This document shows positions 1-64,000 of a stretch of DNA of 64,000 bases, piece by piece. The notes under the pieces are model-generated. The model was not told the origin of the DNA, searched no databases, and worked only from the letters and a program-made list of their open reading frames with translations. The DNA is taken from positions 1-64,000 of the forward strand of contig JARLFY010000012.1 of the NCBI GenBank assembly GCA_031296325.1, written 5' to 3'. Position numbers and translations under genes: made by a program. Source of the stretch: Acidobacteriaceae bacterium (lineage in GTDB: Bacteria; Acidobacteriota; Terriglobia; Terriglobales; Acidobacteriaceae). Numbering within the stretch: position 1 is the stretch's first letter; each line of letters starts with the position of its first letter.

Positions 1-199
1 AGAACAGCGCACGGCGCGCAAGAATCGCTCCGGCGGGCGACTGCAACGCAGCTTCAAGCGTAGCCGCGTCGGTCGCGAAGACCAGCGCGTCCAGCCCTGC
101 GCCCTCAATGCTCGATACGCGAAGGATCTCTCCCTCAACCTGCGGCGCACTCCGCTCTGCCGCTCCAACCAACTCCGCAATCTCACCAATTTTCGCCAA
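1..199 (-). CDS. lpxD: UDP-3-O-acylglucosamine N-acyltransferase LpxD-like, 5' part only
   Basis: The first 66 codons of a minus-strand gene run off the left edge of the window. The frame opens with TTG at 199 (reads LAKIGEIAELVGAAE), with GGAG about 8 nt upstream, so TTG is the likely start; the piece is too short for the ORF track. The stretch VSSIEGAGLDALVFATDAA and the following AGAILARRALF match the pattern of the N-terminal uridine-binding domain of LpxD, which is followed in the family by a left-handed hexapeptide helix (outside the window). LpxD adds the second acyl chain in lipid A synthesis, so a Gram-negative envelope is implied. Only the N-terminal domain is visible; a bifunctional or divergent LpxD paralogue is possible. 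Confidence 0.6.
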   Translation of the reverse strand, partial: MAKIGEIAELVGAAERSAPQVEGEILRVSSIEGAGLDALVFATDAATLEAALQSPAGAILARRALF

Positions 200-271
200 C
201 GTCGCTCCTAGATCCTACTGAAACAGCTCTCCTAGAATGTCACATTCTTTGCGGCCTCGTCGCGCTTCGCA

Positions 272-1156
272 TCACCGAGCGAGATTGCCATAATGAATCA
301 ACGCAGGCGCGCCAAACGGGCTTGTGCCGTTCTGGATAAGGCCGCGAGAAACCTCGTCGAGCAGAGCCGCTCGTTCCACCTCGCGCTCGCCCCGCAGCCG
401 CGTCCGAACGCGGTCGAGATCGCCGTCGTTGGTTCCCGGATGGCAGCAGATCTCAACCGTTCCGCTGGCCGGAAGCGCGCGCAGAATCTCGCCGAGCGTT
501 TTGCTGTTGAGCTGTCCGGTCGCCGAGATCGCCGCCGTGCCATCGGTCGTGCGCACACGTCCCTCGCGAATCGAAGGAAGCATCAGAAAGCGCGAACGCA
601 GGCTGCCGATGAGCCGCAACGAGAGCCTGCGTCGCCAGTTGCCGTGGCCCAGTCTGAGCGACCACCCCGGCTCGAAAGGATTGCGCATCGCGCCAACTCC
701 GCAGCGCTCGGCCACCTGAAGCAGAGGACGCGCAATCGCGGGAAAGACGTGTACATGCTTATGCGTGTCGAGATGTGTCACGGCGATGCCAGCGCGCTGT
801 AGCCTCTCGACCTGCGCAGCGGCCTCGCGCGCAACCTCGTCTGCGTCAATCCGGCCCAGTAGTAACGCGCGCAGGAACTCACCCAACGAAGGACGAAAGT
901 TCTTCCCATCGTCGCCGATCAGGCTGCGAATCGTCTGGGGAGGCGATACCGGCGCGCCATCGACCAGCACGACGTGACACCCCACGCCGAGCGCAGGCCG
1001 CGAGAGGGCCAGCGCGACCGCGTCGTCGAAGGCCGCGCCGCTGGCCATCAGCGTCGCCGACGAGAGAGCGCCTGCGGCATGCAACTCGCCGATGGCGCGG
1101 TTGATGCCACAGGTCAGGCCAAAGTCGTCGGCGTTGAGAATCAATCGCGCAGTCAT
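272..1156 (-). CDS. hpnK: ChbG/HpnK family (YdjC-like) deacetylase
   Basis: A carbohydrate-deacetylase family protein of 294 aa when started at ATG 1156. The track's longer start (1273) lies inside the upstream gene and adds a basic 39-residue tail with no family resemblance. Metal-site motifs are intact: NADDFG near the start, THLDTHKHVHVFP in the middle and EICCHPG towards the end. ChbG deacetylates chito-oligosaccharides; HpnK is the hopanoid-cluster member. The sequence does not decide the substrate and no hopanoid genes are in the window, so the symbol is tentative. It starts 22 nt downstream of the GH13 gene on the same strand, so the two are probably co-transcribed. Confidence 0.8.
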   Translation of the reverse strand: MTARLILNADDFGLTCGINRAIGELHAAGALSSATLMASGAAFDDAVALALSRPALGVGCHVVLVDGAPVSPPQTIRSLIGDDGKNFRPSLGEFLRALLLGRIDADEVAREAAAQVERLQRAGIAVTHLDTHKHVHVFPAIARPLLQVAERCGVGAMRNPFEPGWSLRLGHGNWRRRLSLRLIGSLRSRFLMLPSIREGRVRTTDGTAAISATGQLNSKTLGEILRALPASGTVEICCHPGTNDGDLDRVRTRLRGEREVERAALLDEVSRGLIQNGTSPFGAPALIHYGNLAR

Positions 1157-1178
1157 CGCTCGAAGAACCGCAGAGACC

Positions 1179-4100
1179 TCACTCCGGCGCAGTCTTGAAC
1201 GCGGCCAGATACTTCTGTAGGTCGTAGCCAGCCGACTCCGCAGCCGCACGCGCTGCCGCAACCGAGGCTTCAATTGCAGCCAGCGAGGCCTCGTCTGTCT
1301 GCGCTGTAGACTCTCCCTCGACGATCGCCATCAGAGCAGGAAGCTGCAACCACGTCAGAAGCTCCTCAAACTGCTCCTTGTTGAAGTAGGTCGTTCCCGA
1401 TGAGTCGTTGACGCCTGCCAGCCAGCGTGCATCCGGGTCGGACCAGAGAGCCTCGCTGCGGATCGCATCGGCAGCCGTGGCCACAGGATTCAGCAGCAGA
1501 CGAACCTGCGCCGCAGACTGCCAGCGCGCCTCGCCCTCCATTCCCAGAGTGGAGAAGATCTCCGCCAGCACAGTACGGAAGGCCAGCCGGTCGAAGAGTT
1601 CTATTCGTCCACCCTGCGGATCGCAGTGCGTCGGCAGAGTGCGCAAGACGATCCACGCAAGCAGCGGAGTCCAGATTCTTGACTGACGACTCAACGCATC
1701 GACGCAAGGCAGCACAGGACGCGAACGCGCAGGCCAGTCGCTCGCATAGCTCTGCGACAACGCAGGCAAGCGCGCCGCAGCAAGAGCCAATGTGCGCACC
1801 GCCTCGGCGAACTCCGCAGCCGCAGCCGCAGCGGTGCGAGCTTCAATCGTCGACTGCAAGGCGGATTCGATCAACGCAATCGGGGCAGGAAGCTGCGCCG
1901 TAACCTTCGCGCCAGCCTTCTCCTTACGATTCTCCTCCGGCAGATTCTCCATCAGCCGGTCATAGAAGACACGGCCCTTCTCCGCAATATGACGCAGCTC
2001 GGAATCCGCTTTCTTGCTCCTGCCTGCATCGGCATTCTTCACCGCAGGCTGATGCAAGCCTGCGTCGGCGAGTTCCGCCAGCGCCTTCACATTCGTCGCG
2101 CTGACAGTCCCGCGCAGAGCGTCGTGCAGCGGACGCAGACGAAGCATCACCATCTCGTCGTGGACGTTGCGTACGCCGCGCCCTCCCAGCGAGTCGCAGA
2201 GTCTGTCCCACGGCCACTCCGCGTTGGGATGCAGCACACGCCAGTCGAGCAGAACGACGCATTGAAATCCGCGCAACTCGAAGGTCAGTCCGCGCCAATG
2301 AAGCTCGGTGGCGCGACGCAGGTACTCCAGACCGTTCGAGTCGCGACAGAAGACAACCAGCGACTCTCCTGTAGGCAACGCCAGCCCCTCGGATAGGCTC
2401 CGCTGGCGCAGCGATCCGCTGCCCTTGTCCATGAACGCAGCCGAGAGGTGAATCGTTCCGCGCGTGCTGTCGTACTTGTTGTTGTACAGCACCAGCGAGC
2501 GCTCCTCGCCCAGTCGATTGGAGTAGGCGAAGACGTTCTCATCTACATGGCCGTAGCCATTCCAGAAGTCGTACAGGGTAAAGTCAGCACTTCCCGCAAA
2601 GATGTGTCGCCGCTTCAGCAGCGGCGCAATCTCCCGCTGATGCCGCGCGACGAGTCCTTCGTTAGGCGACTCGTTCATCTTCGCCTGCTTGAACTCCATC
2701 CCATAGCGCTCGGTGAATCCCTCGATCTGTCCGTGACCAAACATCGGCAGTCCGGGCAACGTGGCCAGCAGCGTACATACGCCAAAGTACTTGTCGCCGT
2801 CGCCGAACTGGTCGATCGCCGTGCGTTCGTCCGGGTTGCTCATGAAGTTCACATAACGCTTCATAATGTCCGGATCAAACTCGATGGTCTTCTTCAGGTA
2901 GGAGCGATACTTCGCATTCTCCTCGTCGCGCATCATGTTCATGAACGCCGAGTTGTACACGCGATGCATCCCCAGCGTGCGCACGAAGTAGCCCTCCAGC
3001 AGCCAGAAGGCCTCGGCCAGAAGCAGCGTTCCCGGAACCTCTGCCGCAACGCGATCCACCACCTCGCGCCAGAACTCATTCGGCATCAGCGCGTCGAATT
3101 CCTCCTGCGACATCGAGTTCTCCGCCCGCGAAGGAATCGAGCCTCCAGCTCCCGGCAGCGGGAACCAGAGCCGTTGCACATGGCGCTTGGCCAGAACCAT
3201 CGCCGCATCGAAGCGAATGATGGGGAACATGCGCGCGACGTGCAGAATCATCTGGATCACATGCTCGCGCACCTCGGCCTTGGAGTAGTCGAGCTGTGCC
3301 GTATCGTTCCAGGCAAACGACGTTCCATCGTTGCCGTGGTAGATGTAGCGCGTCGATCCGTCGCTGTGATTCCGCAGGCGAAAGGCCACCGCCGCGTCCG
3401 TCTGATCGTAGTAGTGATCCTCAATCTTGATATCGGCCCGACTATCGTTGGACAGATCCGGCCCTTCAAAGCGATAGGCAGGAAACGGACTCTCCCAACG
3501 ATGGATGAACCAGTCGGGATGCTCGATCACCCATGGCGAATCGATGCCCATGTGATTCGGCACCATATCGCTGGCCAGCCGCAGCCCAGCCGCAGCGGCA
3601 CGATGCTTCAGGTTGTCGTAGGCCTCCCAGCCACCCAGATCCTCTGCAATGTCGTAGCTCTTGAGCGAGTAGGCCGAGGCGACCGCATCGCCGTGTCCTC
3701 GCAACCGCTTGATCGTGCGCGAGGCTACGCTGCGCTCCCACAAACCGATCAGCCAAAGCCCAGTCACGCCGCGCGCCGCCAGTAGTTGTAGCTCTTCGTC
3801 AGGAATCTGATCCAGCCGATGGATGTGACGCAGATACTTCTTCGACAACTGCTCCAACCAGACGTAGGTACTCTTCGCCATCAGTACGACGTTCGGCATC
3901 CACGCCTGATCCGCACTGAAGGCCTCGTACTCGTCGAGCGGAGCCTGATAGCCGTGCGCGTATTTCTTTCGCTTGAACTCGTCGTATCCGACGAACTCGT
4001 CGCCGTCAAAGCCCTGACTTCCCCAGGTCGGCGCGCCGTGGCGAAACTGATCCGGCCCTGCTGGATGAAAGCGCATCCAGATGGCGAGTTCCTCCTCGCG

Positions 4101-4847
4101 CAACACGTCGACCGCCAGCAGAATCCGCTTGAGCGCATCGCCCAGATACGGAGCCCATCGCTCGCGAATGTAGTCGAGCTGCCCGATCAGCGAATCCGGT
4201 GACGCCAGCGACGGAGCGCGCAGAGCGTCGAACAGACTGCCAACTTCTGGAGCCATCTGCGGCCGCGTCTTGAAGTAGTCCGGAAACGCCGCCGTAACAT
4301 TCGCGTAGACCGTTTGTTCCCGCAGCCGTTTGTCCTCGAAGAGCGTATGAAAGGGCTTGAAGGCAGGATTGGCGTTGGCCAACCACAGCATCAACAACTC
4401 TTCCATCGCGGCCTCGCGATTGGACTGTCCCTCAGTCGTCCCGCGCAGCCAATCCGCAGCGGAGATCTGTCCACGAAAGACCGCAACGTTGGGAAACTGC
4501 TCGGTAAAGGCCAACAGCAACGCGTCCATCTTGCCGGGATTTGCCGGATCGGAGTCCACCTGCGCGGCAAACCAGCGCACGGCCTCGCTCATCACTGCCG
4601 GATCGATCTGCTTGCGGAAGCTCGCCACCAGAGCATGGCTCAGCTCGTCGATCAGCCCCATGGCAAAGAGCGCCCCCGCATTGAACGTCGTCGCCGGATC
4701 GGCCTCGGAGTCACGCCCCGCATTCAGCGCCTCAGCCAGTCTGCGACTGGCCGACACATCGGCAAAGACCACGTTTCCGGTGTAGCTGAACAACAGCTCG
4801 TCCACCTTGGTTGCTTCACGAACAGCACGAGAGATGTGAAATTCCAT
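1179..4847 (-). CDS. large GH13 alpha-amylase-family enzyme
   Basis: A 1222-residue protein with a GH13 (beta/alpha)8 barrel in its middle. Visible GH13 regions are DMVPNH (about residue 427), IIRFDAAM with the nucleophile Asp (about 546), LLAEAFW with the general acid Glu (about 612) and SNPDE supplying the third carboxylate (about 673), where most relatives have NHD. About 340 residues precede the barrel and resemble nothing I recognise. The last 370 include a beta domain after the barrel and an Ala-rich helical tail. No signal peptide is seen, so it is probably cytoplasmic and acts on alpha-1,4-glucans. Glycogen or trehalose metabolism is possible, but the exact reaction cannot be read. 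A weak GAGG precedes the ATG. Confidence 0.75.
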   Translation of the reverse strand: MEFHISRAVREATKVDELLFSYTGNVVFADVSASRRLAEALNAGRDSEADPATTFNAGALFAMGLIDELSHALVASFRKQIDPAVMSEAVRWFAAQVDSDPANPGKMDALLLAFTEQFPNVAVFRGQISAADWLRGTTEGQSNREAAMEELLMLWLANANPAFKPFHTLFEDKRLREQTVYANVTAAFPDYFKTRPQMAPEVGSLFDALRAPSLASPDSLIGQLDYIRERWAPYLGDALKRILLAVDVLREEELAIWMRFHPAGPDQFRHGAPTWGSQGFDGDEFVGYDEFKRKKYAHGYQAPLDEYEAFSADQAWMPNVVLMAKSTYVWLEQLSKKYLRHIHRLDQIPDEELQLLAARGVTGLWLIGLWERSVASRTIKRLRGHGDAVASAYSLKSYDIAEDLGGWEAYDNLKHRAAAAGLRLASDMVPNHMGIDSPWVIEHPDWFIHRWESPFPAYRFEGPDLSNDSRADIKIEDHYYDQTDAAVAFRLRNHSDGSTRYIYHGNDGTSFAWNDTAQLDYSKAEVREHVIQMILHVARMFPIIRFDAAMVLAKRHVQRLWFPLPGAGGSIPSRAENSMSQEEFDALMPNEFWREVVDRVAAEVPGTLLLAEAFWLLEGYFVRTLGMHRVYNSAFMNMMRDEENAKYRSYLKKTIEFDPDIMKRYVNFMSNPDERTAIDQFGDGDKYFGVCTLLATLPGLPMFGHGQIEGFTERYGMEFKQAKMNESPNEGLVARHQREIAPLLKRRHIFAGSADFTLYDFWNGYGHVDENVFAYSNRLGEERSLVLYNNKYDSTRGTIHLSAAFMDKGSGSLRQRSLSEGLALPTGESLVVFCRDSNGLEYLRRATELHWRGLTFELRGFQCVVLLDWRVLHPNAEWPWDRLCDSLGGRGVRNVHDEMVMLRLRPLHDALRGTVSATNVKALAELADAGLHQPAVKNADAGRSKKADSELRHIAEKGRVFYDRLMENLPEENRKEKAGAKVTAQLPAPIALIESALQSTIEARTAAAAAAEFAEAVRTLALAAARLPALSQSYASDWPARSRPVLPCVDALSRQSRIWTPLLAWIVLRTLPTHCDPQGGRIELFDRLAFRTVLAEIFSTLGMEGEARWQSAAQVRLLLNPVATAADAIRSEALWSDPDARWLAGVNDSSGTTYFNKEQFEELLTWLQLPALMAIVEGESTAQTDEASLAAIEASVAAARAAAESAGYDLQKYLAAFKTAPE

Positions 4848-5135
4848 TTGTCAGATGCCTCAACTTAATCAAATCACTGCAACCAGTATCGCTTGAAAAA
4901 CGCTTCTCGTGCAGTCGGTTGTATTGCGTGACGTCGTAAAACTCTGCACCAGTCCAAGTGTTGATGGGAAGATCTTTAGCCCATCCGTAAACCTTGATAA
5001 ATAAACGGGATTTTTCCCCGAGGGAATGTTCAACACTCGTTCAGACCAGCCTTAATCCCCGAGGAGATATTAGAGCAAATTCGGAATTCATGCATGCCGG
5101 GAATGAATTATTCTTCTTGCCCTCGAACCAGGAAG
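4848..5135. other. intergenic region upstream of the GH13 gene
   Basis: No convincing gene; the short ORF at 4994-5221 has no family features and runs through the terminator. The region must hold the promoter of the GH13 gene (minus). It contains an inverted repeat GATGGG/CCCATC at about 4963-4986 and the octamer CCCCGAGG twice (near 5016 and 5058). A regulator site is possible but unproven. Confidence 0.4.
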
Positions 5136-5181
5136 GAAAAGCCCCCCACCGCATTCGAGATTCGAAGTGCGATGGAGGGCT
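5136..5181 (-). terminator. rho-independent terminator of the nifJ operon
   Basis: Read on the minus strand, a 14-bp stem (arms 5140-5153 and 5168-5181, G-T wobbles allowed) with a loop containing a TTCGAA repeat is followed by TTTTCC. It lies 37-80 nt after the stop codon of the dihydroorotate-dehydrogenase-like gene and should end the nifJ transcript. Confidence 0.8.
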
Positions 5182-5217
5182 GAAGTATCTTTGCAGCAAA
5201 GCAGAGAGACCAAGTTG

Positions 5218-6224
5218 TTAGGCAGACTGACGCAGGGTGTAGCTGCTCAGTGTCTTGATGTAGTTGCCGCGCTCAAACGCCACCGGGTTGGGAACGGATT
5301 GGCGACTGAGACTGCCGCGCATCTGCCAGATCGAGGTGTACTCGTGCTCCTCCATCCAGCGAACCAGCTCCGCCTGCACCGCAGTGAGATGCGAGACCCC
5401 ACCGAAGAGCAGCGCCGAAGCCAACATGGCAACCTGACCGCCCGCCATGACAGACTTCAGAACGTCCTGCGCGCTGTGAACCCCTCCCGTGATGGCAATC
5501 TGCGCCTTCACGGTGCCGTAGAGGATCGCTGCCCAGTGTAGACGGATCAGCAACTCTTCCGGACGGCTGAGTGTGAGCCTTGGCGCGACGTTGAGGTTGT
5601 CAATGTCGAAGTCTGGCTGGTAGAAGCGGTTGAAGAGAACCAGTCCATCGGCGCCAACCTTATCCAGCTTGGCAGCCAGACTCGGAATGCTGGTGAACTG
5701 AGGTGAGAGCTTCACCGCGATGGGAATCTTCGTGCAGGCTTTGACCTGACGAACCAGTTCGACCAACCCGTCCTCGATCACAGAGCTAGAGATGCGAGGA
5801 TCAATGGGTAGCGAGTAGGTATTCAACTCCAGAGCGTCCGCTCCTGCCTGCTCGATCTCCTTGGCAAAGGCGACCCATCCTCCCGCCGTCGCTCCATTCA
5901 GGCTGGCAAGCACCGGGATGCCTGCAACCTTCTTGGCGCTGCGGAGGAGTTCGAGGTAGGTGTCCTGCCCCTGACGAAAGTTGTCATAGGCAGGAAAGAA
6001 GCCGGTCGTCTCGGAGAAGGACTCCGTTCCGCGTGTAAGATCGGCATCCAGAGCGTTGCTCTCCAGCGTAAGCTGCTCCTCGAAGATCGAGGGCAGCACG
6101 ACAGCGGCGGCTCCGGCTGCCTCCAGCCGCTGAACGTCCTCTGTGGAACCAGTCAGCGGATTGGAGGAGACGACAAGCGGACTCTTCAGCTTCAGGCCCA
6201 GATATTCAGTACTCAAGTCGATCA

Positions 6225-6225
<1 letters not shown>
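5218..6225 (-). CDS. dihydroorotate dehydrogenase-like flavoprotein coupled to nifJ
   Basis: A 335-residue FMN-binding TIM-barrel protein of the dihydroorotate dehydrogenase superfamily. Features are a family-typical start (DLSTEYLGLKLKSPLVVSS), IPIAVKLSP in the middle and the phosphate-binding ITGGVHSAQDVLKSVMAGG late. The start overlaps the nifJ stop as TAATG and has GGAG upstream, so the pair is translationally coupled. PyrD-like proteins are often found beside pyruvate:ferredoxin oxidoreductase genes and are usually annotated without a proven function. A true pyrimidine role is less likely in this context. A ferredoxin- or NAD(P)-linked flavin oxidoreductase is my inference. Confidence 0.8.
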
Positions 6226-9845
<3,620 letters not shown>

Positions 9846-9953
9846 TCTTTTCCTCCAGAAGCTCATACTATTCTGCGCCCGTCGAATGCATGACTGATGT
9901 GCGCAGTGTCACAGGCCACGCTTGCCATGTCTGATACATTTAGGACTGAAGTT
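9846..9953. promoter_or_regulatory. divergent promoter region nifJ / nuoA
   Basis: This 108-bp spacer separates the nifJ start (minus) from the chosen nuoA start (plus) and must drive both operons. On the plus strand TACATT, 13 nt before the nuoA ATG, could be a -10 box. The -35 is unclear. No operator palindrome was recognised. Confidence 0.4.
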
Positions 9954-10325
9954 ATGACGAATTCTCTCTATCTCCCTGTGATCGTGCTGCTTTGCGCGGC
10001 TATCGCATTTGCTCTATTCACCCTGCTGCTTGCTAAGGTGTGGGCAAAACTGTACTCCCCGCACAAATCTGGATCGATCAAGAACTCCATCTATGAGTGC
10101 GGTTTGGAGTCTGTGGGCGACGCGTGGATTCAGTTCAAGCCCGGTTATTATTTGTATGCGATCATATTCCTGGTCTTCGATGTGGAAGCGGTCTTTCTGC
10201 TTCCCTTTGCCGTTGCGTTTACCGGCTTCTCGGCTGCGGAATCCGTTGCAATGCTCATCTTTTTGCTTTTGCTGGTAGAAGGTCTAGTCTGGGCCTACCA
10301 GAAGAACGTGTTGGTCTGGTCGTAG
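9954..10325 (+). CDS. nuoA: NADH-quinone oxidoreductase subunit A
   Basis: Membrane subunit of complex I with three transmembrane helices. The conserved loop [12 protein letters not shown] and FVLFDVE-type segment ([13 protein letters not shown]) identify it. The track starts at 9897, but the first 19 residues are poorly hydrophobic and unlike the family; ATG 9954 ([13 protein letters not shown]) gives the normal 123-aa length. First gene of the operon; 76 nt separate it from nuoB. Confidence 0.93.
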
Positions 10326-10401
10326 AGCGCATCGAAATCAGTGTCGGAATAAATTTACTCCGACGCGCACGGCACACACAACACGAATCAAGGATTTTTT
10401 T

Positions 10402-11043
10402 GTGGTTGATGAAGAACTAAAGAACGAGATGAGCAAGCAGGGGATCGTCACCACGACCCTTCAGGAGTTGTATAACTGGGGTCGCCGTAGTTCCCTGTGG
10501 CCTCTGAACTTCGGACTGGCCTGCTGCGCCATCGAGATGATCGCCACCACCATGGCGCGCTACGACATGGCCCGCTTTGGTGCCGAGGTCTTCCGCCCCT
10601 CGCCGCGTCAGGCCGATCTGATGATCGTCGCCGGAACCGTCACCAAGAAGATGGCTCCGCAGGTCGTCCGCCTCTACAACCAGATGCCCGAACCGAAGTA
10701 CGTCATCGCAATGGGCGCCTGCGCCATCTCCGGTGGCCCATTCAAGCAGGGCTACAACGTTCTCAAGGGCATCGACCGCTACTTCCCTGTCGACATCTAT
10801 ATACCCGGTTGCCCGCCGCGGCCCGAGGCGCTGCTCGACGCCTTCATGTCCCTACAGAAGATGATCGACGCGCAACAGTTGACCGGCCCAAACCGTCCGC
10901 GCCACCTGAACGCCGATGCAAAGAGCGAGTTTATCGTTCCAAAGTTTGGGGAGCACGATCTGGAGCCAGCGCAGAACTCTACTGTATGGAAGGCCCCTCT
11001 GGTACAGATCTCGGGAACCGAAACGGATAAGTCTGCAAAATGA
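10402..11043 (+). CDS. nuoB: NADH-quinone oxidoreductase subunit B (N2 cluster)
   Basis: Carries the terminal 4Fe-4S cluster N2 that passes electrons to quinone. All four ligand cysteines are visible: the tandem pair in [10 protein letters not shown], then MGACAISGG and [11 protein letters not shown]. Start is GTG 10402 with AAGGA 8 nt upstream. At 213 aa it is slightly longer than usual because of a C-terminal tail after the conserved domain. Overlaps nuoC by 4 nt (ATGA). Confidence 0.96.
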
Positions 11044-11696
11044 ATTTGGAAAACATTAAATCCGAGATTGAAGCGAACGTTCCCGGCTGCCAGTTGGAGT
11101 TTGTTCTCAACCCTAGCCCCTCGGCCCAGCACTCGCTGCGCCTGGATCACGCCCACGCCGTCGCCGTCGCCACCTACCTGCGCGACGCCGCAGATCTACG
11201 CTTCGACTTCTGCTCGAACGTGACCGGCATCGACTGGCCCGCCAAGGAACTCACCGAGAAGGTCAAGGTCAAAAAGCTCGTAGACGGCGAAGAGAAAGAG
11301 GTTGAGGAGGTTCGCAAGACGACTATTCCGGGAACTCTCGAAGTCGTCTACCACCTCTTCTCGGTGGAAAAAAAACACGGGCCGATCACCTTGCGTATGA
11401 GTACCAAAGACCGCGAGACTGAGGTTCACATGCCCTCGCTCACCCCGGTCTGGCGCAGCGCGGAGTTTCAGGAGCGCGAGATCTTCGACCTCTTCGGAGT
11501 CGTCTTCGACGGCCATCCCGACCTGCGTCGTCTGTTGATGTGGCCCGACTTCATCGATCACCCGATGCGCCGCGACTATGTAGCACCGGACGACTTCGAG
11601 TATGAGCCGACCGCGCACGACGCCGTCTTGCAGCGCGCCAATCAGCACCAGAGCGAAGCCATTGCAAAGCTCGCCAGCGAAGCGGAGGGCAAATGA
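11040..11696 (+). CDS. nuoC: NADH-quinone oxidoreductase subunit C (30 kDa)
   Basis: Peripheral-arm subunit of 218 aa. The family signature is ERE-type ([20 protein letters not shown]) followed by [13 protein letters not shown] and HPMRRDY. Between IDWPAK and LEVVYHLFS there is a charged insertion of about 25 residues rich in Lys and Glu, absent from short NuoC proteins. Translationally coupled to nuoB and nuoD by ATGA overlaps. Separate from nuoD here, unlike the fused NuoCD of enterobacteria. Confidence 0.95.
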
Positions 11697-12853
11697 GCGA
11701 CGCCACGAACCTGACCGCGCAGATCGACATCAATACCATTCCCGCTCTGGGCAAGGAGCAGTTGCTGGAACTCGCCATGGGTCCGCAGCATCCCTCCACC
11801 CACGGCGTATTTCGCATGAACGTGGTTCTGGATGGCGAGCGCGTGATGAAGTTGAAGCCGGTCTTCGGCTATCTCCATCGCAACCACGAGAAGATCGCCG
11901 AGAGCGAGACCTACCTCGGCTCGATGCCCTACACCGACCGGCTGGATTATATCTGCTCGATCACCAACAACTGGGCCTATGCTATCGCAGTGGAAAAACT
12001 CGCAGGCATTGAGGTTCCCGAGCGAGCTGAATACCTGCGGGTCATCACCGGCGAGTTGACCCGACTACAGAATCACGCCTGCCTGCTCGGTTTTCTGATG
12101 CAGGATATGGGGGCCAGCGGTACGCCGCTGATGTACGCCTTCCGTGAGCGCGAAAAGATCATGGACCTCTTCGAGGGTCTCACAGGCGCGCGCATGATGT
12201 GCAACTACCTGCGCTTCGGCGGTTGTCGCGTGGACACGCCCGCAGGCTGGATGGATGCCGCGCGCAAGGTCGTCGCCGAGTTCCCCCGTTTTCTGGATGA
12301 GTACGAGAATCTTCTGGTGGGCAATGAGATCCTGATGGATCGCACGCAGGAGGTCGGCATCCTCTCGAAGGAGTTGGCCATCAACGCGGGAATCAGCGGG
12401 CCCATGGCGCGCGCCAGCGGAGTCGACTATGACATTCGCAAGGTCGACCACTACAGCATCTACGACCGCTTCAACTTCCGCATACCGCTCGGCGAGCGAG
12501 GCGATGTATACGATCGCTACATGATTCGATTCCTGGAGATGCGCGAATCCATAAAGATTCTGGAACAGGCCATGCGGGATATTCCCGATGGACCCATTGT
12601 TGATCCGAAGACCAAAATTCGCGGCTTCCGCCCCAAACCCGGCGAGGCCTACGGAAGAATAGAATCACCAAAGGGCGAGCTTGGGTTTTATCTCGTCAGC
12701 GACGGCGCGCTGAATCCGTATCGTTACCGCGTCCGCCCACCCAGTCTCATCAATCTGACGGTGCTCGAAGACCTCTGTATCGGGCAAAATGTTGCGGATG
12801 TGGTGGTAATTCTGGGCAGCATCGATATTGTCCTGGGCGAAGTAGACCGATAA
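11693..12853 (+). CDS. nuoD: NADH-quinone oxidoreductase subunit D (49 kDa)
   Basis: Quinone-site subunit related to the hydrogenase large subunit. Visible are [13 protein letters not shown] near the N-terminus (quinone headgroup His region), LGYLHR-type ([11 protein letters not shown]), the middle domain with [16 protein letters not shown], and the C-terminal [15 protein letters not shown] and [32 protein letters not shown]. 386 aa, normal length. Overlaps nuoC by 4 nt. Confidence 0.96.
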
Positions 12854-12884
12854 GGCCGCATAGACGTCCTCGAAGGAGTTTGCT

Positions 12885-13541
12885 GTGGTAGGAAAAGGCA
12901 TCATCAAGGGAATGGTGGAGACGGCGCGGAACTTCCTCGGAAGCTACGTCAGCAAACAACGTCTGACCACTATTCAATATCCCGAAGAGCGCGCGCCACA
13001 GATTGAAGCCGCACGCAACTTCCCCTTCCTCGTCTTCGACGGCACCGACGCCGAGCAGGGACTGCGCTGCGTCGCCTGCCAGATCTGCGAAAAAGAGTGC
13101 CCGCCCAAGTGCATCTTCATCGAGAAGAGCAAGGACAAGAAGCCCGACGCAACCGGCAAGATGCAGTTCTATCCTGCGACCTTCAACATCGACATCTCGG
13201 TCTGCATGAGCTGCCAGATCTGCGTCGAGGTCTGTCCCTTCGATTCCATCAAGATGGACGTAGTCTACGACCTCAGCAATAACGACCGCTTTGCCGGTCT
13301 TCTGCTGCATAAGCAGCAGTTGGCCAAGTCCAATGAGTACTACAACACGATTCATCCCACCGAGGCCGCAGCCGTAGATGCGCACTTCGCCGAAGAACGC
13401 GCCAAGGCCGCAGCCAGAGTGAAGGCCGCAGCAGAAGCAAAGCTTGCAGCAGAAGCAAAAGCTGCGACTGATGCAAAGGCAAAGTCCGAAACCACACTCG
13501 CCGACACGCAGGCGCAACCCGTAGGCGGTGGTACGCGATGA
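12885..13541 (+). CDS. nuoI: NADH-quinone oxidoreductase subunit I with long Ala/Lys tail
   Basis: Carries the two 4Fe-4S clusters N6a and N6b: CVACQICEKECPPKC and CMSCQICVEVCPFDS. GTG start at 12885 with AAGGAG upstream. The conserved domain ends around residue 160; the last 50 or so residues are an Ala/Lys/Glu-rich low-complexity helix (repeats of the type AKAAARVKAAAEAK) not found in standard NuoI. Follows nuoD directly: nuoE, nuoF and nuoG, which stand between D and H in many operons, are absent. Overlaps nuoH by 4 nt. Confidence 0.94.
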   Translation: MVGKGIIKGMVETARNFLGSYVSKQRLTTIQYPEERAPQIEAARNFPFLVFDGTDAEQGLRCVACQICEKECPPKCIFIEKSKDKKPDATGKMQFYPATFNIDISVCMSCQICVEVCPFDSIKMDVVYDLSNNDRFAGLLLHKQQLAKSNEYYNTIHPTEAAAVDAHFAEERAKAAARVKAAAEAKLAAEAKAATDAKAKSETTLADTQAQPVGGGTR

Positions 13542-14722
13542 ACTTAAAGTTGGATCAACTTGATCAGATCTTTGTAATCCTCAATAATTGGCTACTCGGC
13601 TACCTTCCTCCGGTCGTTCGCCCGCTCTGCTCGTCGATCCTGGCGATCGCGCTGATTCTTGTCACCTTCGCCCTGCTCTTCGCCATCACCACGGTTCTAG
13701 AGCGCAAGGGGCTGGGACGCATTCAGAATCGTTTTGGTCCGAACCGCGTCGGACCCTGCGGCTTTCTTCAGCCCATTGCCGACGGAATCAAGTCGCTTAC
13801 CAAGGAAGACATCGTCCCCAACCCGGCGGATCATGTCGTGCATTTTCTGGCTCCGGTTCTTCTGGTTGCGGCAGCGTTTATGGCCTATGCAGTTCTGCCG
13901 ATCGGTAGAAACATGATTCTCGTCGACATGAACGCCGGAGTCCTCTATTTCTTTGCCATCGGCTCGTTGATGGAACTAGCTGTCTTCATGGCGGGCTGGT
14001 CCAGCCGCAGCAAGTATTCCCTGTTGGGAGCCATGCGCGCCATCGCGCAGATGATTAGCTACGAGGTTCCGTTGGTTCTGGCCTCCATCGTCGTCATCAT
14101 GCAGTCCGGCTCGCTCTCCACTGTGTCCATCGTCAATATGCAGGCGACCTATACTGGCATCTGGCCGCACTGGTTTGTCTTCACGCCCTGGGGATTTGCC
14201 GGATTCGCTCTCTTCATGATCGCAGCCACAGCCGAATCCAACCGTTCTCCCTTCGATCTTCCCGAAGGCGAGTCCGAGATTATCGCTGGCTACTATACGG
14301 AATATTCCGGCTTCAAATTCGCCCTATTTTTTCTCGGGGAATACATTGGGATGTTCGCCACCAGCGCCATGGCAATCACCCTATTTCTCGGCGGATGGTC
14401 GGCTCCATTCTCCTTTCTTACTTGGATTCCCTCTTATTTCTGGTTTTTTGCCAAACTACTGACAATCATTCTCACCTTCATCTGGGTTCGCGGAACGCTG
14501 CCTCGCCTGCGCATGGATCAACTGATGAATCTGGCGTGGGAGTTCATGCTCCCCATGACGCTGCTCAATCTGTTGACCGCCGGGGTATGGCACTTTATGC
14601 CTGCCGGAGCGTTGCGCTGGCTGATATGCGGAGCCATGGTCGTTGTTCCCTGTATCCTTCTCAGTCGCGGGCTCAAACAAAGGAAGAAATTCCAGGTTCG
14701 AAAGTATCGTTTTTCCGAGTAA
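13538..14722 (+). CDS. nuoH: NADH-quinone oxidoreductase subunit H
   Basis: Eight-helix membrane subunit that forms the quinone chamber with NuoB and NuoD. Signatures are ERKGLGRIQNRFGPNRVGP, LQPIADGIKSLTKED and the E-channel loop FDLPEGESEIIAGYYTEYSG. 394 aa, normal to slightly long. ATGA overlap with nuoI; a 62-nt AT-rich gap follows before nuoJ. Confidence 0.96.
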   Translation: MNLKLDQLDQIFVILNNWLLGYLPPVVRPLCSSILAIALILVTFALLFAITTVLERKGLGRIQNRFGPNRVGPCGFLQPIADGIKSLTKEDIVPNPADHVVHFLAPVLLVAAAFMAYAVLPIGRNMILVDMNAGVLYFFAIGSLMELAVFMAGWSSRSKYSLLGAMRAIAQMISYEVPLVLASIVVIMQSGSLSTVSIVNMQATYTGIWPHWFVFTPWGFAGFALFMIAATAESNRSPFDLPEGESEIIAGYYTEYSGFKFALFFLGEYIGMFATSAMAITLFLGGWSAPFSFLTWIPSYFWFFAKLLTIILTFIWVRGTLPRLRMDQLMNLAWEFMLPMTLLNLLTAGVWHFMPAGALRWLICGAMVVVPCILLSRGLKQRKKFQVRKYRFSE

Positions 14723-14784
14723 TCTTATTCTCGGTTTTATTAATTGAAATATAAATTAGCGGCTCCAATTACTGAGTTATCCAG

Positions 14785-15285
14785 ATGAACGTATCTTTTA
14801 TTCTTCTCGCCATTATTACCGTCGTCGGAACGGCAGCAGCCATGGGCATGCGCAATGCAGTCCACTGCGTGCTTGCGCTGACGGTAGGCCTTGCCGGAGT
14901 TGCGGCTTTGTATCTACAACTCGGCGCACAATTCGTAGGGTTTACCCAGATTATGGTCTACGTCGGAGCGGTAGCAATTCTGGCCGTCTTCGCCATCATG
15001 ATGACCCACAGTCCAGAGCCCGCCAAGCCACCCACCTTCTCTTCTTTCTGGACCGTAGGCAGCGTAGTCGCAGCCTCTGTCTTCGCGGTTCTCGCCTGGG
15101 CGATTCACTCCAGTTCACTTGCAGCGCACACTCTGCCGCCGCAACCCGAGGTCACCGTCCAGCAGATCGGCGACGCGCTGATGCATCGTTTCGTCCTGCC
15201 ACTAGAACTTATGGGTCTGCTATTGACTGCCGCACTCATCGGAGCCGTAGTCATTGCGATGAATCATCGGGAGGAGATCAAGTGA
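14785..15285 (+). CDS. nuoJ: NADH-quinone oxidoreductase subunit J
   Basis: Membrane subunit of 166 aa with five helices. The conserved third helix is clear (FVGFTQIMVYVGAVAILAVF), containing the pi-bulge region that couples quinone reduction to pumping. Start ATG 14785 has only a weak ribosome site. Overlaps nuoK through GTGA. Confidence 0.93.
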   Translation: MNVSFILLAIITVVGTAAAMGMRNAVHCVLALTVGLAGVAALYLQLGAQFVGFTQIMVYVGAVAILAVFAIMMTHSPEPAKPPTFSSFWTVGSVVAASVFAVLAWAIHSSSLAAHTLPPQPEVTVQQIGDALMHRFVLPLELMGLLLTAALIGAVVIAMNHREEIK

Positions 15286-15593
15286 ACTCCTTGCAAAACT
15301 ATCTACTTCTTTCTTCGCTGCTTTTTTCCATCGGCCTTGCCGGAGCGCTCATTCGTCGCAATGCAATTCTGGTTCTTATCGGAATTGAACTTATGCTGAA
15401 TGCAGCCAATTTGAATTTGATCGCATTCTGGCGCTTTGGCCCGAATCCCGCAGCCTTGACTGGAATTATGTTCGCCATCTTCTCCATCAGCATAGCCGCA
15501 GCAGAGGCAGCCGTTGGACTAGGAATTATTCTCGCAGCCTATCGTCACTCCAAGACCACAGATCTGGACAGAATGAACTCGTTGCGAGGCTGA
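15282..15593 (+). CDS. nuoK: NADH-quinone oxidoreductase subunit K
   Basis: Small three-helix subunit of 103 aa. Both buried glutamates are present: LIGIELMLNAANL and SIAAAEAAVGLGIILAAYR. Starts with GTG at 15282, overlapping the nuoJ stop, with GGGAGGAG at good distance. Followed by a 109-nt gap before nuoL. Confidence 0.95.
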   Translation: MNSLQNYLLLSSLLFSIGLAGALIRRNAILVLIGIELMLNAANLNLIAFWRFGPNPAALTGIMFAIFSISIAAAEAAVGLGIILAAYRHSKTTDLDRMNSLRG

Positions 15594-15702
15594 TGCAATC
15601 AGGAACTATCGTTCAATTTGAATCAAGAATTAACTATTTATTCGTTACCGCAATTTATCGTAGTTAATATAACCGTTTGATATTTATATCTTCTGAGACT
15701 CA
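15594..15702 (+). promoter_or_regulatory. AT-rich nuoK-nuoL spacer, possible internal promoter
   Basis: The only spacer over 100 nt in the operon and far more AT-rich than the flanking genes (for example TTAATATAACC and TTTGATATTTATATC). An internal promoter or a processing site separating the pump genes nuoLMMN from the rest is possible. No clear hairpin or terminator is seen. Confidence 0.25.
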
Positions 15703-17769
15703 ATGACCTGGATCGTTCAAAACCTATGGTTGATTCCCGCGCTGCCGATTCTCGCAGCGGGCATCTCCTCCCTACTGAAGCAGAAGAGCCGCATCTCCGC
15801 CGCGAGCCTTGCCATCGGCTCTATGGCCGTCTCTTTTCTGCTCTCGCTCTGCGCCTTCGCCCATGTGCTTACGAATCACGAAACCGATCAAGTTCTGACC
15901 TACAACTTCGGCTGGTTCCAGTTCGGCAATGAATGGCTCAAGCTCGGCTGGATGCTCGATCCCCTGACCGCCGTGATGTTGGTCATGGTCAGCTTCGTTG
16001 GCCTGCTGATCTTCATCTACAGCACCGGATACATGGAGCACGATGAGAACTTCACGCGCTTCTTCTGTTTCCTCGCACTCTTTGCCGGAGCTATGCTGGG
16101 CGTCGTCATCGCCAACAGCCTTCTGCTGCTCTACATGTGCTGGGAGATCGTCGGACTCACATCCTATCTTCTCATCGGCTTCTGGTACCACAAGCCGGAG
16201 GCCGCCGCCGCCGCCAAGAAAGCCTTCATTACCACGCGCATCGGCGATCTGGGATTTCTTCTCGGCATGGTCTGGCTCTACACCAAGTCCGGCACGTTGC
16301 TCTTCTACGATAACGGCGCGGGCTGCCTCGAACACTCCGCCCTCACTCATCTGGTCGCGCAGACTACCGTCTACGGTCTCAGCATCTCCGCCGCAATCAG
16401 CATTCTCGTCTTCTGCGGAGCCGCCGGAAAGTCTGGCCAGTTCCCCCTTCACGTCTGGCTACCCGACGCGATGGAAGGCCCCACACCGGTCAGCGCACTG
16501 ATCCACGCGGCAACCATGGTCGCCGCCGGAGTCTTCCTCGTCGCTCGCATCTATCCACTGATGAGCGCCCACGCAGGAACATCGCTCTCGCCAACCATCG
16601 CGCTGCAAGTCGTTACATGGATCGGCGCCATCACCGCCCTGTTCGGAGCAACCATCGCCGTCGGGCAGTATGACATTAAACGAATTCTTGCCTACTCCAC
16701 CGTCTCGCAGCTCGGCTATATGATGATGGGTCTGGGCGTAGGCGGCGTAGCCGTCGGCATGTTTCACCTCATCACTCACGCCTTCTTCAAGGCTCTGCTA
16801 TTCCTCGGCGCAGGCTCGGTCATCCACGGCTGCCACGAAGAACAAGACATCCGCCGCATGGGTGGTTTGCGCAAGTTTATGCCGATAACATTCGCCGCGT
16901 ATACCGTGGGAATGCTGGCGCTCTGTGGATTTCCCTTCTTCTTCTCCGGCTTCTGGAGCAAGGACGCAATCCTGCACGCCGCACATAACTGGAGCATCTC
17001 GCAGGCTCCGTACTACATGGGTGCGATCGGCGCACTACTCACAGCCTTCTACATGACGCGCCAGATGTACTACGTCTACGCAGGCAGCTCGCGCCTGTCC
17101 GATGCGAGCGACGATTCGAGCCATGTCGCGCACCGCGATCCGCATGAGAGTCCAGCCGTAATGACCGCGCCGCTGGTTATTTTAGCCACTTGCGCCGTCC
17201 TACTCGGCTTTGTCGGAACGCCTGCATGGCCATGGTTTCAATCCTTCCTCGAAGGCAACCAAGCCAACTTCACTCTGGCTGCGTTTTCTGAAGCAGGAAT
17301 TATTCCCGTCATGCTCTCTTCTTCTCTGCTGGTATTTATTGGACTAGGTCTAGGCTGGTTCTTCTACGGACGCACTCCAATTACAAGCGCCAGCGCTCCC
17401 GATAATCTAGGCAAACTACAGCCGCAGATTTATTCCACGCTGAACCGCGCCTACTTCGTAGACGCAATCTATGGCGCGACCATTATTCGTCTGAATACAG
17501 CTTGGTCGATCCTATGCGACTGGATGGATCGCTGGGTCTGGAACGGAGCCGTGCAAGCAGTCTCCTATCTTGTATTAGCCTTCGCATGGCTGGATCATTT
17601 CATCGATACCTATATCGTCAATAGCAGCTTCGATGGAGGTTGCGAGGGCGTCTCACGCAGCGGACTGCTTCTCGGCCTGCTACAAGCTGGCCGCGTGCAG
17701 AACTACATGCGAGTCATCGGCTGCGCACTCGTCGCGCTGACAATATTCCTACTTTGGGGAGCTAAATAA
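15703..17769 (+). CDS. nuoL: NADH-quinone oxidoreductase subunit L with extended lateral helix
   Basis: Distal Mrp-type proton pump of complex I, 688 aa (E. coli NuoL is about 613). Channel motifs are intact: CWEIVGLTSYLLIGFWY (TM5 Glu) and GKSGQFPLHVWLPDAMEGP (TM7 Lys), then LIHAATMVAAGVFLVAR. The C-terminal part from YFVDAIYGA to RVQNYMRVIG, which forms the long amphipathic helix lying along the other pumps, is about 85 residues against roughly 55 in E. coli by my count. That fits the reported insertion in complexes with a fourth pump. Overlaps nuoM by one base (TAATG). Confidence 0.96.
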   Translation: MTWIVQNLWLIPALPILAAGISSLLKQKSRISAASLAIGSMAVSFLLSLCAFAHVLTNHETDQVLTYNFGWFQFGNEWLKLGWMLDPLTAVMLVMVSFVGLLIFIYSTGYMEHDENFTRFFCFLALFAGAMLGVVIANSLLLLYMCWEIVGLTSYLLIGFWYHKPEAAAAAKKAFITTRIGDLGFLLGMVWLYTKSGTLLFYDNGAGCLEHSALTHLVAQTTVYGLSISAAISILVFCGAAGKSGQFPLHVWLPDAMEGPTPVSALIHAATMVAAGVFLVARIYPLMSAHAGTSLSPTIALQVVTWIGAITALFGATIAVGQYDIKRILAYSTVSQLGYMMMGLGVGGVAVGMFHLITHAFFKALLFLGAGSVIHGCHEEQDIRRMGGLRKFMPITFAAYTVGMLALCGFPFFFSGFWSKDAILHAAHNWSISQAPYYMGAIGALLTAFYMTRQMYYVYAGSSRLSDASDDSSHVAHRDPHESPAVMTAPLVILATCAVLLGFVGTPAWPWFQSFLEGNQANFTLAAFSEAGIIPVMLSSSLLVFIGLGLGWFFYGRTPITSASAPDNLGKLQPQIYSTLNRAYFVDAIYGATIIRLNTAWSILCDWMDRWVWNGAVQAVSYLVLAFAWLDHFIDTYIVNSSFDGGCEGVSRSGLLLGLLQAGRVQNYMRVIGCALVALTIFLLWGAK

Positions 17770-19325
17770 TGACAAACTTCCCGTGGATCACAGCCCTCAC
17801 CGTACTTCCCGTTGCAGGCGCACTCCTCGTTCTAGTATTGGGCGAGCGCAACAAGAATCTATCCCGATGGACAGCGCTAACCTTCAGCTTTATCGCACTA
17901 GCACTAACTCTGATTCTGTGGCATAGCTTCGATAAAACCTCTGGCGCGCTGCAATTTCAAGAGTGGCATAACTGGGTGCCCGCCTTTGGGATTCAGTACC
18001 ACGTCGGAATCGACGGTCTGGGTCTGTTGATGTTATTGTTGACGTCAATCGTAGTTCCAATCGGAATGACCGCCTCATCGCAGATTCAAGAGCGAACTTC
18101 GGTGTATTATTCACTGATTCTGCTGCTACAGTCCTGCCTATTTGGAACCTTTACCGCGCTGAATTTCTTCCACTGGTTCCTCTTCTGGGAGCTAAGCCTG
18201 ATTCCCGCCTTCTTCCTTATCAAAGTATGGGGAGGATCGCGCAGCACCAAGGCCGCAACCCAGTTTTTGGTTTACACCATGGTCGGCGGCGTCGGATTAC
18301 TTTTATCCTTTCTGGCAATTTTTCTAGCTACCCATAAATCCGACTTTATCGATCTGGCTGCACTGGCGCAGAGCGGACAGCTAATGCCTGCTGTAATCGA
18401 CAAACTGGCATGGCACCACATCACCCCGCAGCATCTCGCGTTGCTTTTGTTTGCCGGAGCCTTTCTGGGCTTTGCCGTAAAGGTTCCCGTCTTCCCTTTC
18501 CACACATGGCTACCCGCCGCCTATTCCGAGGCTCCCACCGGAACCACCATTCTGCTTACCGGAGCGATGTCGAAGATGGGCCTCTACGGCTTCCTTCGCA
18601 TTCTGCTTCCCATCTTCTGGCCGCAGATGCAGCTAGTCCTAACGCCCCTGTTGTGGCTGTCGGTAGCGACAATCGTCTTCTCCGCCTATGCCGCCCTCGC
18701 GCAAAAAGATCTCAAAAAAATATTAGCCTACTCCTCGATTAATCATCTTGGATATTGCCTGCTGGCGATCTTTGCCGTAGTAAAGTTCACCGGAGCAGAC
18801 ACATACCTAACCGCCGAGAAATATGCCGCAATGAATGGCGTATTTCTCCAGATGTTCAATCACGCGCTGACCGCCTCAGCTTTATTTTGGTTCGTAGCTC
18901 TCTTGGAAAAACGCAGCGGCGGTTTACGCGGCCTCAACGACTTCGGAGGTCTTCGCAAGATCGTTCCCGTCTTCGCAGGTCTAATGGGCATCGCACTCTT
19001 CTCATCGCTAGGCCTGCCCGGACTCAACGGATTCATCGGCGAGTTTCTGATCTTCAAGGGAACCTTCCCTCTTACAACCTGGGCCTCGTCGCTCGCAGTT
19101 CTCGGCCTTCTGGTTTCTGCACTCTTTATTCTTGGAATAATTCAACGTGTATTTTCCGGACCGCTCAACGATAAATGGCTCAGTCTTCCTGACCTATCGA
19201 CCAGCGAGCGAGTAGCTTTGGTTCCCGCAATTGGTCTTATGTTTGCATTAGGCCTTTATCCCCAACTGATTCTCGCATTCGTCAATTCGACTGCGATCCA
19301 GATGGTGCAACATCTAAAGTTTTGA
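17769..19325 (+). CDS. nuoM: NADH-quinone oxidoreductase subunit M, first copy
   Basis: Mrp-type proton-pump subunit of 518 aa. It keeps the TM5 glutamate (FLFWELSLIPAFFLIKVWGG), the TM7 lysine (GFAVKVPVFPFHTWLP), the TM8 lysine (GAMSKMGLYGFLR) and the later FNHALTASALFW segment. Its channel residues therefore look complete. The stop overlaps the next gene's TTG start (TTGA). Confidence 0.95.
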   Translation: MTNFPWITALTVLPVAGALLVLVLGERNKNLSRWTALTFSFIALALTLILWHSFDKTSGALQFQEWHNWVPAFGIQYHVGIDGLGLLMLLLTSIVVPIGMTASSQIQERTSVYYSLILLLQSCLFGTFTALNFFHWFLFWELSLIPAFFLIKVWGGSRSTKAATQFLVYTMVGGVGLLLSFLAIFLATHKSDFIDLAALAQSGQLMPAVIDKLAWHHITPQHLALLLFAGAFLGFAVKVPVFPFHTWLPAAYSEAPTGTTILLTGAMSKMGLYGFLRILLPIFWPQMQLVLTPLLWLSVATIVFSAYAALAQKDLKKILAYSSINHLGYCLLAIFAVVKFTGADTYLTAEKYAAMNGVFLQMFNHALTASALFWFVALLEKRSGGLRGLNDFGGLRKIVPVFAGLMGIALFSSLGLPGLNGFIGEFLIFKGTFPLTTWASSLAVLGLLVSALFILGIIQRVFSGPLNDKWLSLPDLSTSERVALVPAIGLMFALGLYPQLILAFVNSTAIQMVQHLKF

Positions 19326-20863
19326 TTATTGCTGAAAATGGTGTTTTGAATATGCTTGCAGGTACGATCTATATCTCATTTCTCGGAGCGGCTGGCCTAC
19401 TCCTGCTCCCCAAGGGCAGCGTGACAGCAGCGCGCATCCTTGCGCTGCTAACGGCCATCGCAGGCTTCGCTCTTGCGCTGACCTCCTTCGTGCATCACCG
19501 ATCCGGCGAACTATTTACCGTTACGCGCGTGCCATGGATTCCCACCCTAGGCATTGAATATCATCTTGCCGCTGACGGCATCAGCCTCACGATGATTCTG
19601 CTTACGGGAATTATTGCCATCACCGGAATTCTTTTTTCGTGGAATATCGTAGAACGCACCAAGGAATTCTTTGCCTTCTACCTACTCCTGATCGGAGCAG
19701 TCTACGGGGTATTTCTCAGCTACGATCTATTTCTTCTCTTCGTCTTCTATGAAATAGTAATTATTCCGAAGTATTTCCTGATCGCCATCTGGGGATCGAC
19801 GCGTCGTGAGTATGGCGCAATGAAGCTGGCTATCTACTCCTTCGTCGGCAGCACGATGGTTCTGATCGGACTTATCGCAGCCTATGTAGTAGCCGGATCC
19901 AAAACCACATCCCTCGTTGATCTGGCGCAGTATCCTTTTTCGCTTCACTTCCAGATGCTGGCTTTTCCTCTGGTCTTCGTTGGTTTTGCAATTCTTGCTG
20001 GTCTATGGCCCTTTCACACCTGGGCTCCTACCGGCCACGTCGCTGCACCAACGGCGGCATCCATGTTGCTCGCCGGTGTTGTCATGAAGCTGGGAGCCTA
20101 TGGCTGCCTGCGCGTCGCCATGACGCTCTTCCCTCTCGGCCTCGGCCCTTGGGGCTTCCATGTACTCGGCCTCACCTCCTGGCGCGATGTATTCGCACTG
20201 CTGGCGGTCATCGGAATTATCTACGGAGCATTGGTCGCCTTAGTCCAAAAAGACTTCAAGTTTGTCATCGGATACTCCAGCGTCAGCCACATGGGATTTA
20301 TTCTGCTTGGCCTGATGACCTTGAATCAGATCGGCCTTACCGGCGCAGTCCTACAGATGTTGTCGCATGGACTACTGGCTGGTCTTATGTTCGCCGTCGT
20401 CGGACGTATGGTCTACGCGCGCACGCACACTCGCGAGCTTGCGATTCTTGGTCCCATGAATCTTTGGAAGATCATTCCGTTCGCAGCGGTCACCTTCATT
20501 GTTGCTGGAATGGCCAGCATGGGCCTGCCCGGATTCAGCGGATTCTGGGCGGAGCTAATGATCCTGACAGGCGCTTGGCGCTCCTATCCCGCCTACGCCC
20601 TATGTGTCGGATTCGGCATTATTATTGGCGTAGTCTACATCTGGCGCGCCATGCTAAAGGCCTTCTTCGCAGAGACAGGCGTCGAGTTAACTTCGCCTCA
20701 ACCATCGCTGCCACCGATTACACTTCCCGAGCGTCTCGGCGCAATTATATTAATCGGCGCAAGCATCTTCGTCGGAGTCTGCCCACAGGTGTTCCAAAAT
20801 ATTATTATTCCAGCGTTCAACTCTCCACTGTTTGAAGGTTTGCGCAAAGGGAGTTGGCAATGA
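19322..20863 (+). CDS. nuoM2: NADH-quinone oxidoreductase subunit M, second divergent copy
   Basis: A second, clearly different NuoM (513 aa) between nuoM and nuoN. The TM5 Glu is present (FVFYEIVIIPKYFLIAIWG) and so is the TM8 Lys (GVVMKLGAYGCLR). Where NuoM-1 reads FAVKVPVFPFHTW, this copy reads FAILAGLWPFHTW, so the TM7 lysine of the proton path is replaced by leucine. The start is either TTG 19322, overlapping nuoM, or ATG 19352; neither has a strong ribosome site. Tandem nuoM genes with a long NuoL helix are the known mark of 2M-type complex I. It overlaps nuoN by ATGA. Confidence 0.93.
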   Translation: MIIAENGVLNMLAGTIYISFLGAAGLLLLPKGSVTAARILALLTAIAGFALALTSFVHHRSGELFTVTRVPWIPTLGIEYHLAADGISLTMILLTGIIAITGILFSWNIVERTKEFFAFYLLLIGAVYGVFLSYDLFLLFVFYEIVIIPKYFLIAIWGSTRREYGAMKLAIYSFVGSTMVLIGLIAAYVVAGSKTTSLVDLAQYPFSLHFQMLAFPLVFVGFAILAGLWPFHTWAPTGHVAAPTAASMLLAGVVMKLGAYGCLRVAMTLFPLGLGPWGFHVLGLTSWRDVFALLAVIGIIYGALVALVQKDFKFVIGYSSVSHMGFILLGLMTLNQIGLTGAVLQMLSHGLLAGLMFAVVGRMVYARTHTRELAILGPMNLWKIIPFAAVTFIVAGMASMGLPGFSGFWAELMILTGAWRSYPAYALCVGFGIIIGVVYIWRAMLKAFFAETGVELTSPQPSLPPITLPERLGAIILIGASIFVGVCPQVFQNIIIPAFNSPLFEGLRKGSWQ

Positions 20864-22356
20864 CATCAATCAACTATGCGCAACTACTGCGACTCGCGCT
20901 GCCTGAAGTCATCGTCGTAGCCACGGCGCTGCTCGTAATGGCGACCGATCTTCTAGTCCTACGTCGATGCAAGACGCGAGTCCGATTCGCCGTTGCCGCC
21001 GGATTAGCCTCCCTCGGCTGTGCGGGAGCCATCGTGCGCATTTTTTACGCGCCCGAAGTTGCAAATATTCTCGACGGAATCCTGATTGCGAATCCTCTGA
21101 TCCATTTGGTTCAGACCGCCCTGCTGTTGCTTACAATATTTGCCCTTCTCATTTCGGTCGATTCAACCTTCACGGAACACGTCGGCGAATTCATTCTGCT
21201 GATTTTGATTGCAACCGCAGGAATGATGTTTCTAGTCGGAACGCAAGATCTTCTAGTCATTTTCATCTCTCTGGAGTTATTGAGCCTCTCGCTTTATATT
21301 CTTGCCGCATTCAATAAACGCAGCGCACAGTCCTGGGAGGCCGCGCTAAAATACTTCCTCTTCGGAGGAATGTCGGCCGCGTTCTTGCTCTTTGGATTCA
21401 GCCTGCTCTACGGCCTATCGAACTCCACCAGCCTGCCTCAGATTGCCGCTGCGATTCACGGCCCGTCGCTCAATCCACTGCTGGTAATCGCTATCGTGAC
21501 AACCGCAATCGGGCTTGGCTTCAAGGTTGCAGCCGTTCCCTTCCACTTCTGGGCACCGGACGTCTATCAGGAAGCGCCCGCTCCCAGTGCAGCTTTTATT
21601 GCATCGGGGTCCAAGGTCGCCAGCTTTTTTATCTTCTTTCAGATAATGACTCTGGGCTTTGCAGGCGCCGCAGGAACCGCCGCATTCACGCATCTCGTCC
21701 GCGGGTGGGTTCCGGTACTGGCTTTGATGGCCACAGCCTCAATGTTGCTTGGGAACCTAGTCGCCATCGCGCAAACCAGCCTGCGCCGACTGCTTGCCTA
21801 CTCTGCAATCGCACATGCGGGCTACATGCTTCTCGCAATTGTGGCACACACACAGCAGAGTCTCACGGCTCTCATTTATTATGTCGTAACCTATGCGCTG
21901 GCAACGATCGGAGCTTTCGCAGTTATTTCGGTTGTTGAAGAACAGACTGGAAGCGATGATCTCTCGAACTTCAACGGCATCTGTAGACAGGCTCCGGTAC
22001 TTTCCTTCTGTCTGGCGATCTTTATCTTATCGCTGGCAGGAATCCCGCCGCTCGCTGGATTCTTCGGAAAGTTCTTTCTATTTGTAACGGTACTAGGTGC
22101 AACCTCAGGATCCATGAATCTTCTATGGCTGATTGTTCTAGCCTTAGCCATGAGTGCCGTTTCACTTTACTACTACCTGCGCATTCTCAAACGGGTCTAC
22201 GTCGCGCCTCTCGCTGCTGATGCAAAGGAAATCCATCCCCCGATTGTCACTCAGCTTCTCTTGCTTCTATTAGCTGCTGCGGTTGTAGCGCTTGGCTGCG
22301 ATCCGCAACTATTCCTGCGACACATCACGGCTGCGATTCAATCCTCCATCCTATAG
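20860..22356 (+). CDS. nuoN: NADH-quinone oxidoreductase subunit N
   Basis: Third Mrp-type antiporter-like subunit class, 498 aa, last gene of the operon. Signatures are IFISLELLSLSLYILAAF, GLGFKVAAVPFHFWAPDVYQ and the conserved lysine in FIASGSKVASFF. The track's TTG 20854 is only 1 nt after AAAGGGAG; ATG 20860 sits 7 nt after it and overlaps the nuoM2 stop as ATGA, so I use 20860. No strong terminator follows; only a 6-bp CAGACA/TGTCTG repeat near 22380. Confidence 0.95.
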   Translation: MTSINYAQLLRLALPEVIVVATALLVMATDLLVLRRCKTRVRFAVAAGLASLGCAGAIVRIFYAPEVANILDGILIANPLIHLVQTALLLLTIFALLISVDSTFTEHVGEFILLILIATAGMMFLVGTQDLLVIFISLELLSLSLYILAAFNKRSAQSWEAALKYFLFGGMSAAFLLFGFSLLYGLSNSTSLPQIAAAIHGPSLNPLLVIAIVTTAIGLGFKVAAVPFHFWAPDVYQEAPAPSAAFIASGSKVASFFIFFQIMTLGFAGAAGTAAFTHLVRGWVPVLALMATASMLLGNLVAIAQTSLRRLLAYSAIAHAGYMLLAIVAHTQQSLTALIYYVVTYALATIGAFAVISVVEEQTGSDDLSNFNGICRQAPVLSFCLAIFILSLAGIPPLAGFFGKFFLFVTVLGATSGSMNLLWLIVLALAMSAVSLYYYLRILKRVYVAPLAADAKEIHPPIVTQLLLLLLAAAVVALGCDPQLFLRHITAAIQSSIL

Positions 22357-22431
22357 TTTCGCGATAAGGATGAATATGTTCAGACAATGACATAATTGCA
22401 ATGTCTGTTATGACTTTCTATAGAGCCAGAG

Positions 22432-22785
22432 TCACTTCGTCAGAATCGGCTCGCCCAGGTCTGCCGTGGCGGGCTTGGACGGATCTTCGACGACCATTGG
22501 CTTCTGGCTTTTGTAGTCGGAGAAGTGGACGACGTTGTCGTAGGCGTCCTTGATCAGATCCTGAAGGGGAATGACGCTGCCGTTTACGCGCTGCTCGTCG
22601 AGAAGGTCGAGATCCACGTCGGCAACGATCATCTGCTCCTGATTGATGGTTCCTTCAGCGGCGATGCCGTCTCGGGCAAAGAAGTAATCCGAGGGGGTGA
22701 GGATGGCGGCTAGTCCGTAGTTGGCCGCCATGTACGGAACCAGCGGGAGTCTACGGCAAGCCCCAAGGGGAGGTTCCTCAAAGTA
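22432..22785 (-). pseudogene. C-terminal remnant of a nitrilase-family (GNAT/CN-hydrolase) protein
   Basis: The translated fragment (LPLVPYMAANYGLAA, then PSDYFFARDGIAAEGTINQE and MIVADVDLDLLDEQR) matches the C-terminal end of carbon-nitrogen hydrolase domains, as found in GNAT/CN-hydrolase fusion proteins. Upstream the frame reaches a stop (TGA at 22788), and nothing of the catalytic Glu-Lys-Cys core or acetyltransferase domain is found before non-coding sequence with repeats begins. I read it as the decayed 3' end of a deleted gene, not a functional 99-aa protein. Confidence 0.65.
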
Positions 22786-22837
22786 TCAATTTGCTGCTGT
22801 CAGTCTATGGGCCAACTGTGAATAGAAGATTGACGCG

Positions 22838-22854
22838 TTGCCAATCATTGGCAA
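22838..22854. repeat. 17-bp perfect palindrome
   Basis: TTGCCAAT and its exact reverse complement ATTGGCAA are separated by one base. It lies about 50 bp upstream of the nitrilase remnant (minus sense) in otherwise empty DNA. It could be an orphan operator of the lost gene; no regulator can be named. Confidence 0.5.
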
Positions 22855-22938
22855 TACCATGAGTCTGGTGTTCTGAGTCAGTAGTCCGTTGAAGTTATAG
22901 GTCGGGCCTTCAGCCCTTGTTCGTCGTTCCGTGCGCAC

Positions 22939-22985
22939 CCCTAGGCCTTCGGCCTAGGCTGGTATAGAACGGGCCTTTGGCCCTT
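22939..22985. repeat. 47-bp double-hairpin dispersed repeat, copy 1
   Basis: Two hairpins in a row: CTAGGCC-TTC-GGCCTAG and GGGCC-TTT-GGCCC, joined by the spacer CTGGTATAGAAC. The same 47 bases recur exactly at 61386-61432. Further weak GGGCC/GGCCC repeats flank this copy. Function unknown; a REP-like non-autonomous element is my inference. Confidence 0.8.
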
Positions 22986-23050
22986 TGGTTTAGCTCCAAT
23001 GGCCCTTGGCTTTATGCAACTAACTTTAGACTCAGGACGCTAGGAATTTA

Positions 23051-24403
23051 TTAGTTTGCACTCGCTGATAACACGCTGCTCTTGTCAACCGCATGATCCG
23101 CAATCTTCAAAAAGGTCTTCCATTCGCAGATCGGTTTATCCACATCGCATCCTGACAAGGTCAGCGTTTTCTGTGCAGGTGGAGTTGCCGCAGTGATAGC
23201 TTGCATCTCGCGCATCTGGCGCAGTGTCTGCATGGCAACCGTCACGCGGACAGAGTAGGCTCCATGAACGTTCTGCCATAGCTCGAACGCAAGCTCCGTA
23301 CCGGGAGGCGTGTCGTCTTCGCGCCCATCGAGTGTCCAATGCAGGCCGAGTAACGCGGCGACTCCAGCAAGGTTTGTATCGTGTCCGACCAGCAACACCA
23401 GCTTGCTATTCGCTGGTCCGATGGCACCCGCAACCGAATGCCGCTCTGCGCCTTGCTGAAGCGTACGTGTGATGTGAAAGAGCATCGTCGAGGCCTCGGC
23501 TTTGGCGCGTTCCTGTGTGCCGTGTGTTCGAGCGAAGTTGGCTGTATGCAGAGCGAGAAAGCTGCGCAGTTGGACCTCGTCAACCTTGCCCCAACCGACT
23601 TGATCCATCGGCATTCCCTCGGCGTATTCCAGCAGAAAGTCTTCAGCAAAACTTGAGGCCAGACCCAGCGAATCCTGCGCCTCAGACATCTGATCCTTCT
23701 TATCGCGAGCGATTGGGGCGGCAGCGCCAAGCAGAGGTATCGCTGGAGTCTGCGTGGGAGTGCAGGCAATCTTCGCGTCGCATCCCCGTAGAACGTGCTG
23801 CATCTCGGACAGCAACTCGTCCTGCTGCGAATCCTGCTCTCGCTTCGCCGTCGCATCCGATGGAACAAGCGCTGCATCGCTGTGCATTGCGCTCATGCCG
23901 TTGCTGTGCGGATGAAAGAGCGGATCATTTTTAGCCGGGGCGAGACTATGAATTGCAGGCGGACAGTTGGGGAACAATCCCTCCGCCAGAGCCCGCCCAC
24001 TCTCCAGCGTTCGCTGATCCGTGTCCGCCCAGATGTAGGTCTTCGACGCGTTCTCGCATCCACTCGCGGTAAACAGGTTAGTCTCGGCAAGAGTGGCGCG
24101 GTCATAGCTGCCAAACTGTTTCATCAACTGAAAGCCTCGACGGGTCAGATCTCCCGGCGGCACACTCCACTGCGGCCAAGGCTGTGCAGAGTAGGCGTTG
24201 AGACGATCCAGCGTCCATGTCGGCGAACGAACTCCGTGACGACTTAGAATGACAACCATCTTGAGGCGGTCGCCGCGGTGTTGACTTGCGTGGCTGCTTG
24301 CGTCGTTTGCGGAGGCTTCGGTCTTTGTCTGCGCAGACGAGAAATTTGATGCCAATGCGCCGAGGCAGGCCAGCAGCAAAATATTTACGATGGGATTCCG
24401 CAC
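23051..24403 (-). CDS. secreted histidine acid phosphatase (phytase-like)
   Basis: A 450-residue branch-2 histidine phosphatase. The signal peptide spans about residues 1-25 (ILLLACLGALASNFSSAQT). The catalytic SRHGVRSP motif is at about residue 54 and the proton-donor motif GHDTN at about 345, the arrangement of AppA-type phytases and glucose-1-phosphatases. It should release phosphate from phosphomonoesters in the periplasm; the substrate is not determined. GTG start with CAGGAG upstream. It lies 220 nt after a TonB receptor on the same strand and near a divergent two-component system, a setting that suggests organophosphate use. Confidence 0.88.
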   Translation of the reverse strand: MRNPIVNILLLACLGALASNFSSAQTKTEASANDASSHASQHRGDRLKMVVILSRHGVRSPTWTLDRLNAYSAQPWPQWSVPPGDLTRRGFQLMKQFGSYDRATLAETNLFTASGCENASKTYIWADTDQRTLESGRALAEGLFPNCPPAIHSLAPAKNDPLFHPHSNGMSAMHSDAALVPSDATAKREQDSQQDELLSEMQHVLRGCDAKIACTPTQTPAIPLLGAAAPIARDKKDQMSEAQDSLGLASSFAEDFLLEYAEGMPMDQVGWGKVDEVQLRSFLALHTANFARTHGTQERAKAEASTMLFHITRTLQQGAERHSVAGAIGPANSKLVLLVGHDTNLAGVAALLGLHWTLDGREDDTPPGTELAFELWQNVHGAYSVRVTVAMQTLRQMREMQAITAATPPAQKTLTLSGCDVDKPICEWKTFLKIADHAVDKSSVLSASAN

Positions 24404-24437
24404 ACTTACTCCTGATGTCGATGGGCTTGCAAATCAA

Positions 24438-24474
24438 GGGAGGCCTGAACAAATTAATTCATTCAGGCCTTCCC
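24438..24474 (-). other. hairpin between TonB receptor and phosphatase
   Basis: A stem of GGGAAGGCCTGAA against TTCAGGCCTCCC (one mismatch) with an AT-rich loop lies about 35 nt before the phosphatase start. No T-run follows on the minus strand, so it is more likely an mRNA stabilising or processing element, or part of a weak attenuator, than a full terminator. Confidence 0.5.
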
Positions 24475-24530
24475 GATGGACTAGAGCAATTTAGATAGAG
24501 GTTTAGACCGTAGCATTGCGAAAAAAATAC

Positions 24531-24600
24531 GAGGATTCTTCGCTTTGCTCAGAATGACAATTCATTTCTTGGCCGATAGCAATTACTAAACGCTCTAATG
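24531..24600. repeat. dispersed hairpin repeat, type B with tail
   Basis: Type B core (GAGGATTCTTCGCTTTGCTC followed by AGAATGACAA; stem ATTCT/AGAAT), then the tail GATAGCAATTACTAAACGCT. It belongs to the composite family also found at 36932, 38029, 38909, 40480, 41677, 53839 and 61113-61500. Confidence 0.75.
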
Positions 24601-24623
24601 GTTGGATGTAGATTGAAGCCTTT

Positions 24624-27600
24624 CTAGTTGTGCTTGCGCTGGAGGTTGTAGCGTAGACCCGCAGTGTAGGTCGGCTTGTAGTACTCACGCTGATTCACAA
24701 ACTCCGTGCTGCCCTGATAGTAGCCAAAGACCTCGTTGTTCAGGTTGAGGCCATCGACGACTACGCTGATGCCTTTCCAGAAGCGGTAGCTGGCCTGTGC
24801 ATCGACCTGATAGTGAGTCAGAGTAAAGACGTCTCCCGACGGCCCCTTGACGCCGAGACCGCTCGGATCGGCTCCCGTGACCAGCGACGGAGCAACGTAG
24901 TTGTAGCTGAACAGACTCGCCTGATCGTAGGCCAGACCAACGCGCGCCGAGAATCGCTTGGTGTCGTAGGTCGGGCTGATCTTCCAGGTGTTGGGAGCCT
25001 GATCGATCATAGTAGGCTGGTCGGTGCGCAGAGGCAGACCCTTCTCGCGCGAGGCTGTGTAGCTGTAGTTAGCCGAGATTCCGAGGCCGCCGAGAACTCC
25101 AGGAAGGAAGCTCAGGTGCTGCTGGTAGCTCAGTTCCAGACCGTAGATGTAGGCATTCTGTCCGTTGACATACTGCGTGATGGCGTCGCCGGGATACTGC
25201 GTGAGAACGCTCTGCGTGGCTGCGGGAAAGTAGCCTGCGGGAAAGTTCGCAATGTTGATGCTGCTGGGAAGCGTCATCTGAACCTGCGGCGCGTTGAGTT
25301 GCTTAAAGAAGAATCCTGCCTGCAAGAGACCGAGCGGATGCAGATAGTTTTCGTAGAGCAGGTCGTAGTTGGTGGCGTGTTCAGGACGCAGCGAAGAGTT
25401 GCCGATGGAGACGGCGGTGGGACTCGCCGTACTGTCTTCGGTGACGTACGGAATAAGTTGATATGGATCGGGCCGAGCCACGCCGCGCGCAATCACCGCG
25501 CGCAGAGCGGAGTTTGTCGTCAGCGCATAGCGAGCCTGTACGCTGGGAAGAAAATCGACGTAGGAGGGATTGTTGTTGATGCCTGCAACCGTATAGCAAT
25601 TGCCCGGCGCAGGAGGAACCGGCGTCGTCGCGCATGGCACCGACGAGGAGCCGCCGGAGTAGATTCCAGTTTTGCTACTATAGGTTCCGTAGAAGGTGAG
25701 GTTGTAGCCGAAGGTCTCCATCTGCGTGCCTTCGATGCGCAGGCCGGTCTGGATATGTAGCTTGCCGACGTCAATGGTGTTCATCGCATAGCCGCTGGTA
25801 ATGCGCTCGACGTAATGAAAGAGATTCGGATAAGTATCGGCTGCAGTCTTCTGTAGGTCGAGATTGCCCTGATAGTTGGCCATCGTGTAGTTCTCGACCG
25901 CGTTGAAGTTCGAGACCGGACCGTACTGTCCGCCAAAGTAGTTTCCGCTGAAGTAGTCGGTGTTGTTGAAACTATCCTGAAACTGCGTCATCAGAGGGGC
26001 GGAGCTTCCAAAGCTGTCGTAGACGTTCTCAGTCGAGTCCGAACTCTTGTGACCATTGCTGATCTTGAAGCCCGCCTCGAAGACGCCGAAGTGTCCATAG
26101 GTGCTGTAGTTCTTGGCGTAAGTGGTTTCGCCGGTCAGATCCAGTTCGGAGTCGAGTCCCTTGGAGATGGTGATGTCCTTGAACTGCCAGTTTGCAGCAG
26201 TCAGCAGCGGCGACGTGTTGGTGTTGTCGCAGTTGCCGAAGTGCGGGTGATAGAGATCGGTCTGCGCCGAAGGAACGTAGTTGCAATACATCGTTGGTCC
26301 AACCCACGAGAAGTCAGCCTTGGGGTTGCCCGCGGAATCGACCTCGTAGGAGCGCGACGCCGAGATCTGATAGGTAAAGAGCGAGTCGCTATGCACCGTA
26401 CGACCGCCCAGAATAAGCGTTCCGACCGATGCATTCGGACGCTTGCTCGACGTATAGAACTTCGGACTCGAAGACTTGGTCGCAGGATTAGGCAGAACGG
26501 GAGCCGCCGCAGTACCGCTGATCGCGCTCGATACAGGCGAGTAGTACCACTTGTCGCCCCAGTCCTTCAGATCCGAATAGAAGCCGTGTGCGTAGAGGCT
26601 GGTGTTGTTGTCTACGCGATAATCTGCGCTGCCGTCGAAGCCATAGCGTGTGCGGTAGTAGCGATACTCGCGGATGGTGTTGCTGTCATAAAACGGCTGC
26701 GCAAAGGTCGAGAGCGGATCGAGCGCGGGTTGAATATTGTCAATGCCGCGTCCGTTGAAATCGAAGACTGCGTTGCCCAACAGCCCAAGTCTCTTGCTTG
26801 CGCCGAAGCGTTTGCCGACGGTTCCGCCAAACGCATACGAATCGCGCCCATTCATGATGGGAGTATTGCCAGCATTGCCATACAGGTTGACGGTCGGCTG
26901 CTCGCCAGCTTCTTTGGTGCGCAGGTTCACCGAGCCGCCGATGCCGTTGCCATCCATGCTGGCCGAAAGCGTCTTGTTCATCTCAACCGCATCGACCATG
27001 TCGGACGGAATGACGTCGAGGCGCACCTGGCGTACCGACGGTTCCGGCGCGGGAATCGTGATGCCATCGACAGTGACGTTGGTCAGGCGCGGCTCGGTTC
27101 CGCGCACCTGAATGTAGACGCCCTCACCTTCAATGCGATAGAGCGTAACCGATGGAAAGCGTCCGATGGCATCCGCCACATTCGCATTGGGAAGGCTGGT
27201 GATGACCTCGGCGGGAAGCACTTGCAGAAGATTGTCTGCGGTGCGCGTCTCGTTGATGGCCTCCGCCTCGCCGTGCGGACGCTCTGCGGTGACAAGAACC
27301 TCTTCGCTATTGGAGGCGACCTTGAGTTCGAGAGACAGATTCAGAACCTGCCCCGCATTCAACACGACGTCGGAGGTTTGCGGATCGAATCCAACGTAGG
27401 AGACTGTCAGCGTGTACTTTCCGGCAGGAACGCCGGGCATTCGGAACGCTCCCTGCTCGTTCGATACCACCGTAATTCCCAACGGCGTGAGCTTCAACTC
27501 AGCGCCATGAACTGCCGCTCCCTGCGAATCGACGACGGTACCTGCGATCAGTCCTTTGACTGCTTGAGAGGAGCCCGCCGCCGCTGCACTCAACTCCGCA

Positions 27601-27764
27601 GCGCTCGATGCAGCAATGTGCGATTGAGCGATGGCCGACGAAGAAAACAACGGGAGAGTCGTCAGCAGAAAGAACAAGGCCAGTATTCTGTGTGGCTGTT
27701 TCAGCGTTTGTGAGATGGAGACGAAGGGAGAATTTAGCCGATGGGCAGAAGTAAATCTTTGCAT
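24624..27764 (-). CDS. TonB-dependent outer-membrane receptor
   Basis: A 1046-residue receptor. Order: signal segment (about residues 28-46), a carboxypeptidase-regulatory-like beta domain (about 68-155, GTVVDSQGAAVHGAELKLTP ... VLNLSLELKV), a plug domain (about 175-300, with NVADAIGRFPSVTLYR and GNGIGGSVNLRTKEA), then a 22-strand-type barrel ending in GLRYNLQRKHN. This build is typical of acidobacterial receptors for sugars or organic substrates. The next gene downstream is a secreted histidine acid phosphatase, so a phosphorylated substrate such as an inositol phosphate is possible. GAGG precedes the ATG. Divergent from the response regulator at 27973; the 208-bp spacer must hold both promoters. 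Confidence 0.9.
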   Translation of the reverse strand: MQRFTSAHRLNSPFVSISQTLKQPHRILALFFLLTTLPLFSSSAIAQSHIAASSAAELSAAAAGSSQAVKGLIAGTVVDSQGAAVHGAELKLTPLGITVVSNEQGAFRMPGVPAGKYTLTVSYVGFDPQTSDVVLNAGQVLNLSLELKVASNSEEVLVTAERPHGEAEAINETRTADNLLQVLPAEVITSLPNANVADAIGRFPSVTLYRIEGEGVYIQVRGTEPRLTNVTVDGITIPAPEPSVRQVRLDVIPSDMVDAVEMNKTLSASMDGNGIGGSVNLRTKEAGEQPTVNLYGNAGNTPIMNGRDSYAFGGTVGKRFGASKRLGLLGNAVFDFNGRGIDNIQPALDPLSTFAQPFYDSNTIREYRYYRTRYGFDGSADYRVDNNTSLYAHGFYSDLKDWGDKWYYSPVSSAISGTAAAPVLPNPATKSSSPKFYTSSKRPNASVGTLILGGRTVHSDSLFTYQISASRSYEVDSAGNPKADFSWVGPTMYCNYVPSAQTDLYHPHFGNCDNTNTSPLLTAANWQFKDITISKGLDSELDLTGETTYAKNYSTYGHFGVFEAGFKISNGHKSSDSTENVYDSFGSSAPLMTQFQDSFNNTDYFSGNYFGGQYGPVSNFNAVENYTMANYQGNLDLQKTAADTYPNLFHYVERITSGYAMNTIDVGKLHIQTGLRIEGTQMETFGYNLTFYGTYSSKTGIYSGGSSSVPCATTPVPPAPGNCYTVAGINNNPSYVDFLPSVQARYALTTNSALRAVIARGVARPDPYQLIPYVTEDSTASPTAVSIGNSSLRPEHATNYDLLYENYLHPLGLLQAGFFFKQLNAPQVQMTLPSSINIANFPAGYFPAATQSVLTQYPGDAITQYVNGQNAYIYGLELSYQQHLSFLPGVLGGLGISANYSYTASREKGLPLRTDQPTMIDQAPNTWKISPTYDTKRFSARVGLAYDQASLFSYNYVAPSLVTGADPSGLGVKGPSGDVFTLTHYQVDAQASYRFWKGISVVVDGLNLNNEVFGYYQGSTEFVNQREYYKPTYTAGLRYNLQRKHN

Positions 27765-27972
27765 GAGAACCTCGCAGAACGGAATCTGTGTGCGCGAACG
27801 CCGCTAAGTAAATTCGGAAAGATAAAACCGGATAAATCGAATCTATAAGCGCAGTGTGAATACAAATTCATCGTCCAGTAAATAAATCCTGAGATAGCAA
27901 CTTCGACAGGTTCACCGTGCAGTAACAATCTTCAGGTAGCGTGGGAGTTTGAAAATCCAACAAAGAAATACG

Positions 27973-28665
27973 ATGAATACGCCGACAAGCCTACATATTC
28001 TGGTCATCGAAGACGACCTTCGCATGGTCGAACTTCTGCGTACGGGACTCTGTGAGCATGCTCATTCCGTCGTCACGGCGACTACGGCCGAACAGGGCCA
28101 ACAGCTTGTGGATAGCGAGAACTTCGACGCCATCGTGCTCGACATTGGGCTGCCCGGACGCAGTGGATACACCATCGCGCAGCATCTGCGTACACGCCCC
28201 AACCGTCCAGCCATCGTCATGCTGACCGCTCTCAATCAGGAGGACAACATTGTCTGCGGTCTGGATGCGGGAGCCGATGACTACCTCACCAAACCCTTCT
28301 CTTTTCCTGAACTCATCGCACGCCTCGGCTCTGCGGCGCGTCGTGCGCGGATCGCCGCGACCGATGACTTCTGCTTCGGTCCGTTTCGCCTGGACACGGC
28401 GAATCGCCGCCTACTCTGCAATCGGATCGAGATTCATATTACCCGGAGCGAATATCTGCTTCTACGTTCTCTTGCTCTTCATCGCGGAGAGGTTGTGTCG
28501 CGTCGGCAACTGATGCAGGCCGTCTGGGGTACCACAATCATCAGTCATGGTGCGCTCGATACATTGGTCAACACTCTGCGCGAAAAGCTAAATGCGGAAC
28601 AACTCGGGCTGATTACTACTGCACGCGGTCTCGGCTATACGCTCGTGGAAGATGCGGATCTATAA
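27973..28665 (+). CDS. OmpR/PhoB-family response regulator
   Basis: Receiver domain with acidic pair (VIEDDLRM), phospho-acceptor Asp in AIVLDIGLPGRSG and the conserved Lys in YLTKPFSFPE, followed by a winged-helix DNA-binding domain (LTRSEYLLL-type: ITRSEYLLLRSLALHRGEVVSRRQL ... VNTLREKL ... RGLGYTL). The track starts at TTG 27949, one base after GGGAG; ATG 27973 gives the normal 230-aa protein. Pairs with the sensor kinase downstream and probably regulates the divergent TonB receptor/phosphatase genes. Confidence 0.92.
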   Translation: MNTPTSLHILVIEDDLRMVELLRTGLCEHAHSVVTATTAEQGQQLVDSENFDAIVLDIGLPGRSGYTIAQHLRTRPNRPAIVMLTALNQEDNIVCGLDAGADDYLTKPFSFPELIARLGSAARRARIAATDDFCFGPFRLDTANRRLLCNRIEIHITRSEYLLLRSLALHRGEVVSRRQLMQAVWGTTIISHGALDTLVNTLREKLNAEQLGLITTARGLGYTLVEDADL

Positions 28666-28709
28666 ATAAATTCTTAAAAAAATATTGCAAATCAATCAGA
28701 GGCCGACCT

Positions 28710-30203
28710 ATAACAACACATCTTCCACTTCGTGCGCGACTCACGCTCTGGTATTCGCTGGTCTTTGCGGCGGCTCTTTTCTGTCTCGTATTCTCCTGTC
28801 TTTGGATGGTGCATCGCGCCATCAGTGATCTGGAAGACAACGAATTACAGCAGCGTGTGCGCAGCGTTCATCGATTTATTGCCGCTCGGCCTGCACACGA
28901 ATCTCCCGACGATCTGCGCGACGCCATCACCGCTGCGTACGATGTAAGCCACGGCAATAAATGGTTGCAGATTATCGACGAGAACGGAAACTGGCTCTAT
29001 CGCTCGCCGCACGTTGCAGCCTCCTACCCAACGCTGGTCTCTCCGCAGCAAGCTCCCGAGGCGGGATCTTACTTCAACTACACTGCCGAATCCATCGCTG
29101 TTCGCGCTCTGATCAAACCCATCAACGTTCACGGCGTTCGCTACACGGTGCAGACCGGACTCTCTCTCAGCAAGACGCTTGCAATCCTCTCCAACTTTCG
29201 CATTCAACTCTTTCTGCTGACCACGCTTGGCCTGCTTTTATCCTCGCTGGCGGGTTATTTTATGAGCCGCAAAGCGCTCACACCGATCGCCGCCATCGCC
29301 AACGAAGCGAAGCGCATCAACGACAAGAACCTGAACATTCGCCTGCCCGATCTACAGACGCGCGACGAGTTGGCGGCTCTTTCCAACACCCTCAACCAGA
29401 TGCTGACTCGTATCGAGGCTGGCTATCAGAGCGTTCGTTCGTTTACCGCAAACGCCGCGCATGAACTGCGTTCTCCAGTCGCTTTGTTGCGCGCCGAGAC
29501 TGAGGTGACCCTCGCCTTCCCGCGCGATGCCGCCTACTATCGCGAGACCTGCGAACGCGTTCTACATAACTCCGTGCAGATGACGCGCCTCATCGACCAG
29601 CTTCTCTCACTGGCTCGCGCCGACGCCGGAGTCGAAGCTCTCCGCTTTGAACCCGTCAATCTGCCCGACCTGCTCGATGAAGTTGCCAGCGAGTGGGTTG
29701 AACGCTTCGCCGAAGTGCAGATTCAATTCACCTGGAACCTAGGCCCACAGGAACTCTGGGTCGAGGCCGACTACATCGCACTCAAACGTCTGCTGAACAT
29801 TCTGCTGGAAAACGCATGGCGCTACACTCCATCGGAGAAGTCCGTCACGCTCGCCCTCGGCGCTCCAACACATGGCAAGATAGAATCTCTCGCGGAGATC
29901 AGCGTCACCGATACAGGCATTGGCATCTCGCCCGAAAATCAAAGCCGCATCTTCCAGCGCTTTTTTCGTATCGCCCAGCCGCTGCATGGCGACTTCACCG
30001 GCAATGGCCTTGGACTCGTACTGGCCCAGTGGATCGCCGAGCGCCATGGCTCGGCCATCTCGCTGCAAAGTTTTCCCGATCGAGGAAGTCGTTTTTCCCT
30101 GTCGCTGAACAGCATTCCAATAGATCAGAAACCTCAGTGGAAGACCATCGCCACGCCTTCGCCGGTGGACTCCGTTGGACATCAAAACGCAAGTAGCACC
30201 TAG
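28710..30203 (+). CDS. two-component sensor histidine kinase (non-standard start likely)
   Basis: Partner of the preceding regulator. Order: TM1, periplasmic sensor of about 130 residues, TM2 (about LFLLTTLGLLLSSLAGYFM), HAMP (ALTPIAAIANEAKRI), H-box AAHELRSPVALLRAE, N-box LLENAWRYTP, G boxes (DTGIGISP, GNGLGLVLAQW). The track's ATG 28806 would cut off most of TM1, since the frame upstream reads LRARLTLWYSLVFAAALF. No ATG, GTG or TTG exists between the upstream stop and 28806. An ATA at 28710 has AGAGG 7 nt before it and gives a complete kinase of 497 aa. A base error in the A-run near 28675 is the alternative. Confidence 0.88.
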   Translation: MTTHLPLRARLTLWYSLVFAAALFCLVFSCLWMVHRAISDLEDNELQQRVRSVHRFIAARPAHESPDDLRDAITAAYDVSHGNKWLQIIDENGNWLYRSPHVAASYPTLVSPQQAPEAGSYFNYTAESIAVRALIKPINVHGVRYTVQTGLSLSKTLAILSNFRIQLFLLTTLGLLLSSLAGYFMSRKALTPIAAIANEAKRINDKNLNIRLPDLQTRDELAALSNTLNQMLTRIEAGYQSVRSFTANAAHELRSPVALLRAETEVTLAFPRDAAYYRETCERVLHNSVQMTRLIDQLLSLARADAGVEALRFEPVNLPDLLDEVASEWVERFAEVQIQFTWNLGPQELWVEADYIALKRLLNILLENAWRYTPSEKSVTLALGAPTHGKIESLAEISVTDTGIGISPENQSRIFQRFFRIAQPLHGDFTGNGLGLVLAQWIAERHGSAISLQSFPDRGSRFSLSLNSIPIDQKPQWKTIATPSPVDSVGHQNASST

Positions 30204-30285
30204 ACAAGAAACCCCATCAGACCCAGACTGGCTTCAAACTTGGTGAAAATGCTCTAATATGTTTTATTTTGAAGGATGGAAATGA

Positions 30286-30360
30286 TGGAGGCGCGGGCCG
30301 GGATCGAACCGGCGCATAAAGGTTTTGCAGACCTCTCCCTTACCACTTGGGTACCGCGCC
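30286..30360 (-). tRNA. tRNA-Cys (anticodon GCA)
   Basis: On the minus strand the acceptor arms GGCGCGG/CCGCGCC pair perfectly, the anticodon stem is GAGGT/ACCTT with loop CTGCAAA (anticodon GCA), and the T arm is GCCGG-TTCGATC-CCGGC. The discriminator is U, as expected for tRNA-Cys, and CCA is encoded (30286-30288). Confidence 0.96.
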
Positions 30361-30459
30361 TCGAATGGGATACCTCAGGGTGAGATACCGCCTCAGATGA
30401 GTCTACGCTCTCGCGCACACCCGGCTGACTACAGGAAGAGTGTATCGCAGAAAAAAGTT

Positions 30460-30534
30460 TGGAGCGGGAGACCGGGGTCGAACCGGCGACATCTTCCTTG
30501 GCAAGGAAGCACTCTACCACTGAGCTACTCCCGC
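30460..30534 (-). tRNA. tRNA-Gly (anticodon GCC)
   Basis: Minus strand. Acceptor GCGGGAG/CTCCCGC, D arm GCTC-AGTGGTA-GAGT, anticodon stem CTTCC/GGAAG with loop TTGCCAA (anticodon GCC), T arm GCCGG-TTCGACC-CCGGT. Discriminator U and encoded CCA. About 100 nt upstream of tRNA-Cys, likely one transcript. Confidence 0.97.
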
Positions 30535-30605
30535 TCTCACTTCTTGAAGTATATCGACCTATCCGCTTCAGGTCAACACCCCCCATTTACACGGTAAGAT
30601 CGTGT

Positions 30606-33563
30606 CTACTTTGCGTTAACGGTCAGGCTGTACGTCGCCGAATGAACCAGAAATCCATCGGTCGCCGTCACCGTCACGTTGTAGTTCCCTGCTGCGGTCC
30701 ATGCCGGATTCTGATCTGGCAATTTGCCCGTGCAGCCAGTCAGCGAGAGGCCCATGACCGCCAGCAATATTGCCAGCAGTCCTCCCCGCAGCAAGGCGCG
30801 TCCGTTCCTGCGCTTGGACCACAAGAGCCATCCGCTGCCCACTCCAACCAACCACAGGTAGCCACCTCCGCCATAGCCACCATAGCCGATCACGGTGTAC
30901 TGCGAGGTTGTGCCGATGCTGGCCACCGCCGTTACTGCCACCGTCGGAATCACTGTCCCCGGCGCCAAGGTGCAGGTGGACGCAGACGCTCCTGTCGCCA
31001 TCGCGCAGCTCAACGTAAGCTGCGACGCGAAGCCGGCCAGCGGAGTCAGCGTCGCGGTCGTTGACGTTCCATCGCCTGCATACACCGTCCCCGAGGTTGG
31101 GTTGAGCGTGATCGTGAAGTCGACTCCGTTTCCGCTGAAGCTGGCACTCAATCCGCTGTAGACCAGATCGCTCGAATTATCCGCGAGCGTTCCACTGCGC
31201 GGCCCCGTCGTCTGCGGAATAAAAGTCACGGTAACCAGACAGCTCGCCTGCGCGCCGACCACCTTGCCGCATGCCGCTGTGCTGACGGAGTAGTCGCCCG
31301 TCATCGCAAAGACCGGCACGGCCAGCGCGCGCTGGGCGACGCTGGTCAGCGTCAAAGTCTGCGACGCGGGAAAACCCACATCCTGATTGCCAAAGCTCAG
31401 CGTCGTCGGCGAGAGGGTGAACCCCGGAATCCCGGTTCCGGTCAACGTCGCAGTCAGCGCACTCGGCTGAGTGTTTACCGTCAGCGTTCCAGTCTGAACG
31501 CCCAGCGCTGTCGGCGAGAAGGTTACGGCGACCACACACGTTCCCAACCCCGGCACCGGATTGGCGCATCCCGCAGTATTCACGGAAAAGTTACCCGTGG
31601 TGAACGACGCTGGCAATGCCTGAGGCTGTTTCGAGGTGCTGGTCAGCAGCAGCGATTGCGTTGCGGAGTCGCCCACCACTACATTGCTAAAGCTCAGCGC
31701 ACTCGCCGAGAGCGAGAATCCCAGAATCCCGTTCCCGGTCAGCGTCGCCGTCTGCGCATTCGGCAGTGTGTTTACCGTCAGCGTTCCCGGCAGAACTCCC
31801 AGAGCTGTCGGCGAGAAGGTCACCTTGGCCACGCATGTCCCCATTGCGGGAACCGGATTGGCACAGCCCGCCGTGCTTTCGGAGTAGTTGGCTGTGGTAA
31901 ACGAACTCGGCACCGCCTGCGGGCCGCTGGCGTTGCTGGTCAGCGTCAGCGATAGCGTTGCGAAGTCGCCGATCGCCACGTTGCCGAAGTTCAACGCGTT
32001 CGGCGAGAGCGAGAAGCTCGGAACGCCCGTTCCGGTCAGCGCAGCGGTCTGCGAAAATGCTGCGGAGACCACCGTAAGCGTCCCCGTGCGAACGCCCAGC
32101 GCCGTCGGCGTAAACCCAACCGTCACCGTGCAGCTCTGCCCGCCCGCCACGGTGACGTTGGTGCAACTATCTGTAGCAAGATTGAAGTCGCCTCCGGTAA
32201 CGTAGGTCGAGGAGACCGTCATCGGGAAGCTGGAGTTATTGGTCCAGGTAAAGGTCTGCGTAGCAGCGGGATAGCCCACCGCCTCCGACCCAAAGTCGTA
32301 TGTGGCCGGCGAGATCGAGGGCTGTCCGCCATCGTCGGTCAACTCGAAGAGCATGTACTCCAGCAGCTTTTCCTGCGCCGTCATCGCCCCGGAGCTACAC
32401 TCTGTGGGGAACTTCTCCGTCCCCGTGCTGGACCCGCCCTCGACATGATACTCGTTGTACAGAACCCGTCCACACTGGTTTGTTGCTGCAATCGGTGTGT
32501 CAAAGACGAACTGCATCACCGGATTGCCAAAGGCTGAGTTATTCAGCGTCAACCAGGACTGCGTCGGCGCAATCACGCCATTGGTGTCCTTGCGCAAGGT
32601 GGAGATCGACATCTGCCCCGGCGTCGTGGTCGCCCCAACATCCTGCAACCACGTTGCCAGCGTCTGACCCGCCGTAAAGCTGGTGTTGACCGTCGCAACT
32701 CCCGGATCGGGCGTCGGCGAGCTTGAGCTTCCGATCCAACTGGCGACGCCATTGAACGGCGGATTCTGGTACATCCACGAGTAGCTGTAGTGGCTGCTGT
32801 AGACGCGTCCGCCGGCGTTGGCAAAGTCAATCAGGTTGGCCAGTTCCTGCGCTGGCTTCAGGTAGTTTCCGCCCTCACAGGGAAGCATCAACGCGTCATA
32901 ATTTTGCAGCGTCGAGTAAGTTCCCATCAGCGAAGCCTGCGTGGGCGTGTTCGCGTCTACGATCACACCCGATCCCGCTGCGCCGCCACCGCCAAACAGG
33001 TTGATTCTTCCTCCGCCGCCGGGGTTTGTGAACTCCGAGTCGCTGATTCCCATCTTGCGCAGTACACACTCCACCGGATCGGCGGAGCCAGTCGCAATGG
33101 CGATCAGGGGAATGTCCCCCTGCGACTGGTTCTGCGGCATCACGGCTAAACTTGCGGGCAGAGCGGTATTGACGCAGGCCGTCGTGCTGGAAATGACCAA
33201 ATGCCGCCGCCAACGTCCGGACACAATCACCAGCGGAATATTCGTTCCCACGGGCACATTGCTCAGGGTAAAACTGCCATCGACCGCGGTAATCGTCCCC
33301 ACCAGCGGCGAGCCGGAAGGAGCGGAACCAGCCACCGGACAGCTCACCCCCGGGGTAAACGCATCCACCGGCGCATTGGGAATGTACACCGTGACATTCG
33401 GCAGCGGATCGGTGCCATTGGGCGCGTAGACCACTCCGCTGATCGACGTGGTGGCACCAGCGGTACAGGTCGTCTGTTGTAGACACAGGCCAGTGCAACT
33501 CTGCGCAGCGGCTACGCCACCCAATCCAAGCACAAAGATCAGCAGTCCCAAAAATCTACGCAT
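30606..33563 (-). CDS. secreted protein with SPD-2-type repeats and ThuA-like domain
   Basis: 985 aa from ATG 33563 (MRRFLGLLIFVLGLGGVAAAQ, a signal peptide); the track's longer start adds 42 non-signal residues. Order: carboxypeptidase-regulatory-like domain (about 40-130), a globular region with DALMLPCEGGNYLKPAQEL and GGRVYSSHYSYSW resembling ThuA/glutamine-amidotransferase-like folds (about 165-405), then four repeats of about 100 residues (about 413-820) of the ASPM-SPD-2-Hydin type (pattern FG..AVG..A and TFSPTALGV.TGTLTV). The end has a transmembrane stretch (YLWLVGVGSGWLLW), then a lipobox-like LTGC and a short beta segment common at the end of acidobacterial surface proteins. Probably an envelope protein; the role is not known. 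Confidence 0.75.
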   Translation of the reverse strand: MRRFLGLLIFVLGLGGVAAAQSCTGLCLQQTTCTAGATTSISGVVYAPNGTDPLPNVTVYIPNAPVDAFTPGVSCPVAGSAPSGSPLVGTITAVDGSFTLSNVPVGTNIPLVIVSGRWRRHLVISSTTACVNTALPASLAVMPQNQSQGDIPLIAIATGSADPVECVLRKMGISDSEFTNPGGGGRINLFGGGGAAGSGVIVDANTPTQASLMGTYSTLQNYDALMLPCEGGNYLKPAQELANLIDFANAGGRVYSSHYSYSWMYQNPPFNGVASWIGSSSSPTPDPGVATVNTSFTAGQTLATWLQDVGATTTPGQMSISTLRKDTNGVIAPTQSWLTLNNSAFGNPVMQFVFDTPIAATNQCGRVLYNEYHVEGGSSTGTEKFPTECSSGAMTAQEKLLEYMLFELTDDGGQPSISPATYDFGSEAVGYPAATQTFTWTNNSSFPMTVSSTYVTGGDFNLATDSCTNVTVAGGQSCTVTVGFTPTALGVRTGTLTVVSAAFSQTAALTGTGVPSFSLSPNALNFGNVAIGDFATLSLTLTSNASGPQAVPSSFTTANYSESTAGCANPVPAMGTCVAKVTFSPTALGVLPGTLTVNTLPNAQTATLTGNGILGFSLSASALSFSNVVVGDSATQSLLLTSTSKQPQALPASFTTGNFSVNTAGCANPVPGLGTCVVAVTFSPTALGVQTGTLTVNTQPSALTATLTGTGIPGFTLSPTTLSFGNQDVGFPASQTLTLTSVAQRALAVPVFAMTGDYSVSTAACGKVVGAQASCLVTVTFIPQTTGPRSGTLADNSSDLVYSGLSASFSGNGVDFTITLNPTSGTVYAGDGTSTTATLTPLAGFASQLTLSCAMATGASASTCTLAPGTVIPTVAVTAVASIGTTSQYTVIGYGGYGGGGYLWLVGVGSGWLLWSKRRNGRALLRGGLLAILLAVMGLSLTGCTGKLPDQNPAWTAAGNYNVTVTATDGFLVHSATYSLTVNAK

Positions 33564-33754
33564 TGGCAACCTGTCGGAGTATTGATAAAACCTGCTACCA
33601 TTCGCAGGGGTTTTGCTGCAATCCTTTATAGTCGTTTTCGAGAACGAATGGCGACCCGAAAGCGATTGAACCGATAAATCTTCCGCCATAAATCTCCAGC
33701 GCGTTGAAACGGCTCAGGATCGATCAACGTCTTCGGCACACAGGAAGGAAGAGG

Positions 33755-34372
33755 ATGAACGTCTCGCGCACGAAGAAACTCGCCCGACTTTGCCAGACTC
33801 GGTACCGCAGTCGACTAAGCTCTCTCTGCTTAAATCATCGCATTGCGATGGTTCTGCTGGTTGCCCTCGTCTGCGGCCTCTCGATCCCTGCGCTCGGTCA
33901 GGCCGCTCCCACGGCCAGCCGTCCCGGCGACCTACAGATCGGCGGCGGATTCACCTTCGGCAACTCCACCTATAACTTCAACCAGTCCACCCTCAGGGGC
34001 GGCAATATCTACCTCAACTTCGCCAGAAGCACTTACTGGGGGGGCGAGGCCGACTTTCACCAGGTCAAGGACTCCAACGACTCCACCGTCTACGAGCAGA
34101 GCTACGAGGTTGGCCCGCGCATCTTTCTCCCTCGCGGTCGGCTCATCCCCTACGGCAAGGTTCTGATCGGACGCGGCGTCTACAACTACTCCAACAACGT
34201 CGCCAACATCGCTTACAACCTCTACACCTACGGCGGAGGAGTCGACTACACGCTGACTCCAACCATCAACCTGCGCGCCGACTACGAGTACCAGAACTGG
34301 CTCGGCTTCCCTCTCGGCACCCTCCACCCCAACCTCATCACCATCGGCGCCGCATTCCACTTCCGCAAGTAA
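33755..34372 (+). CDS. outer-membrane beta-barrel protein
   Basis: 205 aa from ATG 33755, which has AGGAAGGAAGAGG just upstream; the track's TTG 33704 lacks a ribosome site. A hydrophobic signal segment (AMVLLVALVCGLSIPALGQA) is followed by alternating beta strands with repeated aromatic/Gly pairs (QIGGGFTFGNSTYNF, NIYLNFARSTYWGGEADF) and a C-terminal strand ending TIGAAFHFRK. This fits a small OmpA/OprF-like eight-strand barrel. No catalytic motif. Divergent from the SPD-2 protein. Confidence 0.75.
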   Translation: MNVSRTKKLARLCQTRYRSRLSSLCLNHRIAMVLLVALVCGLSIPALGQAAPTASRPGDLQIGGGFTFGNSTYNFNQSTLRGGNIYLNFARSTYWGGEADFHQVKDSNDSTVYEQSYEVGPRIFLPRGRLIPYGKVLIGRGVYNYSNNVANIAYNLYTYGGGVDYTLTPTINLRADYEYQNWLGFPLGTLHPNLITIGAAFHFRK

Positions 34373-34398
34373 TCAAGCCGAACGATGGCTGCGACGCT

Positions 34399-35385
34399 CT
34401 ACTCCTCCTCGTCCAGATAAGCCTTTGAGTTCAGAATTGGGCGATCCATGCTGCGCACCCACTCGGTCATCTCGGCGCCGCTTTTGCCTGCCGCCACGGC
34501 GCGTCCAAACTCATTGCGCATCGCCTGCATCTTGGCCTCGATGTCATCCAGCGCGCTCAACAGAATCGCCTCGGGAGTCATCGGCAACTTGGGCGAGCCG
34601 AACTCGTATTTTCCGTGATGGCTCAGGATCATGTGTTCGACCAGCACACGCAGGCGGTCGGGAAATCCCGGAAGCCCTGTTACTTTATCGACGAGCATTC
34701 CCTGCGCAATCGAGATGTGCCCGATCATCTGCCCCTCCAGCGTGTAGCCGAAGGTTGAACCCCAGCTCAGTTCGCGGGTCTTGCCGATGTCGTGCAGGAT
34801 CGCTCCCGTCACCAACAGATCCACATCCACCTCGGGATAGAATGGAGCCGTCGCGCGGCAAACCTTTACCAGAGCCAACACATGCTCCAGCAGACCTCCG
34901 ATCCACGCGTGATGCAACATCTTGGCCGCCGGAGCCGCACGAAAGGCCGGTCCAATCTCCTCGTCGTCGAGGAAGGCAAAGACCAGACGTCGCAGTTCGG
35001 CGTTTTTGAACTCGTCAACGTAGCCGCGCAGCTCAGCCCACATCTCGCCAATGTCGAAGCGCGTGGTGGGAACAAAGTCGGCGGTGTCCACCTCGGATTC
35101 CGCCGCAAGACGCATCTTGCTCAGCGTGATCTGCCACTTGCCCTGATACTTCGAGACCTGCCCCTGCGCCTTGACGTAGCATCCCTCGCTGCACGTCTCG
35201 ACAGCCGACGCGATATCGTCCCACATGCGAGCTTCCAGCGATCCCGTCTTATCCACCAGCGTCAGCGCGAGATATTGCCCTCCGCCGGTCTTTTTGTCCC
35301 GCACCGAGAGCGACCCCAGAGCAAAGAACGTCGTTACGGGCTTGCCATCGAACTTCGCCGCATCCACTACAAAAAAATCTTTCAT
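34399..35385 (-). CDS. YhaM-like 3'-5' exoribonuclease (OB fold + HD domain)
   Basis: 328 aa. An N-terminal OB-fold nucleic-acid-binding domain (about 1-100, GQYLALTLVDKTGSLEARMWD ... YVKAQGQVSKYQGKWQI) is followed by an HD phosphohydrolase domain (about 150-300) with AWIGGLLEHV, the HD pair in GAILHDIGKTREL and later HMILSHHGKYEFGSP. YhaM of Gram-positive bacteria is a 3'-5' exonuclease; the same two-domain layout here supports the call. It has no Shine-Dalgarno sequence but a -10-like box 6 nt before the ATG. Confidence 0.82.
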   Translation of the reverse strand: MKDFFVVDAAKFDGKPVTTFFALGSLSVRDKKTGGGQYLALTLVDKTGSLEARMWDDIASAVETCSEGCYVKAQGQVSKYQGKWQITLSKMRLAAESEVDTADFVPTTRFDIGEMWAELRGYVDEFKNAELRRLVFAFLDDEEIGPAFRAAPAAKMLHHAWIGGLLEHVLALVKVCRATAPFYPEVDVDLLVTGAILHDIGKTRELSWGSTFGYTLEGQMIGHISIAQGMLVDKVTGLPGFPDRLRVLVEHMILSHHGKYEFGSPKLPMTPEAILLSALDDIEAKMQAMRNEFGRAVAAGKSGAEMTEWVRSMDRPILNSKAYLDEEE

Positions 35386-35391
35386 TCTGTC

Positions 35392-35397
35392 AGCATA
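35392..35397 (-). promoter_or_regulatory. -10 box for a likely leaderless yhaM-like mRNA
   Basis: TATGCT (minus sense) ends exactly 6 nt before the ATG at 35385, and no ribosome site lies between. Transcription would start at or next to the start codon. No good -35 is seen. Confidence 0.4.
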
Positions 35398-35426
35398 CCC
35401 TCATTGAGCCTTTATCTATATCGCAA

Positions 35427-36614
35427 TCAACGCAGCGTGTAGGATGCAGCGGTGACGAACTGAAAGCTGTTCTTCTTGTATCCCGCCGCAGGGTCGTTGA
35501 GAAAGTTCTCGGTCGAGCTGAGGGTGAGTCCCAGCCTCTTGAAGACCGGCATCACCAGCGCGACCATGGCGTTGGCCGAATACGCGTTCGAGTTGTTCCA
35601 CGCAGGCATCATGGTCGCCGATTCGTTGATGACCAGTTTGCGCGGCAGGTTGCGGTGATACGTCTCCGAGACCGACGACCCTATCAGATTATGGTCGCTC
35701 GCTGGCGTTTGGAAGGTCTGCTTCTCGTAGTGCAGATCGGCCTTCATGTCCATCTGCTGCCGCCCGGTCTTGATCGGCGTCCATCCAACGCCGCTGCCGA
35801 AGACCTCCTGCAAATTCAGACCCTGCGCGTAGTTGTGGTCAAAGCTGGTCTGCGCCAGAAAGTAGAACTCCGGCGAGAAGTACTGATCCCGCTCGATTGC
35901 AGAGTGAAAGATGCTGGTCAGCGTAACCGTCGGCGGCGTTGGCGGCGTAGTCGGTGGAATCACCGGCTGCGTCATCTTGCCATAGGTCTCCTGCAGGTTG
36001 AAGCTGGTGCGATTGCGCGCGGGAAGAAACGGAACCGCCGGAATCGCACGCACCAGAGAGACGCCCGCGTCGTAGGTTGAGCCGTTGTTGGTGGAACGCA
36101 CCAGCGTCGCGCCGCCATTGATCTCCCCGTTCCAACCGTAGAGCGGTCCGGGCAGCTTGGCCAGTTCGTGGTGGTAGGTATCCTGATCGATGATGTAGCC
36201 GATCTTATCCTCCGGCATCGTCTCAACGGAGCCTTGCGGAGTCGTGACGGTCAACTTCTTATCCTGATAGAGAATCGTTCCGTGAATCACCGACCTTTTG
36301 CTGACGGGAAGATTCTTGCGCAGGACGGCAAAGCTGCCGCTCGAGCGCAGCGACTTCACCTTGTCCAGCGAGATCCTGACCTCGCCCGCCACATCGCTGT
36401 TGAAGACAACCGAATTGCCTATGCCGCGCTGTAGCGTGCCGGTCAACTGATCGCCGTTCGTAAAGACGAGCAGGTCGGGCAGGGGCTTTGCGCTCTTGTC
36501 CAGCGCACGGGCCGGAAGCATCGTAAAAAACGCCGCCATCGTCAGAGCAAAGGCTGCGACTAGAGAGGTCACGCGACGAGTTGAGTTCGAAGTGTAATCT
36601 GCAAGAGATTCCAT
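35427..36614 (-). CDS. DUF481 outer-membrane protein (YdiY-like)
   Basis: 395 aa with a signal-type segment (about 18-37, VAAFALTMAAFFTMLPARA). An N-terminal beta region with FTNGDQLTGTLQRGIGNSV and VSLDKV-type strand is followed by the DUF481 barrel, beginning GWNGEINGGATLVRSTNNG and ending FQFVTAASYTLR. DUF481 proteins are salt-induced or otherwise uncharacterised outer-membrane barrels. A Pro/Thr linker (IPPTTPPTPPTVT) sits in a barrel loop. GATACT lies 7 nt before the ATG and no Shine-Dalgarno is seen. Confidence 0.8.
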   Translation of the reverse strand: MESLADYTSNSTRRVTSLVAAFALTMAAFFTMLPARALDKSAKPLPDLLVFTNGDQLTGTLQRGIGNSVVFNSDVAGEVRISLDKVKSLRSSGSFAVLRKNLPVSKRSVIHGTILYQDKKLTVTTPQGSVETMPEDKIGYIIDQDTYHHELAKLPGPLYGWNGEINGGATLVRSTNNGSTYDAGVSLVRAIPAVPFLPARNRTSFNLQETYGKMTQPVIPPTTPPTPPTVTLTSIFHSAIERDQYFSPEFYFLAQTSFDHNYAQGLNLQEVFGSGVGWTPIKTGRQQMDMKADLHYEKQTFQTPASDHNLIGSSVSETYHRNLPRKLVINESATMMPAWNNSNAYSANAMVALVMPVFKRLGLTLSSTENFLNDPAAGYKKNSFQFVTAASYTLR

Positions 36615-36931
36615 AGCTCTAAGTATCTCAGCTTATGCTTCTGGAGCTATAAGAATTTATTGAAGCAGGCGAGGAATTGCGTCGGGTTACATGAATTACA
36701 CGGGAAAAATCTCTCCGGGATAAACAGGCTGCGGAGAAGGTCGATCTTGGCGCGAAGGACAAAAACTCCGGCGTTAAAGCCCATTGAAAAATATGGAACT
36801 TATTCAGTGGGCTAAAGCTCACTGCTCCCTCCGCATGAGTTTTCCGCAGACTGAAAGCCCAATCCATGGGTCTGCTTTGGTGTCTCGGCTAAAACTTTTT
36901 TGCAAATAGGGTAGGCCGTCGTGAAGCTAGC
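36615..36931. other. intergenic DNA with inverted repeats
   Basis: No gene is seen in this stretch, although a 79-codon shadow ORF crosses it. It contains AAAGCCCATTG and CAGTGGGCT arms forming an imperfect inverted repeat (about 36777-36825), then AGTGGGCT-AA-AGCTCACT at 36815-36832. These look like further small dispersed repeats rather than gene control sites. Confidence 0.4.
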
Positions 36932-37009
36932 AAAATGCGGGGATTCTTCGCTCCGCTCAGAATGACAATGCATTTTGGGTCTATAGCAATAGCAATTCAA
37001 AAATGCTCC
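36932..37009. repeat. dispersed hairpin repeat, type B with tail
   Basis: Core GGGGATTCTTCGCTCCGCTC then AGAATGACAA (stem ATTCT/AGAAT), followed by the tail CTATAGCAATAGCAATTC and AAAATGCTCC. Same composite family as at 24531 and 53839. Confidence 0.8.
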
Positions 37010-37047
37010 AGGATTTCAGTAGATCATCCCCATACATGTACTGCGGG

Positions 37048-37053
37048 TATACT
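37048..37053 (+). promoter_or_regulatory. -10 box for a likely leaderless S1/P1 nuclease mRNA
   Basis: TATACT ends 6 nt before the chosen ATG (37060), with GGG in front of the box and no ribosome site after it. The same 6-nt spacing occurs before 35385, 54503 and 54526. Confidence 0.45.
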
Positions 37054-37059
37054 CCACTC

Positions 37060-37992
37060 ATGCGCCAAATCAATCAGGTCGTCTGCCTCTTTGCCGCTCT
37101 AATGCTTCCATTGCTTGCCGCACAACCAGCGTTTGGGTGGGGCAGCGATGGCCACAAAATCATCAACCGACTGGCCGGAGCCGCTCTGCCTGCGGATGTT
37201 CCGGCGTTTCTGCGCTCGCCTGCCGCGCTCGACGCGCTGGAGTACTATGGGCCGGAGCCGGATCGCTGGCGCTCTCCCGCAGAGCCAGAGTTGAACGCCG
37301 CGCAGGCCCCCGAACACTTCATCGACCTCGAATACGCCGACCTGATCGGAAAGCTTCCCCGCCGCCGTTACGACTACATTCGCGCCCTCGCAGCGGCGCA
37401 AGCGGCCCATCCCGAGATCCGCCTGACTCCGGAGAAGGTTGGCCTACAGCCCTACGTCACCAGCGAGGTCTACGAGCGCCTGCAAAGCGCCTTCCGCGAC
37501 TATCGCGCCCTGCTCGCCGCAAAGCAGAACACCAAGCCCTCGGAGGCGGAGATCGTCTTCCTCGCGGGCTGGCTCGGCCACTATGTAGCGGACGGATCCA
37601 TGCCGCTGCATACGTCGATCCAGTACAACGGCTGGACCGGCCCGAATCCGCATGGATATACCACCGAACACCACATCCACGCGCAGTTCGAGAGCGACTT
37701 TGTGCATGAAAACGTGAACCTGGCAGACGTTGCGCCACTGGTTGCCGCGACAAAACCAACCACACTGAATGACGTCTTTGCGGAATATCTGCTGTATCTT
37801 CGCCACTCCAACTCTCTGGTGGAGAAGACTTACCAGTTGGACAAGGAGGGTGCGTTTACCGGAGCGGGAACTCCCGCAGGAAAGGCCTTCGTAGACCAGC
37901 AACTGGCCGCCGGAGTCATCGAACTACGCAACATGATCTACACCGCGTGGGTAAAGTCAGCCGAGCCTGTGCCAGTCTATCAGGGCAATTAG
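37060..37992 (+). CDS. S1/P1-family zinc nuclease
   Basis: 310 aa from ATG 37060; the track's 37003 start falls inside a dispersed repeat. A signal peptide (VVCLFAALMLPLLAAQPAFG) is followed directly by WGSDGHKIINRLAG, whose mature N-terminal Trp and His are zinc ligands in this family. Further ligands appear in APEHFIDLEY, LGHYVADGSMPLHTS and HHIHAQFESDF. Exported S1/P1 nucleases degrade single-stranded DNA and RNA, often for nutrient scavenging; phospholipase C relatives share the fold. The window's phosphatase could use the released nucleotides, which is inference. Confidence 0.85.
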   Translation: MRQINQVVCLFAALMLPLLAAQPAFGWGSDGHKIINRLAGAALPADVPAFLRSPAALDALEYYGPEPDRWRSPAEPELNAAQAPEHFIDLEYADLIGKLPRRRYDYIRALAAAQAAHPEIRLTPEKVGLQPYVTSEVYERLQSAFRDYRALLAAKQNTKPSEAEIVFLAGWLGHYVADGSMPLHTSIQYNGWTGPNPHGYTTEHHIHAQFESDFVHENVNLADVAPLVAATKPTTLNDVFAEYLLYLRHSNSLVEKTYQLDKEGAFTGAGTPAGKAFVDQQLAAGVIELRNMIYTAWVKSAEPVPVYQGN

Positions 37993-38028
37993 GGAATTTT
38001 GAGTAATGACGTAGCCATCGTGGAGTAG

Positions 38029-38070
38029 GCAAAAGCAGATTCCTTTGCTTCGCTACGGAATGACAAACAA
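38029..38070. repeat. dispersed hairpin repeat, type A
   Basis: GCAAAAGCAGATTCC ... GGAATGACAAACAA with stem ATTCC/GGAAT around a TTTGCTTCGCTAC loop. No tail follows in this copy; the PIG-L stop lies 28 nt on. Confidence 0.8.
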
Positions 38071-38098
38071 ATTGACTGCGCGAGAGGCACAGTCGCCG

Positions 38099-38836
38099 CT
38101 ACAGTCCGGCAAAGAGGTCGGTGGTATGAGCGGCGGGTTGAGGATTGGGCGTAGCGGCCAGCATGTAATGCTCCTGGCTGGCGCGCTGCTCGAAGAAGCC
38201 CTGGAAGCGTACCATCAGCGGAAGCTGCGTGGTATGGGCACGGAAGGCCTCGAACTTGCGCTGCTGCACGCGGCTGGTGTCCAGCGTAACGGTCCACGGC
38301 GCGGGCAGAGGCGCGGGACGGCCGGGAAAGAAGAAGCTGCTGGTCGCATAATAGAGCCGATCGGCGGAGTGAATCGGGCCGAGTGTGGGAAAGCGTTTGG
38401 CCTGCGCCGCCCACTGAAAGGCCGCCGTGGTGAAGAAAGAGACCATGGAGTGATCGGCGTGGGTGTTCATGGCGCCGTCGCCGCCGAAGGTGATAACGAC
38501 GTTGGGGCGATAGGCGCGGATGCGCTCGACCAGCAGGGCTGCGGCCTTGGAGAAGTCGGCAAACTCAAGCTGACCGTCCTGATAATCGAGAACCTCGTGA
38601 CGCTTGACGCCGAGAACCTTGCACGATGCAGCAAACTCCTCGCGACGCAGGCGTCCCAACTCGGCGGGAGTGACGGCTGTGCCGCGATTGGTCGCGGCCT
38701 GCCCGTCAGTAAAGCAGATCGCATAGGTCTCGATGCCGCGCTCTGCGGCCAGCATCAACGCTCCGCCAAAGCCGAAGCACTCGTCGTCGGGATGGGCGGT
38801 GACGCAAAGAAGTTTGAGGGGAGATTGATCGCTCAT
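38099..38836 (-). CDS. PIG-L (LmbE-like) family deacetylase
   Basis: 245 aa. Zinc-binding motif AHPDDE at about residue 14 and the second motif THADHSMVS at about 122, with FGGDGAMN before it. PIG-L/LmbE enzymes remove acetyl groups from N-acetylglucosaminyl-type substrates (glycolipids, mycothiol or bacillithiol precursors). No neighbour fixes the substrate. No signal peptide, so it is cytoplasmic. Flanked on both sides by dispersed type A repeats. Confidence 0.85.
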   Translation of the reverse strand: MSDQSPLKLLCVTAHPDDECFGFGGALMLAAERGIETYAICFTDGQAATNRGTAVTPAELGRLRREEFAASCKVLGVKRHEVLDYQDGQLEFADFSKAAALLVERIRAYRPNVVITFGGDGAMNTHADHSMVSFFTTAAFQWAAQAKRFPTLGPIHSADRLYYATSSFFFPGRPAPLPAPWTVTLDTSRVQQRKFEAFRAHTTQLPLMVRFQGFFEQRASQEHYMLAATPNPQPAAHTTDLFAGL

Positions 38837-38908
38837 AGCTGTATCAAGGGTAACGCAGATGGCAATCTAAAGTATCTTCGGGAATGGATGTAGACCGTCA
38901 TGGTGCGA

Positions 38909-38980
38909 GCAAAAGCAGATTCCTTCGCTTCGCTACGGAATGACAAACCAATTGGTCTATAGCAATTCCTAAAATACTCC
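38909..38980. repeat. dispersed hairpin repeat, type A with tail
   Basis: Complete composite unit: GCAAAAGCAGATTCC, loop TTCGCTTCGCTAC, GGAATGACAAACCA, then tail CTATAGCAATTCCTAAAATA. Best reference copy for the family together with 53880-53950. Confidence 0.85.
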
Positions 38981-39045
38981 AAGTGGACAGATTCAACAGC
39001 GTTGCCTCGATCGCGCTTCGCAATCAAGGCAACGCGGAAACTTTC

Positions 39046-40332
<1,287 letters not shown>

Positions 40333-40479
40333 TAATTCATCGCTCCTGAGAACCCAACCGTCGTGCGGGGTATATGTTAAGTTTACACCTGATGCTGGCT
40401 GCGCACACTCCGCCTTGGTTACCCCGGTTCCTCTTCTGGTTCCACCAATTTGGCAAAGAGATAAATCGTCAACGAGCGA

Positions 40480-40520
40480 GCAAAAGCAGATTTCTTCGCT
40501 TCGTTACGAAGTGACAAGCG
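40480..40520. repeat. dispersed hairpin repeat, type A variant
   Basis: GCAAAAGCAGATTTC ... GAAGTGACAAGC with one altered stem arm. It sits between oligopeptidase B and clpX, so it may be transcribed in the 3' region of the former. Confidence 0.7.
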
Positions 40521-40565
40521 AATGGGAAAACAACAAGCGAGTTGGACTATATCTCTCTGAAAACT

Positions 40566-42929
40566 CTATAGCGCGACGATCTCAAGCTGGGTCAAGAGAA
40601 AGGCGTAGTCGAAGGCGATCTCCTTGAGATAGTCGTAGCGTCCGCTGGCTCCGCCGTGGCCTGCGTCCATGTTGATGTGCAGGAGCAGCGGAGTGGAGTC
40701 GCGCTTGAGGGTGCGCAGCTTGGCGACGTATTTGGCTGGCTCCCAATACATGACCTGCGAGTCGTTGAGGCTGGTCTTGACCAGCATCGCTGGCGTGGAT
40801 GTTCCAGCCAGACTATTGAGGTTCTCGTAGGGCGAGTAGGCGTGCATGATGGCGAAGGCCTCCGGCTCGTTGGGATTGCCCCACTCCTCGTACTCGGCTA
40901 CGGTCAGCGGCAGGCTGGCGTCGAGCATGGTGTTCATCACGTCCACGAAGGGGACGTGGGAGAGGACGACGCGGAAGAGGTTGGGGCGTCCGGTCTGCGC
41001 GGCGATGTTGACGACCGCTCCCATCAGCAGGCCTCCGGCGCTGCCTCCCTCGATGGCCACGCGGGAGGCAGCGCCGTAGCCGCTGGCAACCAACTGCTCG
41101 GTGGCGTCGATGAAGTCGGTGAAGGTGTTCTTTTTGACGGCCATCTTTCCCGCGTCGTGCCATGCGTCGCCCAGTTCGCCGCCGCCGCGAATGTGCGCGT
41201 AGGCCATCACAACGCCGCGATCCAGCAGCGAGAGGCGCGTGGGCGAGAAGCCAACCGGCAGCGGGTAACCATAGGATCCGTAGCCGTATACGTAGAGCGG
41301 ATTGGCGCCGTCGCGGTGGAAGCTGTCGCGACGATAGACGATGGAGGTGGGAACCTTGGTGCCGTCGGAGGCGGTGATCCAGACTCGCTCGGAGGCGTAG
41401 TTGGCGGGATCGAAGCCGCCGGGAACAAGCTGCTGTTTGAGCAGACGCGAGTGTCCGATGGGAAGCGTCGCGTCGCTGCGGGAGACGTTGTACTCGTAGA
41501 CCGAAGAAGGCGAGACCAGCGACTGATAGCCGTAGCGGAAGACATCGGTTGTGAAGACTTGGTTGACGTGCGCCGAGGCCGAGTAGGTTGGCTCGGGGAA
41601 GGCGATCTCGACCGGCGCGGCAAAGGCTGGATCCCAGGACTCGGAGTCGTGAGATGGGGTAGAGGTGAAGGAGGGAGAAGCAGATCCCTCCGCTTCGCTA
41701 CGGGATGACAACAAAATGCTGCGGGATGACGCCAGATTTTGGTGGGATGACACATCTACGCTAGTGGATGACAATTGGTCGCTGATGGATGAATGCGTAT
41801 TGCTGGGGGATGATGGCGTATTGCTGGTGAAGCGGAGGACTTCGAGGGTGGGCAGGCCAAGCTTGCGGCGCGTGGCCACGGCGAAGGATTGAAAGAGGTC
41901 GAAGTCTTCCAGCGGATGGTCTGCGTCGAGCGGGATCAGTTCGCGCCAGTGGTTGCGGTCGGGCGTCGAGGGCGAGGCGGTGACGACGCGGAAATTTTTG
42001 CCCGTGTCGTTGGTGCGGATATAGAAGAGGCCGCCCGTCTCTGGCGAGGAGCGGTGATCGGGGTAGTACTCCTGATCGTCCATGCGGGGAGCGATGAGGC
42101 GGAACTCTCCTGTGGGATTGTCCGTCGGCAGAAAGCGGTACTCATTGGTGGTGTGGCTGCCACATTCAAGCAGGAGATATACCCCGTCGCGAGTGCGGCC
42201 AACGCCGAGGTTGAAGCGCTCGTCCTCCTCGTGGAAGACCTGCGGGTCTTCGGCTGTGGGCGCGCCGAGCGTGTGGCGGAAGAGGCGATCCTGTCGCTTG
42301 GTGGTCTCGTCCTCGGTGGAGTAGAAGAGGGTGAGCGAGTCGGCAGCCCAGGCCAGCGAGCCGACGCGCTCCGCTGTATCGGATAGGTCGGCACCGCTGC
42401 GCAGGTCGCGGATGTGCAGCGTGTACTGGCGAAAGCCAGTGTTATCCGTGGAGTAGGCGAGAAGGTTTCCATCGGGACTGATGGACAGCGCTCCGAGGGA
42501 CATGAAAGGCTGGCCCTCGGCCAGTGCGTTCACGTCGAGGATGACCTGCTCGGGCTGCGTGGGGTCGAAGGCGGAGTTGAGGTCTGCACTGGACGCGGCG
42601 CGGCGACAGTGGATTGGATATTGACTGCCCTCAACGGTGCGGGTGGAGTAGAACCACGCGCCGAGGCGGTAGGGAACGCTCTCGTCGGTCTCCTGAATGT
42701 GGGAGAGCATCTCGGCGTAGAGCTTGGCCTGCAGGTCGGCGGTGGGAGCCATGACGGAGGCGGTATAAGCGTTTTCGGCGTTGAGGTAGGCGAGCAGTTC
42801 GGGAGAACTTTTGTCGCGCATCCAGCGGTAGTCGTCGTGCAGCGTGACGCCATGCACTGTGGTGGGCGTGGGATCGCGTCGCGCAATAGGCGGCTGAACG
42901 AGTGCAGGGAGAGCGCTGGACTGGGACAT
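40566..42929 (-). CDS. ptrB: oligopeptidase B-like S9 peptidase with repeat insertion
   Basis: 787 aa from ATG 42929 (MSQSSALPALVQPP); the track's earlier start is an in-frame TTG. An N-terminal beta-propeller (DDYRWMRDK to the middle) precedes an alpha/beta-hydrolase domain with nucleophile motif GGSAGGLLMGA, Asp in TSLNDSQVMYWEPAKYV and His in DAGHGGASGRYDY. Oligopeptidase B cleaves short peptides after Arg/Lys in the cytoplasm. Between LEVLRFTS and PVEIAFPEPTYSA the family normally has only a few residues; here about 60 Ser-rich residues in heptad repeats are inserted, encoded by a hairpin repeat plus a 21-bp tandem array. Confidence 0.9.
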   Translation of the reverse strand: MSQSSALPALVQPPIARRDPTPTTVHGVTLHDDYRWMRDKSSPELLAYLNAENAYTASVMAPTADLQAKLYAEMLSHIQETDESVPYRLGAWFYSTRTVEGSQYPIHCRRAASSADLNSAFDPTQPEQVILDVNALAEGQPFMSLGALSISPDGNLLAYSTDNTGFRQYTLHIRDLRSGADLSDTAERVGSLAWAADSLTLFYSTEDETTKRQDRLFRHTLGAPTAEDPQVFHEEDERFNLGVGRTRDGVYLLLECGSHTTNEYRFLPTDNPTGEFRLIAPRMDDQEYYPDHRSSPETGGLFYIRTNDTGKNFRVVTASPSTPDRNHWRELIPLDADHPLEDFDLFQSFAVATRRKLGLPTLEVLRFTSNTPSSPSNTHSSISDQLSSTSVDVSSHQNLASSRSILLSSRSEAEGSASPSFTSTPSHDSESWDPAFAAPVEIAFPEPTYSASAHVNQVFTTDVFRYGYQSLVSPSSVYEYNVSRSDATLPIGHSRLLKQQLVPGGFDPANYASERVWITASDGTKVPTSIVYRRDSFHRDGANPLYVYGYGSYGYPLPVGFSPTRLSLLDRGVVMAYAHIRGGGELGDAWHDAGKMAVKKNTFTDFIDATEQLVASGYGAASRVAIEGGSAGGLLMGAVVNIAAQTGRPNLFRVVLSHVPFVDVMNTMLDASLPLTVAEYEEWGNPNEPEAFAIMHAYSPYENLNSLAGTSTPAMLVKTSLNDSQVMYWEPAKYVAKLRTLKRDSTPLLLHINMDAGHGGASGRYDYLKEIAFDYAFLLTQLEIVAL
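41677..41826. repeat. type A hairpin repeat plus 6 x 21-bp tandem array inside ptrB
   Basis: 41677-41710 is a type A element (stem ATCCC/GGGAT around TCCGCTTCGCTAC). From 41701 six units of exactly 21 bp follow (starts 41701, 41722, 41743, 41764, 41785, 41806), each with GGATGA near its start and most ending in GCTG. Unit 1 overlaps the 3' arm of the hairpin. In the gene's frame each unit encodes seven residues with a recurring Ser-Ser pair, so the reading frame is kept. Confidence 0.85.
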
Positions 42930-43026
42930 TTTCGGGGGAGACTCCTGAGTGCTTTGAACTGTCAGATTGATTGTAGTCAAGCGCGATGGGAAGGGGTACA
43001 AAATTGAGTGGGATAAAGATGCTTAA

Positions 43027-43056
43027 TTGAATCGAGCTTTCAGCATCGGCTATAAT
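43027..43056 (+). promoter_or_regulatory. sigma-70-type promoter of the cobU-btuF transcript
   Basis: TTGAAT and a perfect TATAAT separated by 18 nt. The predicted start lies at about 43062, exactly where the 5' strand of the riboswitch P1 helix begins. Confidence 0.7.
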
Positions 43057-43061
43057 AATTC

Positions 43062-43233
43062 CATCTGGTGTTGGGAAGGCGGTGTAAATCCGCCACTACC
43101 CCGTAACTGTAATCGCTGAGAGCTGAACAGGGAGTCTGCTTTGTTGTAACAAGGCTTGCTCCAACCACTGAGATTTTTCTTGGGAAGGTTGTTCAGAGTT
43201 CGAGGAAGCGAGAGTCAGGAGACCTGCCGGATG
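43062..43233 (+). ncRNA. cobalamin riboswitch 1 (upstream of cobU)
   Basis: Core motifs of the class are present: GGGAAGGCGGTGTAAATCC, GCCACTACCCCGTAACTGTAA and the B12 box AGTCAGGAGACCTGCC. P1 can be drawn as CATCTGG (43062) with CCGGATG (43227). After it comes a CCAACT/AGTTGG hairpin (43250-43271) that could be part of the switching region. When adenosylcobalamin binds, expression of cobU-btuF should fall. Confidence 0.95.
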
Positions 43234-43376
43234 CCGATCCAAGGCTTGATCCAACTTCGATGGGAGAGTTGGAGAGCGTTCTTCTGCCGGTCATAATTTT
43301 CTCCGACGAGAAAGCTGCCTATCTATAAATCCCGCTGCACTGCAAGGCGCATGGCGCCTGCAGTCAGAGGTAGACG

Positions 43377-43961
43377 ATGCAGGACGAAGGTTCCAGATCA
43401 GTCACGTTTGTACTTGGCGGCGTTCGTAGCGGTAAGAGTCGCTGGGCGCAGAGCTTTGCCGAGAGGCAAGAGCGCGTAGCCTTTCTCGCCACAGCGCAGG
43501 CCTACGACCCGGAGATGCAGGAGAAGATTCGCCGCCATCAAGAGGATCGCTCCAGCCGGTGGACGACCTTTGAAGAGCCTCTGGAACTGGCAAAGATAAT
43601 TATTGAGAACGCGAACGACTTCGACGTAATTCTGATTGATTGTCTGACGTTTTATGTATCCAACCTGCTGGACGCCGCAGAGTCCGATCCGACGAGCATG
43701 GAACGACGCATTCAGAGCTTTCTTGAGGCACTGCGCGCGGCGCGCTGCTCCATCGTACTCGTCTCCAACGAGGTAGGCAGCGGCGTGGTGCCGGAGTATC
43801 CCTCGGGACGAAGATTCCGCGACGCATTGGGCGAGTTGAACCAACGCGTTGCAGCGGCGGCAGACAACGTACTGTTCCTAGTAGCCGGACTGCCGCTGAC
43901 GCTCAAAGGGAGTGCGAAGCTCGACACTGCTTCCCTGCTCTGCCAGTCCGCAGCAGAATAA
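43377..43961 (+). CDS. cobU: adenosylcobinamide kinase / cobinamide-phosphate guanylyltransferase
   Basis: 194 aa, normal length. P-loop GGVRSGKSRWAQ at the N-terminus, DCLTFYVSNLL (Walker B region) and the guanylyltransferase signature VSNEVGSGVVPEYPSGRRFRD. It phosphorylates adenosylcobinamide and then attaches GMP to give AdoCbi-GDP, the substrate of CobS encoded downstream. AGAGG precedes the ATG. First gene after riboswitch 1. Confidence 0.95.
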   Translation: MQDEGSRSVTFVLGGVRSGKSRWAQSFAERQERVAFLATAQAYDPEMQEKIRRHQEDRSSRWTTFEEPLELAKIIIENANDFDVILIDCLTFYVSNLLDAAESDPTSMERRIQSFLEALRAARCSIVLVSNEVGSGVVPEYPSGRRFRDALGELNQRVAAAADNVLFLVAGLPLTLKGSAKLDTASLLCQSAAE

Positions 43962-44026
43962 TGCGTCAATATTTTTTCGCGCGAATAATTACCACACGAT
44001 GGATTCATGGGTATCGAGGGTAACAA

Positions 44027-44884
44027 GTGAAATATATTTATCTACTAATTATTTTTCTGGCTACACCGCTTGCCTGGTGCTCGCGAACCGTCACCGATGA
44101 ATTGGGGCGAACGGTCGTTGTTCCCGATCATCCGCATCGCCTTGTCTGTCTGATGCCCAGCGTAGTAGACGATGTATACGCTCTCGGCGCAGGCGCTGAC
44201 ATCATCGCTATCCCCGACTACACGAAGTATCCAGCCGAGGCGAAGGCCAAGCCCAGCATCGGATCGCCGATTGCGCCGTCGGTCGAGACCATCATATCGA
44301 TGCATCCCGATCTGGTGTTGGCAGACAGCAACATGAGCCACGCCGAGCCGGTCGAACATTTGATGAAGCTGGGCATCGCGGTCTTCGTCATTGCGCCGCA
44401 CGGAGTCGAAGGAATTCTCCAATCGGAACTGAGTCTGGGACGAGCCTTGAATCGTGAGCAGGACGCGCAGGCGTTGGTCGCAAGGCTGCGCGCGCGCGAG
44501 GCCGCAGTTCGACAGCGCGTCAGCGGAAAACCAGTCGTCAGTGTGCTGATGCCGGTCGGATATAACCCGATCATTACCATCGGCGGGCCAAGCTTTATCT
44601 CGCAGTTGATTGAGATTGCGGGAGGTCGCTCGATCACCAGCGACCTCAAGCAGGAGTGGCCGCAGATCAGCCTGGAGGCCGTGCTATCGCGCGCTCCGCA
44701 GGCTCTGATTCTGACGCGCGGATCGTCGGCAATGTCGATGGATAGAGTTCGCGAGCAGCCCGGGTGGGCTAGTATGCCTGCGATAAAAAATAATCGAATT
44801 TATTACGTTGACGATCGGATTGGCCTTTCCAGTCCCATCGTCTTCGACGCACTGGAGGACTTGGCCAGACAACTTCATCCGTGA
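44027..44884 (+). CDS. btuF: cobalamin ABC transporter substrate-binding protein
   Basis: 285 aa, GTG start with GAGGG upstream. An N-terminal signal segment (IYLLIIFLATPLAWCSR) contains Cys, but Trp at -1 makes a lipobox doubtful. The periplasmic-binding fold of the helical-backbone metal-receptor group follows: ELGRTVVVPDHPHRLVCLMP, HPDLVLADSN, then GGRSITSDLKQEWPQISLE. In this setting it delivers cobalamin or cobinamide to BtuCD, encoded after riboswitch 2. Confidence 0.9.
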   Translation: MKYIYLLIIFLATPLAWCSRTVTDELGRTVVVPDHPHRLVCLMPSVVDDVYALGAGADIIAIPDYTKYPAEAKAKPSIGSPIAPSVETIISMHPDLVLADSNMSHAEPVEHLMKLGIAVFVIAPHGVEGILQSELSLGRALNREQDAQALVARLRAREAAVRQRVSGKPVVSVLMPVGYNPIITIGGPSFISQLIEIAGGRSITSDLKQEWPQISLEAVLSRAPQALILTRGSSAMSMDRVREQPGWASMPAIKNNRIYYVDDRIGLSSPIVFDALEDLARQLHP

Positions 44885-44920
44885 GGCGAAGGCATTCGTC
44901 GCAAAACATCAACCTATAAC

Positions 44921-45060
44921 TGCTGGATGTCGGGAAGGCGGTGTAAATCCGCCACTACCCCGTAACTGTAAGCGTTGAGGCACGACTTGTTCGCCACTGG
45001 AGATGCGTCCGGGAAGGCAGTCGAAGCCGAAGAAGCGCGAGTCAGGAGACCGGTCCAGCA
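44921..45060 (+). ncRNA. cobalamin riboswitch 2 (upstream of btuB)
   Basis: Same core motifs as riboswitch 1, with P1 drawn as TGCTGG (44921) against CCAGCA (45055) and the B12 box AGTCAGGAGACCGGTCC. The 3' end lies 21 nt before the btuB ATG and just before its ribosome site GAGGGG, so translational control is likely. TATAAC at 44915 may be a weak own promoter; otherwise it lies within the cobU-btuF transcript. Confidence 0.96.
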
Positions 45061-45081
45061 ATAACTTCCGAGGGGAAATTA

Positions 45082-47547
45082 ATGTCTCGAATTATTCGTC
45101 AATATTTATTGAGTTGCGCAAGCAGCCTTGCCTTTATCTTGGTTTCCACCACGCTCGCCATGGCCGCACCGATGATCTCGCTGCATGGAACCGTCGCCGA
45201 TCCTTCGGGCGCTCTCATCTCGAACGCAAGAGTTGAGCTGCTCGCTCACGGCCATCAAGTCGCACAAGTCACCACCGACGGCAAAGGGCAGTACAGCATC
45301 CAAAGCGCTCGACAGCGAGAGATGAGTCTGCGCGTTACGGCCAATGGATTCGGCACTCTAGTGAAGCCACTCGACACCGCAAGCGCCGCCGCTGACTCAA
45401 CAATGAACCTTGTTCTGGCTCTGACCTCTCTCTCCGAGCAGGTCACGGTTACGGCAACAGGAAGCCCCACTCCACTCTCTCAACTCGGCGCGTCGGTGAC
45501 TCTGTTGAACGCCTCCGACTATCAGGGGACACGCGATATTCAGCAGGGACTTTCACTTATTCCCGGAGTGCAGGCGGGGCAGGCGGGGCAGGCGGGAGGA
45601 TCTACCGGCCTTTATATTCGCGGCGGAGGTAGCGATGCAAACAAGATTCTTATCGACGGAATTTCAATAAACGACATCGGCGGCAACGTCGAGTTCGCCA
45701 ATGTGTCCAGCGCAGGAATTGCACAAGTAGAAGTACTTCGCGGGCCTAACAGCGCGCTCTATGGATCGGACGCACTAGCGGGAGTCGTTAGCCTGACCAC
45801 CGCCAGAGGAACCACTTCACACCCCTTGTTCACCTATCAGGTCGGAGGAGGAAACTTCGGAACCTATCGTCAAGAGGGCACCGTTAGCGGACGATTCCAT
45901 CGCTTCGATTATCTATCCGACTACGCACGCTTCGACAGCGGTAATTCAATAGCAGACAGTGAATATCACGACGGAACCTTTACCGGAAATTACGGAGTAC
46001 AACTCTCGTCCAACTCCAGCCTGCGCGCCACGCTGCATCACGACCAGATTGCATCCGGGCAGGCAGGTGGAGTTCAATTGTATGGAGTAACGACCGAGGC
46101 CAGGCAGGCCAATGAAGACGCCTACTTCGGCGTCACATGGGAGGATCAGAGCAATACCAACTGGCACAACCTGATTCGCTACGGCGGCGCACGTCTGCGC
46201 TCGCAGTACATTCAGTTTGCGCCTGCGGGGAACTTCGCTTACTCCTATGTCTACTATGGGACGACGTACTCGGTATGGCTGGGCGCGCCTGTCACAATTT
46301 CTGGAGCCAACGGCTACACGGTCAGCGGACAGGCGCAGGAGTATAACTACTCCGCGTCCTACCCCAGTTCCTCGCCTAGCTCGACTGACAAGGACTTCGT
46401 CTATGCGCAGACAGACTATCACTTTAGCCCACATCTGCTTGGTCTGGTCGGCTTTCGCTACGAAGACGAGCGCGGATATTCCTATGGATCAAGTTCCATT
46501 GAGCGGGGAAACTATAGCTATACCTTCCAGCTTCAGGGAGATATTCTCGGACGGCTCTTCTATAGCATTGGCAGTGGTCTGGAAGACAACGGACTCTTCG
46601 GTATTGCCGGGACTCCGCGAGCATCACTCGCATGGCAAATTGCTCAGGGCGGCAGCAACAGCGTCTTTAGCGGAACCAAACTACGCGCCAGTTTCGGCAA
46701 GGGGATCAAAGAACCCAGCATCTCGAATCAACTTGGATCGCTCTACGATCAGGCCACCAGTACAGAGATCGTCAAGGATCACCTAACACCAATCGGGCCG
46801 CAGAATTCGCGGAGCTACGACGGCGGTCTCGATCAATCTCTTTTTGCTGGACGCAGTCGGGTGAGCATATCTCTCTACCACAATGAATTCACTAATGGCA
46901 TTGAATACGTTAGCTCGCAAGCCATGGCAGCTCTGGGTATTTTGCCGGATGTATACAACGCACTAGGAGCCTATGGCGGAGCTTCTGTTAACTCAAAGGC
47001 ATATCGCGCCATGGGCGTGGAGGGCGAGTTCGAGTCGCAAATCACACGCAGTCTCTTTGTGCGCGCAGGCTATACCTACACCGATGCGCGGGTGCAGAAC
47101 TCCTTCAGCAGCGACGCCATCGGGCCAAGCTTCAACCCGGACTTCCCTCTGATTCCGATTGGCGCCTACTCTCCGCTGAGGGGAGCACGTCCCTTCCGCA
47201 TCGCTCCGCACACCGGATACTTTGAAGCGGGTTACAGCCACAATCGTCTGACTACCACTCTGCGCGGAACACTGGTAGGAAGCCGCGACGACAGCGACTT
47301 TCTGCTCGGTGCAGACGCCGAAGGAGGCAACACTCTGCTCCTTCCCAACCGCAATCTGGATGGGGCCTATCAACGTCTGGATCTCAGTTCAAACTATCGG
47401 ATCAATCGTTACGTTGCGCTCAACGAGAGTATTCAGAATCTTCTCAGCGAGCACTATAGCGAGGCCTTTGGCTATCCCGCCCTTCCGTTCACTGTTCGGA
47501 TGGGCATGAAGTTCACCTTTGGAGGCGAGTCGTGGTCAGCGAAGTAA
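45082..47547 (+). CDS. btuB: TonB-dependent cobalamin receptor
   Basis: 821 aa. Signal peptide (about 1-28), a carboxypeptidase-regulatory-like domain (about 34-115) not present in enterobacterial BtuB, a plug (about 120-240, LLNASDYQGTRDIQQGLSLI ... GSTGLYIRGGGSDANKILID) and a barrel ending TVRMGMKFTFGGESWSAK. The riboswitch and the btuCD/cob genes fix the cobalamin assignment, which the receptor sequence alone would not. Gly/Gln tract GQAGQAGQAGG in the plug comes from a short 9-bp repeat. Overlaps btuC by 16 nt. Confidence 0.9.
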   Translation: MSRIIRQYLLSCASSLAFILVSTTLAMAAPMISLHGTVADPSGALISNARVELLAHGHQVAQVTTDGKGQYSIQSARQREMSLRVTANGFGTLVKPLDTASAAADSTMNLVLALTSLSEQVTVTATGSPTPLSQLGASVTLLNASDYQGTRDIQQGLSLIPGVQAGQAGQAGGSTGLYIRGGGSDANKILIDGISINDIGGNVEFANVSSAGIAQVEVLRGPNSALYGSDALAGVVSLTTARGTTSHPLFTYQVGGGNFGTYRQEGTVSGRFHRFDYLSDYARFDSGNSIADSEYHDGTFTGNYGVQLSSNSSLRATLHHDQIASGQAGGVQLYGVTTEARQANEDAYFGVTWEDQSNTNWHNLIRYGGARLRSQYIQFAPAGNFAYSYVYYGTTYSVWLGAPVTISGANGYTVSGQAQEYNYSASYPSSSPSSTDKDFVYAQTDYHFSPHLLGLVGFRYEDERGYSYGSSSIERGNYSYTFQLQGDILGRLFYSIGSGLEDNGLFGIAGTPRASLAWQIAQGGSNSVFSGTKLRASFGKGIKEPSISNQLGSLYDQATSTEIVKDHLTPIGPQNSRSYDGGLDQSLFAGRSRVSISLYHNEFTNGIEYVSSQAMAALGILPDVYNALGAYGGASVNSKAYRAMGVEGEFESQITRSLFVRAGYTYTDARVQNSFSSDAIGPSFNPDFPLIPIGAYSPLRGARPFRIAPHTGYFEAGYSHNRLTTTLRGTLVGSRDDSDFLLGADAEGGNTLLLPNRNLDGAYQRLDLSSNYRINRYVALNESIQNLLSEHYSEAFGYPALPFTVRMGMKFTFGGESWSAK

Positions 47548-48596
47548 GCGACGCGAATACAACGCACGATGCAAACCAGCATGGCTGGCAGCGATGGCTG
47601 CCGACCATGCTGGCCGTCGCGCTTGTCTTCACGATGTTGGCCGCCGCCTGTGTGGGGGCCGTGCGTGTCCCCCTGAGTCTATTACTCAAAAGCCTGCTTG
47701 GCGGTGCGCCACTTACTGACGATCAACGCATTATTCTGCTCTCGATCCGTCTTCCACGAATCATTGCCGCAGCGATTGTTGGCAGCGCGCTGTCGGTCTC
47801 CGGCCTGCTTTTCCAGGGACTCTTCCGCAATCCTCTGGCCGATCCGTATGTCATCGGCTCGTCGGGCGGAGCGGTCTTAGGCGCTTCCATCGGGGTGTTT
47901 TTATTGCCATCAATCTCAATAGCCGGATTCGGCGCAACTACAATGTTCGCCTTTATTGGCGCGGTTACTTCGATACTACTTGTCTACTGGCTGGCTCATG
48001 TGGATGGGCATACTCCCGTGGTGGGCCTGCTTCTGGCTGGATTCGCCGTCAGCACCATGCTCAGCTACTCGTCCTATTTTCTTGAGGTCATGGATCACGA
48101 CTTTGGCACAGGGATGAAGGTCTTATCTTCCTGGCTTCATGGTTCTATTGCGCAGCCTACATGGCCACAGTTGTTGATTGTTTTTATTCTTCTCTGCGCC
48201 GGACTTCTAGGATCTTTTCCTCTGGCGCGTCATCTCAACACGCTGGCTCTGGGGGAGGAGTACGCAACAAATCTCGGGTTGTCCGTGCAGCAGATTCGCA
48301 TTGCAGTCATCGTTATCGGATCGATACTAACGGCTGCGGCGGTCGCTCTCGGCGGACTAATCAGCTTTGCCGGACTGATTGTTCCGCACATCCTGCGCAT
48401 GATTCTGGGGCCCGATCATCATCGCCTTCTTCCATCGACCGCACTGGCCGGAGCGCTCTTTTTACTTATCGCCGACACGATTGCACGCACTATTATTGCT
48501 CCGTCTGAATTACCTGTCGGCGTACTCACCGCATTTATTGGCGGACCATTTTTTCTATACCTGTTGCGCAAGACCAAGCAGGGGGTGATGTCATGA
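47532..48596 (+). CDS. btuC: cobalamin ABC transporter permease
   Basis: FecCD/BtuC family permease, 354 aa, about ten membrane helices. Family signatures are RLPRIIAAAIVGSALSVSGL near TM2, NPLADPYVIGSSGGAVLGA, and GLISFAGLIVPHILRMILGP, which is the coupling-helix region contacting BtuD. GTG 47532 lies 6 nt after GGAGG, inside the end of btuB. Overlaps btuD by 4 nt. Confidence 0.95.
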   Translation: MVSEVSDANTTHDANQHGWQRWLPTMLAVALVFTMLAAACVGAVRVPLSLLLKSLLGGAPLTDDQRIILLSIRLPRIIAAAIVGSALSVSGLLFQGLFRNPLADPYVIGSSGGAVLGASIGVFLLPSISIAGFGATTMFAFIGAVTSILLVYWLAHVDGHTPVVGLLLAGFAVSTMLSYSSYFLEVMDHDFGTGMKVLSSWLHGSIAQPTWPQLLIVFILLCAGLLGSFPLARHLNTLALGEEYATNLGLSVQQIRIAVIVIGSILTAAAVALGGLISFAGLIVPHILRMILGPDHHRLLPSTALAGALFLLIADTIARTIIAPSELPVGVLTAFIGGPFFLYLLRKTKQGVMS

Positions 48597-49372
48597 AACC
48601 ATTAATTGAATTAGAGAATATTTCTTTTTCGTACAAAGACAGAGCCGTTATTCGCTCAATTAACGCCGCCGTATTTCAGGACGAATGCGTCGCTATCGTC
48701 GGTCCAAACGGGGTTGGCAAGACGACGCTCTTGCGCCTTGCCTCCGGCACGCTGACTCCTGAATCAGGGGCGGTGAGACTTCAGCAAAGAGATTTATCAA
48801 CCTATAAACAACGAGAGATTGCGCAGTCAATTGCCTTTGTTCCACAGCACGTTGACCTTCCATTTTCCTTTACCGTTGAGCAGTTTATCGAGCAGGGACG
48901 CACTCCATTTCGTGGTTTGTTTGATGGGTTGAAGGCCGGAGACCGCTCTGTACTTCGACGTGCTATGGACTTGACCGACACCTGGACTCTTCGCTCACGC
49001 ATCTTCAATGAACTAAGCGGGGGAGAACGTCAGCGCGTCAAGATTGCGCTCGGACTAGCTCAGGAGCCGAAGCTTTTGCTACTGGATGAACCAATGCAGA
49101 ATCTGGATATAGGCCGCCAGTTCGAGATGCTCGATCTACTCGACACCCTGCGACGCGAAGGAATTGCCATCATTTCTTCGATGCACGATCTAGGCCTGAT
49201 CGAAGGAACTTTCTCCTCGGTATGGCTATTGAGTCAAGACGAGCCAATGCGCCAAGGTTCTCCCGAAGAGATGCTACAACCCGAACTACTCGAAGATATA
49301 TTTAATTGCCCGCCCCGTCATCGTCCACGCTTGATGGAGCGCACACTCAATAGAATGGAGTACGCCCTATGA
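48593..49372 (+). CDS. btuD: cobalamin ABC transporter ATP-binding protein
   Basis: 259 aa ABC ATPase: Walker A GPNGVGKTTLL, Q-loop region FVPQHVDL, signature LSGGERQRV, Walker B LLLLDEPMQNLD and H-loop SSMHDLGL. Powers import through BtuC. Start ATG overlaps the btuC stop and its own stop overlaps cobT (both ATGA). Confidence 0.95.
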   Translation: MKPLIELENISFSYKDRAVIRSINAAVFQDECVAIVGPNGVGKTTLLRLASGTLTPESGAVRLQQRDLSTYKQREIAQSIAFVPQHVDLPFSFTVEQFIEQGRTPFRGLFDGLKAGDRSVLRRAMDLTDTWTLRSRIFNELSGGERQRVKIALGLAQEPKLLLLDEPMQNLDIGRQFEMLDLLDTLRREGIAIISSMHDLGLIEGTFSSVWLLSQDEPMRQGSPEEMLQPELLEDIFNCPPRHRPRLMERTLNRMEYAL

Positions 49373-50451
49373 CTCAGAATATTTCCACGACACTTTCCAC
49401 TACGATTCCGTCCATTACATCCTGCAATCCGAAGTATCTTGTCGAGGCGCGGCGTCATCTCGACGACTTGACTAAGCCAATTGGCAGTCTGGGACGATTG
49501 GAGAATATTGCTGCACAGGTATTTTCGATTCTTGGCGGAGATATTAAGTTTCCCATGCATCGTGGGGCCTATATCTTTGCCGCAGATCATGGCGTTACCG
49601 AAGAAGGGGTGAGTGCATATCCTCGCGAGGTCACCGTGCAGATGGCATACAACATTCTGCAAGGCGGGGCAGGCATCAGCGTTCTTGCTCGATTTCATCA
49701 TGCGGAACTTACGTTGGTAGACGTCGGCGTTGACACTGAATTCGATAGTGCTGGAGGACTTTGTCGCGCCAAGGTTCGCCGTGGTAGCCGCAATATGCAC
49801 TTAGAAGCAGCCATGACGCACGAAGAGCTTTCTGCCGCTCTGGATGTAGGAATTCGCATGGCGAACGAAGCAAAAGACAAGGGGATGACTCTTGTTTCAG
49901 TTGGCGAACTAGGAATCGGAAACACAACCGCTGCAAGCGCGATAGCAGTAGCGTTGACTAAGAAGTCGAGTGATATTCTGACTGGGCCGGGGACTGGACT
50001 CGATAGTGCGGGCAGAAATCGCAAGCGGCAGATTATTGAGGAATCGGTAAAGCTGCACTTTGGCGACCTGAAAGATAGTATCGATCCGCTGGAAGTTTTG
50101 CGATGCGTTGGCGGGTTGGAAATTGCAGCCATGACCGGATTTATTCTTGGTGCAGCAGCGAATCAGATGGTGGTTATTTGCGATGGAGTTATCTCGACGG
50201 CAGCAGCCGCAGTAGCTTACGCTATTGCTCCAAACGTGAGGGAGTATCTGATTGCCGGACACTGCTCGGAGGAACCCGGGCATCAATACCTGCTTCAATA
50301 CATCGGACTTACCCCGATTCTCGGTCTTGGAATGCGACTGGGAGAAGGAACTGGTGCGGTTTTAGCTATGCCCATCATTGAATCTGCCGTCCGATTATTT
50401 GCCGAGATGGCAACATTTTCGTCAGCGGGAGTAAGCACGGCGACTGAATGA
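49369..50451 (+). CDS. cobT: nicotinate-nucleotide-dimethylbenzimidazole phosphoribosyltransferase
   Basis: 360 aa. Motifs are LTKPIGSLGRLE near the start, ADHGVTEEGVSAYPREVT, GELGIGNTTAAS (active-site region) and GEGTGAVLAMPIIESA with the catalytic Glu near the C-terminus. It makes alpha-ribazole phosphate for the lower ligand of cobalamin. bluB for dimethylbenzimidazole synthesis is not in the window, so the base may be salvaged. Overlaps both neighbours by 4 nt. Confidence 0.96.
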   Translation: MTQNISTTLSTTIPSITSCNPKYLVEARRHLDDLTKPIGSLGRLENIAAQVFSILGGDIKFPMHRGAYIFAADHGVTEEGVSAYPREVTVQMAYNILQGGAGISVLARFHHAELTLVDVGVDTEFDSAGGLCRAKVRRGSRNMHLEAAMTHEELSAALDVGIRMANEAKDKGMTLVSVGELGIGNTTAASAIAVALTKKSSDILTGPGTGLDSAGRNRKRQIIEESVKLHFGDLKDSIDPLEVLRCVGGLEIAAMTGFILGAAANQMVVICDGVISTAAAAVAYAIAPNVREYLIAGHCSEEPGHQYLLQYIGLTPILGLGMRLGEGTGAVLAMPIIESAVRLFAEMATFSSAGVSTATE

Positions 50452-51191
50452 AAAATATCTTTCAGGATATTGCTGCGGCATTTCAGTTTCTGACTCGGCT
50501 GCCTCTTGCGTGGCTTCCCTACCACTCAGATCCCTTGCCTCGTTCGGCAAAGTATTTTCCGTTGGTAGGTCTCGCAATCGGCGCAGCGGACGCGGGAATT
50601 TACCGCCTACTGTCGCCGCACTTGCCTAGCTTGACGGTTGCACTTATTATCGTGATTTTCTCTACGCTGATTACCGGAGGTTTGCACGAAGACGGACTTG
50701 CCGACGCAGCCGATGCCTTTGGAGGAGGAAATAGTCGAGATCGCATGCTGGAGATCATGAAGGACAGTCGCATCGGAAGCTATGGCGCTCTGGCTATTAT
50801 TTTTTCTGTTACTGGACGTACTTTACTTCTGGCGTATCTTCCATCCCGTATTTTTATTCAGACCATTATCTCCGCAGAGGTCTTATCGCGTTGGACTATC
50901 CTGCCACTGAGCTGCGCACTTCCCGCAGCTCGAACAAATTCCAGTCAGGGGGGACGAGTCGCTGGAAAGATCTCTCGTTTATCGCTGATTATTGCTACGT
51001 TGATTGCCTTCGGCATAGTGAGTTCCCTACTGCATTTTTCTATGTGGAAGCCCGCTGTTGCTGTATTGATGGTTACGCTACTCAGTGGGATTTACTATAA
51101 ACGACGCATTGGCGGAATTACCGGAGATTGCTTCGGAGCTACGATTCAACTAACTCTTATTGCCATTTATCTTTGCGGAGTCTGGCGCTGA
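50448..51191 (+). CDS. cobS: adenosylcobinamide-GDP ribazoletransferase (cobalamin synthase)
   Basis: 247-aa polytopic membrane enzyme joining AdoCbi-GDP and alpha-ribazole (phosphate). N-terminal FQFLTRLPL, the metal-binding GGLHEDGLADAADAFGGG and DSRIGSYGALAI are characteristic. The C-terminus carries GITGDCFGATIQLTLI. Normal length. TGATG overlap with cobC. Confidence 0.96.
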   Translation: MKNIFQDIAAAFQFLTRLPLAWLPYHSDPLPRSAKYFPLVGLAIGAADAGIYRLLSPHLPSLTVALIIVIFSTLITGGLHEDGLADAADAFGGGNSRDRMLEIMKDSRIGSYGALAIIFSVTGRTLLLAYLPSRIFIQTIISAEVLSRWTILPLSCALPAARTNSSQGGRVAGKISRLSLIIATLIAFGIVSSLLHFSMWKPAVAVLMVTLLSGIYYKRRIGGITGDCFGATIQLTLIAIYLCGVWR

Positions 51192-51772
51192 TGAGCGAGA
51201 TTATTTTTATTCGTCATGGCGAGACGGATATGGCCGGAAGTTTTTGCGGTCATAGCAATCCTGCGCTTAATTCGGACGGAGAAAATCAGGCAAAACGCGT
51301 TGCTGAGGAGATTGCATCGCTGGGAATCGAGCGCCTCTATTCGAGCGATCTGCTCCGCGCATCACAGACCGCTTTAGCTATCGGACAAAGGGTTGGAATT
51401 CAGGTTAAAACTCGATCAAATCTGAGAGAAATTTTCTTTGGCCAGTGGGAAGGTCTCCAGTGGAATGAGATTGAAAAACTATTTCCGCAGGATGCAGAAC
51501 AATGGCTTCGAGAGTTCCCTCTGCGGACTGCACCAGAGGGGGAGTCGTATCTGAATTTTACGCATAGAATTGATTCAATACTTCAGCAATTGATCTGCGA
51601 AGCGGAAGAGCGTAGGACGGCCATTGTCACTCATCGCGGGGTTATGCGATATGCGCTCACAAAGTTTTTTGGGTTTCCAGAGGATGATGTCTGGCCGATG
51701 ACTGCATCCTACGGTGCTACGATTGTTGCTCCATTATCCCTGCGACCTTTGGAGATAGCCTCAACAACTTGA
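51191..51772 (+). CDS. cobC: alpha-ribazole phosphatase-like histidine phosphatase
   Basis: 193 aa from ATG 51191, which overlaps the cobS stop; the track's 51128 start lies inside cobS. Phosphoglycerate-mutase-like fold: FIRHGETDMAG (catalytic His), SSDLLRASQTA and VTHRGVMRYAL (second His; Arg replaces the usual Gly). As last gene of the cobalamin unit it most likely dephosphorylates alpha-ribazole phosphate or adenosylcobalamin phosphate. Confidence 0.9.
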   Translation: MSEIIFIRHGETDMAGSFCGHSNPALNSDGENQAKRVAEEIASLGIERLYSSDLLRASQTALAIGQRVGIQVKTRSNLREIFFGQWEGLQWNEIEKLFPQDAEQWLREFPLRTAPEGESYLNFTHRIDSILQQLICEAEERRTAIVTHRGVMRYALTKFFGFPEDDVWPMTASYGATIVAPLSLRPLEIASTT

Positions 51773-51895
51773 CGGAAACATTTGCAATAGAAGTTTAACG
51801 GGAAACGTCATGGTCGCGGCATAACTCACGGCATTAAAACTTAGAACGATCTAATGCCGCACATCTCTGCATCAGCAGTTACACTTTAAGAACTT

Positions 51896-52558
51896 ATGGC
51901 AGGAATACTCTTTATCATCTCGGCGCCCTCCGGTTCGGGCAAAACCACACTGGTGGAACGGGTTCGCAGTCTGGTGGATGGACTCGATTTTTCCATCTCG
52001 TATACGACGCGGCCTCCACGCGGCTCGGAGACCAATGGCCGCGAGTACCACTTTACCGAGCGCTTTACTTTTGAGCAGATGATTGCCGACGGCGAGTTTC
52101 TGGAGTGGGCCGAGGTCTTCGGCAACTACTACGGGACGACGATGGCCGCGCTCGATCATGCGCGCGAGGCGGGTAAGGACCTGCTGCTGGACATCGATGT
52201 ACAAGGCGCTGTGCAGATTATGAAGATGTTGCCCAGCGCAGTCTCGATCTTCATTCTGCCCCCGAGTCCGGAGGTGTTGGAGATGCGTCTGCGCAATCGC
52301 AGCGAGGCCGAAAAGATGACCTGCGAGGCGGTGATCGAGGAACGCCTGCGGCAGGCGCGCAGCGAGTTGGAGCAGGTGCAGGACTACAAGTACGCGCTGG
52401 TCAACGATGTTCTGGATCAGGCGACGGCGGAGATGCGCGCGATTGTGCTCTACGAGCGCGGCCAGACGAACGGCGTAGAGGAGATCGCTGCAAGTTGTCT
52501 GACGACAGCACACTCGCCACGCCTCGATGCAGCGCTGGAAAGCTTTCAGGTTGGCTAA
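51896..52558 (+). CDS. gmk: guanylate kinase
   Basis: 220 aa. P-loop SAPSGSGKTTL, GMP-binding SYTTRPPRGSETNGREYHF and LLLDIDVQGA, and the lid/Arg region RLRNRSEAE are all present. Converts GMP to GDP. Followed by rpoZ, the common gmk-rpoZ order. TACACT 10 nt before the ATG may be the -10 box; no strong Shine-Dalgarno. Confidence 0.96.
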   Translation: MAGILFIISAPSGSGKTTLVERVRSLVDGLDFSISYTTRPPRGSETNGREYHFTERFTFEQMIADGEFLEWAEVFGNYYGTTMAALDHAREAGKDLLLDIDVQGAVQIMKMLPSAVSIFILPPSPEVLEMRLRNRSEAEKMTCEAVIEERLRQARSELEQVQDYKYALVNDVLDQATAEMRAIVLYERGQTNGVEEIAASCLTTAHSPRLDAALESFQVG

Positions 52559-52657
52559 ACGCTGAGGGGATCTCTAACTCCGTGGGTATCTTTCCGGAGT
52601 CGTGGCAGGACAAACGCGCTCGATTGCGGTAGATTGGAAGCATCTCCCGAGGTGTGA

Positions 52658-52885
52658 ATGATGTCGATTGAGGATTCTCTCCACAACAAGTACAGCCTTG
52701 TGAAGGGTGCTGCACGCAGGGCTCGCCAGTTGCAGTCGGGCGCACAACCGATGATGGCCACCAAGAGCATCAAGGCTTGCCGCGTGGCGCAGGACGAGAT
52801 CAACGAAGGTCATGTAACCTACGTCGTCAACCATAGGACGCAGACCGTGCTTGCGCCTGAACCGATCGAAGAGGACGAGGAGTAG
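52658..52885 (+). CDS. rpoZ: RNA polymerase subunit omega
   Basis: 75 aa. Begins MSIEDSLHNKYSLVKGAARRA and continues AQPMMATKSIKACRVAQDEI, the omega fold, with an acidic tail (EPIEEDEE). GAGGTG precedes two adjacent ATG codons; either may be used. Between gmk and a uracil-DNA glycosylase, on the same strand. Confidence 0.93.
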   Translation: MMSIEDSLHNKYSLVKGAARRARQLQSGAQPMMATKSIKACRVAQDEINEGHVTYVVNHRTQTVLAPEPIEEDEE

Positions 52886-52893
52886 ACGTAGCA

Positions 52894-53799
52894 ATGCAGG
52901 GCGAATCGGAATCCCAACTGCGCGCGTGGGTCGATTACTATCGCGACCTCGGCGTCTATGATTTTTATCGCCTTGGCGAGCCTGTGCCGTTGGGCGCGAG
53001 CGAACCTGAGGCTCCAGTTCAGGCGGCTGAGGCTGCGGTTGTGAATTCAATACAGGCTGCTGCCTCGTCTGCGCCCAGCTTTTCCACTTCCCTGCCTCAT
53101 CAGGCCGAAGTTTACAGCAAAGCAGATTCAACTCCACCGCTTGTCGAAAGTCTCTCCATGCCTCCAGTAAAACTCGTCTCCTTCAACGACCTTGCGCCCC
53201 TGCCTGCGCCTCTTCCTGCGGAGCAACACGAGGCAGCGCTGCGCGCGATTCAGGAAGAGATTGGCGATTGCACGCGCTGCCCTCTGGCCTACGCTGGGCG
53301 GCATAAAGTGGTCTTCGGCGACGGGTCTCCGACGGCTCGCCTGCTCTTCGTCGGCGAAGGACCGGGGGCGGACGAGGACGCGCAGGGAGTTCCCTTCGTT
53401 GGCAAAGCGGGCCAGTTGCTCAACAATATGATTGGCGCAATGGGCCTTGCTCGCGATCAGGTCTACATAGCGAACATCGTCAAGTGCAGGCCGCCCGGCA
53501 ATCGCGTTCCAGAGTCTTTGGAGGCCAACACCTGTGCGCAGTTTCTGCTGCGCCAGATCGATGTGGTGCGACCGGAGGTCATCGTGGCTCTGGGTGCGAC
53601 TGCGGCGACTTACCTGCTTGGCGTCAAGCAATCGCTCAGCTCGCTGCGGGGGCAGTGGCATAGCTGTCGCGGAGCCAAGCTGGCGGTGACTTATCACCCG
53701 GCATTTCTGTTGCGCGATCCACGCCAGAAGGTCGAGGCATGGAAGGATCTACAGCGAGTGATGGTCGAACTTGGGTTGACGCCTCCCGCACGGAAGTAG
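52894..53799 (+). CDS. type-4 (Fe-S) uracil-DNA glycosylase
   Basis: 301 aa. The catalytic domain occupies about residues 115-295, with cluster cysteines in CTRCPL and KCRPPGNR and NTCAQF, the uracil-pocket motif VGEGPGADEDAQGVPFVGKAG and the C-terminal TYHPAFLLRD. It removes uracil from DNA. The first 110 residues are an Ala/Pro-rich linker with a short conserved start (LRAWVDYYRDLGVYDFYRL), longer than in thermophilic relatives. Starts 8 nt after rpoZ, so probably in the same operon. Confidence 0.92.
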   Translation: MQGESESQLRAWVDYYRDLGVYDFYRLGEPVPLGASEPEAPVQAAEAAVVNSIQAAASSAPSFSTSLPHQAEVYSKADSTPPLVESLSMPPVKLVSFNDLAPLPAPLPAEQHEAALRAIQEEIGDCTRCPLAYAGRHKVVFGDGSPTARLLFVGEGPGADEDAQGVPFVGKAGQLLNNMIGAMGLARDQVYIANIVKCRPPGNRVPESLEANTCAQFLLRQIDVVRPEVIVALGATAATYLLGVKQSLSSLRGQWHSCRGAKLAVTYHPAFLLRDPRQKVEAWKDLQRVMVELGLTPPARK

Positions 53800-53838
53800 A
53801 ACATTCTCAACGATGCTGAATGTTTTGCCCTGTAAGCG

Positions 53839-53950
53839 AAATGCGGGGATTCTTCGCTGCGCTCAGAATGACAAACAAAGCAAAAGCAGATTTCTCCGCT
53901 TCGCTACGGAATGACAAACAATTGGGCTATAGCAATTCCTAAAATGTTGT
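53839..53950. repeat. dispersed repeats, type B + type A + tail in tandem
   Basis: Type B (53839-53878), type A (53880-53921) and the tail CTATAGCAATTCCTAAAATG follow each other directly. This is the most complete assembly in the window and shows that A, B and tail are modules of one family. It lies between two convergent genes. Confidence 0.85.
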
Positions 53951-53978
53951 AAATACAGCCCACAGCGATTGCAGCCTT

Positions 53979-54503
53979 CTACTCGCAGTCCATTGAGACG
54001 ACGGGGTACTGATGTTGCTGTACGCGGGCCAGCAACCCGCGCAGCACGGGCGTAAGCGCAAACGCAAGCAACGGCGCGGCAATCGCCGAGATTACAGCCC
54101 ACAACACAAGCGCATGCCACTCCCACATCCAGAGCTGGCGGGTGAGGGTAAGCGGAGCGCTACGAACTCCCTGTAGAAAAAGATTGGGCGAAAGCGGCAT
54201 CTCCGCCGTGCGAAAGACGCGCGACCCCATTCGGATGAACGGAATCACCAGCGCCAGTTCCAGCGGAAACATTGCGTGATTGGCAATCTGCGAGGCTGCC
54301 AGATTGAGCCGAAATCGAAACGAGACCGCCAGACAGAGAAGCGTAGTGCTGCCGAGCAGCGGATTGATCCCGACAAACAACCCGATGGCAATGCTCCAGG
54401 CCAGCGTATGCGGAGCCGCTCCCATGCGCAACAGCGCCAGAATCGGCAGAACGCAGCGGCGGTAGATCCAGCTATGATGAACAGCAGTAACGGAGTGTGG
54501 CAC
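53979..54503 (-). CDS. DUF2062 membrane protein
   Basis: 174 aa with about three hydrophobic segments. The family motif region SIAIGLFVGINPLLGSTTLL is clear, followed by NLAASQIANHAMFPLELALV. DUF2062 proteins are uncharacterised, sometimes fused to or next to glycosyl- or acyltransferases. Start is GTG 54503, with a -10-like box 6 nt before it instead of a ribosome site. Divergent from the acyltransferase. Confidence 0.8.
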   Translation of the reverse strand: MPHSVTAVHHSWIYRRCVLPILALLRMGAAPHTLAWSIAIGLFVGINPLLGSTTLLCLAVSFRFRLNLAASQIANHAMFPLELALVIPFIRMGSRVFRTAEMPLSPNLFLQGVRSAPLTLTRQLWMWEWHALVLWAVISAIAAPLLAFALTPVLRGLLARVQQHQYPVVSMDCE

Positions 54504-54525
54504 TCAAACAGGATAAACTGTGCGC
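54504..54525. promoter_or_regulatory. overlapping divergent leaderless promoters
   Basis: In the 22 bp between two start codons lies AGGATAAACT. Read plus, TAAACT (54514-54519) is 6 nt before ATG 54526. Read minus, TATCCT (54515-54510) is 6 nt before GTG 54503. The two boxes share 2 bp. No Shine-Dalgarno sequence fits on either side and no clear -35 is seen. Confidence 0.5.
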
Positions 54526-55341
54526 ATGAACTTCGCATTATTTTCTGTGCATTGGAGAGTTAGTCGCTTGGTTCGATTCTGTCGATCTGTTGGCAGAGCG
54601 GTAAAACTTGCCGCAATGTTCGTCTACGCCACGCTGGAGTTGATTGTGCAACACCCCACTACGCGGCAGCAGCGAGCCGAATGGCTGCATCGCTTCTGCA
54701 CCCGCGCCCTCTGTAGAATGGGCGTCACGGTTCGCCAACGGGGGACGTTTCCCGAACGCGGCGTAGTCATAGCAAACCACCTCGGCTATCTCGACGTTGT
54801 GGCCCTTGCCGCGACGCATCGCTGCGTCTTTGTTGGAAAGTCGGAGATTCGCAGATGGCCCTTTCTGGGCTGGATGACGAACATGGCGGGAACGATCTAC
54901 GTTGAGCGTGGACGCGGCGGCTCCGCCCAGCGCGCCAAGAGCGGAACACAGGCCGCAGCCGACGCGGGCCTGCCCTTGGTCTTCTTCCCCGAGGGAACTA
55001 CCAGCCTCGGCAAAACCGTGTTGAAGTTCCACACCGGCCTGTTGACTCAAGCGATTCAGGCTAATCAGCCAATCACAGCCGCACACATCCGCTATCGCCT
55101 GACCGAGGACAACGGCCCGGCGCTCTCGCTCACCGACGTCTGCTTCTGGGACGACACGCCGCTGATGGTACACCTCTTCCGCCTGCTTGCCGTGCGCGGC
55201 ATTGAGGTCGATCTGCACTTCGCCGTATCGCCGATCGTCTTCAGCGAAGAGGCCCACAGCCATCGCAAGATTGCCGCCGATGAGGCTCACTCCGCCGTCA
55301 TGGAGTTGCGCAACGCAGAGATGGAGAGCGTCAGCCCATAA
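54526..55341 (+). CDS. 1-acyl-glycerol-3-phosphate acyltransferase-like (PlsC family)
   Basis: 271 aa from ATG 54526 (the track uses GTG 54520). An N-terminal hydrophobic stretch is followed by the catalytic motif NHLGYLDVVAL (HX4D), VERGRGGSAQRAKSG and FPEGTTSLGK. Typical PlsC/lysophospholipid acyltransferase domain; could also be an ornithine-lipid or other acyltransferase. Membrane-associated. Confidence 0.88.
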   Translation: MNFALFSVHWRVSRLVRFCRSVGRAVKLAAMFVYATLELIVQHPTTRQQRAEWLHRFCTRALCRMGVTVRQRGTFPERGVVIANHLGYLDVVALAATHRCVFVGKSEIRRWPFLGWMTNMAGTIYVERGRGGSAQRAKSGTQAAADAGLPLVFFPEGTTSLGKTVLKFHTGLLTQAIQANQPITAAHIRYRLTEDNGPALSLTDVCFWDDTPLMVHLFRLLAVRGIEVDLHFAVSPIVFSEEAHSHRKIAADEAHSAVMELRNAEMESVSP

Positions 55342-55350
55342 TTCGCATCG

Positions 55351-55992
55351 CTACATCAGTCCGTCTGAATTCAGCCGCGCCAACACCTGCTCAACCAATG
55401 CCTCAGTCGGCTCTGTGCCATCGATCGCGATCGTTGCGCGCGCGGCTGAGGGAACAACGTACAACTCCGCCATCGGCAGCGTGGTTTCCAGAAACTGCTC
55501 GCGAATGGATTGCTCGGTGCGATTGCGTTCGCGCATGTCGCGCTCGATGCGTCGCGCAAGACAGACCTCATCCGGCGCATCGACGTAGATCATGAAGCCG
55601 TAACAAGGCAGCAGTTCCGCGTAGTGCAGCGCGAGGATGCCCTCGACGATCACCACGCGTCCCGGCGTAATCGGCTCGAAGCTTCCAGCCACGCGGGCGT
55701 GCAGCTTGAAGTTGTAGACCGGGCGCTGGATGACTTCGCCCTTTGCCAGACTGCGCACATGCTCGACGATCAGCTCGCTCTCCAGCGAGTCCGGGTGGTC
55801 GAAGTTGCGCTTGTGGCGCGTATCCAGCGGGAACTGCGTCAGGTCGCGATAGTAGAAGTCCAGCGGAAAGACCGTCGCATCGAGTCGCCGCGCAAGCCCC
55901 GCCGCCAGCGTCGACTTGCCCGAACCCGAGCAGCCTGCAATGCCAATCACCAGCGGACGCGACGCATTCGTTCTCTGATCCATGGAAGACAT
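55351..55992 (-). CDS. udk: uridine kinase
   Basis: 213 aa from ATG 55992 (MSSMDQRTN); an alternative is ATG 55983, and the track's longer start adds a non-conserved 24 residues. P-loop GIAGCSGSGKSTLA, substrate region DFYYRDLTQ and FDHPDSLE, then VYNFKLHAR and VIVEGILALH. Phosphorylates uridine and cytidine in pyrimidine salvage. Lies next to purine nucleoside phosphorylase on the same strand. Confidence 0.93.
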   Translation of the reverse strand: MSSMDQRTNASRPLVIGIAGCSGSGKSTLAAGLARRLDATVFPLDFYYRDLTQFPLDTRHKRNFDHPDSLESELIVEHVRSLAKGEVIQRPVYNFKLHARVAGSFEPITPGRVVIVEGILALHYAELLPCYGFMIYVDAPDEVCLARRIERDMRERNRTEQSIREQFLETTLPMAELYVVPSAARATIAIDGTEPTEALVEQVLARLNSDGLM

Positions 55993-56118
55993 AGGCTTTG
56001 TAGAGTTTAGTGCCTTTTCACTATTGCAATAGAGGATGAGAATTGTCCTCCAGAGTGAGCGCAATGCGCGAGTCGAAGGATCTGCGTTATTCTACGCGAG
56101 TTCGTTCCTTATTTTAGG

Positions 56119-57021
56119 TTAGATCGCATCAGCCATCTGCGGCACGAGCGCGACCAGCAGTCCGGTGAACTGCCGTTCCACGCGGCGGCCAATCTCGATC
56201 ACGTCTTCGTGATGGATCGTCTCGGCGTTCTTCTCTCCCGGAGCGATCACGCCCGCCGCCAAGTTCGTCACCAGCGAAAGCCCCAGCACCGCGATCCCCA
56301 TGTGCCGCGCCACAATCACCTCATGCACCGTGGACATTCCCACCAGATCCGCGCCCAGCGTGCGGAAGGCACGAATCTCCGCCGAAGTCTCAAAGCTCGG
56401 CCCCAGCACGGCAAGATAGACGCCCTCGCTGAAGGGGATTCCCTGCCGCTCGGCCTCTTCGGTCGCCAATCGGCGCAGCGCGGGAGAGTAGGCCGTTGTC
56501 ATGTCGAAGAATCGCTCGCCCGCCCCCGGTGCGCAGGCAAAGCGCGACTCGTTCGGCCCCGCCGCGGCGTTCATCCCGGTCAGGTTGATGTGGTCGCTGA
56601 TGGCCACCAGCGAACCCTGCGGAATGCTCGCGCGAATCCCCCCCGCCGCATTGGTCACGATCAGCGTGCGGCAACCCAGCAGCCCCAGCACTCGCGTGGG
56701 GAACGTCACCTGCTCCAGCGAATAGCCCTCATAGGCATGAACGCGCCCCTGCATCACGGCGACCGCAACGCCACCAATCGTCCCCAACACCAGCTTGCCG
56801 GAGTGTCCCACCACGGTCGATTGCGGAAAGTGGGGAATCTCTGCATAAGGAATCGTCACCGCATCCACGACCTGCGCGGCGAACGCGCCCAGCCCGGAGC
56901 CAAGAATAATCCCCACACGCGGCACAAACTCCGCCTGCAATCCAAGCCGCAACGACTCGCCCCGCACCCGATCGCGAATCGCCTCCACCGCCTCCTGCGC
57001 CCTGCCAAACAAATCGCTCAT
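56119..57021 (-). CDS. punA: purine-nucleoside phosphorylase
   Basis: 300 aa of the trimeric PNP family: phosphate-binding GIILGSGLGAF, STVVGHSGKL, QGRVHAYEG, TNAAGGIRASI and the purine-site stretch GPSFETSAEIRAFRTLGAD. Cleaves purine nucleosides with phosphate. GGGAG precedes the ATG. The spacer to the EF-G-like gene upstream is 47 nt. Confidence 0.95.
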   Translation of the reverse strand: MSDLFGRAQEAVEAIRDRVRGESLRLGLQAEFVPRVGIILGSGLGAFAAQVVDAVTIPYAEIPHFPQSTVVGHSGKLVLGTIGGVAVAVMQGRVHAYEGYSLEQVTFPTRVLGLLGCRTLIVTNAAGGIRASIPQGSLVAISDHINLTGMNAAAGPNESRFACAPGAGERFFDMTTAYSPALRRLATEEAERQGIPFSEGVYLAVLGPSFETSAEIRAFRTLGADLVGMSTVHEVIVARHMGIAVLGLSLVTNLAAGVIAPGEKNAETIHHEDVIEIGRRVERQFTGLLVALVPQMADAI

Positions 57022-57068
57022 CGTAGCTCCCGCATTCCCCTCCAGCTAGTGTACGGGAGCTAGCGCAC

Positions 57069-59234
57069 TTACTCCTCCTCCTCGTCGTGGATGGGCTTCT
57101 TGGCTGCGGCCAGAATTTTTTCGGCGATGGGCTGCGGGACTAGGTCGTAGTGCCCCATCTCCATGCGAAAGCTGCCGCGGCCCTGCGTAATCGAGGTCAG
57201 CGCGGTGCCGTAGGTCAGAATCTCGGACATGGGAACCTCGGCGCGAATCACCGTTCCTACGCCGCTGCTCTCCATGCCTTGCACTCGTCCGCGACGGCCT
57301 GTGAGGTCGCTCATCAGCGCTCCGGCAAACTCGTCCGGAGCCTCGATCTCGATCTTCATTACCGGCTCCAGAAGCCCTGGTCTGGCCTGCTCCATGCACT
57401 TGCGGAAGCCGATGTGCGCGGCCATCTTGAAGGCCATCTCGCTCGAATCCACGTCGTGATAGCTTCCGTCGAAGACCGTCACCTTGATGTCCACGACCGG
57501 GTAGCCCGCCAGATAGCCGCGCGCCGCCGACTCGCGCACACCCTTCTCCACCGCCGGAACGAACTGTCGCGGAATCGCTCCGCCGAAGATCTCGTTGGCG
57601 AAGACGACGCCCGACCCGCGCGGCAGCGGCTCGATGCGCAGCTTGCAGTCGCCGAACTGCCCATGGCCTCCGGTCTGTTTCTTATGCCGCCCCTGCGCCT
57701 CGGCCTTGGCGCGAACCGTCTCGCGGTATGGCACCTTCGGCTCGTGCAGGATGACGTTGGTGTGGTAGCGCCGCTTCAGCTTGGAGACCAGCGCCTCGAT
57801 GTGCGGCTGCCCAGCGCCTGCGACCAGAAAGTCGTTGGTCTGCGCATCGCGATAGAACCGCACCATGGGATCGTCTTCCACCAGCTTGTGCAGAGCGGGG
57901 GCGAGCTTGTCCTCGTCGGCGCGGGTCTTCGGCTCGATGGCGTAGGTCATCGCCGGCTCGGGCATGGACACCGGCTCGATGAAGAGTTCGTGGGCCTTAT
58001 CGCCCAGCGTGTCTCCGGTCAAGGTCACGCGCAGTTTGACCGCCGCGCCCAGATCTCCCGCATGCAGCTCGGCCACCTCCACCGGCTTGCGCCCCTGCAT
58101 GATATATAGATGCGGCATACTCTCCGACTCCTGCCGCGTGTAGTTCATCACCGCAGAGTCGGACTTCATCACGCCGCTGATGACCTTGAAGAAGCTGACC
58201 CGCCCCGTGAAGGGATCGGTCATCGTCTTGTAGACGTAAATTGCCAGCGGCTCCTTGTCGTCGACCGGCCGCATGACAATCTCTTCCTGCTCCTCGATCA
58301 CACCCTCGCCATTACTGTCGTTTCCATGAACCGCCGCCGCGACCAGCATGCGTCCCTGCGCAGCCACCGCCTCGCGCTCGGTCGGAGCAGGAGCGTAGAC
58401 CTTGAAGAAGTCCAGCAGATGATCCGTCCCCACGTTTCTCAGCCCGCTGGCGTAGAGTACGGGAAAGATGTTGTCCTCGCGAATCGCCTCGTGTAGCGCG
58501 GCGATCAGATGCGCCTCGGGGATCGTTCCCTCCTTGAAAAACTCCTCCATCAACTCGTCCTTGCCCTCGGCGACCAGCTCCACCAGAGCCTCATGCGCGG
58601 CCTTGGCATCGGCCACCATCGCCTCTGGAATCTTGCCCACCTCGCCCCGCCCGCTGCCATTCGGCTCATACAGAAAGGCCTTCATCGTCACCAGATCGAC
58701 CACGCCGTGAAAGCCATTCTGATCGACGATGGGCAACTGCACCGGAACCACCTGCCGCCCCCACTTCTCCTGCATCAGCTCGATCATGTGCTGCCGCCCC
58801 ACGCGACTGTCGGCCTTGGAATGATCCACCTGATTGATGACCAGCACGCGCGGCATATTCACCTCGGCGGCGTACTTCCACGCACGATCCGTCACTGCCT
58901 CCACTCCGGTCTGCGCGTTGACGACCACCAGAGCCGCCTCCACCGGCAACATCGCCGCGCGCGTCTCGTACAGAAACATGTGGAAGCCCGGCGTATCGAC
59001 CAGATTGATCTTCACCCCATCCCACTCGACGTACGCCGCTGCGTTGGACATGGTCGTTCGCCGCGCCACCTCTTCTTCGTCGTAGGCCGTCACCGCCGAA
59101 CCGTCCTCGACGCGACCCTGCGTTGTCGTCATCTTCGCCGCTTGTAGCATCGCCGCAATCAGCGTTGTCTTGCCGCTGTGCGCGTGGCCCACGACCGCGA
59201 TATTGCGAATGTCCCGTCCGAGATAAATCTTCAT
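57069..59234 (-). CDS. EF-G paralogue with altered G motifs
   Basis: 721 aa from ATG 59234 (MKIYLGRDIRN), which follows GGAG at 5 nt; the track's GTG 59240 overlaps that site. All EF-G domains are present: G domain (GHAHSGKTTL, DTPGF), then domains II-V with GGHGQFGDCKLRIEP and the C-terminal GRRGRVQGME. The G4 motif is NQVD instead of NKxD, and the RGITI of switch I reads RRTTM. It is therefore an EF-G-like paralogue (FusA2 group or ribosome-recycling type), not the housekeeping fusA, which normally lies in the str operon. Confidence 0.88.
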   Translation of the reverse strand: MKIYLGRDIRNIAVVGHAHSGKTTLIAAMLQAAKMTTTQGRVEDGSAVTAYDEEEVARRTTMSNAAAYVEWDGVKINLVDTPGFHMFLYETRAAMLPVEAALVVVNAQTGVEAVTDRAWKYAAEVNMPRVLVINQVDHSKADSRVGRQHMIELMQEKWGRQVVPVQLPIVDQNGFHGVVDLVTMKAFLYEPNGSGRGEVGKIPEAMVADAKAAHEALVELVAEGKDELMEEFFKEGTIPEAHLIAALHEAIREDNIFPVLYASGLRNVGTDHLLDFFKVYAPAPTEREAVAAQGRMLVAAAVHGNDSNGEGVIEEQEEIVMRPVDDKEPLAIYVYKTMTDPFTGRVSFFKVISGVMKSDSAVMNYTRQESESMPHLYIMQGRKPVEVAELHAGDLGAAVKLRVTLTGDTLGDKAHELFIEPVSMPEPAMTYAIEPKTRADEDKLAPALHKLVEDDPMVRFYRDAQTNDFLVAGAGQPHIEALVSKLKRRYHTNVILHEPKVPYRETVRAKAEAQGRHKKQTGGHGQFGDCKLRIEPLPRGSGVVFANEIFGGAIPRQFVPAVEKGVRESAARGYLAGYPVVDIKVTVFDGSYHDVDSSEMAFKMAAHIGFRKCMEQARPGLLEPVMKIEIEAPDEFAGALMSDLTGRRGRVQGMESSGVGTVIRAEVPMSEILTYGTALTSITQGRGSFRMEMGHYDLVPQPIAEKILAAAKKPIHDEEEE

Positions 59235-59429
59235 TCTCACTCCTCTTCCGTTTCTGATCTAAAGTCAGTCGTTGAGGACGCACCGTCTTCGGCGGCTTCC
59301 TCGTTCAGAGCGCAAAATCTACTGCACTCCAAGGAACCGGCATCGTAACACAAATGCAATATACCTTTCGCCCCCATTCCTCCGACGAGTGGCAGCAACC
59401 TGACCAGACGAACGCAACAATGGCACAGC

Positions 59430-59472
59430 AAGACAAAGGGCCGCATCCTTATCGGATACGGCCCTTCGTCTT
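59430..59472. terminator. terminator hairpin downstream of thiC
   Basis: A long stem (AAGAC/GTCTT, AGGGCCG/CGGCCCT, ATCC/GGAT with a short loop TTATC) starts 22 nt after the thiC stop codon. No long T-run is present, but the stem is strong enough to end or stabilise the thiC mRNA. Confidence 0.65.
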
Positions 59473-59493
59473 GACTTGCTGCCTTGCGCGAAT

Positions 59494-61017
<1,524 letters not shown>

Positions 61018-61112
61018 CTAGAAAGTATACCTGCAACCGCCCTCGTCTGCGGCTCTGGCGAAGCCACCGCAAAGCGATTCGGAAAAACACAGGATGTCAG
61101 ATTGCCCATAAT

Positions 61113-61250
61113 CATTAGAGCGTTTTTGTCTTGCTATAGACACAAAATGTATTGCCATCCTAAACAGTTACCCAATTGCCGTAGCCCGTTATTTATCATT
61201 TCGCATCTCTTTATTTGTCATTCCGCAGCGAAGCGGAGGAATCTGCTGTC
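61113..61250. repeat. dispersed repeat, type A and tail in inverted orientation
   Basis: Read minus, the type A core (61250-61211, stem ATTCC/GGAAT) is followed after about 70 bp by the tail motif CTATAGCAAGAC ... CGCTCTAATG (61139-61113). The core-then-tail order matches other copies but the spacing is larger. Confidence 0.65.
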
Positions 61251-61385
61251 ATTTCGCACGATGACGGCATCCCCATCAAGAAAGAGGCTATAAGACCTGT
61301 AGACTCGACGCACCAGAACACAGTGTCGAAATCTATTGAGTGGGGATCTGTGGGGATGTGGATCTCAGGATTCGCTGCAAAGTTG

Positions 61386-61432
61386 CCCTAGGCCTTCGGC
61401 CTAGGCTGGTATAGAACGGGCCTTTGGCCCTT
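61386..61432. repeat. 47-bp double-hairpin dispersed repeat, copy 2
   Basis: Identical over 47 bp to 22939-22985: two short perfect hairpins with a 12-bp spacer. Both copies are in non-coding, repeat-rich DNA. Confidence 0.85.
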
Positions 61433-61466
61433 GCCAGGCAACGGCGAGGCAACGGCAACAGTAAAG

Positions 61467-61500
61467 GCAAAAGCAGATCCCCTTCGGGGATGACAAACAA
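61467..61500. repeat. dispersed repeat, short type A variant
   Basis: GCAAAAGCAGATCCCC then TTC then GGGGATGACAAACAA: the loop is reduced to a tight ATCCCC-TTC-GGGGAT hairpin, while the flanks GCAAAAGCAG and ATGACAAACAA match type A. Confidence 0.75.
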
Positions 61501-61620
61501 AAAACAAGCAACGACAAATGTTGGAGGATCAGTAGAAACGCTCTTTTGCAGATACGTTATATAGATACACCCTAGTATTCAAACAGGTTCCAAAGAAAAG
61601 CTCTCAGCGAAGTAAATCGA

Positions 61621-62085
61621 CTATGCTGACCAACTGGACATGATTCGCTGCTCACATAAGGGCAAAGCGTTCGGATATGTGGGGGTCTCGGAGAAATATT
61701 GAAGTTCCAGGGCGGAAGCTGCGCGCGCTTCAAGATCCTGCCAGGTACCCCGAATCGCAAGAATCACACTCATCTCTTGCTCCAGAATATCTGCTGACCC
61801 TCTAGCCTGGGCCAGAATCAGCTTCGCCCTCAGATTTGTGTAAAACGCGACAAGTTTCTGCGCGAGTTCGCCGCCACCTTCGCGATCAATCCAGTCTTCC
61901 AGATACCCAATGACGAGCAAGGCGTGATTAGCTTCCTGACACCGTTTCTGTATGTCGTTGTTGCGCTGGGCCTCCGCTGCACGCCGTAGATTACCAGCCA
62001 ACGTATCGTAAAGGGCGATCAATAAGCCGAAGCCACTTGAACCCTCGACTGCGGTTCTTCTATAGGCTAGTTCAGTAGGATTCAT
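61621..62085 (-). CDS. fliS: flagellar export chaperone FliS
   Basis: 154 aa. The family start AYRRTAVEGSSGFGLLIALYD and the helix RRAAEAQRNNDIQKRCQEANHA identify FliS, the four-helix chaperone that keeps flagellin unpolymerised before export. The C-terminal 25 residues are longer than usual. GGAG precedes the ATG. Downstream of fliD by 122 nt, the usual fliC-fliD-fliS order. Confidence 0.88.
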   Translation of the reverse strand: MNPTELAYRRTAVEGSSGFGLLIALYDTLAGNLRRAAEAQRNNDIQKRCQEANHALLVIGYLEDWIDREGGGELAQKLVAFYTNLRAKLILAQARGSADILEQEMSVILAIRGTWQDLEARAASALELQYFSETPTYPNALPLCEQRIMSSWSA

Positions 62086-62207
62086 GCTTGTCTCCGGTTT
62101 GGTACCGTTTCACCATCAGTGCGGCTTCGGCATATTGTGAACCGCTGTTTTTCTTGGACCAAGGCAAGAGATCTCCGCCCTGGAGTTATCTGTACCTCGA
62201 ATACGCT

Positions 62208-63632
62208 CTAACCGCCCGATGATGAGTTATTGTTCAACCCCAATTCGGTGTTGATTTGCTGCATCTCGGTTGGGAGCTGTTGCAGCAAGATCTCAGCGCT
62301 GCTGTATTCGCTTGTCAACTTAGTTTTCAGCGGAGCGATGTAGTTGGTCTCGAAGTTGGAGATGTCGGTCTGTAGTCCGTTGTATTCCGTGTTGATGCTG
62401 GACAAATCTACGGTAAAGGCACCGTCGGCTGGGCTAATAAAGCTGGTTAGTTGCTGATCCATGGAGTTTGCAAACCCGTCAAAAGAAACACCCTGAAAGA
62501 AGTTCTGCACGTCGCTGAAGTTGTTCTGGAGTGCGCTGGTCAGCGTGGCGCTATTCACGGTCAGTGTGCCGTCGTTGTTCACCGAAATGCCCAGAGAAGA
62601 CAGATTTGATACCGTTGTGGTGCCCGAAGCCGGTGTATATGTGTAATCTAGCGCCCCTTCGAGAGTGCTCTGCAAGCTGCGCACGGCGGAATCGGTTGCC
62701 AGGACGCCCTCGCTGGTTCCTGTGAATGTGAACTGCGTCTTCAGGTCCGCGATGGCCGCGTTATAGTCGGTCACAAACTGGTTGATGGCCGTCGATGCCT
62801 GAGTCGTGTCTGGAGCAATTGCGAGGTTGACGTTTGTTCCGGGACTCGCATTGAGTAGATTGAGAGTCACTCCGGGTAGAGCGCCAGTCACGGTATTCGA
62901 TGCGCTCGCGATGGAGATACCATCAACGGTCAGTGAAGCGTTGGCACCATTTGTGGCCTGGGAAAAGGTGAGCCCTCCCGCGACTGGAGCGACGCTGAAA
63001 TTGGCGGCGCTCCCTGACGTGTTGCTCACGATGGCCAGGCGCGCACCATTTGCGTCTGTGATGACGCTGGCTGTGACGCCAAGGTTGTCGTTGTTGATCG
63101 TGCTTGCGACATTGCTTAAGGTGCTTGCGCCTGTGCCGGTGGAGATGGTTGTGGTCTTGCCACTGGCATCTGTGATGGTGAAGCTGCCAGCCCCGAGCGG
63201 GGTGGTGGCGCTGGCGACCGTATCTGAAGCCCACGAGGCGGTGCTGGCGAGGCTATTGACCACTACGCTGTGATTTGCAACCGCGCTTCCAGACGCGGCC
63301 GATGCGGAGACAATGGTGGAGTCCGAAGATGACACGGTTCTGGCGGACAGGGGGCCGGTCAGACTATTGAGCGCTTGCACATCATTGTCTAGGTTGGTGG
63401 TATCGCTCTGAATCTGGGTCAGAGCAGTAGCTTGACTTTGCAGCGTAGCCTGCTGGTTTTCCCAGGCAGTCTCCGGGGCCTGGGCAGCGGTCACGGCCGC
63501 ACTGACGGCCGAGGTCACGTCGATACCAGCGGAGGATGCTCCGGTGGCGGCCTGAAGTATCTGGCTGAGGTCAATGCTCGACGAGGAGGATGTCGAGGCC
63601 AGCAGTGTATTCAATGCGGAAGTTGAGCTCAT
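62208..63632 (-). CDS. fliD: flagellar filament cap protein FliD
   Basis: 474 aa. An N-terminal helical D0 region (SSIDLSQILQAATGAS ... TALTQIQSDTTNLDNDV) is followed by FliD_N, flagellin-hook IN-type motif (TITDASGKTTTISTGTGA ... LSNVASTINNDNLGVTAS) and FliD_C (LDYTYTPASGTTTVSNLSSLG ... ISVNNDGTL), with a coiled-coil end. It caps the filament and assembles flagellin. Low in Cys, Ser/Thr/Ala-rich, as usual for exported flagellar proteins. Confidence 0.93.
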   Translation of the reverse strand: MSSTSALNTLLASTSSSSSIDLSQILQAATGASSAGIDVTSAVSAAVTAAQAPETAWENQQATLQSQATALTQIQSDTTNLDNDVQALNSLTGPLSARTVSSSDSTIVSASAASGSAVANHSVVVNSLASTASWASDTVASATTPLGAGSFTITDASGKTTTISTGTGASTLSNVASTINNDNLGVTASVITDANGARLAIVSNTSGSAANFSVAPVAGGLTFSQATNGANASLTVDGISIASASNTVTGALPGVTLNLLNASPGTNVNLAIAPDTTQASTAINQFVTDYNAAIADLKTQFTFTGTSEGVLATDSAVRSLQSTLEGALDYTYTPASGTTTVSNLSSLGISVNNDGTLTVNSATLTSALQNNFSDVQNFFQGVSFDGFANSMDQQLTSFISPADGAFTVDLSSINTEYNGLQTDISNFETNYIAPLKTKLTSEYSSAEILLQQLPTEMQQINTELGLNNNSSSGG

Positions 63633-63708
63633 AGCGTTTGTCGATTCCCTTGCCTGGCCGGATGGATATGAAAGCGTCCCGAATCAGATATTGTCTACAC
63701 GCACTGCT

Positions 63709-63736
63709 CTATCGGCCCTTTGCACCGTCTCTTCTA
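63709..63736 (-). promoter_or_regulatory. candidate sigma-28 (FliA) promoter for fliD
   Basis: On the minus strand GCCGATAG (63716-63709), one base off the flagellar -10 GCCGATAA, is preceded after 16 nt by TAGA (63736-63733), a weak match to TAAA. It lies 77 nt before the fliD start, in the right place for a late flagellar promoter. Confidence 0.4.
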
Positions 63737-63746
63737 GTCGCGAGGC

Positions 63747-63781
63747 AAAAAAACATGGTGGCACCCGGAGGCACCACCATG
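63747..63781 (-). terminator. rho-independent terminator of fliC
   Basis: On the minus strand CATGGTGG/CCACCATG forms a perfect 8-bp outer stem with a GC-rich inner part, followed by seven T residues. It lies 19 nt after the flagellin stop codon. Confidence 0.9.
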
Positions 63782-63799
63782 AGGAAGTACAGGAACATA

Positions 63800-64000
63800 C
63801 TACTGAAGCAGCTTCAATACAGCTTGCTGCGCCTGATTGGACTGCGACAGGGCTGCCATGCCGGTCTGCTCGAGGACGTTGTCCTGCGTCATCTTCGCGA
63901 CCGTTGTGCCGATGTCAGCATTCTGAACATTGTTCTGCGCGCTGGTCAGGTTGGTGACTTCGGTGTTTTCCACGCTGGAGTCCGCAGTCAGTTGGTTGAC
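63800..64000 (-). CDS. fliC: flagellin, C-terminal part only
   Basis: The last 66 codons of a gene entering from the right edge; too short for the ORF track. The translation ends VEQ-type: ADIGTTVAKMTQDNVLEQTG followed by MAALSQSNQAQQAVLKLLQ and TAG. This is the conserved flagellin D0 C-terminal helix that packs in the filament core. The rest of the gene lies outside the window. Followed by a strong terminator, so fliD needs its own promoter. Confidence 0.93.
   Translation of the reverse strand, partial: VNQLTADSSVENTEVTNLTSAQNNVQNADIGTTVAKMTQDNVLEQTGMAALSQSNQAQQAVLKLLQ

Follow-up and report, generated by a model that had tools for sequence, protein, structure and literature searches.

An in-frame palindrome-like repeat with a 21-bp tandem array in the oligopeptidase B gene of an Acidobacteriaceae bacterium

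Palindromic repeats that lie in frame within protein-coding genes are known from Rickettsia, where they are called RPE, and from Wolbachia (PMC3733652, PMC2229807, PMC10969869). The RPE of Ogata et al. (2000, 2002) are short repeats found in frame in many unrelated, mostly conserved genes, they encode a recurrent peptide and fall into several families within one genome, and one RPE-bearing enzyme, Gmk, has been reported to be translated and active (PMC10969869, PMC2229807, PMC3733652). REPs of the CGTC and GTAG types have been described within the open reading frames of many species from several phyla, with clusters that sometimes encode 43-82 residues (PMC3733652; BMC Genomics 2013) and with tRNA synthetase and repair genes among the hosts (PMC3733652). 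In the CGTC families the stems measure 8-9 bp, the loops 4-5 nt and the tails are CCA-like; none of these families is listed from Acidobacteria (PMC3733652). The Correia elements of Neisseria form two related subtypes, a 107-bp intragenic form and a 155-bp intergenic form, the latter with stops in all frames (PMC2229807). In the literature searched, we found no description of in-frame palindromic repeats in Acidobacteriota. Here we examine such a repeat in ptrB, the gene for oligopeptidase B (OpB), on a 64,000-nucleotide stretch of DNA that we call the window. In our judgment ptrB is probably one host of many in an RPE-like, in-frame and nearly neutral repeat invasion of permissive loops in Edaphobacter/Granulicella.

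The repeat and its array in ptrB

Table 1. Features of the ptrB locus, related repeats in the window and NrdJ linkers carrying the element.
Feature	Position or genomes	Strand	Remarks
ptrB, oligopeptidase B, S9 prolyl oligopeptidase family	40566..42929	-	host gene; Pfam and solved relatives
Extra in-frame stretch, about 63 residues, Ser-rich	41640..41828 (end points approximate)	-	orthologue comparison
Non-repeat Ser/Thr/Pro/Asp-rich remainder of the extra stretch	41640..41675	-	sequence and orthologue alignment
GGG-subfamily palindrome-like repeat	41676..41717	-	coding strand TTGTCATCCCGTAGCGAAGCGGAGGGATCTGCTTCT, read as LSSRSEAEGSAS
Tandem array, six 21-bp units	41697..41822	-	3' arm of the repeat shared with unit 1
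Related repeat, GGA type, single copy	38918..38944	+	outside genes
Related repeat, GGA type, degenerate	53889..53915	+	outside genes
Related repeat, GGA type	61217..61243	-	outside genes
NrdJ linker with GGG-element DNA	G014, G086, G047, G028, G002, G018, G022, G011		

The ptrB product is a full-length OpB, with Pfam matches to Peptidase_S9_N (4e-97) and Peptidase_S9 (4e-60). It has the S9 propeller and hydrolase with their Ser/Asp/His motifs, and the catalytic-motif residues are intact and invariant in 22 homologues. By sequence and by fold its best solved relatives are OpB enzymes; the predicted model aligns to 7ywp with 39% identity and a TM-score of 0.95 to the target. A preliminary description had proposed that a genomic repeat was inserted in frame here, with a gain of about 60 Ser-rich residues in a propeller loop, and our analysis bears this out. 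The reading frame is open through the whole repeat and array, and the repeat is an exact match to GATCCCTCCGCTTCGCTACGGGATGAC, of which the window holds four copies at up to three mismatches and shuffled sequence none. The distance from RRK to FPEP is 90 residues, compared with 27 in most orthologues, among them those of G017, G008, G001 and G025, and Ser accounts for 25 of the 69 residues from TSNT to DPAF. AlphaFold predicts that the insert, which lies in a propeller loop, is disordered (pLDDT 21-32) and that the rest is a normal, well-folded OpB; AlphaFold2 places the unstructured residues 371-431 between two propeller strands. Of about 35 same-genus OpB orthologues compared, most do not have the extra residues, which supports the insertion reading, and in a few this turn carries inserts of another kind. 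In the related species G037 the same loop of ptrB holds both ends of this element, TTGTCATCCCGC and GAGGGACCTGCTTCT, flanking a different hairpin, and thus the turn is a permissive site that was used more than once or remodelled. Support inside this clade of the ptrB tree is weak.

The array consists, as first described, of six exact 21-bp units that begin with the 3' arm of the hairpin. Unit 1 is the repeat's 3' arm plus tail, the encoded heptads are ILLSSRS, NLASSRS, VDVSSHQ, DQLSSTS, NTHSSIS and NTPSSPS, and a seventh 21-bp register (41823-41843, codons EVLRFTS) is host sequence already. The units have diverged from one another (33-81% identity), and their mean pairwise identity is 0.57; 5,000 codon shuffles gave 0.27, with a maximum of 0.39. 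Spaced at 21 bp, GGATGA is seen five times in the array and nowhere else in the window (shuffles, 0.36). The hairpin had been ascribed to an intergenic family; a palindrome-like repeat is indeed present, but the hairpin is weak and the copy belongs to a mostly gene-borne sister subfamily (GGG) rather than to the intergenic one (GGA). Its arms are about 5 bp long and bulged, its single-strand folding (z = -0.7) is no better than that of shuffled sequence, and a search for inverted repeats of at least 12 bp found none at this site. An Rfam scan of 41000-42500 returned only sub-threshold chance matches. A role of the repeat as an intrinsic terminator was rejected, as no terminator-like call falls on its copies in 37900-42000.

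Two subfamilies inside and outside genes

The 2.6-Mb genome contains about 300 relatives of the repeat and no match to a reversed control pattern. They form two subfamilies, distinguished by both arms of the stem: GGA (GATTCC..GGAATGACAAACAAAG), which comprises the great majority of the genome copies, and GGG (GATCCC..GGGATGACAACAAAG), with about a dozen. Because both arms change together (ATCCC/GGGAT in GGG, ATTCC/GGAAT in GGA), and because GGG copies occur outside genes in other species, codon drift was rejected as the sole cause of the GGG stem. Inverted pairs of GGA copies, spaced about 105-145 bp and frequently close to the ends of contigs, are found in G000 (C69:55-195, C73:19938-20065, C13:31974-32118, C39:150-291); these form a composite MITE- or BIME-like element that probably breaks assembly. 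The repeat is presumably mobile. In close relatives the element is found at different sites, and in some cases at the same one. Counting against the preferred reading, mobility left no direct sign: no clean empty/filled site with target duplication was found, and the ptrB loop is too diverged among the available species to show a duplication. Mobilization by RAYT/Y1 was rejected: a Y1/RAYT transposase (PF01797, Y1_Tnp) was not found in this 88.8% complete genome, and none of 12 loci with Y1 transposases in relatives has a copy of the repeat beside it.

The two subfamilies differ in where they reside. A copy was called genic if an open frame crossed the element and a codon-usage score trained on the window supported coding, and copies were sampled from this genome and five relatives (G017, G037, G009, G034 and G088). 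With counts resting on sampled stretches, and copies partly non-independent as some sites are common to several species, 39 of 48 GGG copies are genic compared with 10 of 103 GGA copies (Fisher p = 3e-18). A stricter test, requiring open and coding sequence across up to 300 nt on both sides, gave 9/12 versus 2/78 in this genome alone (p = 2e-8). All but one of the 39 genic GGG copies share one orientation and phase, encoding (L)LSSRSxAEGSAS. Stop codons were rejected as the cause of this one-frame use, since five of the six frames of one unit are open in both subfamilies; the hydrophilic sense frame EADPSASLRDDNK is also open, yet hardly used. The intergenic GGA copies sit 3' to genes and have the sense orientation that is also seen in the in-gene copies; where coding sequence adjoins the tail or array side, the gene is directed towards the element in 27 of 29 instances (p = 2e-6). 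The one-orientation bias in genes may therefore in part reflect the family itself and not peptide tolerance. Copies oriented in this way include L080, L320, L090, L288, L302 and L007, and those at 38918 and 38038 of the window.

These distributions fit the preferred reading imperfectly. The near-confinement of GGG to genes in this clade is unlike random insertion followed by purifying selection, as intergenic GGG copies ought to survive more easily, and the near absence of the open EADPSASLRDDNK frame from genes also counts against it. The strongest rival, which we regard as unlikely, is that GGG is a lineage specialized for genes: it would spread from gene to gene, entering or surviving almost only in the transcribed orientation and in one phase, with a sequence shaped to encode a tolerated, protein-compatible linker and with expansion by codon-multiple units, so that residence in genes would be a property of the element and not only survivor bias. 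The skewed residence and the uniform orientation and phase favor this view, as do the joint change of the stem arms, which looks like a DNA lineage and not codon drift, and the orientation to transcription that is fixed even in intergenic copies; moreover, GGA is stop-free in the corresponding frames, so stops do not explain its absence from genes. On the other side, 13 of 23 GGG copies lie outside genes in more distant genus members, and an old GGG wave that was lost from intergenic DNA and kept in genes would look identical. We know of no gene-targeting mechanism for such repeats. Both the confinement of GGG to genes and the rarity of the EADPSASLRDDNK frame could be explained by a gene-specialized lineage, or alternatively by an old wave whose copies survive only at places where a deletion has to preserve the frame.

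Host linkers and array periods

The ptrB insertion is one of dozens in frame within the genus. Hosts confirmed by NCBIfam/Pfam are Der (with two different insertions), ValS, GlmS, TrmFO, thymidine phosphorylase and an OmpR-type response regulator, and PrmC has a related copy in another phase. In L133:3-3032, a sodium:solute symporter domain and a beta-lactamase-family domain share a single open frame, and the linker between them contains a LSSRSAAQGSAS copy. The same linkers of ValS, Der and NrdJ (the B12-dependent ribonucleotide reductase) have been colonized recurrently by different repeats. The ValS linker reads LSSRSxAEGSAS in G000, G017 and G009, and other repeat-like peptides occupy the same turn in G008 (CHSDTERSEGSES), G034 (CHPERSAKREVEGP) and also G037. 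The ValS proteins of G017 (L378, GTPKGAEGKPKGTGGKPEGAGG) and G037 (L369) have a second, unrelated Gly/Lys-rich expansion at another loop, which is absent from G000 and G008. The NrdJ linker contains exact or near-exact GGG-element DNA in the genus members listed in Table 1 and VILSEAKNP-, VILSERSESKDP- or VILSGGAAGVEGSA-type peptides in others; judged from their recurrence, the latter are putative members of other repeat families. Across the NrdJ linker loci L393-L422 (e.g., L393, L397, L409 and L417) the repeat-derived or repeat-like peptide varies in type by species.

In eight genus members the core element persists at one and the same NrdJ linker, and in three the core peptide does so at one ValS linker, which is what might be expected if the Ser-rich linker (LSSRSxAEGSAS plus heptads) had been domesticated and kept for a function in the host protein. 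We think this improbable, as in other species these linkers are either without an insert or occupied by unrelated repeat-like peptides, most OpB orthologues have no insert, and the loop position varies among E, A, V and G in genes just as the base does outside them.

Tandem repetition of the 3' arm together with about 12 nt of tail is frequent in both subfamilies. Outside genes the array periods range from 18 to 26, mostly 21-24, and the period is constant within the locus in 13 of 16 non-coding arrays having at least two spacings, a pattern that would fit slippage at each locus. Within genes the spacings are only 18, 21 or 24, and even though the open-frame definition of genic itself partly favors multiples of 3, these make up 35 of 35 genic spacings compared with 36 of 86 outside genes. 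Thus, the reading frame filters the array period. Counted by array, only multiples of 3 are found in 20 of 20 genic and 16 of 54 other arrays (Fisher p = 1e-8). The 21-bp period of ptrB, earlier thought to be selected, is accordingly constrained by the frame; we see no sign of a benefit, and the pattern corresponds to purifying filtering. Two further tandem repeats were observed. L250 (G017:C7, around 1206-1377) has three 72-bp copies, each the whole element plus a PNPYPIEAN spacer, that share one open frame and adjoin a run of N. The window at 31386-32053 holds a 297-bp repeat (2.2 copies, 77% matches), which is probably a repeated protein domain.

Since non-coding copies carry the same type of array, the ptrB array is a habit of the family and not a local accident. 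This bears on the earlier proposal that a hairpin of the intergenic family landed in ptrB and then underwent locus-specific slippage with a selectively favored 21-bp period. The exactness of the period and the identity of unit 1 with the 3' arm agree with such a local origin; however, a period of 21 bp is common in non-coding arrays too, the ptrB copy is a member of the GGG subfamily, and in G037 this site also holds the ends of the element, all of which make it a poor account of the locus. A local origin of the array habit is contradicted, as intergenic copies carry arrays with other periods, while the slippage step itself is plausible. That the array is an assembly artefact, or a protein-level low-complexity loop that only looks repetitive in DNA, is hardly credible even for a draft genome of 94 contigs, as a duplicated read would not give such divergence between units, the DNA of the repeat recurs, exactly or nearly so, at about a dozen further places as well as in other assemblies, and the identity of the units is far above that of codon shuffles.

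Under the preferred reading, a nearly neutral invasion of permissive loops, a short (~40 bp) dispersed palindrome-like repeat would have inserted in frame at a permissive beta-turn of the OpB propeller, and its 3' arm and tail would then have multiplied six-fold in tandem, as is habitual for the family. We infer replication slippage at the small hairpin, with each locus fixing its own unit length. Genic copies that break the frame or are otherwise unsuitable would be purged by purifying selection, and the survivors would be those whose orientation, phase and unit length keep the frame open and encode a hydrophilic, Cys-free, disordered peptide.

Comparison with known systems

In-frame invasion of proteins by repeats is known chiefly from Rickettsiales, which are intracellular and have reduced genomes. 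Here it concerns a free-living soil acidobacterium, core genes (der, valS, glmS, nrdJ) and the same linkers in many species. The useful part is the comparison of coding and non-coding arrays: the matched non-coding copies show what selection on the reading frame removes, and together they form a natural experiment on the peptides and lengths that proteins tolerate and on how linkers grow. For annotators, segments resembling LSSRSEAEGSAS in this genus are repeat-derived. If true, a gene-specialized GGG lineage would continually supply a bacterial genus with disordered linkers.

REPs in general are short, dispersed, present in many copies and mostly extragenic near gene ends. The GGA subfamily, which makes up most of the roughly 300 copies, conforms to this, with 93 of 103 sampled copies outside genes and 27 of 29 placed 3' of a gene, whereas the GGG subfamily is not mainly extragenic. 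The Y1/RAYT gene flanked by the repeat that marks RAYT-associated REPs was not found in this 88.8% complete genome. The CGTC REPs have a tag (CGTC or TGTC/CCTC) and a stem starting with AT, and the coding strand here likewise reads TGTC-ATCCC...GGGAT; however, the stem here is bulged (5+2 bp), the loop is about 6 nt and the tail is CTGC (judged by eye), and one arm plus tail forms direct repeats. The split of GGG and GGA between genes and intergenic DNA recalls the two Correia subtypes, although GGA, the intergenic form, has no stops in the frames concerned. Compared by description, the ptrB repeat appears to work like an RPE, occurring in frame in many unrelated conserved genes (Der, ValS, GlmS, TrmFO, OpB) with a recurrent peptide, though size and stem differ: RPE are ~105-150 bp long with a long stem-loop, compared with ~40 bp and a folding z of -0.7 here. 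The family described here differs further from RPE in its phylum, Acidobacteriota, in its built-in arrays, with multiples of 3 in genes and other periods outside, and in having a sister subfamily that is kept outside genes.
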